Below are positions 1 through 64,000 of a stretch of DNA of 64,000 nt, in pieces; the first letter of the stretch is position 1, and each line of letters begins with the position of its first letter. A program made the translations under genes and the position numbers. The notes under the pieces were generated by a model. That model was given only the letters and a program-made list of their open reading frames with translations. It was not told the DNA's origin and made no database searches. Source of the DNA: Nocardioides perillae (lineage in GTDB: Bacteria; Actinomycetota; Actinomycetes; Propionibacteriales; Nocardioidaceae); assembly GCF_013409425.1 (NCBI RefSeq), contig NZ_JACCAC010000001.1, positions 2,232,001 through 2,296,000 of the forward strand. The letters run 5' to 3'.

Positions 1-1
1 C

Positions 2-241
2 GCGCTGACGCCTGGGGAGGCCGACCTCCTCGCCACGCTGGCGGCGCGGCCGGGACACGCCTGGTCGCGCGCTGACCTGGTGCGGGAGGTCTACGACGGA
101 GAGTTCATCGAGTCCGACTACCTCATCGACGTGCAGGTCGCGGGACTGCGTCGCAAGCTGCGACGCGCCGGCGCCGGCACCGGTTGGATCAGCACCGTCG
201 AGGGCTCCCTCTACGCCTTCACCCCGCCTACTGCGGGATGA
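2..241 (+). CDS. Winged-helix transcriptional regulator C-terminal domain (5'-truncated)
   Basis: The 79 visible codons translate as the C-terminal part of an OmpR/PhoB-type winged-helix DNA-binding domain. A recognition-helix-like stretch with a DYLIDVQVAGLRRKL core is followed by a wing (WISTVEGSLYAF) just before the TGA stop. In this family the domain follows a receiver domain or stands in a SARP-like regulator; the upstream part is outside the window, so the sensor type cannot be named. It converges with the OpgC-type gene and overlaps its 3' end by 14 nt. Frame and fold class are fairly sure, exact family less so. Confidence 0.72.
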   Translation, partial: ALTPGEADLLATLAARPGHAWSRADLVREVYDGEFIESDYLIDVQVAGLRRKLRRAGAGTGWISTVEGSLYAFTPPTAG

Positions 242-2447
242 CCGGGAAGAGCACGCGCCGCTTCACCAGCACCCACACGAGTGCGAGGGCGGCCGTGTGC
301 AGCACGAGCCCCTGCCACCAGCTGCTGCGGTCGAGGCCCGGCAGGTTGCCGACCACCACGACGATCGGCACGTGGACGACGAAGACGTAGAGGCTGGCGC
401 GGCCCAGCGGCTCGTAGAACCAGCCGAACGCCCGGTGCAGCGGCTGCCAGCAGCGGGTGAGCACCGCGTAGGCCACGACCAGGAAGAACGCCAGGTCCAC
501 CAGACGACCTGGGCGCAGCAGCACCCGGGTGTACTGCTCCCGCACGAACGCCTCGGCCTCGCCGCCCGGCAGCGGGGTCGGGAGGCCCTGTCCGGCGGCG
601 AGCCACAGCCACCCGAGCGCGAGGGCGTAGCCGACCACCAGCGTCGACGTGACCACCAGGCCGAGGCGTGAGGTCAGCGCGGCGGTGACGCGCGCGCGGT
701 GGTGGCCCAGCACCAGGCCGTGCGCGAAGGCGACCTGCCAGGCCAGCAGCGGGAAGACGTCGTCGAGCTGCGAGGGGAGCAGGTCGGGGTCCGCCAGCCA
801 CTCCCATGCGTAGAGCGCCCAGCTGGTGGCGAGCAGGAGCCACCAGCGGCCGGCGTCGACGAGCCGCATCGCGAGCGGCGTCACCAGGCTGAGCACCACG
901 AAGAGGCCCATGATGTTGAAGACCCACGGACCCATCTGCAGCAGCAGGAACTGGCGCACGGCGTAGCCCTCGGGCGGCAGCCGCAGCAGGGCGTCGACGT
1001 TGGGGTAGAGGTCGTAGACCTGGCCGGCCACCGCGTCGCCACCGGTGCCGGTGCCGCGGTCGGTGAAGGTCGTGACGACCGACGTGTCGACCAGCGGCAG
1101 CAGCCCGACCAGGTAGACCAGGGCGACGACGGTCAGCGTGGTCAGGTAGAGCTTGCGGGCCCGTTTCCACATCGCGACGCTCGCCGCCCACGCGCCCACC
1201 TTGGCCACGGTGGGCCGCCAGACCATCCCGAGCACGACACCCGAGAGCAGCACGAACATCTCGGCGCCGGTGATGGCGCCCAGTGCATTGACGGTCACGT
1301 AGCTGTAGGGACCGGCGAGCTCGACGTGGGTGATGACGACGGCGAGGATGATGAAGCCGCGGAAGAGGTCGAGCCGGTCGTCGCGTGCCGAGCCGGGCGA
1401 CGCGGCGTACGCCCAGGAGGGGCGCAGGCGGCCCACCACCCCCGCCGCGACGAAGACGGCGGCGAGGACCCCGGCGCTCAGGGCGAGCCACGAGAGCAGG
1501 GAGTAGCCGTCGCCCTCCCCGCCGACGGCGCCCGCACCCGACCACGCCTGCGTGACCGCGGTGTTGGACGTCTCCTGGTCGAGCACGCGCGAGACCGGCT
1601 CGAGCGAGACGGCCGAGGCGGCGAGGTCGGCGCGCAGTGCCCGAGCGAGCTCGTCGTCGGCCGTCGCGCGCCAGTCGACGACGTCGCCGCCCGCCTCGTC
1701 CTCGGCGCGGCGCTGCTCGAGCCACGACACCGCCCCCAGCGCGGGCTCCGGGTCCGCCAGCGCGAGCACCTGGCGCCACCACGCCCGCTTGACGGCGAGC
1801 TCGTCTGCGCCGGTGCGCTCGGTGTTGGCCAGTGCACCGGTGCGCAGCAGCAGGGGTCGCTCGCCGGGCACGGCGTAGCGCTCGACGAAGCCGCTCGCCC
1901 GGCCGTCGCCCGCCGGGACCGGTGCCGCGAGCCGGGCGGCCAGCGTGCCGTCGGGCGGCACCACGTCGTCGCCGAAGGACCCGTCGGGGCCGAACCACGA
2001 CGAGCTGAGCCCCACCCAGTCGACGACGTCGTCACCGGGGTAGTAGGGCCCGTAGGGGTCGTCGCCTGCCGTCAGCTCGCCGTCGCCGGTGGTGTCCAGC
2101 GCCGGGTCGGTGGCCGCCCCGTCCTGCGCCGCGCCGTCCACCTGCCCGTACGCCGCGCCGAACGGGTAGCCGGCACCGTCGGCCGGCGCCCACACGCTCG
2201 CCACCCGCTCCGCGGCCCCGGCGGTCGTCGCGTCGACGGCCTCGGCGACGGCGCGGTAGGCGGTGACGAAGTCGGTGAGCTGCTGGCCCCACGGCTGCCA
2301 GGAGCCGTTCATCTCCGGCGCGAAGCTCACCAGCCAGCGCAGGTCGAGGTCGTCGGAAAGCCGGTCCAGCTCGCGCGCGAGCTCGGACGCCTCTCCCGCG
2401 CCGACCTCGGCGAGGGGCACCTGCGGATCGACCGCCAGCGAGGCCAC
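228..2447 (-). CDS. GH26-like / OpgC-type multispanning membrane protein, downstream part of an interrupted gene
   Basis: The longest uninterrupted frame starts at a GTG and gives 739 aa. The first ~200 residues resemble GH26 beta-mannanase-type barrels, with an APEMNGSW-x-PWG acid/base-like motif near residue 44 and a YYPGDDVVDWVG stretch. The place where the family nucleophile Glu sits (normally AETG) reads LLLRTGA, so hydrolase activity is doubtful. From about residue 325 it becomes multispanning, with a DRLDLFRGFIILAVVITH signature near residue 355 and EMFVLLSGVVLGM. These are typical of the OpgC family, which modifies osmoregulated glucans or other envelope glycans. The real gene almost certainly starts at 2723 and is cut by TAA at 2526-2528; this CDS has no good ribosome site of its own. 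Confidence 0.75.
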   Translation of the reverse strand: MASLAVDPQVPLAEVGAGEASELARELDRLSDDLDLRWLVSFAPEMNGSWQPWGQQLTDFVTAYRAVAEAVDATTAGAAERVASVWAPADGAGYPFGAAYGQVDGAAQDGAATDPALDTTGDGELTAGDDPYGPYYPGDDVVDWVGLSSSWFGPDGSFGDDVVPPDGTLAARLAAPVPAGDGRASGFVERYAVPGERPLLLRTGALANTERTGADELAVKRAWWRQVLALADPEPALGAVSWLEQRRAEDEAGGDVVDWRATADDELARALRADLAASAVSLEPVSRVLDQETSNTAVTQAWSGAGAVGGEGDGYSLLSWLALSAGVLAAVFVAAGVVGRLRPSWAYAASPGSARDDRLDLFRGFIILAVVITHVELAGPYSYVTVNALGAITGAEMFVLLSGVVLGMVWRPTVAKVGAWAASVAMWKRARKLYLTTLTVVALVYLVGLLPLVDTSVVTTFTDRGTGTGGDAVAGQVYDLYPNVDALLRLPPEGYAVRQFLLLQMGPWVFNIMGLFVVLSLVTPLAMRLVDAGRWWLLLATSWALYAWEWLADPDLLPSQLDDVFPLLAWQVAFAHGLVLGHHRARVTAALTSRLGLVVTSTLVVGYALALGWLWLAAGQGLPTPLPGGEAEAFVREQYTRVLLRPGRLVDLAFFLVVAYAVLTRCWQPLHRAFGWFYEPLGRASLYVFVVHVPIVVVVGNLPGLDRSSWWQGLVLHTAALALVWVLVKRRVLFPVIPQ

Positions 2448-2525
2448 CGCGCCCTGGCTCGCCGCATGCCGCGCGAACTGCCGCAGGAAGACCAGGTCGT
2501 CGCCGTCCAGCGGCAGGCCGACCCG

Positions 2526-2723
2526 TTAGCCGTAGAGCGACGGCGTCGCTCCCAGGCGGTCGGCGTAGGCCGCGGCGGAGTCCTGGCCCCAGTCCAGGGC
2601 GGGGCCGAAGCACGCGCCGTCCTCGGGCGGCTCGACAGCGGCGGCGGTGGATCCGGCAGACCCGCTGAGCGCGGGGGCCGCGAGCGCGAGCGCGGTGAGC
2701 AGGCCGAGCAGGAGGGCGCGCAC
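2526..2723 (-). pseudogene. N-terminal fragment (signal peptide plus start of GH26-like domain), ends at in-frame TAA
   Basis: A GTG start at 2723 with a GGGAGGG ribosome site 5 nt upstream opens a classic signal peptide (MRALLLGLLTALALAAPALS) and the beginning of a glycosidase-like domain (CFGPALDWGQDSAAAYADRLG). Translation stops at TAA (2526-2528), but the same frame continues directly as GLPLDGDDLVFLRQF into the OpgC-type ORF without a shift (2526 minus 228 is a multiple of 3). One base substitution would therefore restore an 831-residue secreted/membrane protein. TAA is the rarest stop in such GC-rich DNA. Recent nonsense mutation, sequencing error and readthrough all remain possible. 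Confidence 0.7.
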
Positions 2724-2849
2724 GTGGTCCCTCCCGTAGCCGGTGCTCGGGCGGCGCCACGCTACCGCGCCGCCCCACCCGACGGGGGGAGGTCAGCCGG
2801 GGGCGCCGCGCCCCTCGACGGGGAGGCCACCGGCGAGCAGGATCAGCCC

Positions 2850-3854
2850 ATGACCGTGCACGGGAACGCCGTCGAGACCGACCTGCTCGTCGTCGGCGCC
2901 GGCCCGACCGGGCTCTACGCCGCCTACTACGCCGGCTTCCGCGGGATGCGGGTCGCCGTGGTCGACAGCCTGCCCGAGCTCGGCGGCCAGATCACCGCGA
3001 TGTACCCCGAGAAGGCGATCCTCGACGTCGCCGGCTTCCCCAGCGTCAAGGGACGCGACCTCGTCGCCGGCCTGGTGGCGCAGGCGGCGACCGCCGACCC
3101 GACGTACCTCCTGGAGCGCACCGCGCGCACCCTGCGCCAGCGCGACGAGTGCGTCGTGGTGGGCCTCGACGACGGCACCGAGGTCACCGCCGGCGCGGTG
3201 CTGGTGACGGCGGGCATCGGCACCTTCAGCCCCCGCCCGCTGCCGGCGGGGGAGGGCTGGCTCGGGCGCGGGCTCTCGTTCTTCGTGCCCAGCTTCGAGC
3301 CGTACGTCGACCGCGACGTCGTCGTCGTGGGCGGCGGCGACAGCGCCTTCGACTGGGCGCTGCACCTCGAGCCGCTCGCCCGCTCGGTGACCCTCGTGCA
3401 CCGGCGCGACACCTTCCGCGCCCACGCGCGCACGGTCGAGCAGGTGCGGGCCTCCGCGGTCGAGGTCCTCACGAAGGCCGAGGTCACGACGCTGCGGGCA
3501 GCCCCCGAGGACCCGGACGGCCCCCTCGCCGAGGTCGACGTGACGGTCGGCTCGGAGGTGCGCACGCTGCCGGCCCAGGCCGTCGTCGCGGCCCTGGGCT
3601 TCCTCGCCGACCTCGGGCCGCTGCAGGAGTGGGGGGTCGAGGTGCGCAAGCGCCACGTCGTGGTGGACAGCGCGATGCGCACGAGCGTGCCGCGCGTCTT
3701 CGCCGCCGGCGACGTCACGGACTACGACGGCAAGGTGCGGCTGATCGCCGTCGGCTTCGGCGAGGCCGCGACGGCGGTCAACAACGCGGCCGTCGTCGTC
3801 GACCCGACGGCCCACGTCTTCCCCGGGCACTCCAGCGAGGCTACCGACGGTTAA
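2850..3854 (+). CDS. Ferredoxin-NADP reductase, thioredoxin-reductase-like (type 2)
   Basis: This 334-aa flavoprotein starts at ATG 2850. It has an N-terminal FAD Rossmann motif (VVGAGPTGLYAAYYAG, about residues 13-28), a GGQITAMYPEK segment typical of the YumC/type 2 FNR group, a central NADP Rossmann motif ([15 protein letters not shown]) and a C-terminal FAD-binding AAGDVTDY. It lacks the redox-active CxxC of true thioredoxin reductases, which points to NADPH:ferredoxin/flavodoxin reductase activity in the cytosol. Length matches the family. It is divergent from the OpgC-type gene and stands alone, about 80 nt before the glycosyltransferase. Confidence 0.88.
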   Translation: MTVHGNAVETDLLVVGAGPTGLYAAYYAGFRGMRVAVVDSLPELGGQITAMYPEKAILDVAGFPSVKGRDLVAGLVAQAATADPTYLLERTARTLRQRDECVVVGLDDGTEVTAGAVLVTAGIGTFSPRPLPAGEGWLGRGLSFFVPSFEPYVDRDVVVVGGGDSAFDWALHLEPLARSVTLVHRRDTFRAHARTVEQVRASAVEVLTKAEVTTLRAAPEDPDGPLAEVDVTVGSEVRTLPAQAVVAALGFLADLGPLQEWGVEVRKRHVVVDSAMRTSVPRVFAAGDVTDYDGKVRLIAVGFGEAATAVNNAAVVVDPTAHVFPGHSSEATDG

Positions 3855-3936
3855 CCTTCTCGCGCGGCACGCGCCCGCGGGCCCGGCCCGGCGGCGACGC
3901 GGTCGCCCGAGCAACCGAGGAATCGAGGTCACGGCC

Positions 3937-5205
3937 GTGCGCGTCGCGCTGCTGTCCTACCGGAGCAAGCCGCACTGCGGCGGCCAGGGCGTCTACGTGC
4001 GCCACCTGAGCCGTGAGCTGGTGCGGCTGGGCCACAGCGTCGAGGTCTTCTCCGGCCAGCCCTACCCCGAGCTCGACGAGGGCGTCGTGCTGACGAAGGT
4101 GCCGAGCCTCGACCTCTACCGCGAGCCCGACCCCTTCCGGGTGGTGTGGCCCTGGCAGATGCGCGACCGGGTGGACCTCGAGGAGTTCCTCACCATGTGC
4201 ACCGCCGGCTTCCCGGAGCCGAAGACCTTCAGCACCCGCGTCGCGCGGCTGCTGGCGGGCCGGCGCGGCGACTTCGACGTGGTCCACGACAACCAGGTGC
4301 TGGGCTACGGCATGCTCGACGTGGCCCGACACTTCCCGGTGGTGACGACCATCCACCACCCGATCACCTTCGACCGGCGCATCGACCTCGCCGCGGCCAC
4401 CACCTGGCGCCGGCGCCTGAGCCTGCGGCGGTGGTACGGCTTCCTGCGGATGCAGGGCAAGGTGGCCCGCGCCCAGGAGCGCATCCTCACCGTCTCGGAG
4501 TCGTCGCGGCGCGACATCGCCGCCGACTTCGGCGTCGACCCCGCGCGCATCGACGTCGTGCCGCTGGGCGTCGACGACGTCTTCGGGCCGCCGGACGCGC
4601 CGCGCGTGCCGGGCCGCATCGTCGCGATGGCCAGCGCCGACGCGCCGATGAAGGGCATCGCGACGCTGCTCGAGGCCTTCGCCAAGCTCCGCACCGAGCG
4701 CGACGTCGAGCTGGTGCTGGTGACCCGGCCGCAGCCGGGCGGGCGCACCGAGCAGCTCATCGAGAGCCTGGCGATCGGCGACGCGGTCAGCTTCGTGCAC
4801 GGCATCAGCGATGAGGAGCTCGTGCGGGTCATGGGCTCGGCCGAGGTCGCCTGCGTGCCCTCGCTCTACGAGGGCTTCTCGCTGCCCACCGCCGAGCTGA
4901 TGGCCTGCGAGACCCCCCTGGTGGTCTCGCGGGCGGGCGCTATCCCGGAGGTGGTCGGCCCCGACGGCGAGTGCGCCGACCTGGTCACCCCCGGTGACGT
5001 CGGCGAGCTCGAGGCCGCCCTGGCCGCCCTGCTCGACGACCCCGCCCGCCGCGAGCAGATGGGCCGCGCCGGTCGCCGGCGCGTGCTCGAGCACTTCAGC
5101 TGGCGTGCCGTGGCGGCGGCCACCGCCGCGCACTACGAGGACGCGATCGCGCGTGCCGCCGGCACGCCCACCGCCCACCGCTCCGAGGAGGACACCCCGT
5201 GCTGA
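3937..5205 (+). CDS. Glycosyltransferase family 4 (GT-B fold)
   Basis: A GTG start with GAGGAATCGAGG upstream gives 422 aa. The N-terminal half has the acceptor-side GT-B Rossmann fold (RVALLSYRSKPHCGGQGVYVRHLSREL). The C-terminal half has the nucleotide-sugar domain with the conserved E-x7-E region (SLYEGFSLPTAELMACETP). It presumably transfers a sugar from a nucleotide donor in the cytoplasm; donor and acceptor cannot be read from sequence. The last 7 nt overlap the GTG of the methyltransferase gene, which itself abuts a terpene-cyclase-like gene. The three are therefore translationally coupled and probably modify one lipid or isoprenoid-linked product. Confidence 0.85.
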   Translation: MRVALLSYRSKPHCGGQGVYVRHLSRELVRLGHSVEVFSGQPYPELDEGVVLTKVPSLDLYREPDPFRVVWPWQMRDRVDLEEFLTMCTAGFPEPKTFSTRVARLLAGRRGDFDVVHDNQVLGYGMLDVARHFPVVTTIHHPITFDRRIDLAAATTWRRRLSLRRWYGFLRMQGKVARAQERILTVSESSRRDIAADFGVDPARIDVVPLGVDDVFGPPDAPRVPGRIVAMASADAPMKGIATLLEAFAKLRTERDVELVLVTRPQPGGRTEQLIESLAIGDAVSFVHGISDEELVRVMGSAEVACVPSLYEGFSLPTAELMACETPLVVSRAGAIPEVVGPDGECADLVTPGDVGELEAALAALLDDPARREQMGRAGRRRVLEHFSWRAVAAATAAHYEDAIARAAGTPTAHRSEEDTPC

Positions 5206-5918
5206 CCGTCGACTTCGACCGCCTCGGCCTGCGACCCGGCGAGCGGGTGCTCGACATGGGCTGCGGCGCCGGGCGCCACGCCTTCGAGATGTACCGCCGC
5301 GGCGCCGACGTCGTCGCCTTCGACCAGGACGCCGACGAGCTCGCGGGCGTGCGAGACCTCTTCGGGGCGATGAAGGAGGCCGGCGAGGTGCCCGACGGCG
5401 CCGAGGCCGACGTCAAGGAGGGCGACGCGCTCGCGCTGCCCTTCGCCGACGGCGAGTTCGACCGGGTCGTCGCCGCCGAGGTGCTCGAGCACGTGCCGGC
5501 GGACATCCAGGCCATCGCCGAGCTGGCCCGGGTGCTGCGCCCCGGCGGCACGCTGGCGGTCTCCGTGCCGCGCTGGTTCCCCGAGGTCGTCAACTGGAAG
5601 CTCAGCCACGACTACCACGACACCCCCGGCGGCCACATCCGCATCTACACCGACGCCGAGCTCGTCGACAAGGTGACGCGGGCCGGCCTCGTGCTCACCG
5701 GCAAGGACTACGCCCACGGCTTGCACACGCCGTACTGGTGGATCAAGTGCGCGGTCGGCGTGCACGACGACGACCACCCGCTGGCGAAGGCCTACCACCG
5801 GTTGCTGGTGTGGGAGATCATGCGCCAGCCGCGGGTGCTGCGGTGGGCCGGCAAGGTCCTCGACCCCGTCATCGGCAAGAGCATGGTGCTCTACTTCCGC
5901 AAGCCCGAGGTCGGCTGA
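5199..5918 (+). CDS. Class I SAM-dependent methyltransferase
   Basis: The 239-aa protein shows a standard Rossmann methyltransferase: motif I VLDMGCGAGRHAFEM (about residues 16-30), an acidic FDQDADEL ribose-binding strand, FADGEFDRVVAAEVLEHV, and LRPGGTLAVSVPRW. It resembles the UbiE/Methyltransf_11 group, with a longer C-terminal half rich in His/Trp (HDYHDTPGGHIRIYTDAEL) that may recognise the acceptor. The GTG start overlaps the glycosyltransferase by 7 nt and its TGA touches the GTG of the following gene. This coupling implies a shared pathway; the methyl acceptor is unknown. Confidence 0.87.
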   Translation: MLTVDFDRLGLRPGERVLDMGCGAGRHAFEMYRRGADVVAFDQDADELAGVRDLFGAMKEAGEVPDGAEADVKEGDALALPFADGEFDRVVAAEVLEHVPADIQAIAELARVLRPGGTLAVSVPRWFPEVVNWKLSHDYHDTPGGHIRIYTDAELVDKVTRAGLVLTGKDYAHGLHTPYWWIKCAVGVHDDDHPLAKAYHRLLVWEIMRQPRVLRWAGKVLDPVIGKSMVLYFRKPEVG

Positions 5919-7025
5919 GTGGAGCCCGAGGCGCTGACGCCGGCGGCGCTCGGGGCAGTGCCCTACGTCGAGGGCGTGCTCACCGCCGAGCAGGTCGCCG
6001 AGACCGCCGCGTCCATCGTGCGGATGCAGGAGCCGAGCGGAGCCGTGCCGTGGACCACCGGCGAGCACACCGACGTGTGGAACCACGTCGAGGCCGCCAT
6101 GGCGATGCTCGTCGGCGGGCAGGTCGAGGCGGCCGAGCGCGCGCTGCGCTGGGTGCCGACGCTGCAGCGCGCCGACGGCTCGTGGCCGATGAAGGTCGTG
6201 GCGGGCGAGGTCGAGGACGCCCGCGGCGAGGTCAACATGTCGGCCTACCTCGCCGTCGGGCTCTGGCACCACTGGCTGGTGCGCCGCGACGCCGCGTTCG
6301 TGCGCGAGCTGTGGCCCGCGGTGCGCGCCGGGCTCGACTGGGTGGTCTCGCAGCAGCTGCCCTTCGGCGGCGTCAACTGGACGCCCACCGACCAGGGCGC
6401 GCTGCTGGCCGGCTCCTCCAGCATCTACCAGTCGCTGCGCGCCGGGCTGGCGCTCGCGGAGGTGCTCGACGACCCTCAGGTCGAGTGGGAGCTCGCCGGC
6501 GGTCGCCTCGGCCACGCCGTGCGCCACCACCGCGACCTGTTCCTGGACAAGTCGACCTTCTCGATGGACTGGTACTACCCGGTGCTGGGCGGGGCCGTGC
6601 GCGGGGCCGCCGGCCTGACGCTGCTCGAGTCGCGCTGGGACGACTTCGTGGTGCCGGGCCTGGGGGCGCGCTGCGTCGACACGAACCCGTGGGTCACGGC
6701 CGCCGAGACCTCCGAGCTGGTGATGGCGCTCGACGCCGTCGGCGAGCACCAGCGGGCGCGGACGCTGCTCGCCGACGTCCAGCACCTGCGCCACAGCGAG
6801 GGGCGCTACTGGACCGGCTGGGTCTTCGGCGACGACGTCGTGTGGCCCCACGAGTGGACGACCTACACCGCGGCCGCCGTCGTGCTCGCCGTCGACGCGC
6901 TCGGCGAGCACTTCGGGCACGCCACGCCCGGCTCCGGCATCATGCGCGGCACCTCGCTGGCGCCGCACCCGCCCGAGCTGGCGCTGGAGTGCGGCTGCCC
7001 GTCGGGGGCGACGGTCGCGCGCTAG
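5919..7025 (+). CDS. Prenyltransferase / terpene-cyclase-like alpha-toroid protein
   Basis: 368 aa starting at GTG directly after the methyltransferase stop (TGAGTG). The repeated helices with QRADGSWPMKVV, MSAYLAVGLWHHW and YWTGWVFGDDVVWPHEWTTYTAAA are reminiscent of the (alpha/alpha)6 toroids of squalene-hopene cyclases, prenyltransferase beta subunits and glucoamylase-like proteins. A full cyclase DxDD motif is not evident, so it may be a half-size relative binding a prenyl or glycan chain rather than a cyclase. The coupled glycosyltransferase and methyltransferase support a role in assembling a modified isoprenoid- or lipid-linked saccharide. Function remains open. Confidence 0.68.
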   Translation: MEPEALTPAALGAVPYVEGVLTAEQVAETAASIVRMQEPSGAVPWTTGEHTDVWNHVEAAMAMLVGGQVEAAERALRWVPTLQRADGSWPMKVVAGEVEDARGEVNMSAYLAVGLWHHWLVRRDAAFVRELWPAVRAGLDWVVSQQLPFGGVNWTPTDQGALLAGSSSIYQSLRAGLALAEVLDDPQVEWELAGGRLGHAVRHHRDLFLDKSTFSMDWYYPVLGGAVRGAAGLTLLESRWDDFVVPGLGARCVDTNPWVTAAETSELVMALDAVGEHQRARTLLADVQHLRHSEGRYWTGWVFGDDVVWPHEWTTYTAAAVVLAVDALGEHFGHATPGSGIMRGTSLAPHPPELALECGCPSGATVAR

Positions 7026-7033
7026 TCGACGGG

Positions 7034-7048
7034 GGCGACGATATCGCC
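7034..7048. terminator. Possible bidirectional hairpin between convergent genes
   Basis: A 5-bp inverted repeat (GGCGA / TCGCC, 5-nt loop CGATA), flanked by G-rich DNA, sits in the 27-nt gap between two convergent genes. No U-tract is present, so this is only a plausible short terminator stem. Confidence 0.25.
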
Positions 7049-7052
7049 GGGG

Positions 7053-7778
<726 letters not shown>

Positions 7779-7811
7779 TTAGCCACCCCCGGGCGCGGGG
7801 TGCGCGCGGCG

Positions 7812-8702
7812 TCAGCGCACGGCGTACCGGTCGACGTAGGCGACGACGCGGTTGAACATCTCGGTCACCGCGGCGAGGTCCGTCGTGCCCGGCGGGGGAG
7901 CGTCGGCCATCGCGTAGAGCGCCTCGGCGCCCGCAGGGGTCGAGTCGGCCGCGATCGAGGCGGCGGCGCGCGCGGCGGTGCGCACGGCGACGGGGTCGAC
8001 GGTCCAGATCGCCTCGAAGACGCGGTCGCGGTCGCGGACGTCCTGGCCCGGCACCTCCCACGCGGTGAGGGCGGCCGGCAGGTCGGGGGCGTCGCAGACC
8101 AGACCCCACTCGCGACGCATGGGGGAGTCCTCGGCCAGCGGCACCCGCAGCGGGCGGCCGCGGCGGGGCTCGTCGGGGCCCTCGACGCTCGGGAAGTCGG
8201 CGTAGACCAGCGTCGAGCGGGAGACGCGTGCCAGCTCGGTCCACCGCGCCTCGGCCGCCTGGTAGTACTTCTCGCGCTGGAAGGCACCGAAGAGCCGCGG
8301 CTCGGAGGCACGGGCGCAGAACTCGTCCTCGATCGCCCACGACAGCGCGAGGAGGGTCGACTTGCGCAACCGGTGGACCGCGAGGCGGGGGTGCTCGCGG
8401 CGCAGCTCGGCGAAGACCGAGCGCGCGGGGGGCGCCGGGTCGTGCAGCCGGGTCAGCGCGTCGGCGATGGCGACGTCGAGGCGGGTGCCGCCGTCGCGGC
8501 GGCGCACGACCTCGCGGACGACCTCGACGGTCGACTCGTCGTAGCGGCGGTGGCCGCTCTCGCGGCGGTGGGCCACCGGGAAGCCGTGGCGGGTCTCCCA
8601 GGCGCGCAGGGTCGCGGGGCTGAGCCCGGTGCGGTCGGCGAGGTCGCCGATCGTGAGGTGCTCGGTCGCGGACCCTTGCTTCAACTTCGACGTCGTGTGC
8701 AT
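7812..8702 (-). CDS. MerR-family transcriptional regulator with C-terminal DICT sensory domain
   Basis: I chose the ATG at 8702 (296 aa) because the longer frame adds only unconserved residues that overlap the operator. Residues ~15-85 form a MerR winged helix (LTIGDLADRTGLSPATLRAWETRHGF, then SGHRRYDESTVEVV). The middle and C-terminal part matches the DICT domain seen in light- and redox-related signalling proteins (LLALSWAIEDEFCARA, RLFGAFQREKYYQAAEARW, SPMRREWGLVCDAPD). It is divergent from the 77-aa protein gene; the perfect palindrome between them is the obvious operator, implying autoregulation and control of the small-protein/FHA pair. The signal sensed is unknown. Confidence 0.87.
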   Translation of the reverse strand: MHTTSKLKQGSATEHLTIGDLADRTGLSPATLRAWETRHGFPVAHRRESGHRRYDESTVEVVREVVRRRDGGTRLDVAIADALTRLHDPAPPARSVFAELRREHPRLAVHRLRKSTLLALSWAIEDEFCARASEPRLFGAFQREKYYQAAEARWTELARVSRSTLVYADFPSVEGPDEPRRGRPLRVPLAEDSPMRREWGLVCDAPDLPAALTAWEVPGQDVRDRDRVFEAIWTVDPVAVRTAARAAASIAADSTPAGAEALYAMADAPPPGTTDLAAVTEMFNRVVAYVDRYAVR

Positions 8703-8716
8703 AGTGGACACCCTAC

Positions 8717-8737
8717 ACCTCGACAACCTGTCGAGGT
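8717..8737. promoter_or_regulatory. Perfect palindrome, probable MerR-DICT operator
   Basis: Left arm ACCTCGACA (8717-8725), 3-nt spacer ACC, right arm TGTCGAGGT (8729-8737): a perfect 9-bp inverted repeat. It lies between the divergent MerR-DICT gene (start 8702) and the small-protein gene (start 8759). MerR regulators classically bind such dyads within the promoter spacer. A GGAGGAGAG ribosome site follows for the rightward gene. Confidence 0.72.
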
Positions 8738-8758
8738 AAACACCTGGAGGAGAGAGCA

Positions 8759-8992
8759 ATGGCGCTCAGCACCCAGTCCTACGACGGCACCACCGACGAG
8801 GTCGTCGACTGGACCGACCTCGGCCGCACCATGTGGGAGTTCCTCACCGGCCGGCAGGCCGCCATCCACTACACCTTCGAGCAGATGAGCGTGGAGGTGC
8901 CGCGCGACACCGGCGCCAACGCGCCGCGGGCGACCTGGAAGGTCGACGGCACGCTCACGATCACCACGACCGACAACGCCGGCCGGGGCTGA
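8759..8992 (+). CDS. Small conserved-looking protein of unknown function, putative MerR-DICT target
   Basis: 77 aa starting at ATG behind a strong GGAGGAGAGAG ribosome site. It has no signal peptide or membrane segment. The centre (WTDLGRTMWEFLTGRQAAIHY) looks helical and the C-terminus (ATWKVDGTLTITTTD) looks like beta strands. I do not recognise the family. Strong translation signals and the divergent palindrome argue it is real and controlled by the neighbouring MerR-DICT regulator. The FHA-domain gene follows after one nucleotide, so the two are probably co-translated. Confidence 0.72.
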   Translation: MALSTQSYDGTTDEVVDWTDLGRTMWEFLTGRQAAIHYTFEQMSVEVPRDTGANAPRATWKVDGTLTITTTDNAGRG

Positions 8993-8993
8993 C

Positions 8994-9839
8994 GTGGCGA
9001 CCGTGGTGGGCGCCGACCTCCGCTTCGAGGTCGCGACGCCCGGCGGTCGCTCCGCGCACGGCCACCTCCACGGGGAGGGCAGCCGGCTGCGCCTCGACGT
9101 CGACGACCCCGGCCTCTTCGCCGGGGCGGGCGACGCCCCCGCGGTCCGCGACCTCGCCGAGACCCTCGCCCGGCGCGGGGTCTGCGTGCAGGTGTTCTCC
9201 GCCGACCGCCACCTGGTCACCCTCGGCGCCGTCTCCGCGCCCTGGTGGCAGCGCCGGGTGACCCGCTCGCGGAGGATCCGGCTCGGCAGCCTCCGCGGGG
9301 CCTGGACCTCCGCGCGGGCGAAGGCCGGCGGCCACGAGACCGTCCTGCCCGACTCGGGCCTCCTGCCCGCGCCGACGCTCGCGCCGCTCTTCCCGACCTT
9401 CGCGCGGCGCTCACGCCGCGGCGTGACGACCACCCACGACCCCGCCGGCGGCGGCTCACCGCGCCTGGTGCTGGTCAAGACCGACGTGTGGGCCGGCGAG
9501 CGCCAGCCCGTGCTGTGGCTGCAGGAGGAGGCGGTCATCGGCAGCGACCCGTCCTGCGACCTCGTCCTCCCCGGCCTCGCGCCGCGCCACGCGCGGGTGC
9601 GGCACGACGAGCACGACGAGTACGTCGTGGAGCAGCTCGACGGACCGGTCCGGGTGCACGGCGGGCGGGTGGAGTCGCAGCTGCTGCGCACCGGCTCGCG
9701 CGTCGGGCTCGGCCCCCACCGGCTCGTCTACTACCGCGAGGAGCACGCCGACCACGGGCGGCCCTACGGCGGTCGCGTCGGCGGCGAGCTCGGCCGCCAG
9801 CGACCGCAGCCACCGCGGCAGCGGCCGGCGTCGGGCTGA
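8994..9839 (+). CDS. FHA-domain protein
   Basis: 281 aa starting with GTG, one nucleotide after the small-protein stop. The N-terminal ~100 residues (VVGADLRFEVATPGGRSAHGHLHGEG) form an unrecognised beta-rich region. The C-terminal part is a forkhead-associated phosphothreonine-binding fold: EEAVIGSDPSCDLVLPGLAPRHARV (about residues 178-202) carries the conserved G-S-D, S/P-x-x-H-A pattern, followed by VRVHGGRV and LRTGSRVGLGPHRLVYY. FHA domains bind phosphorylated Ser/Thr-kinase substrates. The Arg/Pro-rich tail is probably disordered. It is likely the effector partner in the MerR-DICT-controlled pair. Confidence 0.82.
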   Translation: MATVVGADLRFEVATPGGRSAHGHLHGEGSRLRLDVDDPGLFAGAGDAPAVRDLAETLARRGVCVQVFSADRHLVTLGAVSAPWWQRRVTRSRRIRLGSLRGAWTSARAKAGGHETVLPDSGLLPAPTLAPLFPTFARRSRRGVTTTHDPAGGGSPRLVLVKTDVWAGERQPVLWLQEEAVIGSDPSCDLVLPGLAPRHARVRHDEHDEYVVEQLDGPVRVHGGRVESQLLRTGSRVGLGPHRLVYYREEHADHGRPYGGRVGGELGRQRPQPPRQRPASG

Positions 9840-9882
9840 GCCGGGGCCGGCGTCGCGGGCGGGTCAGGAGGGGCCGCCGGGC

Positions 9883-11163
9883 TCAGGACCGGAGCTCGGC
9901 GGCCTCCGCGACCGGGGTGCGACCGTGGCGCCAGCCGGCCCAGTGCCAGTGCAGCCAGCGGTCGATGCCACACACGACGTGGGCGCTGCGGATCGACAGC
10001 AGGGTGTCGAAGGCGTGCTGCGTGCCGGGGAGCTCGACGTAGGTCACGCTGCGCCGCGACGTGCGTCGCAGCTCCTCGACGAAGAGGCGCGCCTGGTCGA
10101 CCTGCACGAGGGTGTCGACGACCCCGTGCAGGACGAGGAAGTCGGGGGCGTCGGGAGTGACGCGCAGGATCGGGGAGGCGGCCTCGAAGACCTCGGGCGC
10201 GTCGCGCCAGCGCCGCCGGGCGACCCGTGGGGCGAAGAAGCCGTCGCGCATCTGGCGGGCCGTGCGCAGGCCGGTCGCGCCGGCGAGGTCGTAGACGCCG
10301 TAGAACGGCACGCACGCCTGCACCGAGGTGTCGGCGTCCTCGAAGCCCGGCTGGAAGGCGGGGTCGCCCGGGGTGAGGGCGGCGAGCGCGGCGAGGTGGC
10401 CGCCCGCCGAGCCGCCGGTGATCGCGACGTAGTCGGGGTCGCCGCCGTAGGCCGCGACGTGCTCCTTGACCCAGGCCAGCGCCCGCTTGACGTCCACGAC
10501 CTGCGCCGGCCAGGGGTGGCGGGGCGCGAGGCGGTAGTTCACCGCCACGCAGACCCAGCCCTTGGCGGCCATCCGGTGCATCAGGGCGAGGCCCTGGTGG
10601 CGCTTGCTGCCGACGGTCCACGCGCCGCCGTGCACCTGCACCAGGACGGGGGCACCCTCGACGGGCTGCTCGGGGCGGTAGACGTCGAGGCTGAGGCGGC
10701 GGCCGCCCTCGGCGTACGCGATGTCGCGCTCGACGCGCACGCCGGGCTCGGCGAGCCGGTGCGGCTGCGCCACCCGGCGCCACGGCACCCGGAGCTCGGC
10801 TGGGGTGGGCGGGGTGTCGAGCTGCTCGACGTAGTCGACGCCGAGGCCCTCGACCAGCGCCTCCTCGACCAGGCGACCGGTGGCCAACGAGCCGCGCACG
10901 ACGCCGGCCAGCGCCACCGAGCTGGCGGCGGCGAGGGCGAGGCCGGCCCGGCTCGGCCCGCCGCGCTCCGGTCGGCGCGACGGGCGGTGGCGCACCAGCT
11001 CCGCGGTGGTGTCGACCGCGGTGAGGGCGAGCACGTGCGGGGCGAGCTCGGAGGTGAGCCAGCCGGCGCCGAAGGCGGGCAGGCCGACACGCGGGCCCCG
11101 CAGGGGGCGCACGGCGTTGGCGGCGAGCGCGGCGGTCAGCAGGCGGCGGCGGAGGTACGGCAC
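9883..11163 (-). CDS. Alpha/beta hydrolase, hormone-sensitive-lipase-type esterase
   Basis: 426 aa. The oxyanion motif HGGAW sits near residue 178, the nucleophile elbow GGSAGG near 250-255, and the acid and base are visible in VLHGVVDTLV and GTQHAFD. The first ~130 residues, with a hydrophobic stretch around 72-95 (AGLALAAASSVALAGVV), are longer than in soluble esterases and may anchor the enzyme in or at the membrane. It probably hydrolyses carboxyl esters of short to medium acyl chains. It is transcribed in the same direction as the following hydrolase gene but 41 nt upstream is not coupled to anything obvious. Confidence 0.85.
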   Translation of the reverse strand: MPYLRRRLLTAALAANAVRPLRGPRVGLPAFGAGWLTSELAPHVLALTAVDTTAELVRHRPSRRPERGGPSRAGLALAAASSVALAGVVRGSLATGRLVEEALVEGLGVDYVEQLDTPPTPAELRVPWRRVAQPHRLAEPGVRVERDIAYAEGGRRLSLDVYRPEQPVEGAPVLVQVHGGAWTVGSKRHQGLALMHRMAAKGWVCVAVNYRLAPRHPWPAQVVDVKRALAWVKEHVAAYGGDPDYVAITGGSAGGHLAALAALTPGDPAFQPGFEDADTSVQACVPFYGVYDLAGATGLRTARQMRDGFFAPRVARRRWRDAPEVFEAASPILRVTPDAPDFLVLHGVVDTLVQVDQARLFVEELRRTSRRSVTYVELPGTQHAFDTLLSIRSAHVVCGIDRWLHWHWAGWRHGRTPVAEAAELRS

Positions 11164-11204
11164 CCGCCCGATGCTAGCCGGGTGCTGGACGCGGGTTCAG
11201 TAGG

Positions 11205-11978
11205 TCACGGGGCCGGGTCGGAGGCCCGCAGCTTCTCGTCGAGGAAGGCGAGCACGCGCTCGACGGCCTCGGGTCGCCGGTGGGTCGTGACCGTGCTGTG
11301 GCCGGCGCCCTCCAGCTCGACGCGCAGGAACGCGTCGCCGAGCTCGCGGGTGAGGGTCTCGAAACGGGTGCCGACGGCCGGGTCCCGGCGGAAGCGAAGG
11401 CCCAGCACCTCGCAGCCGCCGGCGGCGCGGCGCTTGACCGTCGCGAGGTCGGCGGGGGAGAGGTTGAGGTCGGCGGCGCGCGCCCGGCCGACCGGGAACG
11501 GCGCGGACGGTTGGCAGAGCACCGGCGCGGCGACGGTGTCGTCCACCATCATCGCCAGCGCGAAGCCGCCCGTGAAGCACATCCCGAGGGCGCCGACGCC
11601 CGGTCCGCCGAGCTCGTCGTGCAGCTCGCGGGCGAGGCTGCGGAGCCACCCGGCGACCGGCGTGGTCTCGCCGGTGGCGAGCTTGGTGAACTCCCGGCTC
11701 ACGCACACCTCGCGGAAGGCCTTCGCGACCGTGACCGGCCCGAGGCCCGCCCCAGGGGTGCCGAAGAGGTGCGGCAGCACCACGGTGAACCCCGCCGCGA
11801 CCACCTCGTCCGCGAAGCGGACGACGTCGGGCGTGATGCCGGGGATCTCGTGGACCACCACGACACCGGGCCCGCTGCCCTTCCGGTAGGTCGGGTGGGT
11901 GGTCGGGGTGCCGTGGACGGGCGCGGTGTGCTCCCCGCGGGTCCAGGAGGCGAGCAAGTCGGTCACGGCGGCGATCAT
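11205..11978 (-). CDS. Dienelactone hydrolase family protein
   Basis: 257 aa from the ATG at 11978. The family's HEIPGI motif (GVVVVHEIPGITPDVVRFADEVV), the Cys-containing nucleophile elbow GALGMCFTGGFAL (G-x-C-x-G, as in dienelactone hydrolases) and GAGHSTVTTHRRP with the catalytic His are all visible. Typical members hydrolyse enol-lactones in chloroaromatic breakdown or act as general carboxymethylenebutenolidase-like enzymes; no aromatic-degradation genes are near, so the substrate is unknown. It starts about 60 nt from the divergent RNA-ligase-like gene. Confidence 0.87.
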   Translation of the reverse strand: MIAAVTDLLASWTRGEHTAPVHGTPTTHPTYRKGSGPGVVVVHEIPGITPDVVRFADEVVAAGFTVVLPHLFGTPGAGLGPVTVAKAFREVCVSREFTKLATGETTPVAGWLRSLARELHDELGGPGVGALGMCFTGGFALAMMVDDTVAAPVLCQPSAPFPVGRARAADLNLSPADLATVKRRAAGGCEVLGLRFRRDPAVGTRFETLTRELGDAFLRVELEGAGHSTVTTHRRPEAVERVLAFLDEKLRASDPAP

Positions 11979-12035
11979 GCCCGTCGACCTAGGGTCGGGG
12001 CGACGCGCCGCGCGGTGCGGGTGAGGGGTGGTCGG

Positions 12036-12533
12036 GTGCCGCTGCACGCGGTCGAGCTGCTGGCCGACGAGGCCGGGGACCACGTCGTACGCCGTGACTG
12101 GGCCTCGTTGCACGACGCGGGGCTGCCCTCCCAGCTCGACCACACCGGCGCGACCAACGCCCCCCACGTCACGCTGCTCGCCGCGCCGGCGCTGCCGCCC
12201 GACGAGGAGGTGGTGCGCCTGCTCGCGCCGCTGCTGCCGCTCGAGGTGCGCCCAGCCGGACTGCTGGTGCTGGGCGGTCGGCGGGTCACCGTCGCGCGGG
12301 CCCTCGACGTGCCCGACCCGCTGGTGGCCGCGGTCGCCGAGCTGCGCCGCGGGCTGGCGGAGCTGCCGCACCAGGGGTGGCTGCCCCACGTGACGCTCGC
12401 GCGCCGCGTCGACCGGGCGCAGGTGCAGGCCGTCGTCGACGTGCTCGGCTGGGAGGACGTCCCCCTGCGCCTCACGACACTGCGCCGGTGGGACCCCGAG
12501 GCCGGCGAGGTGACGGTGCTGGCGCGGGGGTGA
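12036..12533 (+). CDS. 2'-5' RNA ligase / cyclic phosphodiesterase-like protein (2H superfamily)
   Basis: 165 aa from GTG 12036, with GAGGGG 6 nt upstream; in-frame GTG 12021 is the alternative start. Two HxT motifs mark the 2H phosphoesterase fold: NAPHVTLLAA near residue 45 and LPHVTLARR near residue 117. Family members cleave or form 2'-5' phosphodiester bonds or open 2',3'-cyclic phosphates of RNA. It is followed by a convergent DUF1905 gene. Confidence 0.8.
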   Translation: MPLHAVELLADEAGDHVVRRDWASLHDAGLPSQLDHTGATNAPHVTLLAAPALPPDEEVVRLLAPLLPLEVRPAGLLVLGGRRVTVARALDVPDPLVAAVAELRRGLAELPHQGWLPHVTLARRVDRAQVQAVVDVLGWEDVPLRLTTLRRWDPEAGEVTVLARG

Positions 12534-12555
12534 GCCCGGCGCGGCCTCGCGCCCG

Positions 12556-12843
12556 TCAGAGGTCGACGGTCAGCCGGAGGTCGACGACGTCGCCCTCGGC
12601 CACCTGCTCCGCGCGTCGTGCCGCCAGCTTGAGCGGCACGAGGTAGGTGCCGTCCTTCGGCCACAGCGACGTGGTCCAGGTCGTCGCGCCCATCCGCACC
12701 GCCACCGGCACCATCCCCCAGCCGTAGGTCACCGCCGCCGCGGTCTCCCGCAGCTCCTCCGCCTCGTCCTCCGGCACCGCCACGAAGTGGTGCGGCGCCG
12801 GCCCCCGCCAGCAGAACACCGGCCCGCTGAACTGCAGCTCCAC
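12556..12843 (-). CDS. DUF1905 domain protein
   Basis: 95 aa, almost exactly one DUF1905 domain: a small beta-barrel beginning with ELQFSGPVFCWRGPAPHHFVAVPEDEA, then YGWGMVPVAVRMGATTWTTSLWPKDGTYLVPLK. The family has no assigned biochemical function, although some members occur fused to bacteriocin-protection (OmdA-like) domains. It is monocistronic and converges with the RNA-ligase-like gene. Its start is about 50 nt from the 26-bp tandem array, which therefore lies in its promoter region. Confidence 0.83.
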   Translation of the reverse strand: MELQFSGPVFCWRGPAPHHFVAVPEDEAEELRETAAAVTYGWGMVPVAVRMGATTWTTSLWPKDGTYLVPLKLAARRAEQVAEGDVVDLRLTVDL

Positions 12844-12890
12844 CCCGCCACGCTACTCCCCGCCACCGGTCCCCGCCGCCGACCTGAGGT

Positions 12891-13124
12891 CGAGGGGTCA
12901 CGCGCTGCTCTGCGGTCGAGGGGTCGCGCGTTGCGCACTCGCCGAGGGGTCGCGCGTTGCGCTTCGGTCGAGGGGTCGCGCGTTGCGCTCGCGTCGAGGG
13001 GTCGCGCGCTGCGCACTCGCCGAGGGGTCGCGCGCTGCGCACTCGCCGAGGGGTCGCGCGCTGGGCTCGCATCGAGGGGTCACGCGCTGCTCATCCGCCG
13101 AGGGGTCACGCGCTGGGGCGTTCG
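12891..13124. repeat. Nine-unit tandem array, exact 26-bp period
   Basis: Units begin at 12891, 12917, 12943, 12969, 12995, 13021, 13047, 13073 and 13099, always exactly 26 bp apart. Each has a conserved 17-bp block CGAGGGGTCRCGCGYTG followed by a variable 9-bp block. Variable blocks in order are CTCTGCGGT, CGCACTCGC, CGCTTCGGT, CGCTCGCGT, CGCACTCGC, CGCACTCGC, GGCTCGCAT, CTCATCCGC, GGGCGTTCG. The A variant at position 10 occurs only in edge units 1, 8 and 9, while inner units carry G. The array fills most of the 434-nt gap between the DUF1905 and HNH genes; the rest of that gap (13125-13277) contains no gene I can support. Confidence 0.9.
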
Positions 13125-13277
13125 GGTGGTCAGGGAAGCCCACCGGGACCGTGTCGAGGCGGAGATCCCGGCGAATTGTGGGCCGTTGCTCGTGCACAGG
13201 TCGACGGGCTGGATCCGTTGTCCACAGCCAGATCCACGCTGGCGGCGACTGTCGGTGGTGGCTGCTTGACTTCTCTC

Positions 13278-14870
13278 ATGACCACCAGCCCGGCACCCGA
13301 GCTCGACACCGCGATCGCGGTGCTCGACCGCGCCGGCGAGGCGGTCTTGGCGCAGCGTCGCTGGGATGCGGAGCTGATGCGGGCCGCGTGTGCATGGGCT
13401 GATCTGCACCCCGCCGACGCCCTGGATGCAGCGACGGTGGCCGGCACGTACGGCGACACCGCCCTGAAGGTCGCCGGTGCCTATGCGCCGGGGGTGACGG
13501 AGTTCGCGGTGGCGGAGTTCGCGACCCGGCTGGGGCGGTCCACCACCTCCGGTGCCGCCTACCTCGGCCAAGCACTCGTGTGCCGCCACCTGCTGCCCCG
13601 GTTGTGGGACGCGGTGCAGGCGCACCGGGTGGACGGGTGGCGTGCCCGCCTCGTCGCCCGCATGGTCCTCGGGAAGGGCCTCACCCCCGAAGCAGCCGGG
13701 TGGGTGGACCGCCACGTGACACCGGTGGCGCAGACCATCGGCGCCACCACCCTCGAACGCCTCGTCGCCGAGGCGTTGGCGCGGTTCATGCCCGACGAGG
13801 CCGAGCTCGCCCAGGCCGAGGCACGGGAGCAGCGGCGGTTCGAGGTGCACCTGGACGCCCGCCCCGGCGATGACTTGACGGGGACGGTGGACGCGAGCGG
13901 GTGTTTCGACCTGCCCGACGGGATCACCATCCACGACGCCGTCACGGAGGAGAAGCAGCGGCTACGTGCCCTCGGCGCCACCGCCGAGCCGGGACCACTG
14001 TCGGCGCAAGCCCTGCTCAACCTCGTCGTACGGGGCTCCGACGGCGTGTCCGCGCAAGCCACCCTCGACCTGGTGACCGTGGACGGGGGTCGAGCAGCGA
14101 GCCCCGGCGAGCGTGTCGAGACCCCCGAGACTCCTGCGGGTCAGTCGTCGCCGCGGCAGCGACGGAGGTATCTGCTGCACCTGCACCTGTCCGACGCCGT
14201 CCTGCGCACCTCGATGTTCCCTGGTCGTCTGGCTGCCGGGGACGGGGCGGTGGGTCGGGTGGAGGAGACCCGGGCACCGGTGACCGCGGCCGCGATCCGC
14301 GACTGGCTCACCACCGCCGGGATCGACGGGGTCGCACCCCACGTGACGGTGCTGCCGGTGCTCGACCTGAACGAGGCCGTGCACACCGAGGCCTACGAGG
14401 TGCCACGCCGCCTGGCCCACCAGACCGCTCTGACCCACCTGACGTGCGTGTTCCCGTGGTGCGGCCGGGCCGCCCGCAGGTGCGACCACGACCACGCCGT
14501 CCCCTACAACTCGGTCGACCGTGCTGGCGAAGCGGACGCGGCGGGCGAGGCGGGCGAGGCAACCATTGGGCCCGCGGGCGGGCCGACCTGTTCTTGCAAC
14601 ATCGCGCCGCTGTGCCGCTCGCACCACCGGTTGAAGACCCACGGACACGCTGCGACCCGCTGGACCCTCACACCCGCTGGTGCCGGGGCGTGGCTGTGGC
14701 GGTCACCGCACGGGGCGCACTACCTGCGCGACCACACCGGCACCCGACCACTCGATGGGCCACTCGACGGACCCCTCGCGCATGACACTGGACCACCCGA
14801 CGCCGGGCCGTCCCGTGATGCTGCCCGGCCGCACGAGGCCGACACCGGTCCACCCGCACCCGCGGACTGA
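13278..14870 (+). CDS. DUF222 / 13E12-repeat HNH endonuclease-like protein
   Basis: 530 aa from ATG 13278. The N-terminal two thirds are the helical DUF222 (13E12 repeat) domain (LDTAIAVLDRAGEAVLAQRRWDAELMRAACAWADLH). The C-terminal HNH zinc-finger motif has C-x3-C in FPWCGRAARRCDHDHAVPY, then CNIAPLCRSHHRLKTH with conserved His and Cys positions. After it comes a Pro/Thr/Asp-rich tail (RPLDGPLDGPLAHDTGPP). Such genes are multicopy in many actinobacterial genomes (REP13E12 in mycobacteria); the activity is assumed to be DNA nicking or cleavage but is uncharacterised. A ~150-nt leader including TTGTCCACAG separates it from the 26-bp array. Confidence 0.88.
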   Translation: MTTSPAPELDTAIAVLDRAGEAVLAQRRWDAELMRAACAWADLHPADALDAATVAGTYGDTALKVAGAYAPGVTEFAVAEFATRLGRSTTSGAAYLGQALVCRHLLPRLWDAVQAHRVDGWRARLVARMVLGKGLTPEAAGWVDRHVTPVAQTIGATTLERLVAEALARFMPDEAELAQAEAREQRRFEVHLDARPGDDLTGTVDASGCFDLPDGITIHDAVTEEKQRLRALGATAEPGPLSAQALLNLVVRGSDGVSAQATLDLVTVDGGRAASPGERVETPETPAGQSSPRQRRRYLLHLHLSDAVLRTSMFPGRLAAGDGAVGRVEETRAPVTAAAIRDWLTTAGIDGVAPHVTVLPVLDLNEAVHTEAYEVPRRLAHQTALTHLTCVFPWCGRAARRCDHDHAVPYNSVDRAGEADAAGEAGEATIGPAGGPTCSCNIAPLCRSHHRLKTHGHAATRWTLTPAGAGAWLWRSPHGAHYLRDHTGTRPLDGPLDGPLAHDTGPPDAGPSRDAARPHEADTGPPAPAD

Positions 14871-14888
14871 CCACAGCGCGTACGCCAC

Positions 14889-14932
14889 CGGGTCTCGACA
14901 CGGGCCTGACGGCCCTGCTCGAGCAACGAACG
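14889..14932. repeat. REP-like hairpin element, copy 1
   Basis: The element contains GGTCTCGACACGGGCC, a short stem (GGGCC-TGAC-GGCCC) and CTGCTCGAGCAACGAA. It resembles palindromic intergenic repeats common in GC-rich actinobacteria. A second, diverged copy lies at 15036-15080 in the same 239-nt gap after the HNH gene. I see no gene in this gap. Confidence 0.5.
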
Positions 14933-15035
14933 AGGACGTCCGGTCCTCGCAAGCCCCCACTCGACGACAGCCCGCACCCCGACACCGGGGTGACGGGCTC
15001 GTCGTGCTGCCCCGACCAGCGGGACCGTCCGGGTG

Positions 15036-15080
15036 CGGGGGTCTGGCGCGGGCCTGGCGGCCCTGCTCGACCACCGAAGG
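15036..15080. repeat. REP-like hairpin element, copy 2
   Basis: Same layout as the copy at 14889: GGGGGTCTGGCGCGGGCC, stem GGGCC-TGGC-GGCCC, then CTGCTCGACCACCGAA. The stem is conserved while the loop differs by one base (TGAC versus TGGC), which suggests the hairpin itself is maintained. It lies just past the 3' end of the minus-strand radical SAM gene and could also act in its termination. Confidence 0.5.
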
Positions 15081-15109
15081 CGTGGCGGCACCCCCTCGAC
15101 GCAGCGGGG

Positions 15110-16180
15110 TCAGAAGGCGTAGCGCACCCGGCAACCCGGGAGGCGCTGCTCGACGAGGTCGGTCAGCTGGCCGACCCAACGGCCCTTCCAGCCGGTGCGG
15201 TAGCGGACGTTGCGCTGGCCCGACTGCGACACCTTGGGCTGCTGCAGGTCAGGGCGCCACAGCTGGTCCTCGCCGCGCGGGTGCCAGCCGAGGTTGACCT
15301 CGTGCAGCTGCTCGTTGTGCGTGAGGAAGATGATCTCGCAGGCCAGCTGAGCGCGCGCTCGCTGCCCCACGCCGTCGGCCACCTGCTGGAGCAGCTCGTC
15401 CCACTGCGCGAGCCAGCCCTCGTGGACGACGACGGGGGAGAAGTTCAGGTGGACCTCGTAGCCAGCCTCGACGAAGTCGTCGATCGCCGCGATCCGCTCG
15501 GCGATGCGCGACGTGCGCAGGTCGAGGACCTTCGACTGCTCCTCCGGCATGAGGGAGAAGCGCACCCGGGTCCCGCCGCGGGGATCCCAGGTGAGCAGGT
15601 CGCGGTTGACGAACTTCGTCGCGAACGAACCCCTCGCGCCCGGCAGCCGCGCGAACAGGTCGACCAGGTCGCGGACGTTGTCGGAGACGAGCGCGTCGAC
15701 GGAGCAGTCACCGTTCTCGCCCAGGTCGTAGACCCAGTCGACGGGGTCCACCTGGTTCGGCTCGGTCTTGGGTCCCTGCCGCCCGGCGTGCCGCTCGAGG
15801 TAGCCGAGGATGCGCTCGATGTTGACGAAGACCGTGATCGGGTTGGCGTAGCCCTTGCGGCGCGGCACGTAGCAGTAGGAGCACGCCATCGCGCAGCCGT
15901 TGGACGTCGACGGCGCGATGAAGTCGGTCGAGCGACCGTTCGGGCGAGCGGCGAGCGACTTCTTCTCACCCAGCACGAGCACCTCGCGCTTGTTGCGCAC
16001 CCAGTCCGCGACCGCCCCGGCGTTGCCGTGCAGTGCCGGGATCGCCTGGTGGCTGAGCACCTCGACGCGCTCCGCGTCGGGGAAGCGGGCGAGCACCTCC
16101 GCGCCGCGCGCGAAGCGGTCGATGCCCGGCTCGTGGAAGATCGTGCGGACGTCGAGCATCCGCTCCGCATGCGTGCGCAC
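15110..16180 (-). CDS. Spore photoproduct lyase (SPL) family radical SAM protein
   Basis: 356 aa. I prefer the GTG at 16180 because GAGGGGG lies 8 nt upstream. The radical SAM cluster motif C-x3-C-x2-C reads TSNGCAMACSYCYVPRRKGY (about residue 95). Further SPL-family blocks are DWVYDLGENGDCSVDALVSDN, KFVNRDLLTW and VRFSLMPEEQ. Family members cut a C-C bond in UV-induced spore photoproduct, but many homologues occur in bacteria without endospores and their substrate is unknown. It lies 12 nt downstream of a second radical SAM gene of the same superfamily, so the pair is an operon. Confidence 0.83.
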   Translation of the reverse strand: MRTHAERMLDVRTIFHEPGIDRFARGAEVLARFPDAERVEVLSHQAIPALHGNAGAVADWVRNKREVLVLGEKKSLAARPNGRSTDFIAPSTSNGCAMACSYCYVPRRKGYANPITVFVNIERILGYLERHAGRQGPKTEPNQVDPVDWVYDLGENGDCSVDALVSDNVRDLVDLFARLPGARGSFATKFVNRDLLTWDPRGGTRVRFSLMPEEQSKVLDLRTSRIAERIAAIDDFVEAGYEVHLNFSPVVVHEGWLAQWDELLQQVADGVGQRARAQLACEIIFLTHNEQLHEVNLGWHPRGEDQLWRPDLQQPKVSQSGQRNVRYRTGWKGRWVGQLTDLVEQRLPGCRVRYAF

Positions 16181-16192
16181 CGAGTCGCCCCC

Positions 16193-17335
16193 TCAGGTCC
16201 AGTAGAGCAGCGGCGCGCCCGGGAGCCGCTCGGCCACGGCGTCGGTGAACCACGCCTTCATCTCGGCCATCGTCTCGCGGGGGTAGACGTGCTTGACGCC
16301 CCCGAACTTGGTCCGCTTCTCGGCGCGCTGCGACTCGTCCATCTCGAGCCGGGTGCGCGGGTACCACCCCGTCAGCACCTCCTTGCTCGCCGGCGTGAAG
16401 CGGTGGGTGATGAGCTCGACGGTGAGGTCGAGCCCGGGCACGTCGGCGGTGGCGGCCGCCGCGGCGTCCAGCAGACCGGCGTACGACGTCTGCCAGCCGT
16501 CGACGGGCATGACCGGGGCGACCGTCAGCCCGACGGGGTAGCCCGCGAGCGCCATCCGCCGCAGCGCCGCGAGCCGGGCCGCGACCGGGGCCGTGCCCCC
16601 CTCGAAGCGGTCGGCGACCTCGTCCACGTTGACCGAGGCGCGCATGCGGGTGCGGCCGCCGTGGGGGAGGTCGAGCAGCTCGTCAACGCCGGCGTACTTG
16701 GTGGTGAAGCGCAGGGAGGCGTCGCCGTGCTCACCGCGACCGACGCGCGCGATCGCCGCGCCGAGCGAGCCGGTGAGGTGCTCGAGGCCGAGCGGGTCGG
16801 TGTAGCAGGACAGCTCGAAGGTGGTGCCCTCGTGGCCCCGCGCGTCGGTGCCGCTGGTGACGCCGCCCCGGCCCACGTGGGTGTCGATGCCGGCGAGCAC
16901 GTCCTCGAGGTTGGCGTGCACGCGGGTGATGGGCGGTCCCGAGAGGGAGCCGGCGAGGTAGCAGTACTGGCAGTGCGCGGGGCAGCCGCGCGCCAGGTCG
17001 AGACGCCAGTCGGCGCTGGGCGGGATCGGCTGCGGCTTGAGCACGCTCGGCGGCGCGACCACCAGCGCCATGGTCGCCTTGGCACGGGCGTAGACCTCGC
17101 GCTCGGAGCCCTCGGACAGCCCGGTGATGCGGTCGGAGGTGAGCATCCGGACGTCGGTGACGCCCGCGGCCTCGCAGCGGCGCAGCACCTCGGCGGTGTG
17201 CGGGCGCTCGGCCGCCGAGCGGGTCACGAGCACGTGGCGGGGCACCCACGGGCGCGGTGTGCGTCGCGCGGGTGCGGGCCGCGCGGCGAGGTCCTGGTCG
17301 GAGGTGGTGGGCGCGGGGGAGAGGGTCTGCGTCAT
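16193..17335 (-). CDS. Radical SAM protein, SPL-like
   Basis: 380 aa from ATG 17335 (a GTG five codons upstream is possible). The cluster motif is RGCPAHCQYCYLAGSLSGPP (C-x3-C-x2-C, about residue 117). Downstream blocks VHANLEDVLAGIDTHV, FELSCYTDPLGLEHLTGSLG and RTRMRASVNVDEVADRFEGG parallel those of the adjacent SPL-family protein, indicating ancient paralogy. It presumably reduces SAM to a 5'-deoxyadenosyl radical. The two proteins may work together on the same lesion or cofactor. The start lies in a ~100-nt region shared with the divergent small membrane protein gene. Confidence 0.8.
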   Translation of the reverse strand: MTQTLSPAPTTSDQDLAARPAPARRTPRPWVPRHVLVTRSAAERPHTAEVLRRCEAAGVTDVRMLTSDRITGLSEGSEREVYARAKATMALVVAPPSVLKPQPIPPSADWRLDLARGCPAHCQYCYLAGSLSGPPITRVHANLEDVLAGIDTHVGRGGVTSGTDARGHEGTTFELSCYTDPLGLEHLTGSLGAAIARVGRGEHGDASLRFTTKYAGVDELLDLPHGGRTRMRASVNVDEVADRFEGGTAPVAARLAALRRMALAGYPVGLTVAPVMPVDGWQTSYAGLLDAAAAATADVPGLDLTVELITHRFTPASKEVLTGWYPRTRLEMDESQRAEKRTKFGGVKHVYPRETMAEMKAWFTDAVAERLPGAPLLYWT

Positions 17336-17439
17336 CACCCTGCACAACACGGGCCGGCGGCCTCGACATCCCCCGACGTGGCCACCCGCAGGGGTGGCAA
17401 CGGCAGCATCCTCTCGAGCGAGGCGGGTACGGACCCGAG

Positions 17440-17787
17440 GTGAGCCACCGACACCACGACCGTGCCCTCCTCGCCGCCGCCCGCACCACGGTGGCGGCGC
17501 TCGTCGCCGCCCTGGCCGTGCTCCTGCCCGCAGCAGCGGTGTCGCCCGCCTCGGCCACCACTGCCGCCTCCGCTGCCGCCCCGGCGGCCGCCCCCGCCGC
17601 GGTCGGCACCGAGGACCTGCAGGACGACGACGAGCCGGTGGGCGTCGACGAGTCCGAGTCGGAGCCCTCCGACGGCAACGACGACAGCACGACCCTCGTG
17701 GTCATCGCGATCGTCGTCGCCGTCCTCGTCGCGCTGCTCGTCGGCGGCGCGCTGCTGCGCCGCAAGCAGGACCGCGGCCGCCGCTGA
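17440..17787 (+). CDS. Small secreted / single-pass membrane protein
   Basis: 115 aa from GTG 17440. An N-terminal signal-like segment (LVAALAVLLPAAAVSPASA) is followed by Ala/Pro-rich and strongly acidic stretches (EDLQDDDEPVGVDESESEP). A C-terminal membrane helix (TLVVIAIVVAVLVALLVGGALL) ends in a basic stop-transfer tail (RRKQDRGRR). The layout predicts an extracytoplasmic acidic loop anchored at the C-terminus. No family recognised. The compositional pattern of signal peptide, acidic linker, helix and basic tail supports it being a real gene. Confidence 0.68.
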   Translation: MSHRHHDRALLAAARTTVAALVAALAVLLPAAAVSPASATTAASAAAPAAAPAAVGTEDLQDDDEPVGVDESESEPSDGNDDSTTLVVIAIVVAVLVALLVGGALLRRKQDRGRR

Positions 17788-17832
17788 GCGGCCCCCTCGG
17801 CCGGCGCCGACGTCGTCGAGGCGGCGCTCGAC

Positions 17833-18615
17833 CTACAGACCCGGCAACGCGTGCAGCAACGAGCGCACGTGCTCGTAGGTCGCCTCGTCGGCCGCTGCCA
17901 CCAGCCCGGTCGGGGCGTCGTCCTGCGGCCGGTAGGGCCGGCCGTCGAAGGTGCCGACGACCCCGCCGGCCTCGCGCAGCAGCAGCGAGCCCGGCGCGTG
18001 GTCCCACGGCTTGGCCCGGCGGTAGAGCGCGTAGTCGGCCTCGCCCTCGGTGAGCCGGGGGTAGTCGACGCCGCAGCACACCCAGGTCAGGTCGAGCGCC
18101 CGCAGCGTGCCGAGCGCCTGCCCGATCCAGGTGCGCCGTGAGGTGACTCCGCGCAGCTCGTCGGCAGCCGGCGGCCGCACGAGCCGCTCCCCGTCGCGGA
18201 AGGCCCCCGCCCCGCGCTCGGCGACGTAGGCGACCTCGTGCTGCGGCTGCCAGATCCAGCTGCGCACGACCTCGCCGCCGCGCACCTCCGCGGCCATCAC
18301 CGCGTGGTCGGGTGAGCCGTGCACGAAGTTGCGGGTGCCGTCGACGGGGTCGACCGTGAACGCGTGGTCCGCGGCGCGGAACCGCTCGACCAGCGTCGGG
18401 TCGCCCGCCTCGGCCTCCTCGCCGAGGACCAGCGCACCGGGGTACGCCGCGCGCAGCCGGGCGGTGATCAGCACCTCGGCCTCGCGGTCGGCGACCGTGA
18501 CGAGGTCACCGGGGTTCTTCTCCGCCACGTCGTCGGAGGACAGGCTGCGGAAGCGCGGCACGACCACCTCGTCGGCGACCTCGCGCAGCAGGGTCAGCAC
18601 CTCGTCGGTCTCCAC
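17833..18615 (-). CDS. Inositol monophosphatase family protein (possible histidinol-phosphatase HisN)
   Basis: 260 aa. The Mg-dependent phosphatase signatures are intact: GEEAEAG (metal Glu), DPVDGTRNFVHGSPDHAV (the DPxDGT core, about residues 90-107) and KPWDHAPGSLLLREAGG near the C-terminus. Members dephosphorylate inositol-1-phosphate, histidinol phosphate or sugar phosphates; actinobacterial HisN belongs here, but no his genes are adjacent. Monocistronic, with a clean ATG start. Confidence 0.88.
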   Translation of the reverse strand: METDEVLTLLREVADEVVVPRFRSLSSDDVAEKNPGDLVTVADREAEVLITARLRAAYPGALVLGEEAEAGDPTLVERFRAADHAFTVDPVDGTRNFVHGSPDHAVMAAEVRGGEVVRSWIWQPQHEVAYVAERGAGAFRDGERLVRPPAADELRGVTSRRTWIGQALGTLRALDLTWVCCGVDYPRLTEGEADYALYRRAKPWDHAPGSLLLREAGGVVGTFDGRPYRPQDDAPTGLVAAADEATYEHVRSLLHALPGL

Positions 18616-18706
18616 CTCCGCAACCTAACGCGCGCCCCCGACGACCCGACGGTCCGGCGGCCCGGCGGCCCGGCGGCCCGCGGTCCGACCTGCACCATCA
18701 GAGTCC

Positions 18707-18750
18707 TCTCACCGACGGTTCATCCGGGGCTCACGCGGCGTCCCTAGCCT
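18707..18750 (+). promoter_or_regulatory. PHO box (PhoP operator) and -10 element of the PLD-like gene
   Basis: Three contiguous 11-bp units, TCTCACCGACG (18707), GTTCATCCGGG (18718) and GCTCACGCGGC (18729), fit the Streptomyces PhoP direct-repeat consensus G(G/T)TCAYYYR(G/C)G at about 8, 11 and 8 of 11 positions. TAGCCT at 18745-18750 is placed as a -10 right after the box, the usual layout of activated Pho promoters. The downstream gene encodes a secreted phosphodiesterase-like protein, which fits phosphate-starvation control. The repeat count and match were done by eye. Confidence 0.68.
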
Positions 18751-18820
18751 CCGCCGTGCCGCTGCCCCCGCTGCGGCCTCCACCGCGCCTGCCGCGCCCT
18801 ACACCGGAGGTCCCCGCCCC

Positions 18821-19972
18821 GTGCCGCCCCGCCTCGTGCTGCGCCTGCCCGCCCTCGTCCCCGCCCTCGTCCCCGCCCTCGCGCTCGTCCTCGCCGTCGG
18901 GCTGGGCCTCACCACCGCGCCGACGAGCGCCGCCTCCGCCACGCAGCCAGGGGGCACGCCGACCGGCGCCGGGCGCGCGCAGGTGGTCTTCGGCGAGCCG
19001 GGTGTGCCGCGCATCCGGCGCACGCTGACCGCGCTGCTGCGCGCCGCGCCGGCCGGTGCGACCGTGCGCGGGGTGACGTGGAGCTTCGCGAGCCGGCCCC
19101 TGGCCGACGAGCTGGTCCGCGCGGACCGCCGCGGGGTGACGGTGCGGGTCCTGGCGGGCGCCGTGGCGTGCCGGGAGCCGGCCTTCCGCAGCCTGCGCTC
19201 GCGGCTGCGCGCGCCCTCCGCCGCGCGGTGCGTGCGCGACTCCGCGCGCGGCCGCGCCCGCTTCGCCGGTCGCCCCGCCCACCTCCACCAGAAGTCGTGG
19301 ACCGCCACCCGCTCCGGCGGCGACCGGTGGGTGTCGGTCGTGACCTCGGCGAACGCCACCGCGGTCGCCGACCGCGCGCAGTGGAACGACGCGGTCGTGG
19401 TGCGCGGCGGCCGGGCCCTGCACGACCGGCTCGCCGGGCTCTTCCGCTCGCAGTGGCGCAACCGGCCCGTCGACCGCCCCTTCCGCCGCTGGTCGGTCGG
19501 GCCCGGCAGCACCCTCGAGGCCGGCCCGTGGCACTCGCCACGCATGACCGACCCGGTGCTGCGCCGCCTCGCCGAGGTGCCGGCACGCGGGGCTCGCATC
19601 ACCGTCGCCCACTCCAACTGGCAGGACGCCCGCGGCGAGCGCATCGCCCGGGCGCTCGCCGCGAAGCAGCGCGGGGGTGCCCAGGTGCGCGTGCTGACGA
19701 GCCGGCCGCACTCCGGACGGGTGCGCGACCTGCTCGCGGCCGCGGGCATCCCGCAGCGCAGCGTGTGGGTCGGACCACGGCGCTACAGCCACCTCAAGGT
19801 GGTCACGGCGGCCTGGCCGACGGCCGGTGGCGCGCTCGCCACCCGGGTGTGGACGGGCTCGGAGAACCTGTGGTCACCCTCGCGCGGTCACGACGAGCTG
19901 GTCCTCGGGCTGTCGTCGCCGGCCGTCCACGCGGCGTACGACGCGTTCCTCGACCGCCTGTGGCGACGCTGA
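18821..19972 (+). CDS. Secreted phospholipase D-like protein
   Basis: 383 aa from GTG 18821 with CCGGAGG 10 nt upstream. A hydrophobic signal peptide (LPALVPALVPALALVLAVGLGL) is followed by two PLD-like halves. Half one has HLHQKSWTAT with VVTSANAT. Half two has YSHLKVVTAAW with WTGSENLW. Both are spaced like HxK...GSxN motifs, so both active-site halves look present. Extracellular cleavage of phospholipids or other phosphodiesters is likely. A PHO box precedes it, suggesting induction under phosphate limitation to scavenge phosphate. Confidence 0.8.
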   Translation: MPPRLVLRLPALVPALVPALALVLAVGLGLTTAPTSAASATQPGGTPTGAGRAQVVFGEPGVPRIRRTLTALLRAAPAGATVRGVTWSFASRPLADELVRADRRGVTVRVLAGAVACREPAFRSLRSRLRAPSAARCVRDSARGRARFAGRPAHLHQKSWTATRSGGDRWVSVVTSANATAVADRAQWNDAVVVRGGRALHDRLAGLFRSQWRNRPVDRPFRRWSVGPGSTLEAGPWHSPRMTDPVLRRLAEVPARGARITVAHSNWQDARGERIARALAAKQRGGAQVRVLTSRPHSGRVRDLLAAAGIPQRSVWVGPRRYSHLKVVTAAWPTAGGALATRVWTGSENLWSPSRGHDELVLGLSSPAVHAAYDAFLDRLWRR

Positions 19973-19991
19973 GGCCGCACCCGGGTCCGGG

Positions 19992-20759
19992 TCAGTCGCG
20001 GGCGGTGAGCACGAGCGGGCCGTCCTCGGTGATCGCGACGGTGTGCTCCATGTGGGCGCCGCGCGAGCCGTCGGCCGAGCGCAACGTCCAGCCGTCGTCG
20101 TCGGTGTAGATCTCGTCGGTGGTGTGCAGGAACCACGGCTCGATCGCGATGACCAGGCCGGGCTTGAGCGGGAAGCCCCGGCCGGGCTGGCCGTCGTTGG
20201 GCACGTGGGGCTCGCCGTGCATCGTGCGGCCGACGCCGTGCCCGCCGAACTGGGTGTTCACGCTGAGCCCCGCCTCCCGCGCCACCGACGCGATCGCGTG
20301 GCCGATGTCGCCGACCCGGTTGCCCGGGCGCGCGACCTCGATCGCGGCCGCGAGCGCGGCGTCGGTGGTCTCGATGAGGCGCAGGTCCTCCTCGCGGGGC
20401 GTCCCGACGACCAGCGAGAGCGCGGAGTCGGCGACCCACCCGTCGACCGCGACGGCGAAGTCGAGGCTCAGCAGGTCGCCGTCGGCGAGCGCGTAGTCGT
20501 GGGGGAGGCCGTGGAGGACCGCGTCGTTGACGGAGGTGCAGATGACCTTGCCGAAGGGCGAGGCCCCGAAGCTGGGGTGGTAGTCGACGTAGCAGGACTC
20601 CGCGCCGCGCTCGCGGATCATCCGGTGCGCGATCTCGTCGACCTCGAGCAGGTTGGTGCCCACCTGCACCTGCTCGGCGAGCGCCGTCAGCACCTCGGCG
20701 ACGAAGCGCCCGGCGGGTCGCATCTGCTCGATCTGGGCGGGCGTGCGGAGCTCGATCAT
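19992..20759 (-). CDS. map: Type I methionine aminopeptidase
   Basis: 255 aa from ATG 20759. It removes the initiator Met from nascent proteins. The pita-bread metallopeptidase residues are visible: SFGASPFGKVICTSVNDAVLHG, LLSLDFAVAVDGW and DSAL (metal Asp pair), GGHGVGRTMHGEPHV (His), AIEPWF (Glu) and MEHTVAI (Glu). It lacks the N-terminal SH3-binding zinc extension found in some actinobacterial MetAP1c forms. Many actinobacteria have several map genes; this one is not in the secY-adk operon, so it is probably an additional copy. Confidence 0.92.
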   Translation of the reverse strand: MIELRTPAQIEQMRPAGRFVAEVLTALAEQVQVGTNLLEVDEIAHRMIRERGAESCYVDYHPSFGASPFGKVICTSVNDAVLHGLPHDYALADGDLLSLDFAVAVDGWVADSALSLVVGTPREEDLRLIETTDAALAAAIEVARPGNRVGDIGHAIASVAREAGLSVNTQFGGHGVGRTMHGEPHVPNDGQPGRGFPLKPGLVIAIEPWFLHTTDEIYTDDDGWTLRSADGSRGAHMEHTVAITEDGPLVLTARD

Positions 20760-20807
20760 GGTCGCGAGCCTAGGCCAGGGCGCGCACCCGACCTCTACGC
20801 TGGGGGC

Positions 20808-21077
20808 GTGAGCACCGCGACACCGGCGAGCCCTGCGACCGACCCGGTCGGCGCGCTCTTCGCCAGCCGCTCGGTCACCGCCCACCTCGTGCGCGGGGTG
20901 CTCGGGCTGGTGCTCGCGGTCGCCTCCCTCGCCGCGGCGCCGCAGCAGCCCGCCGCGCTGCTCGGCCTCGTCGGCACCGTCGTGCTGTGGCGCGGCTGCC
21001 CCACCTGCTGGTGCCTCGGGCTCGCGGCCACCCTCGCCGGGCGCGATCGCCGCTGCGCCGACGGCTGCCCCACCTGA
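20808..21077 (+). CDS. Small membrane protein with Cys-rich C-terminus
   Basis: 89 aa from GTG 20808. Two membrane segments (VRGVLGLVLAVASLAAA and LLGLVGTVVLWRG) precede a Cys-rich tail with CPTCWC and CADGCPT. The layout resembles DUF2892/YgaP-type small membrane proteins, but the clustered cysteines suggest metal binding or thiol chemistry. It is divergent from map with about 50 nt between them. Function unknown. Confidence 0.62.
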   Translation: MSTATPASPATDPVGALFASRSVTAHLVRGVLGLVLAVASLAAAPQQPAALLGLVGTVVLWRGCPTCWCLGLAATLAGRDRRCADGCPT

Positions 21078-21187
21078 GCCACCCCACCCGGTCCACCCAC
21101 CCCCAGAGGGGCCCCTCCGCCCCACCTTTCCGCAGGGTTGCCTCAAGACCCTGGCCGCGCGTGCAGCCGCGGGTGCACCCTCGGACC

Positions 21188-21595
21188 ATGACCGAGGCCC
21201 TGGTGACCCACGACGCACCCGAGGTGCACGTGCCCGCGCTCATCGCGTGCACGGTGGATCCCAGCGCCCTGGTCCGCGAGCACGGCACCGCCTACGCCCG
21301 CGACCTCGTCGCCAACGTCGCCGGGTCGCTCGAGGCCCGCGTCGCCGTCGTGCGCCGGGCGCTCGGCGCCGGCGACCGCCGCCTCGCCGCCTTCTCGGCC
21401 CGCTCCCTGAAGTCGGTCGCCGAGGTGGTCGGCGCGCCGCGCCTCGCCCAGGTCGCCGCCCACGTCGAGCACACCGGCCTGCTGGTCGACCTGCACGTCC
21501 TCGAGGCAGTGGCGGCCGGCGCGCGCGAGGCGATGGACGCCTGGCTCGCGGAGACCGCCGAGGTCCTGCGGCCCTACCAGCCGTCGTACTGCTGA
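21188..21595 (+). CDS. Degenerate Hpt-like four-helix protein
   Basis: 135 aa from ATG 21188. Residues ~25-120 are nearly all helical, and FSARSLKSVAEVVGAPRLAQVAAHVEHTG mirrors the helix of histidine phosphotransfer (Hpt) domains around AHxLKGSxxxLGA. The phospho-accepting His position is not His here. It could be a docking or pseudo-Hpt protein in a two-component or chemotaxis route. A CCTCAAGA element about 45 nt upstream resembles the -35 of flagellar sigma promoters. Family assignment is an inference. Confidence 0.58.
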   Translation: MTEALVTHDAPEVHVPALIACTVDPSALVREHGTAYARDLVANVAGSLEARVAVVRRALGAGDRRLAAFSARSLKSVAEVVGAPRLAQVAAHVEHTGLLVDLHVLEAVAAGAREAMDAWLAETAEVLRPYQPSYC

Positions 21596-21652
21596 CGCCC
21601 GCGGCCACCCGCCGCAACCCGCACCGCGACCTCCGTCCGCTGCCCGGCCGGC

Positions 21653-22858
21653 TCAGCCGATCGGCGGGCTGAACGGCGTCGTCCACGCCACTGCCAGCGC
21701 GCGGTCGAGCAGGAAGGGCGAGGCCTGGCGCCTCAGCCACGGCCGGCCCGACCACAGGTAGGCGTCGACGTGCCGCGCCGCCAGCCGTGCCACGTCGGCC
21801 GGCAGCCCCCACCGCGGCGACGCGACGTCGGTGGTCGGGGGGATGCCGAGGGTGACGCAGTGCGTCTGGCGCCGGGTGCGGCAGGTCGGCGCGCTGTCGA
21901 AGCGGCCCGCCACGTGGTCGCGGTGCCACTCCCAGGTGAAGCCGCGGCCGTTCTGCGCGGTGTCGACCGTGAAGTGCTTGCCCCGGATCCCGCGCGTGGC
22001 CAGCGCCCGCACGACCGCGGCACCGAAGCGCACCTGCCGCGCGGTCGGCTCGTAGTGCGTGGTGTTCAGGTGGAAGCCGCGGGCGACCTCGATGCCCGCC
22101 GGCAGCAGCAGCCGCAGCGCCTCCCCCGGCCGCAGGTGGTTCCACCCGGCCGAGCCCACCTCGACGTAGACGTCGGTGCGCGGCAGCGCCTCGAGCGCCC
22201 GTACGGTGTAGCCGACCATCCGCGACGGCAGCAGCGAGCGCCCCGGGGCGCAGGCGGCGAAGGGCCCGTCGGGCTGCACGACGACGGCCGCGCGGGTGTC
22301 GCCGAGCGCCGCGGCGAAGGCGTCGACCCACCGCTCGTACGACGCCTGCTCGGCGCGGGTGGGCAGCCGACGGCACGCCTCGTGCTCCCACGGGACCATC
22401 CGGAAGGTCGTCAGCTGCACCAGCACGTCCGGGTCGCCGCCCGTGGCGTTCGCGACGTACTCCCGCACCTTGTCGCCGATCTCGTCGTCGGCGATCCACG
22501 CGCCGAACCACTTCGCCTTGGGCTGCAGCGCGATGCGGCCGAGGAGCGTGCGGGTGGTGCCGGTCGCTGCGGCGTAGGGCGCCCACGCCATCTCCGCGCC
22601 GCCCGCGTAGGTGCCCCACCGGTGGCCCGCGAGGGGGTTGGTCGGGTTCGTCGCCGACGCCGGCGGCTGCTGGGCCGGCGGCACGAGCGCGGTGCGCGCC
22701 GCGACGGGTCGCACGGCGGCGTCGGCGCCGCCGGCCGTCGTGGGGGCCGCGGACCCGAGCGTCGCCACGCACAGCGACGCGGCCGCCACCGCGCCGAGCC
22801 GTGCGGGGCGGGAGAGGCGGAGGGAGCGGGCCGGACGGCGGGGCAGCAGGTGCAGCAC
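21653..22858 (-). CDS. Secreted glycoside hydrolase family 6 protein
   Basis: 401 aa if the GTG at 22858 is used, which places a twin-arginine-free signal peptide (LGAVAAASLCVATLGSAA) near the N-terminus; the frame is open to 22972. GH6 (endoglucanase/cellobiohydrolase) blocks are recognisable: VVVQPDGPFAAC (family VxEPD, catalytic Asp), YVEVGSAGWNHL, GFHLNTTHYEPT (family GFxxNVSNY), KHFTVDTAQNGRG (family HFVIDTSRNG). The usual Glu before Pro-Asp is Gln here. It probably cleaves beta-1,4-glucans outside the cell, but substrate shifts are possible. Confidence 0.8.
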   Translation of the reverse strand: MLHLLPRRPARSLRLSRPARLGAVAAASLCVATLGSAAPTTAGGADAAVRPVAARTALVPPAQQPPASATNPTNPLAGHRWGTYAGGAEMAWAPYAAATGTTRTLLGRIALQPKAKWFGAWIADDEIGDKVREYVANATGGDPDVLVQLTTFRMVPWEHEACRRLPTRAEQASYERWVDAFAAALGDTRAAVVVQPDGPFAACAPGRSLLPSRMVGYTVRALEALPRTDVYVEVGSAGWNHLRPGEALRLLLPAGIEVARGFHLNTTHYEPTARQVRFGAAVVRALATRGIRGKHFTVDTAQNGRGFTWEWHRDHVAGRFDSAPTCRTRRQTHCVTLGIPPTTDVASPRWGLPADVARLAARHVDAYLWSGRPWLRRQASPFLLDRALAVAWTTPFSPPIG

Positions 22859-23016
22859 CGCAGCACGGTAGGCAGCGTCGCCGGCCCCGCGCGGCGGAAC
22901 GCCCGACCACCACCCGGACGGGCGGAGGCCGACGCCGGGGCGGACGGCTGCGCGTGCGAGCATCGACGGCACGAGGAAGCGCCCGACGGGCGGGCCCCGA
23001 GAGACCAGGTGGTGGC

Positions 23017-23805
23017 GTGGAGCAGTCCTACGAGCTGACGGTGCGCGAGGTCGTGCCCGAGACCGCCGAGGCGTCCTCGGTGGTGCTGGAGGTCCCCGAC
23101 GACCTCGCGGACGTCTTCGCCTACCGCCCCGGCCAGTTCCTCACGATCGCGGTGCCGAGCGAGCGCGACGGGGTGGCGGCGCGCTGCTACTCGCTCTCCA
23201 GCAGCCCGGCCGACGGCGGCCCGCTGGTCATCACGATCAAGCGCACGGCCGAGGGCTACGCCTCGAACTGGCTGCTCGACCACCTCCGGGCCGGCGACAC
23301 CCTGCGGGTGCTCCCGCCCGGCGGGATCTTCGTGCCGCGCGACCTCGACGCCGACCTGCTGCTCTTCGCGGGCGGCTCCGGCATCACCCCGGTGCTCTCG
23401 ATCGCCCGGACGGCGCTGGCGCAGGGCAGCGGGCGGGTCGTCCTCCTCTACGCCAACCGCGACGAGTCGTCGGTGATCTTCGCCGACGCCCTCGACGAGC
23501 TGGCGCGCGCCCACCCCGACCGCTTCCGGGTGCTCCACTGGCTCGAGTCGCTGCAGGGCGTGCCCGACGCCGGCCAGCTGCGGGCGCTGGCGGCCGACCA
23601 CGCGTCGTACGACGCCTTCGCCTGCGGCCCGGCTCCGTTCACGAAGGTGGTGATGACCGTGCTGAAGGAGGCGGGCTTCCCGCGCGAGCGCCGCCACCAG
23701 GAGAAGTTCGTCAGCCTCGGCGGCAACCCCTTCGGTGACCTGAGCCCCGCCGACACCGGGGCCGCCGCGGCCCTCGGCCAGGGCCAGGGCGCCGCGTCGG
23801 CCTGA
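23017..23805 (+). CDS. Ferredoxin reductase, KshB/PaaE-like but lacking the C-terminal 2Fe-2S domain
   Basis: 262 aa from GTG 23017. The FAD domain has RCYSLSSSP (family RxYSLS) and the NAD domain has FAGGSGITPVLSIARTAL and AFACGPAPFTKVV. The sequence follows 3-ketosteroid 9-alpha-hydroxylase reductases (KshB) and phenylacetyl-CoA epoxidase reductases as far as KFVSLGGNPF. It then ends in a short Ala/Gly tail where relatives carry about 90 more residues with a C-x4-C-x2-C plant-type ferredoxin domain. Electrons must therefore pass to a separate carrier, or the gene has lost function. It converges with the carboxylase gene. Confidence 0.8.
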   Translation: MEQSYELTVREVVPETAEASSVVLEVPDDLADVFAYRPGQFLTIAVPSERDGVAARCYSLSSSPADGGPLVITIKRTAEGYASNWLLDHLRAGDTLRVLPPGGIFVPRDLDADLLLFAGGSGITPVLSIARTALAQGSGRVVLLYANRDESSVIFADALDELARAHPDRFRVLHWLESLQGVPDAGQLRALAADHASYDAFACGPAPFTKVVMTVLKEAGFPRERRHQEKFVSLGGNPFGDLSPADTGAAAALGQGQGAASA

Positions 23806-23832
23806 GACGGCCCACGCGCCCCGAGCGGCGGG

Positions 23833-25389
23833 TCACCAGGTGTCGACGGTGCGCCCGCTGCCGCGGAGCCGGCCGTCGCGCGCCGCGGCCGCGACCACCG
23901 CCGCCACCAGCCGACGGGTCTCCGCGGGGTCGACGACGTCGTCCACCTCGAAGTGACGCGCCACGTTCAGCGCCCCCGCGTGCTCCTGGGCGAGCGCGGT
24001 GAGCTCGCGCACCCGGGCCTCGCGCGCGTCCACGTCCTCGATGGTCTCGAGCTCGCGGCGCATCGAGAGCCGCACCGCCCCCTCCAGACCCATGGCGCCC
24101 AGGTGGGCGCCGGGCCAGGCCAGCGTGGCGAGCGGCTGGTGGGTGCTGCCGCCCAGCATGGCCTGGGCGCCGAGCCCGTAGCCGCGGCGCAGGACGACCC
24201 CGACCAGCGGCACGCTCAGCTGCGCGCCGGCGATCAGCAGCCGCGCCGTGTGGCGCACCAGGCCGGTGCGCTCGGCCTCGGGGCCGACCATCATCCCGGG
24301 GGTGTCGACCAGCGAGACCACCGGGAAGCCGTGGGCGTCGCACAGCTGCAGGAAGCGCGCCGCCTTGTCGCCGGCGTCGGCGGTGATCGCGCCGGCGCTG
24401 TGCCGGGTGTCGTTGGCCACGACGCCGACGGTGCGCCCCTCGAGCCGGCCCAGCGCGGTGAGGAGCTCGGGCGCGAACCCCTCGCGCAGGACCGTCACGC
24501 TGTCCTCGTCGCACAGCGTCTCCACGACCGGGAGCACGTCGTAGGAGGTGCGCTCGCCCTCCGGCACGGCGTCGCGCAGCCACGCCTGGTCCGGCGCGGT
24601 CCAGTCCGCGACGGGTCCGAGGAAGTAGCGCAGGAGCCGCCGCGCGGCGGGCACGGCCTCGTCGTGGGGGACCGCGAGGTCGACCACGCCGTTGGCGACC
24701 ATCACGTCGAGCGGCCCGACGTCGGCGGCGGCGACGTCCCCGAGGCCACCGCCCGCGATCATCGCCGGGCCGCCCATCCCGAGCGACGCCCGCTCGGTCG
24801 CGACGAGCAGGTCGGCGCAGCCCGCGACGACGGCGTTGCCGGCGAAGCAGTTGTCGGTCACGACGGCGATCCGGGGCACCCGGCCCGAGAGCCGCGCCCA
24901 CGCCGCGAAGGTCGGCACGTCGAGCGCCGAGACCAGCGGGACGTCGGTGTCACCGGGCCGCCCGCCCCCGCCCGCAGCGAAGAACACGGTGGGCAGCTCG
25001 GTGCGCTCCACCAGGTCCAGCAGCCGGTCGGTCTTGCGGTGACCGCGCATGCCCTGGGTGCCCGCCATGACGAGGTAGTCGTAGGACAGCACCGCGCAGG
25101 CGTGGCCGTCGACGGTCGCGAGGCCGCCCACGATGCCGTCGGCGACGGTGCGGTCGAGCAGGTCGTCGAGGTCACGTCGCCGCTCCTGCGCGGCCGTGAC
25201 GAAGCGGCCGTACTCCACGAAGCTGCCCTCGTCGACCAGCGCGGCGACGTCCTCGCGCGCGGTGCGGCCGCCCCGCGCGTGCAGCCGCGCCACGGCCTCC
25301 GGCCGGGCGGCGTCCTCGGTCAGCGCGCGCCGGGCGAGCAGCCGCAGCAGGTCGGCGCGGACGGGCGGGTCGGGGTTCGCGTCGCTCAC
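23833..25389 (-). CDS. Acyl-CoA carboxylase carboxyltransferase (beta) subunit
   Basis: 518 aa from GTG 25389 (GTG 25407 is an alternative). Two crotonase-fold carboxyltransferase halves are visible: SYDYLVMAGTQGMRGHRKTDRLL with FAAGGGGRPGDTD, and later GRTVGVVANDTRHSAGAITADAGDKAARFLQLCD, VSLVDTPGMMVGPEAE and GYGLGAQAMLGGS. The enzyme transfers carboxyl from biotin to acetyl-, propionyl- or related acyl-CoA, with a biotinylated alpha subunit encoded elsewhere. The Gly-rich FAAGGGGRPGDTDVP stretch is typical of the geranyl/acetone-like actinobacterial subgroup, but the substrate cannot be fixed. Confidence 0.86.
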   Translation of the reverse strand: MSDANPDPPVRADLLRLLARRALTEDAARPEAVARLHARGGRTAREDVAALVDEGSFVEYGRFVTAAQERRRDLDDLLDRTVADGIVGGLATVDGHACAVLSYDYLVMAGTQGMRGHRKTDRLLDLVERTELPTVFFAAGGGGRPGDTDVPLVSALDVPTFAAWARLSGRVPRIAVVTDNCFAGNAVVAGCADLLVATERASLGMGGPAMIAGGGLGDVAAADVGPLDVMVANGVVDLAVPHDEAVPAARRLLRYFLGPVADWTAPDQAWLRDAVPEGERTSYDVLPVVETLCDEDSVTVLREGFAPELLTALGRLEGRTVGVVANDTRHSAGAITADAGDKAARFLQLCDAHGFPVVSLVDTPGMMVGPEAERTGLVRHTARLLIAGAQLSVPLVGVVLRRGYGLGAQAMLGGSTHQPLATLAWPGAHLGAMGLEGAVRLSMRRELETIEDVDAREARVRELTALAQEHAGALNVARHFEVDDVVDPAETRRLVAAVVAAAARDGRLRGSGRTVDTW

Positions 25390-25423
25390 GGCCGGAGTCT
25401 GCCCCACCGGCTAGCCTGCGGCG

Positions 25424-26218
25424 GTGCTGCACCCGACCCTGGCCCGCCTCGACGACCTCGCCGCGCACCTGGCCCGCGACCCCGACGCGGTGGCGCTGCT
25501 CGGCCTCGGCTCGGCGGGGGTCGAGCACGACCGCTTCGACGACCACTCCGACCTCGACTTCTTCGTCGTGGTGGCGACCGAGCGGGCCAAGCGGCGGATG
25601 CTCGACGACGTGGGGTGGCTGGCGGCGTTCGGTGACGACCCGGTGTGGAGCTTCGTCAACAGCCCCGACGGCCGCAAGGCGCTCTACGCCGACGGCCTCT
25701 TCCTCGAGTACGCCGTCTTCGCCGCCGCCGAGCTGCCGGGCATCCGCTTCGCCGGCGCCCGCACGGTGTGGTCGCGTCCCAGCGCCGGGCAGGACCTCGT
25801 CGACCTCGACGACCACCTCGGGCCGCCGGGGCCCGGCCCTCTCGACACCGTTGCCTTCCACCGCGACGAGGCGCTCAGCAACCTGTACGTCGGGCTGCAC
25901 CGCGAGCTGCGCGGCGAGCGGCTGAGCGCCACCCGCTTCGTGCAGGTGCACGCGGTCGACCACTGCCTGGCCCTGCTGCGCCTCGCGCCCGACGGGGCCT
26001 GGCGCCAGCAGGACCCGTTCGAGCCGACCCGCCGGGTCGAGCGGTCGCTGCCGATCGGGGCCTTCCCGCTCGCGGCGGCCGTCGCCGGCTACGACCGCAA
26101 CGCCGACGCGGCGCAGGCGGTGCTCGACTGGTTGCGGGGCCACGACCCGGCGCCGGCCGCGGTCGCCGCCGTCACGGACCTCCTCGACCGGGCCCGCGAG
26201 GCGTCCCCGCAGGGGTGA
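25424..26218 (+). CDS. Nucleotidyltransferase-domain protein
   Basis: 264 aa from GTG 25424. The N-terminus holds a pol-beta-type nucleotidyltransferase motif (GLGSAGVEHDRFDDHSDLDFFVVV: GS-x9-D-x-D, about residues 27-50). The rest is helical with HRDEALSNLYVGLHREL and HAVDHCLALLRL. It resembles aminoglycoside/lincosamide adenylyltransferase-like proteins, but a resistance role cannot be inferred from sequence. It is divergent from the carboxylase gene, with about 35 nt between starts. Confidence 0.78.
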   Translation: MLHPTLARLDDLAAHLARDPDAVALLGLGSAGVEHDRFDDHSDLDFFVVVATERAKRRMLDDVGWLAAFGDDPVWSFVNSPDGRKALYADGLFLEYAVFAAAELPGIRFAGARTVWSRPSAGQDLVDLDDHLGPPGPGPLDTVAFHRDEALSNLYVGLHRELRGERLSATRFVQVHAVDHCLALLRLAPDGAWRQQDPFEPTRRVERSLPIGAFPLAAAVAGYDRNADAAQAVLDWLRGHDPAPAAVAAVTDLLDRAREASPQG

Positions 26219-26309
26219 GGCAGGCCGGTTCGGCCGCGCGCGGCGCGCGGTCGACCTACCGTGGTGGGGACCCCGGCACCGGGTCGCGAGGCCCCGCTCG
26301 GGACGGCCG

Positions 26310-26331
26310 ACAATTACAGCGTTGTAGTTGT
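26310..26331. promoter_or_regulatory. AT-rich imperfect palindrome upstream of the EEP-PLD gene
   Basis: Half-sites ACAATTACA (26310-26318) and TGTAGTTGT (26323-26331), 4 nt apart, are symmetric at 18 of 22 positions. It lies about 75 nt before the GTG start. It is strikingly AT-rich for this genome. The CG-centred symmetry is what LacI-family and some other repressors prefer, so an operator is likely; the cognate regulator is not in the window. Confidence 0.5.
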
Positions 26332-26403
26332 GGCGAACGAGTTGTGCGGTGCTCGTGGGGCTGGTGTGATGCGTGGGTCCTGAGCGAGACCAGAGGAGCC
26401 ACC

Positions 26404-28386
26404 GTGTCCGTCCCCCCCGCTGCGCGCCCCTCCCGGGCCACCTCCCGGGCGCCCCGCGCGACGCTGGGCCGGGCTCTCCGCCGCGGCCTCCGCCGCGGTC
26501 TCGCCGCCGGCGCGGTGACCGCCGTCGCCGCCGGCCTGCTCGCCGGGGTCGGCCCGCTCGCCGGCGCCCCGACGGCCCTCCCGGACCCGTCTGCCCCCTC
26601 GGCCCGGACCGACCGGCTCGTGCCGGTCGCGGCCGCGGCGCCGAGCCCGCCCTTCCGCACCTTCTCGCTCAACGTGGCCTTCCCGATGGGCGTGGCCAAG
26701 GCCCGCGCCGACATGCGCAAGGCGATGAACCGGCTCGGGGCCGCCGCCGGCGGCTTCCAGGAGATGTCGGACGCCGAGGACCGCCAGGCGCTCATCGAGC
26801 TGTGCCAGGAGCTCGACTGGGGCTGGTACATGCCGGTCGGCCAGGGCGTGACGATCCCCGTCGTCTTCGACCGCAGCCGCTTCCGCCTCATCGAGGGCCG
26901 CAGCACCAAGGTGCACGACGCGGTGGGCAAGAACGCCCCCAGCCGGTGGATCAACACGGTGCGCTTGCGCGAGACCGCGACCGGCAAGGTCTTCGGCGTC
27001 ATCAACACGCACACGATCGCGCAGGCGTCCCGCGACGCCCAGGCCAGCAACCCCGAGCGCATCCCCTACCTGCGCCAGCACCTCGCGATGCTGCGCGTGG
27101 AGATCCAGGACCTCTTCGCGACCACCGAGCACACCGTCGCCATGGGCGACTGGAACGTCAACTACCTCGCCGACCGTCGACGCCAGGTCGCGGGCCTGCC
27201 CACCCGGGCGCTCGGCGACCTCGTCAACTTCGACATGCCGCTGGTCGGCTCCCGCGGCACCCGGTCGCTGCTCGACTACATCGTCAGCCTCAAGCGCGGC
27301 AGCGGCATCTCCCGGGTCGACACCCGGATCGTCCGCGGCTTCAACTCCGACCACGACGCCGTCGTCGCGACCTACGCCCCGGTCGACGTGCTCGCCGCGG
27401 GCCCGCTCCTCACGCGGCCTCAGGGCGGTGTCCACGACCGCCGCTCGGTGCCCGAGAAGTGGGTGCGGGCGATCGGTGGCGCCGAGCCGGGCGCTGTGCT
27501 GAGCGTCGCCACCCCGCGCCTGGAGGACGCCGGCGTCGTCACCGCGCTGCTCGCGGCCCACGCCCGGGGCGTGGCGGTGCGCGTGCTGCTCGACGGCGGC
27601 GCCCGCACGGAGCGCGAGCAGCTGCTGCTCGGCGCGCTCGGGGAGGACCCCGCCGCCGCGTCCTGGCTGCGTGCCGCGGTCACCGACGGCCCGGCCAGCC
27701 GCCTCAGCTTCCTGCTCGCCGACCGCACCGGCGGCACCACCGCGCTGGCGATCACCGGCTCCACCGCCCTCGACGGCACCGTCACCACGACGCTGGCCGA
27801 CGCCCTCCTGACCTCCACCGACGGCCTGTACGCCGCGCTGCTCGCGGCCTTCGACCGGCTCGCGGTCGGCGGAGCCCCGGCCTCGCCGGCCACGCCCGTC
27901 TTCGCGGGCGGCGGCTACCAGCTCACCACTTTCCCGGTGGCCGGGGGCGACCCGGTCCTCGACGCGCTCGCACCGGTGAAGTGCCGGCGCGCGACGGGCG
28001 CGCGCAACCGCGACGGCCGCACCCAGGTGCGCGTCTCGGTCAACGGCTTCAGCGGTCGCCGCGGCGCCGCGATCGCCGAGCGCCTCGCGGGCAAGGCACG
28101 CCTCGGCTGCGACGTGCGGGTCATCGCCGGGCCCTGGACCGGCCGCGGCGTCGAGCGCACCCTGCACAAGGCGGGTGTGCGGGTGCTGCGGGCGCCGACC
28201 ACGCAGACGTTGCTGCTCGTGGACGGCCGCTACGGCCGGCACGCCGACCGGCAGCTCACCTGGACCGGCTCGGCGCACTGGGGCGACAGCGGGCTGACCG
28301 CCCCCGCCCACACGCTGCGCGTGGTCGGCGAGGAGACGCTGCTGGCCTACCGCGCGCAGTTCGACGGCCGCTGGGCCCGCGGCTGA
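26404..28386 (+). CDS. Secreted endonuclease/exonuclease/phosphatase (EEP) domain fused to degenerate PLD-like repeats
   Basis: 660 aa from GTG 26404, with GAGGAGCC upstream. An Arg-rich N-terminus and hydrophobic AVTAVAAGLLAGVGPLAG form a signal peptide. Residues ~75-330 are an EEP (DNase I-like) domain: FRTFSLNV, FQEMSD (metal Glu), VINTHT, MGDWNVNY and NSDHDAVVATY (catalytic Asp-His). The C-terminal ~300 residues look like two PLD halves, but the H-x-K positions read RLSFLLADR and TQTLLLVDG. The phosphohydrolase residues are therefore missing while the scaffold with GSTALDGT and WTGSAHWGD remains. The PLD part may now bind substrate or surface. Confidence 0.8.
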   Translation: MSVPPAARPSRATSRAPRATLGRALRRGLRRGLAAGAVTAVAAGLLAGVGPLAGAPTALPDPSAPSARTDRLVPVAAAAPSPPFRTFSLNVAFPMGVAKARADMRKAMNRLGAAAGGFQEMSDAEDRQALIELCQELDWGWYMPVGQGVTIPVVFDRSRFRLIEGRSTKVHDAVGKNAPSRWINTVRLRETATGKVFGVINTHTIAQASRDAQASNPERIPYLRQHLAMLRVEIQDLFATTEHTVAMGDWNVNYLADRRRQVAGLPTRALGDLVNFDMPLVGSRGTRSLLDYIVSLKRGSGISRVDTRIVRGFNSDHDAVVATYAPVDVLAAGPLLTRPQGGVHDRRSVPEKWVRAIGGAEPGAVLSVATPRLEDAGVVTALLAAHARGVAVRVLLDGGARTEREQLLLGALGEDPAAASWLRAAVTDGPASRLSFLLADRTGGTTALAITGSTALDGTVTTTLADALLTSTDGLYAALLAAFDRLAVGGAPASPATPVFAGGGYQLTTFPVAGGDPVLDALAPVKCRRATGARNRDGRTQVRVSVNGFSGRRGAAIAERLAGKARLGCDVRVIAGPWTGRGVERTLHKAGVRVLRAPTTQTLLLVDGRYGRHADRQLTWTGSAHWGDSGLTAPAHTLRVVGEETLLAYRAQFDGRWARG

Positions 28387-28408
28387 GCCGACCGCTCAGC
28401 CGGAGGGG

Positions 28409-29149
28409 TCACCAGCCGCGGGCGCGCCACTCCGCGAGGTGGGGGCGCTGCTCGCCGAGGCGGCCGTCACCGCCGTGGCCGGGGTAGAACCAGGTGTCGT
28501 CCGGCAGCGTGCCGAAGACCTTCGCCTCGACGTCGCCGATGAGCTGCGTGAAGGCCTCGGCGTCGCCGAAGGTCGCGCCCACCCCACCGGGGAAGAGCGT
28601 GTCGCCGGTGAACAGGTGCGGGTGCCCCTCCGGGTCGTGGTGCACCAGCGCGACCGACCCGGGCGTGTGGCCCGCGATCGCGATGACCGACAGCGTCGCC
28701 TCGCCCACCTGGACGGTGTCGCCCTGCTCGAGCCGGCGGGTGACGGGCACCCCGGTCTGCTCGGTGACGGCGTCGGCGTCGGGTGCGCCGACGAGCACCT
28801 CCGCGCCGGTCGCGGCGACGACGTCGGCCAGGGCGCGGTGGTGGTCCCAGTGCTGGTGGGTGGTGACCACGGCCGTCAGCCCGTCGTCGCCGATCAGCGG
28901 CAGCAGGGTCTCGGGCTCGGCGGCGGCGTCGACGAGCACCTGGGTGCCGGTCGCCGCGCACCGCAGCAGGTAGCAGTTGTTCGACATCTCGGGGTCGACC
29001 GCGACCTTGGTCACGCTCAGCTGCGCCAGGGTGCGGGTCTGCGCCGGCCCGCCGGGCCGCACGTCCCCGTCGTACGACCCGGCGGGCGCTCCGCCCCCGC
29101 CCTGCTGACCGGTCTGCTGGCTCGTCCCTCGGCTGCTGTCGTCGCTCAT
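28409..29149 (-). CDS. MBL-fold metallo-hydrolase (glyoxalase II-like)
   Basis: 246 aa from ATG 29149. After a disordered Ser/Gly/Gln-rich N-terminus (SRGTSQQTGQQGGGGAPAG), the metallo-beta-lactamase fold shows SNNCYLLRC, the zinc motif TTHQHWDHH (HxHxDH), IAGHTPGSVALVHH, LFTGDTLFPGGVG and FYPGHGGDG. It is similar to hydroxyacylglutathione hydrolase-like thioesterases; in mycothiol-using actinobacteria the substrate could be an S-mycothiol conjugate, but this is inference. Its start lies about 180 nt from uvrA, with the SOS box in between. Confidence 0.86.
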   Translation of the reverse strand: MSDDSSRGTSQQTGQQGGGGAPAGSYDGDVRPGGPAQTRTLAQLSVTKVAVDPEMSNNCYLLRCAATGTQVLVDAAAEPETLLPLIGDDGLTAVVTTHQHWDHHRALADVVAATGAEVLVGAPDADAVTEQTGVPVTRRLEQGDTVQVGEATLSVIAIAGHTPGSVALVHHDPEGHPHLFTGDTLFPGGVGATFGDAEAFTQLIGDVEAKVFGTLPDDTWFYPGHGGDGRLGEQRPHLAEWRARGW

Positions 29150-29268
29150 GGCCGCCAGCCTAGGACCGCCCCGGCGGAGGGTCGGCTGGGTTGTGCCCGC
29201 GTGCCACGCTGGGCGGGGTCGGGTCCTCCCCGTGCGTGCGCGCCGACTTGCGTCGCGTGCCCCGATCA

Positions 29269-29282
29269 CGAACACTTGTTCG
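29269..29282. promoter_or_regulatory. LexA (SOS) box of uvrA
   Basis: CGAACACTTGTTCG is a perfect dyad of GAAC/GTTC half-sites with a 4-nt centre, followed by A. It matches the actinobacterial LexA box consensus (TCGAAC-N4-GTTCGA) in all but the first base. It lies 47 nt before the uvrA GTG start, so LexA repression and DNA-damage induction of uvrA are expected. Confidence 0.87.
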
Positions 29283-29328
29283 ACCCGCCGGGCCTCGCCG
29301 CCCGGGGCACACCTCTCCCAGGAGCACC

Positions 29329-32439
<3,111 letters not shown>

Positions 32440-32488
32440 CGACGCGGTCCACCCGGTGGGGTGGGAGGCCCTGGCTACGCTCACCGGC

Positions 32489-32965
32489 ATGACGCACGAC
32501 GACCGACCGGCCCCGCGGGCCGCCTGCCTCTCCCGCCGCCACGCCCTCGGCGGCGCCGCCCTCGCCGGCCTCGGCGTGCCGGTGCTCGCCGCCTGCGCCG
32601 GCGACGGCGGCGCGACCTCGGCCGGCAGCGGCGCCGGGAGCGGATCGGGCAGCGGCTCCGGCGGCAGCGGCTCCGGCATGACCGGGGCGCTCACCTCGAC
32701 CGCCGACGTCCCGGAGGGCAGCGGGGTGATCTTCGCCGACCAGGGCGTGGTCGTGACCCAGCCGACGGCTGGGGAGTTCAAGGCCTTCTCCACCACCTGC
32801 ACCCACCAGGGCTGCGACGTCACCGACGTCACCGACACGATCGTGTGCCCGTGCCACAGCAGCACCTTCGCGCTCGCCGACGGCGCCCCGCTGGGCGGCC
32901 CGGCCACCGACCCGCTGGAGGAGATCGCGATCACCGTCGAGGGTGACCAGATCGTCCTCGGCTAG
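32489..32965 (+). CDS. Rieske 2Fe-2S lipoprotein
   Basis: 158 aa from ATG 32489. The N-terminus has a Tat-like [21 protein letters not shown], ending in a lipobox (LAAC, cleavage before Cys). The next ~25 residues are a Gly/Ser linker ([18 protein letters not shown]). The Rieske domain binds the 2Fe-2S cluster through CTHQGC and CPCHSSTF (two Cys, two His). Folding before Tat export with lipid anchoring on the outer face of the membrane is expected. Its electron partner is unknown. It is inserted between uvrA and uvrC, a placement I recall in some other actinobacteria. Confidence 0.88.
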
Positions 32966-33015
32966 GGGCCTCCCGCGGGCCGGGAGCGTCGGCGGCGGAC
33001 CGTAGGCTGGGAGGC

Positions 33016-35025
33016 GTGGCCGCCCCGTCGTCGTACCGCCCCCGACCGGGGTCGATCCCCACCGAGCCCGGGGTCTACCGCTTCCGCGACGCGCGCGGCC
33101 GCGTGATCTACGTCGGCAAGGCCAAGAACCTCCGCGCCCGCCTCTCGTCCTACTTCCAGGACGTCGGTGGGCTGCACCCCCGCACCGCCACGATGGTGAC
33201 GACCGCCGCCGGCGTCGACTGGACCGTCGTCGGCACCGAGGTCGAGGCGCTGCAGCTGGAGTACTCCTGGATCAAGGAGTTCGACCCGCGGTTCAACGTG
33301 AAGTACCGCGACGACAAGTCCTACCCCTGGCTCGCGGTCACCGTCAGCGACGAGTTCCCCCGGGTGATGGTGGGCCGCGGAGCCAAGCGCAAGGGCACCC
33401 GCTACTTCGGTCCCTACAGCCACGCGTGGGCCATCCGCGAGACCGTCGACACGCTGCTGCGGGTCTTCCCGATGCGCTCGTGCAGCAACGGCGTCTTCAA
33501 GCGGTCGGCGCAGGTCGGGCGCCCCTGCCTGCTCGGCTACATCGACAAGTGCTCGGCCCCCTGCGTCGGCAACGTCTCGCCCGAGGAGCACCGGGCGATC
33601 GTCGACGACTTCTGCGACTTCGTGGGCGGGCAGACCACGGCGTTCGTGCGGCGCATCGAGAAGGAGATGTACGCCGCCTCCGACGCGATGGAGTTCGAGC
33701 GCGCGGCGCGCCTGCGCGACGACCTCGGCGCGCTCAACCGGGCGCTGGAGAAGCAGGCGGTGGTGCTGGGTGACGGCACCGACGCCGACGTGGTGGCCCT
33801 CGCCGAGGACCCCCTCGAGGTGGCCGTGCAGATCTTCTACGTGCGCGGCGGCCGCATCCGCGGCCAGCGCGGCTGGGTCGCCGACCGCGTCGACGAGGGC
33901 GGCTCCGACAAGCTCGTCGAGGACTTCCTGCTCCAGCTCTACGCCGGCGAGGAGGGCGACGCGGTGCCGCGCGAGATCCTGGTGCCGGTGCTGCCGCCCG
34001 ACCTCGAGACCCTGGAGGAGCTGCTGACCGAGCGGCGGGGCGCCCGGGTGCGCATCCGGGTCCCGCAGCGCGGCGACAAGCGCGCGCTGCAGGAGACGGT
34101 CGCGGCCAACGCCGCGCAGGCCCTGGCGCTGCACAAGACCAAGCGCGCCAGCGACCTCACCACCCGCAACCGCGCGCTCGAGGAGATCCAGCAGGCGCTC
34201 ACCCTCGACGAGGTGCCGCTGCGCATCGAGTGCTACGACGTGTCCAACCTGCAGGGCACCGAGGTCGTCGCCTCGATGGTGGTCTTCGAGGACGGCCTGG
34301 CCCGCAAGGGCGAGTACCGCCGCTTCGTCATCCGCGGCGTCGACGGGCAGAACGACGTGGCGTCGATGCACGAGGTGATCACCCGGCGCTTCCGCCGGCT
34401 GCTCGACGAGCAGGCCAGCAGCGTCCCCGCGTCCGACCTGCCCGACGGCGAGCTCAGCGGGCCGGTGCTGGTCGACCCCGAGACCGGCAAGCCGCGCAAG
34501 TTCGCCTACGCGCCCGGTCTGGTCGTGGTCGACGGCGGCCCGCCGCAGGTGGCCGCCGCCCAGCAGGCCCTGCTCGAGCTCGGCATCACCGACGTCCCGG
34601 TCTGCGGGCTGGCCAAGCGCCTCGAGGAGGTGTGGCTGCCCGACGACGACGACCCGGTGATCCTGCCGCGCTCCAGCGAGGGGCTCTACCTCCTGCAGCG
34701 CATCCGCGACGAGGCGCACCGCTTCGCCATCAACCACCACCGCAGCCGGCGCTCGAAGTCGATGGTCGAGAGTGCCCTCGACGACGTCCCGGGCCTCGGC
34801 GAGGTGCGCCGCCGCACCCTGCTCAAGCACTTCGGGTCGCTGAAGAAGCTGCGGGAGGCCGACGTCGAGCAGATCGCGCAGGTCCCGGGCATCGGCCCGC
34901 GCACGGCCGAGGCCATCAAGGGTGCCGTCGACGCCGTGCCGGCCCGGCGCGGCGCCGGCTCCCCGGCCGGTGCCGAGGCACCGCTGCGGGTCAACACCGC
35001 CACCGGCGAGATCGAGGAGGACTGA
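33016..35025 (+). CDS. uvrC: Excinuclease ABC subunit UvrC
   Basis: 669 aa from GTG 33016. UvrC makes both incisions around the lesion in the UvrB-DNA complex. Domains in order are: GIY-YIG nuclease ([20 protein letters not shown], ~residues 15-35), UVR motif ([20 protein letters not shown], ~225), RNase H-like C-terminal nuclease ([35 protein letters not shown]) and two helix-hairpin-helix motifs ([32 protein letters not shown]). Its TGA overlaps the rapZ ATG by one base, so it heads the rapZ-yvcK-whiA operon. Confidence 0.97.
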
Positions 35026-35909
35026 TGCACCCGCCCGACGACGACGTCGCCCGCCGGGGCGAGCTCGTGGTGGTGACCGGCATGACCGGCGCCGGCCGCA
35101 GCACCGCCGCGAAGGAGCTCGAGGACCTCGGCTACTTCGTGGTCGACAACCTCCCGCCCTCCCTCGTGCGCGACGTGGTCGCCCTCGTCGACGACAGCCG
35201 CGGCGTGCAGCAGCCCGTCGCGGTCGTGGTCGACGTGCGGTCGGGGTCGTTCTTCGAGACTCTCGAGGGCCACCTCGCCCAGGGCGCCACGGGCCGCCGC
35301 ACGACGCTGCTCTTCCTCGAGGCCCGCGACGACGTGCTGGTCCGCCGCCAGGAGGCCGCGCGCCGACCGCACCCGCTGCAGGCCGGCGGCCGGCTCCTCG
35401 ACGGCCTGGCCCGCGAGCGGGTCGCGCTGGCCTCGCTGCGCGCCACGGCCGACGTGGTCATCGACACCAGCGGCCTCAACGTCCACCAGCTCACCGACCG
35501 CGTGGCCGAGGCCTTCGGCAGCGACGACGCCACCCGGCTCAAGGTCTCCGTGGTCTCCTTCGGCTTCAAGTACGGCATCCCCGTCGACGCCGACCTGGTC
35601 GCCGACATGCGCTTCCTCCCCAACCCCCACTGGGTGCCCGACCTGCGCCACCAGACCGGTCGCGACCCCGACGTCGCGGCCTACGTCAAGGGCCGGCCCG
35701 GCGCCGAGGAGTTCCTCGAGCAGTACGTCCCGGTGCTCGAGACCATCGCCGCGGGCTACCTCACCGAGGGCAAGCGCTTCATGACCGTGGCGCTCGGCTG
35801 CACCGGCGGCAAGCACCGCAGCGTCGCGATGACCGAGGAGGTCACCGCCCGGCTGACCGCCCGGGGATACGACGCCCGCGCCGTGCACCGGGACCTCGGG
35901 CGTGAGTGA
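35025..35909 (+). CDS. rapZ: RNase adapter / nucleotide-binding protein RapZ (YvcJ)
   Basis: 294 aa from ATG 35025 (TGATG overlap with uvrC). A P-loop (VVTGMTGAGRSTAAKELEDLG) precedes the family's GYFVVDNLPPSLV. Later come SFGFKYGIPVDADLVADMRFLPNP and the C-terminal CTGGKHRSV signature. RapZ homologues bind GTP/ATP and UDP-sugar-like signals; in E. coli the protein guides RNase E to GlmZ, while in actinobacteria the role is not settled. The gene's 3' end overlaps yvcK by 8 nt. Conserved order rapZ-yvcK-whiA supports a link to cell-envelope precursor control and division. Confidence 0.95.
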   Translation: MHPPDDDVARRGELVVVTGMTGAGRSTAAKELEDLGYFVVDNLPPSLVRDVVALVDDSRGVQQPVAVVVDVRSGSFFETLEGHLAQGATGRRTTLLFLEARDDVLVRRQEAARRPHPLQAGGRLLDGLARERVALASLRATADVVIDTSGLNVHQLTDRVAEAFGSDDATRLKVSVVSFGFKYGIPVDADLVADMRFLPNPHWVPDLRHQTGRDPDVAAYVKGRPGAEEFLEQYVPVLETIAAGYLTEGKRFMTVALGCTGGKHRSVAMTEEVTARLTARGYDARAVHRDLGRE

Positions 35910-36891
35910 CGCCGGCCTCGCGGACCTGCGGGTGGTCGCCCTCGGCGGGGGGCACGGCCTGCACGCGTCGCTGGCCGCCCTGCGGCGCGTCGTCGCACTG
36001 CCGACGGCGGTCGTCACCGTCGCCGACGACGGCGGCTCGTCGGGCCGGCTGCGCACCGAGCTCGGGGTGCTGCCGCCCGGCGACCTGCGGATGGCGCTCG
36101 CGGCGCTGTGCGGCGACGACGACTGGGGGCGCACCTGGTCGCGGCTGCTGCAGCACCGCTTCGGCGGCGACGGCGAGCTCGCCGGCCACGTCGTCGGCAA
36201 CCTCCTCATCGCAGGACTGTGGGACGTGCTCGACGACCAGGTGGAGGCGCTCGACTGGGTCGCCCGGCTGCTCGGTGCCCGCGGCCGGGTGCTGCCGATG
36301 GCCTCGACCCCGGTCACGATGACCGCGCAGGTGCGCGGGCTCGACCCCGCCGACCCGGCGCGGGTGGGGGAGGTGCGCGGCCAGGTCGCCGTCGCCACCA
36401 CGGAGGGCCGGATCGTCTCGGTGGCGCTCGACCCCGAGCAACCCGCGCCCTGCCCGCAGGCGGTCACCGCGGTCGGCGAGGCCGACTGGGTCGTGCTGGG
36501 CCCCGGCAGCTGGTACACCTCGGTGCTGCCGCACCTGCTGGTGCCGCCGCTGCGCGAGGCGGTCGTGCGCGGACCCGCGCGGGTGCTGGTGGTGCTCAAC
36601 CTCGAGGACCAGCCTGGGGAGACCGCCGGCTACGGACCCGAGGACCACCTCGCCGCCCTCGTCGCGCTGGCGCCCGAGCTGCGCGTCGACACCGTCCTGG
36701 CCGACCCCGCCGCGGTCGGCGACCCCGCCCCGCTCGAGCGGGCCGCAGCCGCCCTCGGCGCCCGCCTCGTGCTGGCCGAGGTGGCCGAGGCCCCCGGGGT
36801 CGCGCGGCACGACCCACAGCGCCTCGCCGCTGCGTACTCGCGGGTGCTGGGCACCCCGGCGCCGTCCGCGGGCCCCGCTGCGGGTCGTTGA
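35902..36891 (+). CDS. yvcK: Gluconeogenesis factor / UDP-GlcNAc-binding protein YvcK (CuvA)
   Basis: 329 aa from GTG 35902. The N-terminal [18 protein letters not shown] and [28 protein letters not shown] signatures identify the CofD-like/YvcK family. A substrate-binding [12 protein letters not shown] and [17 protein letters not shown] follow. Family members bind UDP-GlcNAc and influence peptidoglycan synthesis and carbon metabolism (CuvA in mycobacteria localises to growth poles). It sits in the conserved rapZ-yvcK-whiA operon, 22 nt before whiA. Confidence 0.94.
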
Positions 36892-36913
36892 CCGTCGTGG
36901 GAGGATCTGCGCC

Positions 36914-37900
36914 ATGGCGATGACGGCACAGGTGAAGGCGGAGCTCGCCTCGACGCAGATCACCAAGACCTGCTGCCGGAAGGCCGAGGTGGCCTCGATG
37001 CTCCGCTTCGCCGGCGGGCTGCACATCGTCAGCGGCCGCATCGTCGTGGAGGCCGAGCTCGACACGGGCGCTGCCGCGCGCCGCCTGCGCAAGGACATCG
37101 CCGAGGTCTACGGCCACCACTCCGACGTGGTGATGGTGCAGGGCAACGGCATCCGCAAGGGCAGCCGCTACATCGTGCGCGTCGTGCGTGAGGGCGAGGC
37201 GCTCGCGCGCCAGACCGGGCTGCTCGACCAGCGCGGCCGCCCGGTGCGCGGCCTGCCGCCCCAGGTGGTCTCCGGCGGGGGCTGCGACGCCGTCGCCGCG
37301 TGGCGCGGCGCCTTCCTCGCCCACGGCTCGCTGACCGAGCCGGGCCGCTCCAGCTCGCTCGAGGTCACCTGCCCCGGTCCGGAGGCCGCGCTCGCGCTCG
37401 TCGGCGTCGCCCGGCGCCTCGGCATCTCCGCCAAGGCGCGCGAGGTGCGCGGCGTCGACCGCGTCGTCATCCGCGACGGCGACGCCATCGGTGCGCTGCT
37501 CACCCGCCTCGGCGCCCACGAGACGCTGATGGCGTGGGAGGAGCGGCGCATGCGCCGCGAGGTGCGCGCCACCGCCAACCGCCTGGCCAACTTCGACGAC
37601 GCCAACCTGCGCCGCTCCGCCCGCGCGGCGGTCGCCGCCGGCGCCCGCGTCGGTCGCGCGCTGGAGATCCTCGGCGAGGAGGTCCCCGACCACCTCAAGA
37701 TGGCCGGCCACCTGCGCCTCGAGCACCGCCAGGCCTCGCTGGAGGAGCTGGGGCAGCTCCACGAGCCCGTGCTGACGAAGGACGCGATCGCCGGGCGCAT
37801 CCGCCGGCTGCTCGCGATGGCCGACAAGCGCGCCGAGGAGCTCGGCATCCCCGACACCGAGGCCTCCCTCACCCCGGAGATGCTGGCCGAGGAGGCCTGA
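36914..37900 (+). CDS. whiA: DNA-binding regulator WhiA
   Basis: 328 aa from ATG 36914. The N-terminal half is a LAGLIDADG homing-endonuclease-like fold without nuclease residues ([30 protein letters not shown]). The C-terminal part carries a sigma-like helix-turn-helix ([24 protein letters not shown]). With WhiB it activates FtsZ-dependent sporulation septation in Streptomyces; outside sporulators it affects division and chromosome segregation. It is the last gene of the uvrC-rapZ-yvcK-whiA operon and is followed by a strong hairpin. Confidence 0.97.
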
Positions 37901-37949
37901 GCCCGTCTGGGCGAGCCCCGCGCGGGTTACCTGCACGTACGCCGGGACA

Positions 37950-37977
37950 CCGGGGCGGCGCGCCCGCGCGCCCCCGG
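37950..37977 (+). terminator. Strong hairpin between whiA and gap
   Basis: The arms CCGGGG and CCCCGG enclose GCGCGC / GCGCGC, with a 2-nt bulge (CG) on the left and CC at the tip: about 12 GC pairs. There is no U-tract, as is common for terminators in this GC range. TAGGGT follows at 37978 and could be the -10 of the gap promoter, so the hairpin may equally be a leader or operator structure. Confidence 0.5.
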
Positions 37978-37980
37978 TAG

Positions 37981-39057
<1,077 letters not shown>

Positions 39058-39060
39058 CCC

Positions 39061-40269
39061 ATGGGTGACTTCGGCACGCTCGGCGACGTCGCCGGCAGGC
39101 GGGTGCTCGTCCGCTCCGACCTCAACGTCCCGCTGGACGGCAGCACCATCACCGACGACGGGCGCATCCGCGCCAGCGTGCCCACCCTCCGCGCCCTGGC
39201 GGAGGCCGGGGCGCGGGTGGTGGTCACCGCCCACCTGGGCCGGCCGAAGGGCGCGCCGGACCCGGCGTACTCCCTGGCGCCGGTCGCCGAGCGGCTCGGC
39301 GAGCTGTTGGGCCGGCCGGTCGCCTTCGCGAGCGACACGGTGGGCGAGAGCGCCCGGGCCACCGTGGGGGCGCTCGGCGACGGCGACGTCGCACTGCTCG
39401 AGAACGTCCGCTTCCACCCCGGCGAGACGAGCAAGGACGACGCCGAGCGCGGTGCCTTCGCCGACGAGCTCGCCGCGCTCGCCGACGCCTTCGTCTCCGA
39501 CGGCTTCGGCGTCGTGCACCGCAAGCAGGCCTCCGTGTACGACGTGGCGCAGCGGCTGCCCCACGCCATGGGCGCGCTCGTGGCCGCGGAGGTCGACGTG
39601 CTGCAGCGGCTCACCGAGCGGCCCGAGCGGCCCTACGCCGTGGTGCTCGGCGGCTCGAAGGTCTCCGACAAGCTCGGCGTGATCGACCACCTGCTCGACC
39701 GGGCCGACACGCTGCTCATCGGCGGCGGCATGGTCTTCACCTTCCTCGCGGCCCAGGGCCACGAGGTGGGCGGGAGCCTGCTGGAGGAGGACCAGCTCGA
39801 CACCTGCCGCGAGTACCTCCAGCGCGCCGAGGACACCGGCGTGCGGATCCTGCTGCCCGTCGACGTCGTGGTCGACACCGCGTTCCCCTCCGGTGACCGC
39901 GAGCCCGAGCCGCACGTCGTGCCCGCCGACCGCATCCCCGCCGACAGCATGGGGCTCGACATCGGGCCGCAGTCGGGCCTGGCCTTCGCCGCCGCCCTGG
40001 CAGGCGCACGCACCGTCTTCTGGAACGGCCCGATGGGGGTCTTCGAGGTCGACGCGTTCGCCGCCGGCACCCGCGCCGTCGCCGAGGCGCTGACCCGGGT
40101 CACCGCCGCCGGCGGCCTCTCCGTGGTCGGGGGCGGCGACTCCGCCGCCGCCGTCCGCACCCTCGGCTTCGCCGACGACGCCTTCGGGCACATCTCGACC
40201 GGTGGTGGCGCGAGCCTCGAGTACCTCGAGGGCGCGACCCTCCCCGGCCTCACCGTCTTGGAGGACTGA
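39061..40269 (+). CDS. pgk: Phosphoglycerate kinase
   Basis: 402 aa from ATG 39061, 3 nt after gap. It makes ATP from 1,3-bisphosphoglycerate. [39 protein letters not shown] (substrate-binding) and [25 protein letters not shown] with the nucleotide-binding GGDSAAAV are all in place. Length is normal for actinobacterial Pgk. Confidence 0.98.
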
Positions 40270-40272
40270 CCC

Positions 40273-41067
40273 GTGGCCACGCTGCGCACCCCGCTCATGG
40301 CGGGCAACTGGAAGATGCACCTGAACCACCAGGAGGCGGTGGTCCTGGTGCAGAAGCTCGCCTGGACCCTGTCCGACAAGCGCCACGACTTCGCCAAGGT
40401 CGAGGTCGTGGTCGTGCCGCCCTTCACCGACCTGCGCTCGGTGCAGACCCTGGTCGAGGGCGACCGGCTCGCGGTGCGCTACGGCGCGCAGGACGTCTCG
40501 GCCCACGACTCCGGCGCGTGGACCGGCGAGGTGTCGGCGGGCATGCTCGCCAAGCTCGGCTGCTCCTACGTCGTGGTCGGCCACTCGGAGCGCCGCCAGC
40601 ACCACCACGAGGACGACGCGCTGGTCAACGCGAAGGCCCGTCAGGCGCTCGGGGCCGGCATGACCCCGATCGTGTGCGTGGGCGAGGGTCTCGAGGTGCG
40701 CCAGGCGGGGGAGCAGGTCCCCTTCACCCTCGCCCAGGTCGACGGCTCGCTCGCCGGGCTCACGGCCGAGCAGGTCGCCGGGCTGGTCGTGGCCTACGAG
40801 CCGGTGTGGGCGATCGGCACCGGCGAGGTGGCCACCCCCGACGACGCGCAGGAGGTGTGCGCCGCGATCCGGGCCCGGGTGCGCGAGGTGCACGGCGACG
40901 CCGCGGCCGAGGGGCTGCGCGTGCTCTACGGCGGGTCGGTCAAGGCCGCCAACGTCGCCGGCATCATGGAGAAGCCCGACGTCGACGGGTGCCTGGTGGG
41001 CGGCGCGAGCCTGCAGGCCGAGGAGTTCGGCGGCATCTGCCGCTTCTACGACATGCCGGTCATCTGA
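40273..41067 (+). CDS. tpiA: Triosephosphate isomerase
   Basis: 264 aa from GTG 40273, 3 nt after pgk. It interconverts DHAP and glyceraldehyde-3-phosphate. The catalytic Lys sits in [10 protein letters not shown], the His in [11 protein letters not shown] and the Glu in [13 protein letters not shown]. The phosphate-binding loop region [10 protein letters not shown] is also intact. Third gene of the gap-pgk-tpiA operon. Confidence 0.98.
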
Positions 41068-41117
41068 GCGGTGCCGGTGACCCGCACCACCCGAGGCGTG
41101 ACGTAGGCTCTGCGACC

Positions 41118-41354
41118 GTGACCTTGCTCTTCACCGTCCTCCTCGTGATCACCAGCGCGCTGCTGATCCTCCTCGTCCTGCTCCACAAGGGACGCGGTGG
41201 CGGCCTGTCCGACATGTTCGGTGGCGGCGTGTCTAGCTCGCTCGGCGGCTCCTCGGTGGCGGAGCGCAACCTCGACCGGCTCACGGTCGGCATCGGTCTG
41301 ATCTGGTTCGCGTGCATCGTGGCGCTGGGCCTGCTCGTCGCCTACGACGTCTGA
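41118..41354 (+). CDS. secG: Preprotein translocase subunit SecG
   Basis: 78 aa from GTG 41118. Two membrane helices (TLLFTVLLVITSALLILLVLL and GIGLIWFACIVALGLLVAY) flank the cytoplasmic loop HKGRGGGLSDMFGGG, the SecG hallmark. It is the auxiliary subunit of the SecYEG channel. Position after tpiA is the usual actinobacterial arrangement. Confidence 0.93.
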   Translation: MTLLFTVLLVITSALLILLVLLHKGRGGGLSDMFGGGVSSSLGGSSVAERNLDRLTVGIGLIWFACIVALGLLVAYDV

Positions 41355-41368
41355 CAAGGAGAGCTCTC

Positions 41369-41728
41369 GTGGCTGGTGGAGGTAACGCGATCCGGGGAAG
41401 CCGGGTCGGGGCTGGCCCGATGGGCGAGGCCGAGCGCGGTGAGGCCGCGCCGCGGCAGCTGGTGACCTACTTCTGCTCCCACGACCACCGCTCGGTCGTG
41501 GCCTTCAGCACCGAGGCGCAGGTGCCCGAGTCGTGGGACTGCCCCAAGTGCGGCCTGCCGGCCAGCCTGGACTGCGACAACCCGCCGCCGGCGCCGAAGA
41601 TCGAGCCCTACAAGACCCACCTCGCCTACGTGAAGGAGCGCCGCTCCGACGCCGAGGCGGCGGAGATCCTCGACGAGGCGCTCAACCTCCTGCGCAGCCG
41701 GCGCAAGTCGGGCGACATCGTCTTCTGA
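41369..41728 (+). CDS. rbpA: RNA polymerase-binding protein RbpA
   Basis: 119 aa from GTG 41369 behind AAGGAGAG. RbpA binds principal sigma factors and RNA polymerase and stabilises the open complex in actinobacteria. The core carries a zinc-binding set in FCSHDHRSVVAF and WDCPKCGLPA. The basic linker and sigma-interaction domain follow (THLAYVKERRSDAEAAEILDEALNLLR). The N-terminal ~20 residues are flexible (GGNAIRGSRVGAG) as in Streptomyces RbpA. Last gene of the gap-to-rbpA run. Confidence 0.96.
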   Translation: MAGGGNAIRGSRVGAGPMGEAERGEAAPRQLVTYFCSHDHRSVVAFSTEAQVPESWDCPKCGLPASLDCDNPPPAPKIEPYKTHLAYVKERRSDAEAAEILDEALNLLRSRRKSGDIVF

Positions 41729-41759
41729 CGACCGCGCCCGACCACGTCGGGTCGCAGGG

Positions 41760-43190
41760 TCAGCGCTCGAAGGCGCCGCGGTCCAGCACGGCCACGCGGT
41801 CGCCGTCGCCGTCGCGCGGCAGCCTCCGCCCGTCGGCGTCGACCCGGTCCGTCGGCGAGCTCGCGCGGGCCGCGAGCAGGGCACCGGCCGAGTCGACCGC
41901 GGGGCTGCCGGCCGACAGGTGCAGGTCGCCGGTGGCCGGGGACGCGAAGCGGGGGTCGGCGACGAGGTCGCCCGGCAGCAGGGTGTGCTCGACGCCGCTG
42001 CCCCAGTAGAGGTTGTCGCGGCCGCCGAGCGGGCCGTCGGCCCACCCGATGCGGCCGGTGATGTCGAAGACGTTGGCCTCGAGCGCCAGCACGTCGGGGG
42101 CGCAACCGGGCGCGCACCAGAAGGCCTGGCTGCCCGCCCCGCTGTGCTTCGCGGTGTTGTGCGCGACGACGGTGCCCAGCACGCCGCCGTGCGTGGGGTC
42201 GGCGCCGCGCGTGATGACGAACTCCGCCAGCGGCACGCTGGTGCGGCTGACGTTGTAGCTCACGCGGGTGTCGCGGGTGCGGCTGTGGCCGAGCTCCAGG
42301 AAGGCCCGGTTGTCGACCGCGACGTTGTGGTGGATGCGGGTGCCCACCGCGCCGTAGACCTCGAGCGCAGCGCCGTCGGTGCCGTAGTCGGGCGAGTCCG
42401 CGAGGTGGCCCGAGATGTGGTTCCAGGCCACCTCGGCCTGGTCGCCGCGCACGAGGATGCCGTGGGCGCCGTAGTCGTCGTCGGAGCCGGTGGTGCCGGG
42501 CGCCATCCGGTCGTTGTCGCGCACCCAGTTGCGCAGCAGGCGGGCGCCGGTGGTCTCGGGCTCCACCTCGATCCCGGCGAAGCTGCCGGTCGCCTCGACG
42601 TTGTAGACCAGGGCGTGGTCGCCCGCGACCTGCACGGCCGACCAGGTGCAGCCGTCGACGTGGACCTGGTGGAGGACCTGGTGGTCGGCAGCGAGGCGCA
42701 GGCAGCCCTGCACCCGCGGCAGGGGGCCGCGGCCGTAGGACGAGACGGTGACGGGTGCGAGGGCGGTGCCCGCGTCGTCGACGCGGAGGTCACCGGTCCA
42801 GGCGCCGCCGCGGCGCAGCAGGAGCCGGTCGCCGGGGCGCAGGGCGAGCGCGGAGGCGGCTGCGAGCGAGCGCAACGGTGCCGCGGCGCTCGTGCCGGGG
42901 TTCGAGTCCGAGCCGGTGGGGGCGACGTAGTAGGTGCGTCCGGTCGCCGACGCCACGGCGGCGAGGGTGGGAGCCGGCGCGGTGGTGTTGACCACCGTGG
43001 CGGCGGCGCCGACCGCCGGTGCGGTCCCGGCGCTCGTCGGCGCCGCGGCGGGCGACGAGCCGGCGACGGCCAGGGCGGCCACCCCGGCGACCGCGGTCGT
43101 GCCCAGCGCGCGAGCCGCGCGGGCCCAGGCGCGCACAGGGCGCGCGAGCAGGGGGGTGGTGGGGCGTCCTGCCCGGTCGTCGACGCGCAT
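41760..43190 (-). CDS. Secreted right-handed parallel beta-helix protein
   Basis: 476 aa. A basic N-terminus and ALGTTAVAGVAALAVAGSSPAAA form a signal peptide. An Ala/Thr/Val-rich linker leads to TYYVAPTGSDSNPGTSAAAPLRSL, the usual entry of pectate-lyase-like beta-helices. Coils rich in Asn/Asp and Val follow (ARLLRNWVRDNDRM, AEVAWNHISGHLADS, TRIHHNVAVDNRAF, TVVAHNTAKHSG). Two cysteines in FWCAPGCAPD may form a disulphide. It likely binds or cleaves polysaccharide outside the cell; no catalytic set was identified. A FliA/WhiG-like promoter lies ~55 nt upstream. Confidence 0.82.
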   Translation of the reverse strand: MRVDDRAGRPTTPLLARPVRAWARAARALGTTAVAGVAALAVAGSSPAAAPTSAGTAPAVGAAATVVNTTAPAPTLAAVASATGRTYYVAPTGSDSNPGTSAAAPLRSLAAASALALRPGDRLLLRRGGAWTGDLRVDDAGTALAPVTVSSYGRGPLPRVQGCLRLAADHQVLHQVHVDGCTWSAVQVAGDHALVYNVEATGSFAGIEVEPETTGARLLRNWVRDNDRMAPGTTGSDDDYGAHGILVRGDQAEVAWNHISGHLADSPDYGTDGAALEVYGAVGTRIHHNVAVDNRAFLELGHSRTRDTRVSYNVSRTSVPLAEFVITRGADPTHGGVLGTVVAHNTAKHSGAGSQAFWCAPGCAPDVLALEANVFDITGRIGWADGPLGGRDNLYWGSGVEHTLLPGDLVADPRFASPATGDLHLSAGSPAVDSAGALLAARASSPTDRVDADGRRLPRDGDGDRVAVLDRGAFER

Positions 43191-43245
43191 CCTGCGGCTC
43201 CTCGGTCCGCGGCGGGCCGAGAGCCCCGCCGATCACGTCTGACGG

Positions 43246-43273
43246 TGTCGGCAGGTCTTGCGTCGTTCTTGAG
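43246..43273 (-). promoter_or_regulatory. FliA/WhiG-type (sigma-28) promoter candidate
   Basis: On the minus strand, CTCAAG (43273-43268) and GCCGACA (43252-43246) are 15 nt apart. This is close to the sigma-28 family pattern (TAAA/TCAA, 15-16 nt, GCCGATAA) with T to C at one -10 position. It would start transcription about 50 nt before the beta-helix gene, linking it to motility or development if real. Confidence 0.42.
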
Positions 43274-43286
43274 GAATCCGGCAGGA

Positions 43287-43304
43287 ATGGCCCGTTCGGG
43301 CCAT
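43287..43304 (-). terminator. Hairpin after pgl, probable operon terminator
   Basis: A perfect stem ATGGCCC / GGGCCAT around GAAC (minus-strand reading) lies 14 nt past the pgl stop and is followed by ATTCC. It is a good candidate for the end of the tkt-tal-pgi-pgl transcript. Confidence 0.55.
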
Positions 43305-43318
43305 GGAAGTCCGACCAA

Positions 43319-44116
43319 TCAGGTGGCAGGGAGCCGGGAGGCGGCCTCCGTGTCGACGTACCACCGGCGCTCGGGCACCCCCGCCAGGCGCACGGCCGGG
43401 GTGACGTCGGCGGCACCCGGGTCGGTCGGGTCGGCCGCCAGGGTGTCGGCCACGGCCTGCGCCTTGCCCTCGCCGCTGACGAGGAACCACGCGCCCCGGG
43501 TGCGCGCGAGCGTCGGTGCGGTCATCGAGACCCGCTCCGGCGGCGGCTTCGGCGAGTCCGTCACCGGCACGGCGCCCTCGTCGTCGACGCGGACCTGGGC
43601 GAAGCCCGGGAAGAGCGAGGCGACGTGCGCGTCGGGGCCCAGGCCGAGCATCACCACCTCGAAGGCGTCCGGGCCGTCCGCGGAGCCGGGGCCGCGGGCG
43701 GCGAGCTCCTCGGCGTACGCCGCCGCGGCGGCCGCGACGTCGGCCACCGCGTCGACCGCGGGCACGGGGTGGACGCGGGCCGGGTCGAGCGGCAGGTGGT
43801 CGAGCACGGCCTCGCGCGCCTGGCGCTCGTTGCGCTCGCCGCTGGCCGCCTCGACGAACCGCTCGTCGCCCCACCACACCTCGACCCGGGACCAGTCGAC
43901 CGCCGAGGCAGGCCCGAGCCGCGCGAGCTCGCGGTGCACCGCGTCGGCGATCGTCCCGCCGGTCAGCACGACGTGCGGCAGGTCGCCGCGGCCCTGGGCC
44001 GCGGCGAGCCGCACGAGCAGGTCGGTCGCGACGGTGGTCGCGAGCGTCTCGGCGTCGGGCAGCACCCGCAGGTGGGCACTGGCGTCACCCGGGTCGGCGC
44101 CCGGCAGGTGGCTCAC
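43319..44116 (-). CDS. pgl: 6-phosphogluconolactonase
   Basis: 265 aa from GTG 44116, 4 nt after the pgi stop. It hydrolyses 6-phosphogluconolactone in the oxidative pentose phosphate pathway. The family blocks VVLTGGTIADAVHREL, VEVWWGDERFVEA, NERQAREAVLDHL, VMLGLGPDAHVASLFPG and VSMTAPTLARTRGAWFLVSGEGKAQAV are present. The gene is last in tkt-tal-pgi-pgl. Its usual upstream neighbours zwf (making its substrate) and opcA are missing here, so its substrate must come from a G6PDH encoded elsewhere. Confidence 0.93.
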   Translation of the reverse strand: MSHLPGADPGDASAHLRVLPDAETLATTVATDLLVRLAAAQGRGDLPHVVLTGGTIADAVHRELARLGPASAVDWSRVEVWWGDERFVEAASGERNERQAREAVLDHLPLDPARVHPVPAVDAVADVAAAAAAYAEELAARGPGSADGPDAFEVVMLGLGPDAHVASLFPGFAQVRVDDEGAVPVTDSPKPPPERVSMTAPTLARTRGAWFLVSGEGKAQAVADTLAADPTDPGAADVTPAVRLAGVPERRWYVDTEAASRLPAT

Positions 44117-44120
44117 CGGC

Positions 44121-45767
44121 TCACACCCCGCCGAGGAGCGTGCGCACCGCCTCGAGGCCCGCGGCGCTCTCGGCGTGCAGCCGCAGCACCGGACGCCCGT
44201 GCTCGGCCAGCACCCGCCCGTCTCCCACTGCCTGGGCCGTGAGGAACTCGTGGAAGGTGAAGGGCCGGTCGGGCACCGCGAGGTCGGCGACGGGCTGCCC
44301 TGTGACCTGGAGGAACACCCCGGTCGCCGGACCGCCCTTGTGGTACTGCCCGGTGGAGTGCAGGAACCGCGGTCCCCAGCCGAACGTGACCGGTCGGCCG
44401 GTGCGCTCGGCGAGGGCCGGGCGCACCACCGCGAGCGCGGCGTCGCGCAGGCGGTGCAGGTAGGCCTGGACGGCGAGGTAGCCGCGCTCGCGGTCGACGT
44501 GGCCCAGCAGCGCCTCGACGGCGCCGGCCGCGGTGTCGGTGCCGGCGGGCAGCCAGCCGTCGCTGGCGTAGACGGTCACGTCGCCGTCGACGAAGACGGG
44601 GGTCGGCGTCGAGCCGCCGCCGTCGAGCATCTCGCGGGCCGCGGCCTTCGCGCTCTCGACGTCGGGCTGGTCGAAGGGGTTGATCCCGAGCAGCCGGCCG
44701 AGGGCTGCCGTCGCGTGCTCCCACAGCAGCAGCTGCGCCCCGAGGGGCGCCTCGAGGTGGGCCGCGAAGCCGGAGGCCGCGTCGGTCGCCACCTCGTCGG
44801 GGCCCCAGGTCACCAGCACCTCGTCGGGGCGGCTGGGGGCGAAGTCGGGCACCTGGGTGTTCTCGACGACGACCGGCAGCACGCCGGTGCCGTCCTTGCC
44901 GGTCGACTCGGCCACGAGCTGCTCCACCCAGTCGCCGAGTCCGGGGAAGGGGGAGCCGGCGTCGGCCAGCACCAGCTTGTCGGCGCCGGCCCGGTGGGCC
45001 GTCGCGAGCGCCGCGGCCAGCCCGAGCGCCGGGTTGTCGGGGGAGTCCGACTCGAGGAGGGGGCGCGCCGCGGCCGCCTCGTCGAGCAGCCGCCCGGTGT
45101 CGGCGCCGGCGAGCCCGCTGGGCACGAGCCCGAAGGCGGTGAGCGCGGAGTAGCGCCCGCCCACGTCGGGGTCGGCGCGGAAGACGCGGTAGCCCGCGGC
45201 CGTGGCCTCCTCGTCCAGGGGCGACCCGGGGTCGGTCACGACGACGATGCGGCCGGCCGGGTCGACGCCCGCGTCGCGGAAGGCCTTCTCGAAGGCGCGG
45301 CGCTGGCTGTCGGTCTCCACCGTGCCGCCCGACTTCGACGAGACGACGACGACCGTGTGCTGCAGCCGCTGCTCGAGCGCGTCGCGCACGAAGTCGGGGT
45401 CGCTCGAGTCGACGACCACGAGGCCCACGCCGTCGGCCGCGCAGACGACCTCCGGGGCGAGCGACGAGCCGCCCATGCCGCAGAGCACGACCCGGTCGAC
45501 GCCCTGCAGCTGCAGCTGGGCCCGCAGCTCCTCGACCTCGGCGACCAGCGGGCGCGAGGCGGAGGGCAGCTGCACCCAGGACAGCCGCTTCGCGGCCTCC
45601 TCCTCGGCCTCCGGCCCCCACAGCGTGGGGTCCTGGCGCGCGGTCGCCGAGGCCACCTGCGCGTCGACGAGCTCGGCGAGCACCGCGTCGTACGCCGCGC
45701 GGTCGGGGACCGTGACGCTCAACCGGGGGGTGCCGGGCTCGTGCTCGGCGGCACCGGGGGCGGTCAC
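44121..45767 (-). CDS. pgi: Glucose-6-phosphate isomerase
   Basis: 548 aa from GTG 45767, overlapping the tal stop by 4 nt (GTGA). It interconverts glucose-6-P and fructose-6-P. Visible blocks are [15 protein letters not shown] and [20 protein letters not shown] (SIS fold phosphate loop), [29 protein letters not shown] and [16 protein letters not shown] with the catalytic His-Lys region. It belongs to the actinobacterial PGI group that sits with tkt and tal. Confidence 0.94.
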
Positions 45768-46879
45768 GCGCCCGCCTCGCGGGCCTGCGCCAGCTGGCCC
45801 TCGACGGTCTCGACGAGCTCGGCCCACGAGGCGTCGAACTTGCTCACGCCCTCCTCCTCGAGCACCACGAGCACGTCGTCGAAGTCGACGCCGACGGCCG
45901 CCAGGCGGTCCATGACCTCCTGCGCCTCGGCGGCGCGGCCGGTGACGCGGTCGCCCTCGACCTCGCCGTGGTCGGCGAAGGCCGCCATCGTCTTCTCGGG
46001 CATGGTGTTGACGGTGCCGGCGACGACGAGCTCGGTGACGTAGAGCGTGTCGGGGTAGGCGGGGTCCTTGACGCCGGTCGAGGCCCACAGCGGCCGCTGC
46101 GGCTTGGCCCCGGCCTCCTCGAGCACGCGCCAGCGGTCGGAGGAGAAGACCTCCTGGAAGGCGGCGTAGGCGAGGCGGGCGTTGGCGATCGCGGCCTTGC
46201 CCTTGAGCGCCGCCGCCTCGTCGGTGCCGATCGCGTCGAGCCGCTTGTCGACCTCGGAGTCCACGCGGGACACGAAGAAGGACGCCACCGACGTGATCTG
46301 GCTGACGTCGAGGCCCGCGTCGCGGGCCTGCTCCAGGCCGGTGAGGTAGGCGTCCATCACCGCGCGGTAGCGCTCCAGGCTGAAGATCAGCGTGACGTTG
46401 ACGCTGATGCCCTCGGCGATGGCGCCGGTGATGGCGGGCAGCCCCTCCTGCGTGGCGGGGACCTTGACGTAGCAGTTGCGGCGGTCGACCGCCTGCCACA
46501 GCTGGCGCGCCTGGGCGAGGGTGCCCTCGGTGTCGCGGGCCAGGCCCGGCTCCACCTCGATCGACACGCGGCCGTCGGCCTCGGTCTCGTCGGCCACCTG
46601 CTGCATCACGTCGCAGGCGTTGCGGACGTCCTCGGTGGTGAGCTCGAAGATCGCGCGGTCGACGTCGGCGCCCTCGGCGACCAGTCGCCGCACCTGCTCG
46701 TCGTAGCGCTCGCCCTCGGCGAGGGCCGAGGCGAAGATCGTCGGGTTGGTGGTGACACCGGTGACGGAGCGCTCGCGCACGAGGTCGGCGAGGTTGCCGG
46801 TCTCGATGCGCTCGCGCGAGAGGTCGTCGAGCCAGATGGAGACGCCGGCATCGGCGAGGGACTTCAGACGGTCGGACAC
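45764..46879 (-). CDS. tal: Transaldolase
   Basis: 371 aa from the start at 46879. It transfers dihydroxyacetone units between sugar phosphates. [15 protein letters not shown] and [13 protein letters not shown] mark the family, the Schiff-base Lys is in [12 protein letters not shown], and [26 protein letters not shown] and [15 protein letters not shown] follow. This is the long actinobacterial type (tal-pgi neighbours). Overlaps pgi by 4 nt; 61 nt downstream of tkt. Confidence 0.96.
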
Positions 46880-46940
46880 GGGATTCCTTCCCTGCTGCTG
46901 GTTGCTGCTGGGTGGGCGGCGCCGGCGGGGCCGGCGCAGG

Positions 46941-49046
<2,106 letters not shown>

Positions 49047-49080
49047 GGGTCCTCTCGGGGTGGTGGTGTGCGGCGTGGTC

Positions 49081-49116
49081 GCCCGGGGCGTCGCCCGGGC
49101 GTGCCCGGTCGGGCAC
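49081..49116 (-). promoter_or_regulatory. Two tandem perfect hairpins in the tkt leader
   Basis: Stem 1: GCCCGGG (49081) / CCCGGGC (49094), 6-nt loop. Stem 2: GTGCCCG (49101) / CGGGCAC (49110), 2-nt loop. They abut with no gap and lie about 35-70 nt upstream of the tkt start, so they are probably in its 5' leader. Operator, attenuator or transcript-stabilising roles are all possible. Confidence 0.5.
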
Positions 49117-49260
49117 GGCCGCGTCAGGTGTGCGGTACCCCTCGTCGGGGGCCGGCAGGCGATTCCGAGCCTACTCATCCGGCCGACTACACTCGACCCC
49201 GCACCAGCGGGCCGCTCGGCCCGCGCCACCTGGCAGCGCCCCGCCCCTCGAGGACTCCTC

Positions 49261-50208
49261 TTGACCTACGTCGGCCACTCGGCCCCGGACGCCCGACGGG
49301 CCGACGGCGAGGAGCGTGCGAGCCTCAAGGACGTCGTCGCGGCGTACGTCGGGCTCACCAAGCCGCGGGTCATCGAGCTGCTGCTGCTCACCACCGTCCC
49401 GGTCATGTTCTTCGCGGCCCGCGGCGTGCCGGAGCTCGGCCTCGTCGTCGCGACCGTCGTGGGCGGCACGCTCTCGGCGGGCTCGGCCTCGGCGCTGAAC
49501 TGCGTCTACGACCGCGACATCGACGAGCAGATGCGCCGCACCCGGCGCCGCGCCCTGCCGCGCCACCTCGTCTCGGCCCGGGCCGCCCTCGTCTTCGGCC
49601 TGATGCTGGGCGTCGTCTCCACGCTGGTGCTCTGGTTCTTCGTCAACGAGCTCTCGGCGTTGCTGGCGCTGGGCGCCAACGCGTTCTACGTGCTCGTCTA
49701 CACGATGGTGCTCAAGCGGCGCACCACGCAGAACATCGTGTGGGGCGGGCTGGCCGGGTGCTTCCCGGCGCTCATCGGCTGGACCGCCGTCACCGGCGAG
49801 CTGGCGTGGACGCCGGTGGTGCTCTTCCTGGTGGTCTTCTTCTGGACCCCGCCCCACACCTGGGCGCTGGCGCTGCGCTACCGCGAGGACTACGCCAACG
49901 TCGACGTGCCGATGCTGCCGGTCGTCGCCCCGGCCCGCACGGTCGCGCGGCAGATCCTCGCCTACTCCTGGGTGATGGTGGCCACCTCTCTGCTGCTGTG
50001 GCCGGTGGCGGGGACCGGGTGGTTCTACCCCGCCGCCGCCGTCGTGCTGGGCGCCGTCTTCCTGGTCGAGGCCCACCGCATGCTCGGCCGCACCGCCGGC
50101 ACCGAGTCGCTCGCCGAGATCCGGCCGATGCGGTTGTTCCACCACAGCAACCTCTACCTCTCGCTGCTGTTCGTCTCGGTGGCGCTCGACCCGCTGCTGA
50201 CCCGCTGA
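49261..50208 (+). CDS. ctaB: Protoheme IX farnesyltransferase (heme O synthase)
   Basis: 315 aa. I chose TTG 49261 because CGAGGACT lies just upstream and no better start precedes the conserved region. The UbiA-family membrane enzyme adds farnesyl to heme [24 protein letters not shown] and [21 protein letters not shown] (the N-x-x-x-D-x-x-D prenyl-diphosphate site) are clear, followed by the second Asp-rich loop [16 protein letters not shown]. About nine membrane helices. ctaA, the next enzyme of heme A synthesis, is at 54 kb. TACACT at 49188 is a plausible -10. Confidence 0.93.
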
Positions 50209-50265
50209 GGCACGGACCCAGCCGGCCGCTGAGCCGCTGAGCCGCGCCACGGAGCCGAGAGCGGG

Positions 50266-51420
50266 TCAGGTGGTCGCGCTGCGCCGGCCCGCCTCCCACA
50301 GCGCGGCCACCTGCCGCGCGGTCCGCTCGACCTCGGCGGCCGCGCCGGCGAGCAGTTCGGGGAGGGCGGCGGGTCCGGGGACGGTCGGCAGCACCGCCAC
50401 CGCGCCGGCGTCGACGACCTCGTCGGCACCGGGCCCCAGCGAGCCGCCGAGCACCACCACCGGGACCCCGGCAGCCGCGGCCGCGGCGACGACGCCGGCT
50501 GGTGCCTTGCCCCGCCCGGTCTGGGCGTCGACCCGGCCCTCGCCGGTGACGGCCAGGTCGGCGCCGCCGAGGCGGCCGGCGAGCCCCACCGCGTCGGCGA
50601 CGAGCTCGAAGCCGACGCGCAGCCGTGCGTCGAGGGCGGCGAGCGCCGCCGTGCCGATGCCGCCGGCCGCCCCGGCGCCGGGGGTGTGCCGCTCGTCGCG
50701 CCCCGTCGCCGCCGCGAGCACGTCGCCCCACTGCGCGAGCGCGGCGTCGAGGGCGGCGACCTCGCCCGCGGCCACGCCCTTCTGCGGCCCGAAGACGGCG
50801 GTCGCGCCGCTGGGCCCGAGCAGCGGGTTGTCCACGTCGCAGGCCACCTCGACACGCACCTGGCCGGCGCGCAGGGCGGGGTGCAGCCCGTCGAGGTCGA
50901 GGCGGGTGGCGGACGACAGCGCCGCGCCACCAGGCGGCAGGTCGCGCCCGTCGGCGTCGAGCACGCGGGCGCCGAGGCCGACGAGCAGGCCCGCGCCGCC
51001 GTCGTTGGTGGCGCTGCCGCCCAGCCCGAGCACGAGCCGCTCGGCGCCGTGGTCGAGGGCGTGCGCGACCAGCTCGCCCGTCCCGCGGCTCGTGGCGCGC
51101 CCCGGGTCGCGCCGCGCTTCGGCGACCAGGTGCAGGCCCGAGGCCGCCGCGACCTCGACGACCGCGGTGCGCCCGCCGTCCACCCGGCCGTAGGCCGCGT
51201 CCACCGGGTCGCCGAGCGGCCCGGTGACCCGGCGGGTGACGAGCTCACCGCCGAGCGCTGCCACGAGCGCGTCGACCGTGCCCTCGCCGCCGTCGGCGAG
51301 GGGGACCTCGTCGTAGTCGGCGTCCGGCCAGACCGCGACCAGGCCCCGCCGCACGGCCGCGGCCACCTCGGGCGCGGACAGGCTCTCCTTGAAGGAGTCC
51401 GGCGCGATGACGACCCGCAC
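50266..51420 (-). CDS. Glycerate kinase (GarK/GlxK family)
   Basis: 384 aa from GTG 51420. VVIAPDSFKESLSAPEVAAAVRRGL, VPLADGGEGTVDAL, LGLGGSATNDGGAGLL and FGPQKGVAAGEV are diagnostic of the glycerate kinase I family, which phosphorylates D-glycerate to 2- or 3-phosphoglycerate. It follows a GntP-family permease gene by 11 nt, and a CdaR-type regulator precedes both. Together they form a glycerate (or sugar-acid) uptake and use module feeding glycolysis. Confidence 0.92.
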   Translation of the reverse strand: MRVVIAPDSFKESLSAPEVAAAVRRGLVAVWPDADYDEVPLADGGEGTVDALVAALGGELVTRRVTGPLGDPVDAAYGRVDGGRTAVVEVAAASGLHLVAEARRDPGRATSRGTGELVAHALDHGAERLVLGLGGSATNDGGAGLLVGLGARVLDADGRDLPPGGAALSSATRLDLDGLHPALRAGQVRVEVACDVDNPLLGPSGATAVFGPQKGVAAGEVAALDAALAQWGDVLAAATGRDERHTPGAGAAGGIGTAALAALDARLRVGFELVADAVGLAGRLGGADLAVTGEGRVDAQTGRGKAPAGVVAAAAAAGVPVVVLGGSLGPGADEVVDAGAVAVLPTVPGPAALPELLAGAAAEVERTARQVAALWEAGRRSATT

Positions 51421-51431
51421 GTCGGCCGCCG

Positions 51432-52850
51432 TCAGACCGCGACGAGGGAGAGCACCCAGACCACGGCGGCGGTCGTGAGGCCCATCACCAGGGTCGCCGC
51501 GGTCTGGGCGCGGTAGGCCTGCGCGACGCTCATCCGGGAGAACTGCGTGACCACCCAGAAGAAGCTGTCGTTGGCGTGCGAGACCGTCATCGCGCCGGCG
51601 CCGATCGCCATGACGACCAGCACCCGGCCGAGGTCGGAGTCCATGCCGATGTCGCCGAGCAGGGGTGCGACCAGCGCCGAGGTGGTGACCAGGGCGACGG
51701 TGGAGGAGCCCTGCGCCGACTTGAGCGCGGCAGCCACGAGGAAGGGCATCAGCACGCCGATCCCGAGGCCGGAGAGGTTCTCGCCGAGGTAGTCGCCGAC
51801 GGGGCTGGCCTGGATGACCGCGCCGAAGGCGCCTCCCGCGCCGGTGATGAGCAGGATCGGCGCGCTCGCGGTGAGGCCGTCGGCGACGTCGTCGTGGAAC
51901 TGGTGGCGGCGACCGCGGCCCTCGCGGGGGCGCACGAGGGCGAGCGCACAGCCGAGGCCGACCAGCAGCGCCACCAGCGGCTGGCCGGTGAAGGAGACGA
52001 CCGAGGCGAGGGTCCCGTCGCCGAAGGGGGCACTCGGCAGCGCCGCGACCGTGCCGAGGCAGATCAGCGCGATCGGGACCAGGATCGGCGCGAACGCGGC
52101 AGCCGGGCTCGGCAGCCGGCCGTAGCGCGCGCGGAGGGCCTCGACGTCCTCGGTGACCTCGGCCAGCCCACCTGCCTCCTCGCCGTCGGGCTCGACACCG
52201 CGGAACCGGTTGGCCCACAGCAGGCCCGCCAGCGCCGCGGGCACCGCGACGCCGAGGCCGACGAGGATGACGAGGCCGAGCTGGTCGGCGAGTCCCAGGT
52301 TGCCGGCGGCGGCGATCGGCCCGGGCGTCGGCGGCACGAGGGTGTGGGTGGCGTAGAGGCCGGTGGCGAGCGCGACCGACATCGCCACCAGCGAGGTGCC
52401 GGTGCGCCGGGCCAGCGACTCCTTGAGGCTGTTGAGGATGACGTAGCCCGAGTCGCAGAAGACCGGGATGGAGACGATGAAGCCGATGATCGACACCGTG
52501 AGCGTCGGGTAGCGCGGCCCGAGCACCTTGACGACGGTCTCGGCCATGGTGACCGCGGCGCCGGAACGCTCGAGCACGACGCCGATGACCGTGCCCAGCA
52601 CGATGACGATGCCGATGCCGCCGAGGATGCCCCCGAAGCCGCCGGTGACCGTCGGTACGAGCTCGTCGAGGGGCAGCCGGAAGCCGAAGCCGGCGAGGAA
52701 CGCCGCGAGCAGCAGCGCCAGGAACGGGTGGGTCTTGAGGGCGGTCGTGGCCACGACGATGAGGGCCACCACGACGACCAGGACGAGGACGAGGTCCACG
52801 GTGCCTCCGGTGCGGACGGGCCGGCGGGCGCCGGCAGTGGTGTCCGTCAC
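51432..52850 (-). CDS. GntP-family H+-coupled carboxylate/gluconate permease
   Basis: 472 aa with about 12-14 membrane helices. Family signatures include VTGGFGGILGGIGIVIVLGTVIG, SIPVFCDSGYVILNSLKESLARRTG and THTLVPPTPGPIAAAGNLG, and the C-terminal VSHANDSFFWVVTQFSRM. Members import gluconate, fructuronate or glycerate by proton symport. The adjacent glycerate kinase argues for glycerate. A Glu/Asp-rich cytoplasmic loop with Arg follows the sixth helix. Confidence 0.93.
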   Translation of the reverse strand: MTDTTAGARRPVRTGGTVDLVLVLVVVVALIVVATTALKTHPFLALLLAAFLAGFGFRLPLDELVPTVTGGFGGILGGIGIVIVLGTVIGVVLERSGAAVTMAETVVKVLGPRYPTLTVSIIGFIVSIPVFCDSGYVILNSLKESLARRTGTSLVAMSVALATGLYATHTLVPPTPGPIAAAGNLGLADQLGLVILVGLGVAVPAALAGLLWANRFRGVEPDGEEAGGLAEVTEDVEALRARYGRLPSPAAAFAPILVPIALICLGTVAALPSAPFGDGTLASVVSFTGQPLVALLVGLGCALALVRPREGRGRRHQFHDDVADGLTASAPILLITGAGGAFGAVIQASPVGDYLGENLSGLGIGVLMPFLVAAALKSAQGSSTVALVTTSALVAPLLGDIGMDSDLGRVLVVMAIGAGAMTVSHANDSFFWVVTQFSRMSVAQAYRAQTAATLVMGLTTAAVVWVLSLVAV

Positions 52851-52895
52851 GCTAGGGCGGCGGTGTCTGCCGGCGCATCATCCACCTGCACGACG

Positions 52896-54077
52896 TCAGA
52901 CCGGTGGGGCGGCCCTCTCCTCGTGCGGCTGCACCAACGTGGGCCAGCGCGGGTCACGCACCGCGCCGAGCAGCAGCCGGGTCGACCCCAGCGGGTCGCG
53001 GGCGTCGGCGCCGCTCAGGGCGGCGAGCCGGTCGAGCCGGTAGCGCAGCGTGTTGCGGTGGACGGCCAGCGCCTCCCCGCAGGCCGCCAGGTCGCCGCCG
53101 TGCACGACGTACGCCGCGAAGGTCGCGGCCAGCACGCCGTGGCGGTCGGCCTCCGCCAGCCGCGCCCAGGGTGCGGCGACCTCGGTGAGCCGCCAGTCGT
53201 CGGGCAGGTCGGCCAGCAGCACGGTGGTGGGGTCGTCGGCGTAGCGCCGCTCCGGAAGGCCCGCTCGCCGGGCGGCCCGCAGGGCGGCCAGCGCCGTGCG
53301 GTGGGAGCGGGGGAGGGCGAGGTCGGCGGGGAGGTCGGAGAAACGGGCGCCGACGCCGACGCGCACCCGCGCGCGCAGCGGCCCGAGGTCGCGCAGGGCG
53401 CCGTCGGCACCGCGGGGGTCGGCAGCCAGGACCAGCAGCTGCTCCGACTCGACCAGCGCGCTCAGCGCACTCGGGCCGCCTCCCGCCGCGGGCGCGGCGT
53501 CGAGCGCCCGCTGCGCGTCGCGCAGCAGCGTCGCCGGCTCGCCCTCGAGCGGCTCCAGCACGAGCGCGACGCGGGGGACCGCCAGGTCGATGCCGAGCTC
53601 GTCTGCGCGGACGGCCGCGGCGTGGGCGGCGGCGGGGCGGTCCGGGACGTCCGCCGGGTCGGCCACGAGCGCGCGCACCAGCGCCTCGGTGCGGCGGCGG
53701 CGCCACGCCGCGTCGTCGAGCACCCGCGCCTGCTCGACCATGAGCTCGGCGGTGGTGGCCAGCAGCCGGCCCACCTCGCGCAGCTGCTCGGGGTCGCCGG
53801 TCACGCCCACCGCGCCGACGACCTCGCCGCGGTGGACCAGTGGCACGTTGACGCCCGGGCGCACCCCGCGCAGCCGCCGGCCGGCGGCCTCGTCGACCTC
53901 GACGGTGCGACGCCGCGAGATGGCGAGCAGTGCGCCCTCGTGGGTCTCGCCGAGCCGGGCGGGGTCACCGCTGCCGATGATCGTGCCCGCGGCGTCCATG
54001 ACGTTGACGTTGTGCCCGAGCGTCTCCATCACCCGGTCGGTGATCCGCTGGGCGAGCGCCCGGTCCAGCGCCGCCAC
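52896..54077 (-). CDS. CdaR/PucR-type transcriptional regulator (sugar diacid recognition)
   Basis: 393 aa from GTG 54077. The N-terminal diacid-recognition domain (LAQRITDRVMETLGHNVNVMDAAGTIIGSGDPARLGE) and VNVPLVHRGEVVGAVGVTGDPEQLREVG match E. coli CdaR. A GGDEF-like middle region is degenerate, and the C-terminal PucR helix-turn-helix reads ALAVHRNTLRYRLDRLAAL. CdaR activates glucarate/galactarate/glycerate genes, so it most likely controls the neighbouring permease and kinase, sensing glycerate or a sugar diacid. Confidence 0.9.
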   Translation of the reverse strand: MAALDRALAQRITDRVMETLGHNVNVMDAAGTIIGSGDPARLGETHEGALLAISRRRTVEVDEAAGRRLRGVRPGVNVPLVHRGEVVGAVGVTGDPEQLREVGRLLATTAELMVEQARVLDDAAWRRRRTEALVRALVADPADVPDRPAAAHAAAVRADELGIDLAVPRVALVLEPLEGEPATLLRDAQRALDAAPAAGGGPSALSALVESEQLLVLAADPRGADGALRDLGPLRARVRVGVGARFSDLPADLALPRSHRTALAALRAARRAGLPERRYADDPTTVLLADLPDDWRLTEVAAPWARLAEADRHGVLAATFAAYVVHGGDLAACGEALAVHRNTLRYRLDRLAALSGADARDPLGSTRLLLGAVRDPRWPTLVQPHEERAAPPV

Positions 54078-54088
54078 GGGGCCCGCCG

Positions 54089-55072
54089 TCAGGCCGTCGC
54101 GGCGGGGGCGGTCCCGCGCGCTCGGGTGCGCAGCAGCACCCAGGCGGTGCCGGACGCGAGGAGCGCGGCACCGAGCATGTGCACGCCGACGAGCACCTCG
54201 GGCAGGCCGGTGAAGTACTGCACGAACCCGACGGCACCCTGGGCGAGCTCGAGGACGAGCAGCGCGCCGGCGGCACTCGCCAGCGCCACCTCGCCGCGCC
54301 GCCGGGCGACGACCAGCAGCGCGACCGTGGTCGCGACCAGGACGTAGACCGACCACGCGTGCACGTGCGAGAGCAGCTGCGGGTCCAGGCCGGTGCGCCG
54401 CGACTCGAGGTCACCGGAGTGCGGGCCGCTGCCGGTGACGACGGTCCCGAGGTAGAGCGCCACCCAGCCGAGGGCGAAGGCGCCGAGCGCGAGGCGCGCT
54501 GACGCCCGGCCGGCGGCCGCGCGCGGCCGGCCGCGGACCGCGTCGAGGAGCCAGGTGCACAGGACGATGAGCACCATCGAGAGCATGAAGTGCAGCGACA
54601 CGACCCAGGGGTTGAGGTCGGTCAGCACGGTGACCCCGCCCAGCACGCCCTGGGCGGGGATGCCCAGGAAGACCGCGAGCGCGAGCAGCGTGACGCGCCG
54701 GTCGCCGCGGCCCGGGCGGCCGACGGCGCGCCAGGCGGCCACGAGCGTCGCGACCGCGACCGCGGCGAGCACGAAGGTCAGCAGCCGGTTGCCGAACTCG
54801 ATCGCGCCGTGCAGGCCCAGCTCGCCGTGCGCGACGTAGGACTCCTCGGTGCACCGCGGCCAGGTGGGGCAGCCGAGGCCCGAGGCGGTCAGCCGCACCG
54901 CGCCGCCCGTCACGACGATGAGCACGTTGGCGACCAGGTCGGCGACCGCCAGCGGCACCAGCAGCCGGCCGGCGACCGGACGGTCCGGGCGCAGCGCCAC
55001 GTGGCGCCGGCGCGGCGCGCCGGTCGCGGCGGTCGGGACGGGGTGGTCGAGCGTGGCGGTCACCGTGCTCAC
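54089..55072 (-). CDS. ctaA: Heme A synthase (COX15/CtaA family)
   Basis: 327 aa from GTG 55072, overlapping the ABC permease stop by 4 nt. It converts heme O to heme A for cytochrome c oxidase. The eight-helix family layout is visible with a Cys-containing loop (TASGLGCPTWPRC), heme-ligand His in LGLHGAIEFGNRLLTF, LHFMLSM, LLSHVHAWSVYV and VGVHMLGAALL. Coupling to an ABC exporter pair is the usual actinobacterial arrangement and suggests co-regulation with respiration. Confidence 0.92.
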   Translation of the reverse strand: MSTVTATLDHPVPTAATGAPRRRHVALRPDRPVAGRLLVPLAVADLVANVLIVVTGGAVRLTASGLGCPTWPRCTEESYVAHGELGLHGAIEFGNRLLTFVLAAVAVATLVAAWRAVGRPGRGDRRVTLLALAVFLGIPAQGVLGGVTVLTDLNPWVVSLHFMLSMVLIVLCTWLLDAVRGRPRAAAGRASARLALGAFALGWVALYLGTVVTGSGPHSGDLESRRTGLDPQLLSHVHAWSVYVLVATTVALLVVARRRGEVALASAAGALLVLELAQGAVGFVQYFTGLPEVLVGVHMLGAALLASGTAWVLLRTRARGTAPAATA

Positions 55073-55890
55073 TCCCAGGTGAAGAGCTTGGCGGCCAGCG
55101 CGGTGCCGAGCACCGTCCAGCCGAGGAGGACGAGGAGGGGGACGACGGCGACGCCGCCGTCGATCAGCGCCGTGCGCATGGCGTCGCCCAGGGCCGCCGA
55201 GGGCAGCAGCTGCAGGACGTCGCCGGCCGCGCCGTAGGACGTGCGGGGCAGCACCACGGCCCCGCCCGCCATGAGCAGCAGGTAGACGAGGTTGGCCGCG
55301 GCCAGCGTGGCCTCGGCGCGCAGCGCACCCGCGAGCGCGAGCGCCAGCCCGGCGAAGGCGGCGGTGCCGAGCAGCGCGGCGAGCAGCGCGGCCGGCGCCC
55401 CCCGCCAGGCGGGGTCCCAGCCGAGTGCGAGCGCGACGGCCGAGATGACCACGACCTGCAGCGCCTGCACGAGCAGCAGTGCGCCGACCTTGCCGAGCAG
55501 CAGGCCTGTGCGGGGCAGCGGGCTGGCGCCGAGCCGCTTCAGCAGGCCGTAGCGCCGCTCGAAGCCGGTCGCGATCGCGAGCGACGTGAACGACGTCGAC
55601 ATCACCGCCAGCGCCAGCACGCCCGGCGCGAGCACGTCGACGGTGGGGTGCGCGAACTCCACCCCGAGGCGCCGCGCCCCGAGCACGCCGCCGACCAGCG
55701 CCAGCACCGGGATCACCACGGCCAGCAGCACCTGCTCGCCGTTGCGCACCAGCAGCCTGGTCTCCATGGCCGCCTGGGCCCGCACCTGGCGGTGGTACGC
55801 CGCAGCGAACGGCCGCGGCGCGAAGGTGCCGGCGGCGGGTGCCCCGGCCGGGGCGGCGCCGCCCGTGGTGGCGGGCTCGACGGTGCTCAC
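55069..55890 (-). CDS. ABC-2-type transporter permease
   Basis: 273 aa with six membrane helices. It starts with an Ala/Gly/Pro-rich cytoplasmic stretch and then AMETRLLVRNGEQVLLAVVIPVLAL, ending in LGTALAAKLFTWE. GFERRYGLLKRLGASPLPR is a typical ABC2 cytoplasmic loop. Its GTGA overlaps the ATPase gene upstream and the ctaA gene downstream by 4 nt each. It probably forms an exporter with the ATPase; the cargo is unknown, perhaps heme-related given ctaA. Confidence 0.88.
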   Translation of the reverse strand: MSTVEPATTGGAAPAGAPAAGTFAPRPFAAAYHRQVRAQAAMETRLLVRNGEQVLLAVVIPVLALVGGVLGARRLGVEFAHPTVDVLAPGVLALAVMSTSFTSLAIATGFERRYGLLKRLGASPLPRTGLLLGKVGALLLVQALQVVVISAVALALGWDPAWRGAPAALLAALLGTAAFAGLALALAGALRAEATLAAANLVYLLLMAGGAVVLPRTSYGAAGDVLQLLPSAALGDAMRTALIDGGVAVVPLLVLLGWTVLGTALAAKLFTWE

Positions 55891-56909
55891 GCGGGCACCG
55901 CCTCACCGGTGAGCCCCCGGCCGGTCAGCTGCAGGAAGACGTCCTCGAGCGTGCGGCGGCCGAGGGTGAGCGACTCCGGCACGACGCCGTGCCGCTCGCA
56001 CCAGGCGGAGACCGTGGCGAGCGTGGAGGCGTCGGCGGTGCCGGTGACGAGCAGGCTGTGGGTCGTCAGCGGGGTGACCTCGACGTCGCCGCCGAGCGCG
56101 GTGCGCAGCGACTCGGGGGCGTCGGGAGGGAAGGGCTGCACGACGACGAGCCGGATGGTGGCGCTGCCGGTGCCGCGGGTCAGCTCCGCCGGGCTGCCGC
56201 TGGCGATGACGCGGCCGCGGTCGAGCACGTGCACGAGGTCGGCGAGCTGCTCGGCCTCGTCCATGTAGTGCGTGGTGAGCACGATCGTCACGCCGTCGCG
56301 CTGCATCTCGCGCAGCAACCCCCAGGTCGTGCGCCGGATGGCCGGGTCCATGCCCACGGTCGGCTCGTCGACGAAGAGCAGCTCCGGGCGCCCGACGACG
56401 GCCATCGCCAGGCTGAGCCGCTGCTGCTGGCCCCCGGAGAGCCGGCGGTAGGGCGTGCGTCCGCACTCGGCCAGGCCGAGGCGCTCGACGAGCATCCCGA
56501 CGGGCAGCGGGTGGGCGTGCATTGCCGCGACGTGGCGCAGCATCTCCTCGGCGCGGGCCCCGGACCACGCACCACCCGACTGCAGCATCACCCCGATGCG
56601 CGGCAGCAGCTCGCGCCGCTGCCGCACGGGGTCGAGGCCCAGCACGCGCACGGTGCCGCCCTGCGGGGAGCGGAAGCCCTCGCAGGTCTCGAGCGTGGTG
56701 GTCTTGCCGGCACCGTTGGGCCCCAGCACGGCGGTCACGGAGCCGCGGGGCACGACCAGGCTGAGGCCGTCCGCTGCCACCGTCGCGCCGTAGCGCATGC
56801 GGAGGTCCTGCACGACGACCGCCGCCCCGGCGGCGTAGCCGGGGGAGCCGGGGGAGCCGTCCGCGTCGGCTCGCGGCGCCGCGAGGACCGGCTCGGGAGT
56901 GGGGGGCAC
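55887..56909 (-). CDS. ABC transporter ATP-binding protein
   Basis: 340 aa from GTG 56909. Walker A GPNGAGKTTT (~residue 65), Q-loop VMLQSGGAW, signature LSGGQQQRLSLAMA, Walker B LLFVDEPTVGMD and H-loop LTTHYMDEAEQ are intact. It has a C-terminal extension of about 90 residues after the ATPase fold, common in DrrA-like exporters. The start codon lies directly behind GGGGAG and 6 nt after TACACT, so the transcript may be leaderless. The operon continues to the permease and ctaA. Confidence 0.9.
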   Translation of the reverse strand: MPPTPEPVLAAPRADADGSPGSPGYAAGAAVVVQDLRMRYGATVAADGLSLVVPRGSVTAVLGPNGAGKTTTLETCEGFRSPQGGTVRVLGLDPVRQRRELLPRIGVMLQSGGAWSGARAEEMLRHVAAMHAHPLPVGMLVERLGLAECGRTPYRRLSGGQQQRLSLAMAVVGRPELLFVDEPTVGMDPAIRRTTWGLLREMQRDGVTIVLTTHYMDEAEQLADLVHVLDRGRVIASGSPAELTRGTGSATIRLVVVQPFPPDAPESLRTALGGDVEVTPLTTHSLLVTGTADASTLATVSAWCERHGVVPESLTLGRRTLEDVFLQLTGRGLTGEAVPA

Positions 56910-56915
56910 CTCCCC

Positions 56916-56921
56916 AGTGTA
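56916..56921 (-). promoter_or_regulatory. -10 hexamer implying leaderless ABC-ctaA transcript
   Basis: TACACT on the minus strand ends 6 nt before the GTG start of the ATPase gene. A start site 7 nt past the hexamer falls on the GTG itself, the layout of leaderless actinobacterial promoters. No clear -35 was seen. Confidence 0.4.
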
Positions 56922-57032
56922 GGAAGGTGGCGAGCCCGCGCCGAGCCGGCGAGGTCGCCCGCGACGTGAGGCCCGTCACCGCCCGGTCGGGGTTAGGCGA
57001 CCCTTGCTTGAACGGCCCCGGCCATTAACGAC

Positions 57033-57047
57033 ACACTCGTGTTGTGG
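57033..57047. promoter_or_regulatory. SufR operator candidate
   Basis: ACACT-N5-TGTGG. The mycobacterial SufR site, as I recall it, is ACACT-N5-TGTGA, so 9 of 10 fixed bases agree. It overlaps the GTG start of sufR (57044), so SufR would repress its own operon at the transcription start. CATTAA at 57023 is a weak -10 candidate. Confidence 0.6.
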
Positions 57048-57808
57048 AAATCGCCGGCAGCGCCCTCGACACGTCCTCCGCGGACGCGCCGACGCGTGCC
57101 CGCGTGCTCCGCTCCATCGTCGAGCACGGCCCCTCGACGGCCGCGCAGCTCGGCGACCGCCTCGACCTCACGCCGGCCGCGGTGCGCCGCCACCTCGACC
57201 ACCTCGTCGAGGAGGGCGTGCTCGACGCCGGCCAGCAGCGCGTCTACGGCACCCGCGGGCGCGGGCGCCCGGCCCGGGTCTTCCGGCTGACCGACGCCGG
57301 CCGCTCCCAGCTCGACCAGCAGTACGACGACCTCGCAGCCCAGGCGCTGCGGTTCCTGGCCGAGACGCAGGGCCAGGACGCGGTCGTGGAATTCGCGAGG
57401 CGTCGCGTGGCGTTCATCGAGCGTGACTACGCCCGCGTCGTCGAGGAGGACCCCTCCCTGAGCCCCGCCGAGGCCCTCGCGACCGTGCTGACCCGCGGCG
57501 GCTACGCCGCGGCGGTGCGGCAGCTGCCGATCGGCGACCAGCTGTGCCAGCAGCACTGCCCGGTCAGCCACGTCGCCGCGGAGTTCCCGCAGCTGTGCGA
57601 GGCGGAGACCGAGGCCATCTCGGCGGTCCTGGGCCGCCACGTGCAGCGCCTCGCGACCATCGCGCACGGCGACGGCGTGTGCACCACCTGCATCCCCAGC
57701 ACCCCCAGCACGAGCAGCACGACCCCCGGCACGACCCCCGGCACGACCCACAGCACGACCCCCAGCCACCCCCTGCAGCAGCCCGACCACACGGATGGAG
57801 CGTCCTGA
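57044..57808 (+). CDS. sufR: Fe-S-binding transcriptional repressor SufR
   Basis: 254 aa from GTG 57044; no ribosome site, possibly leaderless. An ArsR-like winged helix ([38 protein letters not shown]) with [17 protein letters not shown] precedes the sensory part. Cysteines in [21 protein letters not shown] and GVCTTCIP are candidates for the 4Fe-4S cluster. The last ~35 residues are a Ser/Thr/Pro tail ([19 protein letters not shown]) encoded by small repeats. Repression is relieved when the cluster is lost, raising Fe-S synthesis. First gene of the suf operon; its TGA overlaps the sufB ATG. Confidence 0.93.
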
Positions 57809-59226
57809 TGACGACGATCGACGAGCTCAACCCCGGACTCGAGGGCATCGGCCGCTACGAGTTCGGCTGGGCCGACCGCGACGACGCCGGCGCCGCCGCC
57901 ACGCGCGGCCTCAACGAGGACGTCGTCCGCGACATCTCGTCGAAGAAGTCCGAGCCGCAGTGGATGCTCGACCTGCGGCTCAAGGGCCTCAAGCTCTTCG
58001 ACCGCAAGCCCATGCCGACCTGGGGCTCCGACCTCGACGGCATCGACTTCGACAACATCAAGTACTTCGTCCGCTCCAGCGAGAAGCAGGCGACCACCTG
58101 GGACGAGCTGCCGGAGGACATCAAGAACACCTACGACAAGCTCGGCATCCCGGAGGCGGAGAAGCAGCGCCTCGTCGCCGGCGTCGCCGCGCAGTACGAG
58201 TCCGAGGTCGTCTACCACTCGATCCGCGAGGACCTCGAGGAGCAGGGCGTGCTCTTCCTCGACACCGACACCGCGCTGAAGGAGCACCCCGAGCTCTTCC
58301 GCGAGTACTTCGGCACCGTCATCCCGGTCGGCGACAACAAGTTCGCCGCGCTCAACACCGCGGTGTGGTCGGGCGGCTCGTTCATCTACGTGCCGAAGGG
58401 CGTGCACGTCGACATCCCGCTGCAGGCCTACTTCCGCATCAACACCGAGAACATGGGCCAGTTCGAGCGGACGCTGATCATCGCCGACGAGGACTCCTAC
58501 GTGCACTACGTCGAGGGCTGCACGGCGCCGATCTACTCCTCGGACTCCCTGCACTCCGCGGTCGTCGAGATCGTCGTGAAGAAGGGCGCCCGCGTGCGCT
58601 ACACGACCATCCAGAACTGGTCGAACAACGTCTACAACCTCGTCACCAAGCGTGCGACCTGCGAGGCCGGCGCGACCATGGAGTGGGTCGACGGCAACAT
58701 CGGCTCGAAGGTGACGATGAAGTACCCCGCCGTCTACCTCATGGGCGAGCACGCCAAGGGCGAGACGCTCTCCATCGCCTTCGCCGGCGAGGGCCAGCAC
58801 CAGGACGCCGGCGCCAAGATGGTCCACGCGGCCCCGCACACCTCGAGCTCGATCCTGAGCAAGTCGGTGGCGCGCGGCGGCGGGCGCACGTCGTACCGCG
58901 GGCTGGTGCAGGTCAACGAGGGTGCCTACGGCTCGAGGTCCAACGTGCTGTGCGACGCGCTGCTCGTCGACCAGGTCAGCCGCAGCGACACCTACCCCTA
59001 CGTCGACATCCGCGAGGACGACGTGTCCATGGGCCACGAGGCGAGCGTCTCGAAGGTCTCCGACGACCAGCTCTTCTACCTCATGTCGCGCGGCATGGAG
59101 GAGGACGAGGCGATGGCGATGATCGTGCGCGGCTTCGTCGAGCCGATCGCCAAGGAGCTGCCGATGGAGTACGCCCTCGAGCTCAACCGCCTCATCGAGC
59201 TGCAGATGGAGGGCGCGGTCGGCTGA
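57808..59226 (+). CDS. sufB: Fe-S cluster assembly scaffold SufB
   Basis: 472 aa from ATG 57808. SufB with SufC and SufD is the scaffold on which clusters are built. Conserved blocks: [58 protein letters not shown] (scaffold Cys), [18 protein letters not shown] and [21 protein letters not shown]. The length is that of an intein-free SufB; many mycobacterial homologues carry an intein here. Confidence 0.97.
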
Positions 59227-59311
59227 CGCCGGCCCGCCCCACGCCTCGCCGGCACCGCGCCGGCACCCGCGCCAGCTCCCCCTCCCGCACCCCACCAGGA
59301 GACAAGCACCT

Positions 59312-60490
59312 GTGACCGTCACCGAGACCGCCCGCGACAGCGTGGCCTCCGCGCTCGAGCAGGAGCGGGTCGTGTCCCACCTCAACCCGCCGCCGTCCTA
59401 CGACCTCGCCGACCACCCGGTCCCGACGGGGCGCGAGGAGGTGTGGCGCTTCACCCCGCTGAAGCGCCTGCGCGGCCTGCTCGACGGCGAGCCCTCGGAG
59501 GCGAGCCTCGCGCTCGAGCAGGAGCTGCCCGCCGGCGTCGAGCTGCGCACGATCAGCGCCGCGGAGGCCCGCGAGCTGGAGCTGCCGCCCAACGAGCGGC
59601 CGGCAGCGCTGGCCGCCGAGCTCGCCGACGGCGCCCTGCTGCTCGACGTGCCGGCCGAGGCCGAGCTCGACGCGCCGGTGGTGCTCCGCTTCCGCGGCGG
59701 GTCGGTCGACGACCTCGTGCACGCCCGCCTGGTGCTGCGCTTCGGCGCCCACAGCCGCGCCACCGTCGTGGTCTCGCACACCGGTTCCGCGCGCTACAAC
59801 GCCATCACCTCGGTGCTGGTCGGCGACGGTGCCGAGGTCGACGTCGTCTCCCTGCAGGACTGGGACGACGACGCCGTGCACCTCGGTCGCGACGCCGTGC
59901 GGGTCGGTCGCGACGCCAAGGTCAAGCACACCTCCGTGAGCTTCGGTGGCGACGTCGTGCGCATGCACGCCAACGTCGAGTACGCCGGTCCCGGCGGCGA
60001 GGCGGAGCTGCTCGGCCTCTACTTCGCCGACGCGGGCCAGCACCTCGAGCACCGGCTCTTCGCCGACCACAACGCGCCCCGCACCAAGAGCAACGTCGTC
60101 TACAAGGGCGCGCTGCAGGGCGAGGGTGCGCGCACCGTGTGGATCGGCAACGTGCTGATCCGCAAGGTCGCCGAGGGCATCGAGACCTACGAGGAGAACC
60201 GCAACCTCGTGCTCACCGACGGCTGCCAGGCCGACTCGGTGCCCAACCTGGAGATCGAGACCGGAGAGATCGAGGGGGCCGGGCACGCCTCGGCGACGGC
60301 CCGCTTCGACGACGAGCAGCTGTTCTACCTCCGCTCGCGCGGCGTCTCGGACGAGGAGGCGCGCCGCCTGGTGCTGCACGGCTTCTTCCAGGACCTCATC
60401 CGCAAGGTGGGCGTGCCCACCCTCGAGGAGCAGCTCACCGCCACCGTCGAGGCCGAGCTGGCCCGCAACGTCTCGGGTGGGGTGCGCTGA
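59312..60490 (+). CDS. sufD: Fe-S cluster assembly protein SufD
   Basis: 392 aa from GTG 59312. It shares the beta-helix with SufB: NLEIETGEIEGAGHASATARFDDEQLFYLRSRGVSDEEARRL (the D-x-E-Q-L-F-Y-L-x-S-R-G motif), plus GARTVWIGNVLIRK and a catalytic-type His-rich region HNAPRTKSNVVYKG. SufD supports iron entry into the SufBC2D complex. Its TGA overlaps the next ATG by one base (TGATG). Confidence 0.95.
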   Translation: MTVTETARDSVASALEQERVVSHLNPPPSYDLADHPVPTGREEVWRFTPLKRLRGLLDGEPSEASLALEQELPAGVELRTISAAEARELELPPNERPAALAAELADGALLLDVPAEAELDAPVVLRFRGGSVDDLVHARLVLRFGAHSRATVVVSHTGSARYNAITSVLVGDGAEVDVVSLQDWDDDAVHLGRDAVRVGRDAKVKHTSVSFGGDVVRMHANVEYAGPGGEAELLGLYFADAGQHLEHRLFADHNAPRTKSNVVYKGALQGEGARTVWIGNVLIRKVAEGIETYEENRNLVLTDGCQADSVPNLEIETGEIEGAGHASATARFDDEQLFYLRSRGVSDEEARRLVLHGFFQDLIRKVGVPTLEEQLTATVEAELARNVSGGVR

Positions 60491-60825
60491 TGGGCTTCGA
60501 GCGCGTCTGCACGACCGGCGAGGTGCCCGAGGACGAGGCGCTCGCCGTGCAGGTCGGCGCCCTCACGCTGGCCGTGGCTCGCGAGGGTGACGAGTTCTTC
60601 GCGGTCCAGGACCTGTGCACCCACGCGGCCGTCGCGCTGTCCGAGGGCGAGGTGTCCGAGTGCCAGATCGAGTGCTGGCTGCACGGCTCCCGCTTCGACC
60701 TGCGCACCGGCAAGCCCACCGGCCTCCCGGCCACCGAGCCCGTGGCGGTCTTCCCGGTCGAGGTGCGCGGCGACGAGGTCTTCGTCGACGTCGACACCAC
60801 GACCAACGGCGTCCGCCCCTCCTGA
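60490..60825 (+). CDS. Rieske-type non-heme iron ferredoxin in the suf operon
   Basis: 111 aa from ATG 60490. The domain has the Rieske motifs DLCTHAAVALSEG (CxH) and IECWLHGSRFDLRTG (CxxH), with the pattern of biphenyl/phenylpropionate dioxygenase ferredoxins. It is tightly coupled between sufD and sufC, a common actinobacterial arrangement. It may deliver electrons for cluster assembly or be a first client of the pathway. Confidence 0.93.
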   Translation: MGFERVCTTGEVPEDEALAVQVGALTLAVAREGDEFFAVQDLCTHAAVALSEGEVSECQIECWLHGSRFDLRTGKPTGLPATEPVAVFPVEVRGDEVFVDVDTTTNGVRPS

Positions 60826-60856
60826 CCTCCCGACCTCTCCACGAAGGACACCTGCG

Positions 60857-61621
60857 ATGAGCACCCTCGAGATCACCGACCTCCACGTCTCCGTCGACAC
60901 CGAGGACGGCCCCAAGGCCATCCTGAAGGGCGTCACGCTGACCATCGGCGACGGCGAGACCCACGCGATCATGGGCCCCAACGGCTCCGGCAAGTCCACC
61001 CTGGCCTACTCCATCGCCGGCCACCCGAAGTACACGATCACCGGCGGCAGCGTCACCCTCGACGGCGAGGACGTGCTCGCGATGTCGGTCGACGAGCGCG
61101 CCCGCGCCGGCCTCTTCCTCGCCATGCAGTACCCCGTCGAGGTGCCCGGCGTCTCGGTCGCGAACTTCCTGCGCACCGCCAAGACCGCCATCGACGGCGA
61201 GGCCCCCAAGCTCCGCACCTGGGTCAAGGACGTCAACGGTGCCCTCGAGCGCCTCAACCTCGACGCCTCCTTCTCGGGCCGCTCGGTCAACGAGGGCTTC
61301 TCCGGTGGTGAGAAGAAGCGCCACGAGATCGCCCAGCTCGAGCTGCTCGACCCGAAGGTCGCGATCCTCGACGAGACCGACTCCGGCCTCGACATCGACG
61401 CCCTCAAGGTCGTCTCGGAGGGCGTCAACCGCTTCCGCGAGCAGGAGGGCAAGGGTGTCCTGCTGATCACGCACTACACCCGCATCCTGCGCTACATCAC
61501 CCCCGACCACGTGCACGTCTTCGTCGACGGCAAGGTCGCGGAGTCCGGCGGCCCCGAGCTCGCCGAGGAGCTCGAGGCCAACGGGTACGACCGCTTCCTC
61601 AAGGCCAACGCCTCCGCCTGA
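60857..61621 (+). CDS. sufC: Fe-S cluster assembly ATPase SufC
   Basis: 254 aa from ATG 60857. Walker A GPNGSGKST, Q-loop AMQYPVEVPGV, signature FSGGEKKRHEIAQL, Walker B VAILDETDSGLDIDAL and H-loop ITHYTRIL are complete. SufC hydrolyses ATP to drive conformational change in SufBD. Confidence 0.97.
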   Translation: MSTLEITDLHVSVDTEDGPKAILKGVTLTIGDGETHAIMGPNGSGKSTLAYSIAGHPKYTITGGSVTLDGEDVLAMSVDERARAGLFLAMQYPVEVPGVSVANFLRTAKTAIDGEAPKLRTWVKDVNGALERLNLDASFSGRSVNEGFSGGEKKRHEIAQLELLDPKVAILDETDSGLDIDALKVVSEGVNRFREQEGKGVLLITHYTRILRYITPDHVHVFVDGKVAESGGPELAEELEANGYDRFLKANASA

Positions 61622-61687
61622 CCGACCGCGCACCCGCACCACCCGGCGTACGCCGGACCGACCGCCCCGCCGACCGAAGGAGATCCC

Positions 61688-62956
61688 GTGGAGGGCCTGC
61701 TCCCTGAGCTCGAGGTGATCCGCAAGGACTTCCCGATCCTCGAGCGCACGCTCGCGGGCGGGAGGCCGCTGGTCTACCTCGACAGCGCCAACACCTCGCA
61801 GAAGCCGCAGTGCGTGATCGACGCGATGGTCGACCACCTCGAGCGCCACAACGCCAACGTCGCCCGCGCCATGCACCAGCTGGGCGCGGAGGCCTCCGAG
61901 GCGTTCGAGGCCTCGCGCGACAAGGTCGCGGCGTTCATCGGGGCGCCGTCGCGCGACGAGGTGGTCTTCACCAAGAACGCCTCCGAGGCCCTCAACCTGG
62001 TGGCGAACTGCCTGGCGTGGGCCCGCGGCGAGCTGCAGCTCGGCGAGGGCGACGAGGTGGTGACCACGGTGATGGAGCACCACTCCAACATCGTGCCGTG
62101 GCAGCTGCTGACGCAGCGCACGGGCGCGTCGCTGCGGTGGTTCGACCTCACGCCCGAGGGCGAGCTCGACCTGTCGCAGGTCGACGAGCTCATCACCGAG
62201 CGCACCAAGGTGCTCACCTTCACCTGGGTCTCCAACATGCTCGGCACGGTCAACCCGGTCGCCGAGCTGACCCGCCGCGCCCACGAGGTCGGCGCGATCG
62301 TCGTCGTCGACGCCTCGCAGGCGGCGCCGCAGCTGCCGATCGACCTGGCCGCGATGGCGCCCGAGGAGCGGCCCGACGCGCTGGTCTTCACCGGGCACAA
62401 GGTCGTCGGCCCGACCGGCATCGGCGTGCTGTGGGGGAGCCGGGCGCTGCTCGAGGCGCTGCCGCCCTTCCTCGGCGGCGGCGAGATGATCGAGACCGTG
62501 CGCATGGAGGGCTCGACCTACGCCGGCATCCCGCACAAGTTCGAGGCCGGCACCCCGCCGATCACCGAGGCCGTGGGCCTCGGTGCCGCCGTCGACTACC
62601 TCGCTGCGATCGGCATGGAGGCCGTGCACCGCCACGAGCAGACGATCACCGCCTACGCGCTCGAGGGCCTGGCCACCGTGCCGGGGCTCCGGGTCGTCGG
62701 CCCGCTCGACGCGACGCGGCGCGGTGGGGCCGTCTCCTTCGAGCTCGAGGGGGTGCACCCCCACGACGTGGCGCAGGTGCTCGACTCGCGCGGCGTGGCC
62801 GTGCGGGCGGGCCACCACTGCGCGAAGCCGGCCCACCGGTTCTTCGGCGTGCAGTCGACGACGCGGGCCTCGTCCTACCTCTACACGACCCCGGCCGAGG
62901 TCGACGCGCTGGTCGAGGCGCTCGAGCACACCCGGTCCTACTTCGCGAGGAGCTGA
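61688..62956 (+). CDS. sufS: Cysteine desulfurase SufS
   Basis: 422 aa from GTG 61688, with AAGGAG upstream. The PLP enzyme releases sulfur from cysteine. VYLDSANTSQKP, VFTKNASEALNLVANCL, the PLP Lys in VFTGHKVVGPTGIGVLWG and the catalytic Cys in RAGHHCAKPAHRFFGV are visible. It is a type II (SufS) desulfurase, activated by the adjacent SufU. Confidence 0.97.
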   Translation: MEGLLPELEVIRKDFPILERTLAGGRPLVYLDSANTSQKPQCVIDAMVDHLERHNANVARAMHQLGAEASEAFEASRDKVAAFIGAPSRDEVVFTKNASEALNLVANCLAWARGELQLGEGDEVVTTVMEHHSNIVPWQLLTQRTGASLRWFDLTPEGELDLSQVDELITERTKVLTFTWVSNMLGTVNPVAELTRRAHEVGAIVVVDASQAAPQLPIDLAAMAPEERPDALVFTGHKVVGPTGIGVLWGSRALLEALPPFLGGGEMIETVRMEGSTYAGIPHKFEAGTPPITEAVGLGAAVDYLAAIGMEAVHRHEQTITAYALEGLATVPGLRVVGPLDATRRGGAVSFELEGVHPHDVAQVLDSRGVAVRAGHHCAKPAHRFFGVQSTTRASSYLYTTPAEVDALVEALEHTRSYFARS

Positions 62957-62959
62957 GCG

Positions 62960-63442
62960 GTGGACCTCGACTCGCTCTACCAGGAGATCATCCTGGACCA
63001 CTACAAGAACCCCCACCACGCGGGCCTGCGCGACCCCTTCGAGGCCGAGGTGCACCACGTCAACCCGACCTGCGGCGACGAGGTGACCCTGCGGGTCCAC
63101 CTGGAGGGCGAGCCGGGCGCCGAGGTCGTGGCCGACGTGTCCTACGACGCGGAGGGCTGCTCGATCTCGCAGGCGTCGGCCTCGGTCATGACCGACCTGG
63201 TCATCGGCAAGCCGGTGCCCGAGGCGATGCGCCTGCACGAGGAGTTCTTGACCCTCATGCAGGGGCGCGGCAGCGTCGAGCCCGACGAGGACGTGCTGGA
63301 GGACGGCATCGCCTTCGCCGGCGTCGCGAAGTTCCCCGCCCGGGTGAAGTGCGCGCTGCTCGGCTGGATGGCCTGGAAGGACGCCACCGCCTCCGCCCTG
63401 ACGACGACCACCCCCGGCCAGACGACTGGAGACACGGCATGA
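62960..63442 (+). CDS. sufU: Zinc-dependent sulfurtransferase SufU
   Basis: 160 aa from GTG 62960, 3 nt after sufS. LYQEIILDHYKNPHHAGL and the zinc-ligand cysteines in NPTCGDEV, AEGCSISQAS and RVKCALLGW mark the SufU type, with the ~20-residue insertion before the last Cys that separates SufU from IscU scaffolds. It relays persulfide from SufS. Its TGA overlaps the sufT ATG by 4 nt. Confidence 0.95.
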   Translation: MDLDSLYQEIILDHYKNPHHAGLRDPFEAEVHHVNPTCGDEVTLRVHLEGEPGAEVVADVSYDAEGCSISQASASVMTDLVIGKPVPEAMRLHEEFLTLMQGRGSVEPDEDVLEDGIAFAGVAKFPARVKCALLGWMAWKDATASALTTTTPGQTTGDTA

Positions 63443-63843
63443 CCGACACCACCCCCAGCACCCCCACGGGCGCAGCGGCGCCCGACCACAGCGACCTGCC
63501 CGACGTCGAGACGGCGGCGGCCGGCGGCACCGCGACCGCCACCGTCGACGACGTGACCGAGGCGATGAAGGACGTCGTCGACCCCGAGCTCGGCATCAAC
63601 GTCGTCGACCTCGGCCTGGTCTACGGCGTGCACGTCGACGAGACGTCCAACGTCGTCATCGACATGACCCTCACCTCGGCCGCGTGCCCGCTGACCGACG
63701 TGATCCAGGACCAGACCAACGCCGCGCTCGAGGGTCTCGCCAACGACGTCGCGATCAACTGGGTCTGGATGCCGCCGTGGGGGCCCGACAAGATCACCGA
63801 GGACGGCCGCGAGCAGCTGCGGGCCCTCGGCTTCAACGTCTGA
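63439..63843 (+). CDS. sufT: Metal-sulfur cluster assembly factor SufT (MIP18/DUF59 family)
   Basis: 134 aa from ATG 63439. A ~40-residue disordered N-terminus precedes the DUF59 domain: AMKDVVDPELGINVVDLGLVYGV, DMTLTSAACPLTDVIQDQ (conserved Cys) and WMPPWGPDKITEDGREQLRALG. SufT aids maturation of Fe-S proteins downstream of the Suf scaffold. Last gene of the suf operon. Confidence 0.94.
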   Translation: MTDTTPSTPTGAAAPDHSDLPDVETAAAGGTATATVDDVTEAMKDVVDPELGINVVDLGLVYGVHVDETSNVVIDMTLTSAACPLTDVIQDQTNAALEGLANDVAINWVWMPPWGPDKITEDGREQLRALGFNV

Positions 63844-63851
63844 GCCGCGCC

Positions 63852-64000
63852 GTGAGCGAGGTCGCGGGTGAGCCCGGGGACGTCGAGTCCTTCTGGGCCG
63901 ACGCCCGGGTCCACGCTCGCATGAACGCCGCCCCGAGCTACTTCGGCCCGACCACCCTGGAGGTGGTCGTCCCGCCGACCTGGTCGTTCTCCGACGACCC
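63852..64000 (+). CDS. ASCH-domain-like protein (3'-truncated by window end)
   Basis: The frame from GTG 63852 opens VESFWADARVHARMNAAPSYFGPTTLEVVVPPTWSF. FW-x3-R and the YFGPT...PP-x-WSF pattern are reminiscent of actinobacterial ASCH (PUA-like, RNA-binding) proteins. It starts 8 nt after sufT, so it may be co-transcribed. Only 49 codons are visible; the family call is from memory of the pattern. Confidence 0.55.
   Translation, partial: MSEVAGEPGDVESFWADARVHARMNAAPSYFGPTTLEVVVPPTWSFSDD

Follow-up and report, generated by a model that had tools for sequence, protein, structure and literature searches.

Dispersed 26-bp tandem arrays in Nocardioides perillae, and a Vsr-like nuclease gene as their likely driver

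To our knowledge, one class of enzyme, the Y1 transposases, has so far been linked to the spreading of short extragenic repeats through bacterial genomes. Tandem repeats that lie between genes and near stop codons are also familiar in the actinobacteria from the mycobacterial MIRU/VNTR loci, which resemble the arrays described here in these respects, but have longer units and are not known to have a linked nuclease. According to excerpts of PMC3116915 and PMC3733652, the REPIN-RAYT systems, or REPtrons, are characterised by dispersed extragenic repeats, inverted pairs of these, a repeat-flanked gene, many families and a location near stop codons. In the TIRtrons (TIRYT), too, a gene is enclosed by inverted repeats, of which dispersed copies exist in some cases. 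The nuclease genes discussed below have a similar layout, but in the excerpt of PMC3733652 the TIRtron genes are Y1 transposases. Multi-copy DUF222-HNH genes, which the genome studied here also carries, are known from Mycobacterium as 13E12/REP13E12, and the available part of PMC10589994 mentions no flanking arrays. Finally, the accessible part of PMC12907096 traces a DNA-damage response in Caulobacter to VsrA, a Vsr-like DUF559 protein. It shares a DUF559/PD-(D/E)XK nuclease with our candidate, but is linked to cytosine methylation, and the same part of that text mentions no arrays.

The subject of this work is a tandem array in the window, i.e. the whole stretch of 64,000 nucleotides of N. 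perillae that was analysed. On balance we think it likely that this array is a dispersed copy of a 26-bp family driven by a nuclease gene, here called S, in a system similar to REPIN-RAYT where a Vsr-like nuclease takes the place of the Y1 transposase. The likeness is that the S gene lies between inverted repeats, that the same repeats are dispersed extragenically and that each gene has a private repeat. Unlike in REPIN-RAYT systems, S is a Vsr/MTES_1575-type nuclease and not an HUH Y1 transposase, and its repeats are mostly tandem 21-32-bp units (YCGAGGGGTCR... here) rather than single palindromes with a GTAG tag.

The array occupies 12891..13115 on the plus strand and consists of nine 26-bp units with the consensus YCGAGGGGTCRCGCGYTGSGCWNNNG. 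The CGAGGGGTCRCGCGYTG core matches exactly nine times, at starts 12891, 12917, 12943, 12969, 12995, 13021, 13047, 13073 and 13099, and the core-to-core step is 26 bp throughout, both in the exact-match scan and in TRF. The nine units and the exact period given in the preliminary description are thus confirmed, as is its remark that an A at core position 10 is restricted to units 1, 8 and 9 of this array. Its end of the array at 13124 has to be corrected, as the last core ends at 13115. It had also divided each unit into a conserved core and a hypervariable 9-bp filler; the repeated core stands, but several filler positions are near-fixed. Over 266 units of this genome, G is found at position 25 in 257, G at position 19 in 234 and C at position 20 in 244, which leaves 18, 21-24 and 26 as the positions that vary. 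A scan of the window that allowed 3 mismatches was uninformative (11 matches vs 8.6 expected).

We regard the array as probably a repeated DNA element that is recognised by a protein. An Rfam scan of 12,500-13,500 gave no match to an RNA family, and a hairpin within a single unit was considered and dropped, with positions 10 and 26 showing no pairwise covariation. The spacers are not unique as they are in a CRISPR: their letters are partly conserved and they recur, with 93 kinds among 266, and cas models found nothing among the scanned neighbours in the window.

The same core is spread over the host genome, a Nocardioides genome of 3,613,620 bp, with 307 matches at up to 1 mismatch versus 0 for the reversed pattern. 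The 31 regions analysed (30 fetched stretches and the window) hold 47 groups, 45 of them with at least two units and two single copies, for a total of 326 units; an additional two-unit site at 152,584 (L092) lies outside the 45-array analysis. From one unit to the next within a group, the distance is 26 bp in 266 of 283 cases. A plain dispersed repeat, in the terms of the preliminary description, would consist of hundreds of scattered copies without fixed spacing. There are indeed hundreds of copies, but they keep their spacing. Dispersed, high-copy extragenic repeats, as expected of a REPIN-RAYT system, are found in this genome, in N. acrostichi and in N. terrae.

How far is the repeat conserved among relatives? 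None of 214 other genomes from the genus yielded the 26-bp core pair. A pair of the YGAGGGGTCR head, 6-30 bp apart, was found in 22 of the 214, while the reversed control matched in 3 genomes with one match each; some of the head-pair matches, for instance those at periods of 12 or 36, could be coding sequence or repeats of another kind. Units recur every 22 bp in N. acrostichi (130 of 133 gaps), mostly so in N. terrae, and every 21 bp in genome G001. The tail of the repeat varies by species and the CGAGGGGTCR head is common to the relatives examined. As the usual period is 21 or 22 in relatives versus 26 here, the spacing value itself is not conserved, although the relatives stay periodic; a loss of spacing conservation in relatives, named earlier as a sign against selected spacing, therefore holds for the value and not for the periodicity. 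Relatives that repeat this head every 21 or 22 bp lend no support to the selection on helical phasing proposed earlier, which we reject.

The related proposal, that the array is a set of iterons, or a site where several proteins bind in helical phase for plasmid-type replication or partition, has in its favour the 26-bp direct repeats at fixed spacing. Against it stand the 45 arrays over one chromosome, a plasmid search with the window array that gave no match, and the same difference in period between this genome and its relatives. We give this reading next to no weight. Iteron identity was rejected in view of the neighbours in the window (DUF1905, HNH and SPL genes) and the chromosome-wide arrays.

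To the left of the array, a DUF1905 protein is encoded on the minus strand (12556..12843) with its start facing the array. To the right, a leader on the plus strand (13116..13277) is followed by an HNH endonuclease-like gene of 530 aa (13278..14870, plus strand), which we call class 2. Other class-2 arrays have the start of this leader, GGGCGTTCGGGTGGTC..., at their inner end as well, and several arrays linked to DUF222 genes have a related form of it there. A trailer on the plus strand, 3′ of the stop codon (14871..15076), is conserved among class-2 copies; the alignment of L078 with the window extends about 206 bp beyond the stop codon. Leader and trailer are both conserved in class-2 copies and thus belong to a repeated element, of which the window array forms the front. 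Beyond it lies a spore photoproduct lyase (SPL) family protein (15110..16180, minus strand; TIGR03886). Two adjacent minus-strand genes occupy 15110-17350, the second of which aligns at 25-30% identity to the SPL family protein of relatives. A hairpin-like repeat, GGGTCTCGACACGG...CTGCTCGAGCA, is found at 14890-14925, 3′ of the HNH stop, and similar sequences are located on the outer side of several arrays in this genome.

The class-2 gene has nine copies in this genome, including that in the window, each 3′ of an array; these were drawn from regions fetched for arrays, so that array-less copies would be missed. A further class-2 relative, 61% identical, is present among the proteins of this genome. 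The window gene itself has no Pfam match at E <= 5, PF02720 or PF01844 is present in some relatives that are about 40% identical to it, and a scan of two HNH proteins with defence models gave no match. At L087:5478-6686 an IS110-type transposase gene separates an array from its class-2 gene.

A possible owner of the arrays would be the HNH/DUF222 proteins themselves, with the array as the site that the adjacent HNH nuclease binds or homes to. Here, 10 of the 14 DUF222 matches have a plus array to their left and a minus array to their right, the nine class-2 genes lie behind an array, and DUF222 genes of genome G049 and of N. acrostichi likewise follow array units. However, in other genomes inverted flanks were found at 3 and missing at 29 of the 32 DUF222 loci, which is why our first idea, that the arrays are the exclusive partner of DUF222-HNH genes, was dropped. 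Furthermore, in both N. acrostichi and G049 the units that precede DUF222 genes are similar to the unit of an S gene of the same genome, and 11 of the 31 array regions here contain neither kind of HNH gene by phmmer, their arrays often forming touching plus/minus pairs. We therefore rate HNH ownership as improbable. The preliminary description was right to expect a nuclease as partner, but the best-supported one is the Vsr-like S gene some 583 kb away and not the adjoining HNH/DUF222 gene. One DUF222 copy of this genome (L074:5349-6700) is interrupted and reads as two pieces.

The S gene of this genome (2,827,787-2,828,707) lies between inverted 26-bp arrays. The lead to it came from array-enclosed genes, of which three, in N. 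terrae (L210), N. acrostichi (L272) and this genome (L082), gave matches to MTES_1575 and, in part, to DUF559/AbiEi models; two other enclosed genes belong to unrelated families (beta-lactamase fold; DinB/MST). A search of six genomes with PF18741 returned 23 places, which were split by sequence and flanks into 11 S loci and 12 non-S loci. In a Pfam scan of the 11 S proteins, MTES_1575 was found in 11, DUF559 in 9 and AbiEi_4 in 7; the MTES_1575 scores of the S members shown lie under the Pfam curated cut-off (e.g. 26.7 and 32.9 bits vs 38.2). In precomputed annotation, PF18741 is carried by most of 120 S homologues among the matches listed. Two S proteins scanned with defence models gave AbiEi matches over the N-terminal part. 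MTES_1575 is described as a Vsr-family nuclease domain in an excerpt of PMC3710099. The S proteins share a conserved E-Y-D-G motif, which is presumably catalytic. A plasmid search with one S protein gave two weak matches.

Among PDB entries, 3r3p, 'Mobile intron protein', gave a weak profile match (E 0.035) that we treat as a lead only. We take this entry to be I-Bth0305I, a Vsr-like homing endonuclease, and presume that it and S probably belong to the same nuclease fold family. Such an enzyme is, as S may be, part of a mobile element, but we know of no dispersed repeats for this type of homing endonuclease. A homing endonuclease gene interrupts the site that it recognises, within a conserved gene, an intron or an intein, and the S genes examined sit between repeats. 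The Pfam scan of the 11 S proteins included no match to a Y1 transposase model, and a simple HUH-like pattern was seen in 1 of 34 S proteins. Having looked in the S proteins for a Y1 enzyme and in the units for the palindromic, GTAG-tagged form and found neither, we do not file S as a member of REPIN-RAYT.

S is found in at least 173 of 195 genomes of the genus (E <= 1e-25), and of 393 genomes sampled from the class, 199 contain matches. This genome has at least one match at E <= 1e-25 (11 of 51 candidates scored), with one found, and N. acrostichi has at least two, with two distinct units. Sister species carry the S gene at the same locus, with the same neighbours in three of four sister groups and partly shared ones in the fourth, so that the gene looks resident.

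To test for inverted flanks, each locus was compared with 20 mononucleotide shuffles, and among the 30 genus loci fetched, 28 of the 29 testable ones exceed the best shuffle; L328 is cut by a contig end and stands outside the test, and four of the 30 are genes that had already prompted the idea. Seven further idea-prompting loci all exceed their shuffles (7/7), with L304, L306 and L318 barely doing so. As S was delimited partly by flanks, the first 11 loci are no independent test. Among 27 later S loci, a set from which L355, L339 and L343 were left out of the retest, 26 have inverted flanks, including 13 of 13 from other genera (L361 barely above the shuffles). No inverted flank was found at L334 and L372. 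In the controls, 13 of 80 random genes exceed their shuffles, a rate inflated because these genes came from loci chosen for arrays, and 6 of the 12 non-S MTES_1575 genes do so. Inverted flanks are thus not exclusive to S.

The units differ from S gene to S gene. Over 34 loci, S protein identity correlates with unit similarity (r 0.54; 0 of 9,999 permutations as high), where four unit phases were set by hand after the flank results and L328 was dropped for the contig end. Sister S loci share neighbours, so this correlation partly reflects common ancestry. A better test of the unit-nuclease linkage is the match in trans. For 13 dispersed units from seven genomes, hand-picked from listings, the S unit of the same genome ranks first of 35 in 11, and in 9 when the tail alone is used; the ranking fails for the G049 unit and for one of two G148 units. 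Both S units of N. acrostichi recur elsewhere in its genome. The second family, which flanks S gene L302, has 29 matches when up to 4 mismatches are allowed, spread over 9 of the 48 loci searched (369 kb, with some overlap), and 0 in the reversed control. At L202:2248-2267 and L203:2220-2283 of this species, DUF222 genes are preceded by L302-type units and not by the CGAGGGGTC family.

Neutral tandem duplication of the MIRU/VNTR kind, by slippage or gene conversion and with no dedicated enzyme, would readily give strict periods and homogenised units. It leaves unexplained, however, the dozens of unlinked sites, the inverted placement at 54 of 56 testable S loci and an anchoring to stop codons. 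We consider such an origin very improbable.

This anchoring is seen in N. acrostichi, where 41 of 52 arrays, taken from loci found by a three-unit pattern, begin within 30 bp 3′ of a sense stop codon (antisense control 10/52), and 24 begin 3-5 bp past it. In this genome, 11 of the 16 arrays outside nuclease loci begin within 30 bp past a stop, against 4 of 47 in an antisense control over all arrays. At nuclease loci such starts are seen at 5 of 20 arrays of DUF222 genes, 1 of 9 of class-2 genes and 0 of 2 of the S gene. The gene calls came from a simple script based on GC position, so that these distances are approximate. Among the 28 neighbouring array pairs listed for the relatives, all 25 with opposite orientation are plus-then-minus, i.e. 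convergent (19 sites, as six are double-counted).

Post-stop starts and convergent pairs are also what would be expected if the arrays were 3′-end terminators or insulators of use to the host, paired between convergent genes, and the nuclease genes had merely settled in a safe niche. That said, some arrays lie behind a hairpin that already looks terminator-like by eye (L197 and the flanks of L082), and the units vary between species and even within one genome. S and DUF222 genes also bring arrays into other contexts: the window array has the divergent DUF1905 and HNH genes on its two sides and is thus no 3′ element of the gene to its left. Nor would a terminator role explain why a dispersed unit matches the S unit of its own genome. 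We find this explanation unlikely, though it deserves more weight than the other alternatives.

Returning to a spread driven by S, the AbiEi-like domain at the N-terminus, for which the family name predicts a winged helix, would recognise the unit, and the C-terminal nuclease would cut in or beside it. Repair may then copy segments of the array to new sites, of which those just behind stop codons would survive selection. HNH genes of two kinds would have joined as passengers, now travelling with arrays that lie at their ends or precede them. Mobility and cleavage are both inferred. The main gap in this model is the insertion step, as no array was caught as an insertion. We found no empty-site pair, and the SPL locus in 5 relatives has neighbours other than those of the window, making that comparison uninformative on an empty site.

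For the Actinomycetia as a whole, we judge it an even call that there is a second, independently evolved counterpart of REPIN-RAYT, in which an AbiEi-Vsr nuclease reads a private 21-32-bp word and writes tandem arrays behind stop codons throughout the genome, and HNH elements that ride on the repeats share them. Among the titles and abstract starts listed for open-licence papers, we found no description of nuclease-linked arrays of this kind. If confirmed, the S layout would provide, with a nuclease of a different fold, an independent test case for the spread of extragenic repeats. Matches to S occur in about half of the genomes sampled from the class, although flanks beyond the genus were examined at only 13 loci. 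A role would be given to the abundant 'DUF559/AbiEi' and HNH/DUF222 genes, which frequently carry the annotation 'hypothetical', and natural pairs of protein and DNA word would become available by the dozen for specificity studies.

The form of the flanks varies. The best upstream period is 21 or 22 in 29 of the 30 genus S loci, some not above the shuffles, and in other genera periods of 17, 21, 22 and 32 occur, or inverted repeats without a clear period. Arrays with a period of 31-32 accompany S genes in and beyond the genus (L359, L363, L365, L367, L369, L374 and L376). Among the non-S MTES_1575 genes, L320, L308, L303 and L322 have inverted, partly palindromic or repetitive flanks; of five inspected by eye, L303, L308 and L320 have palindrome-like repeats on both sides. 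This suggests that the flank layout is wider than the S subfamily. The first 11 S loci mostly have clear inverted arrays, with L318 degenerate, and a few S loci, such as L323 and L380, carry palindromes. At L323 (G001), each flank is a plus/minus palindrome of one unit, near to the classical REP pairs.
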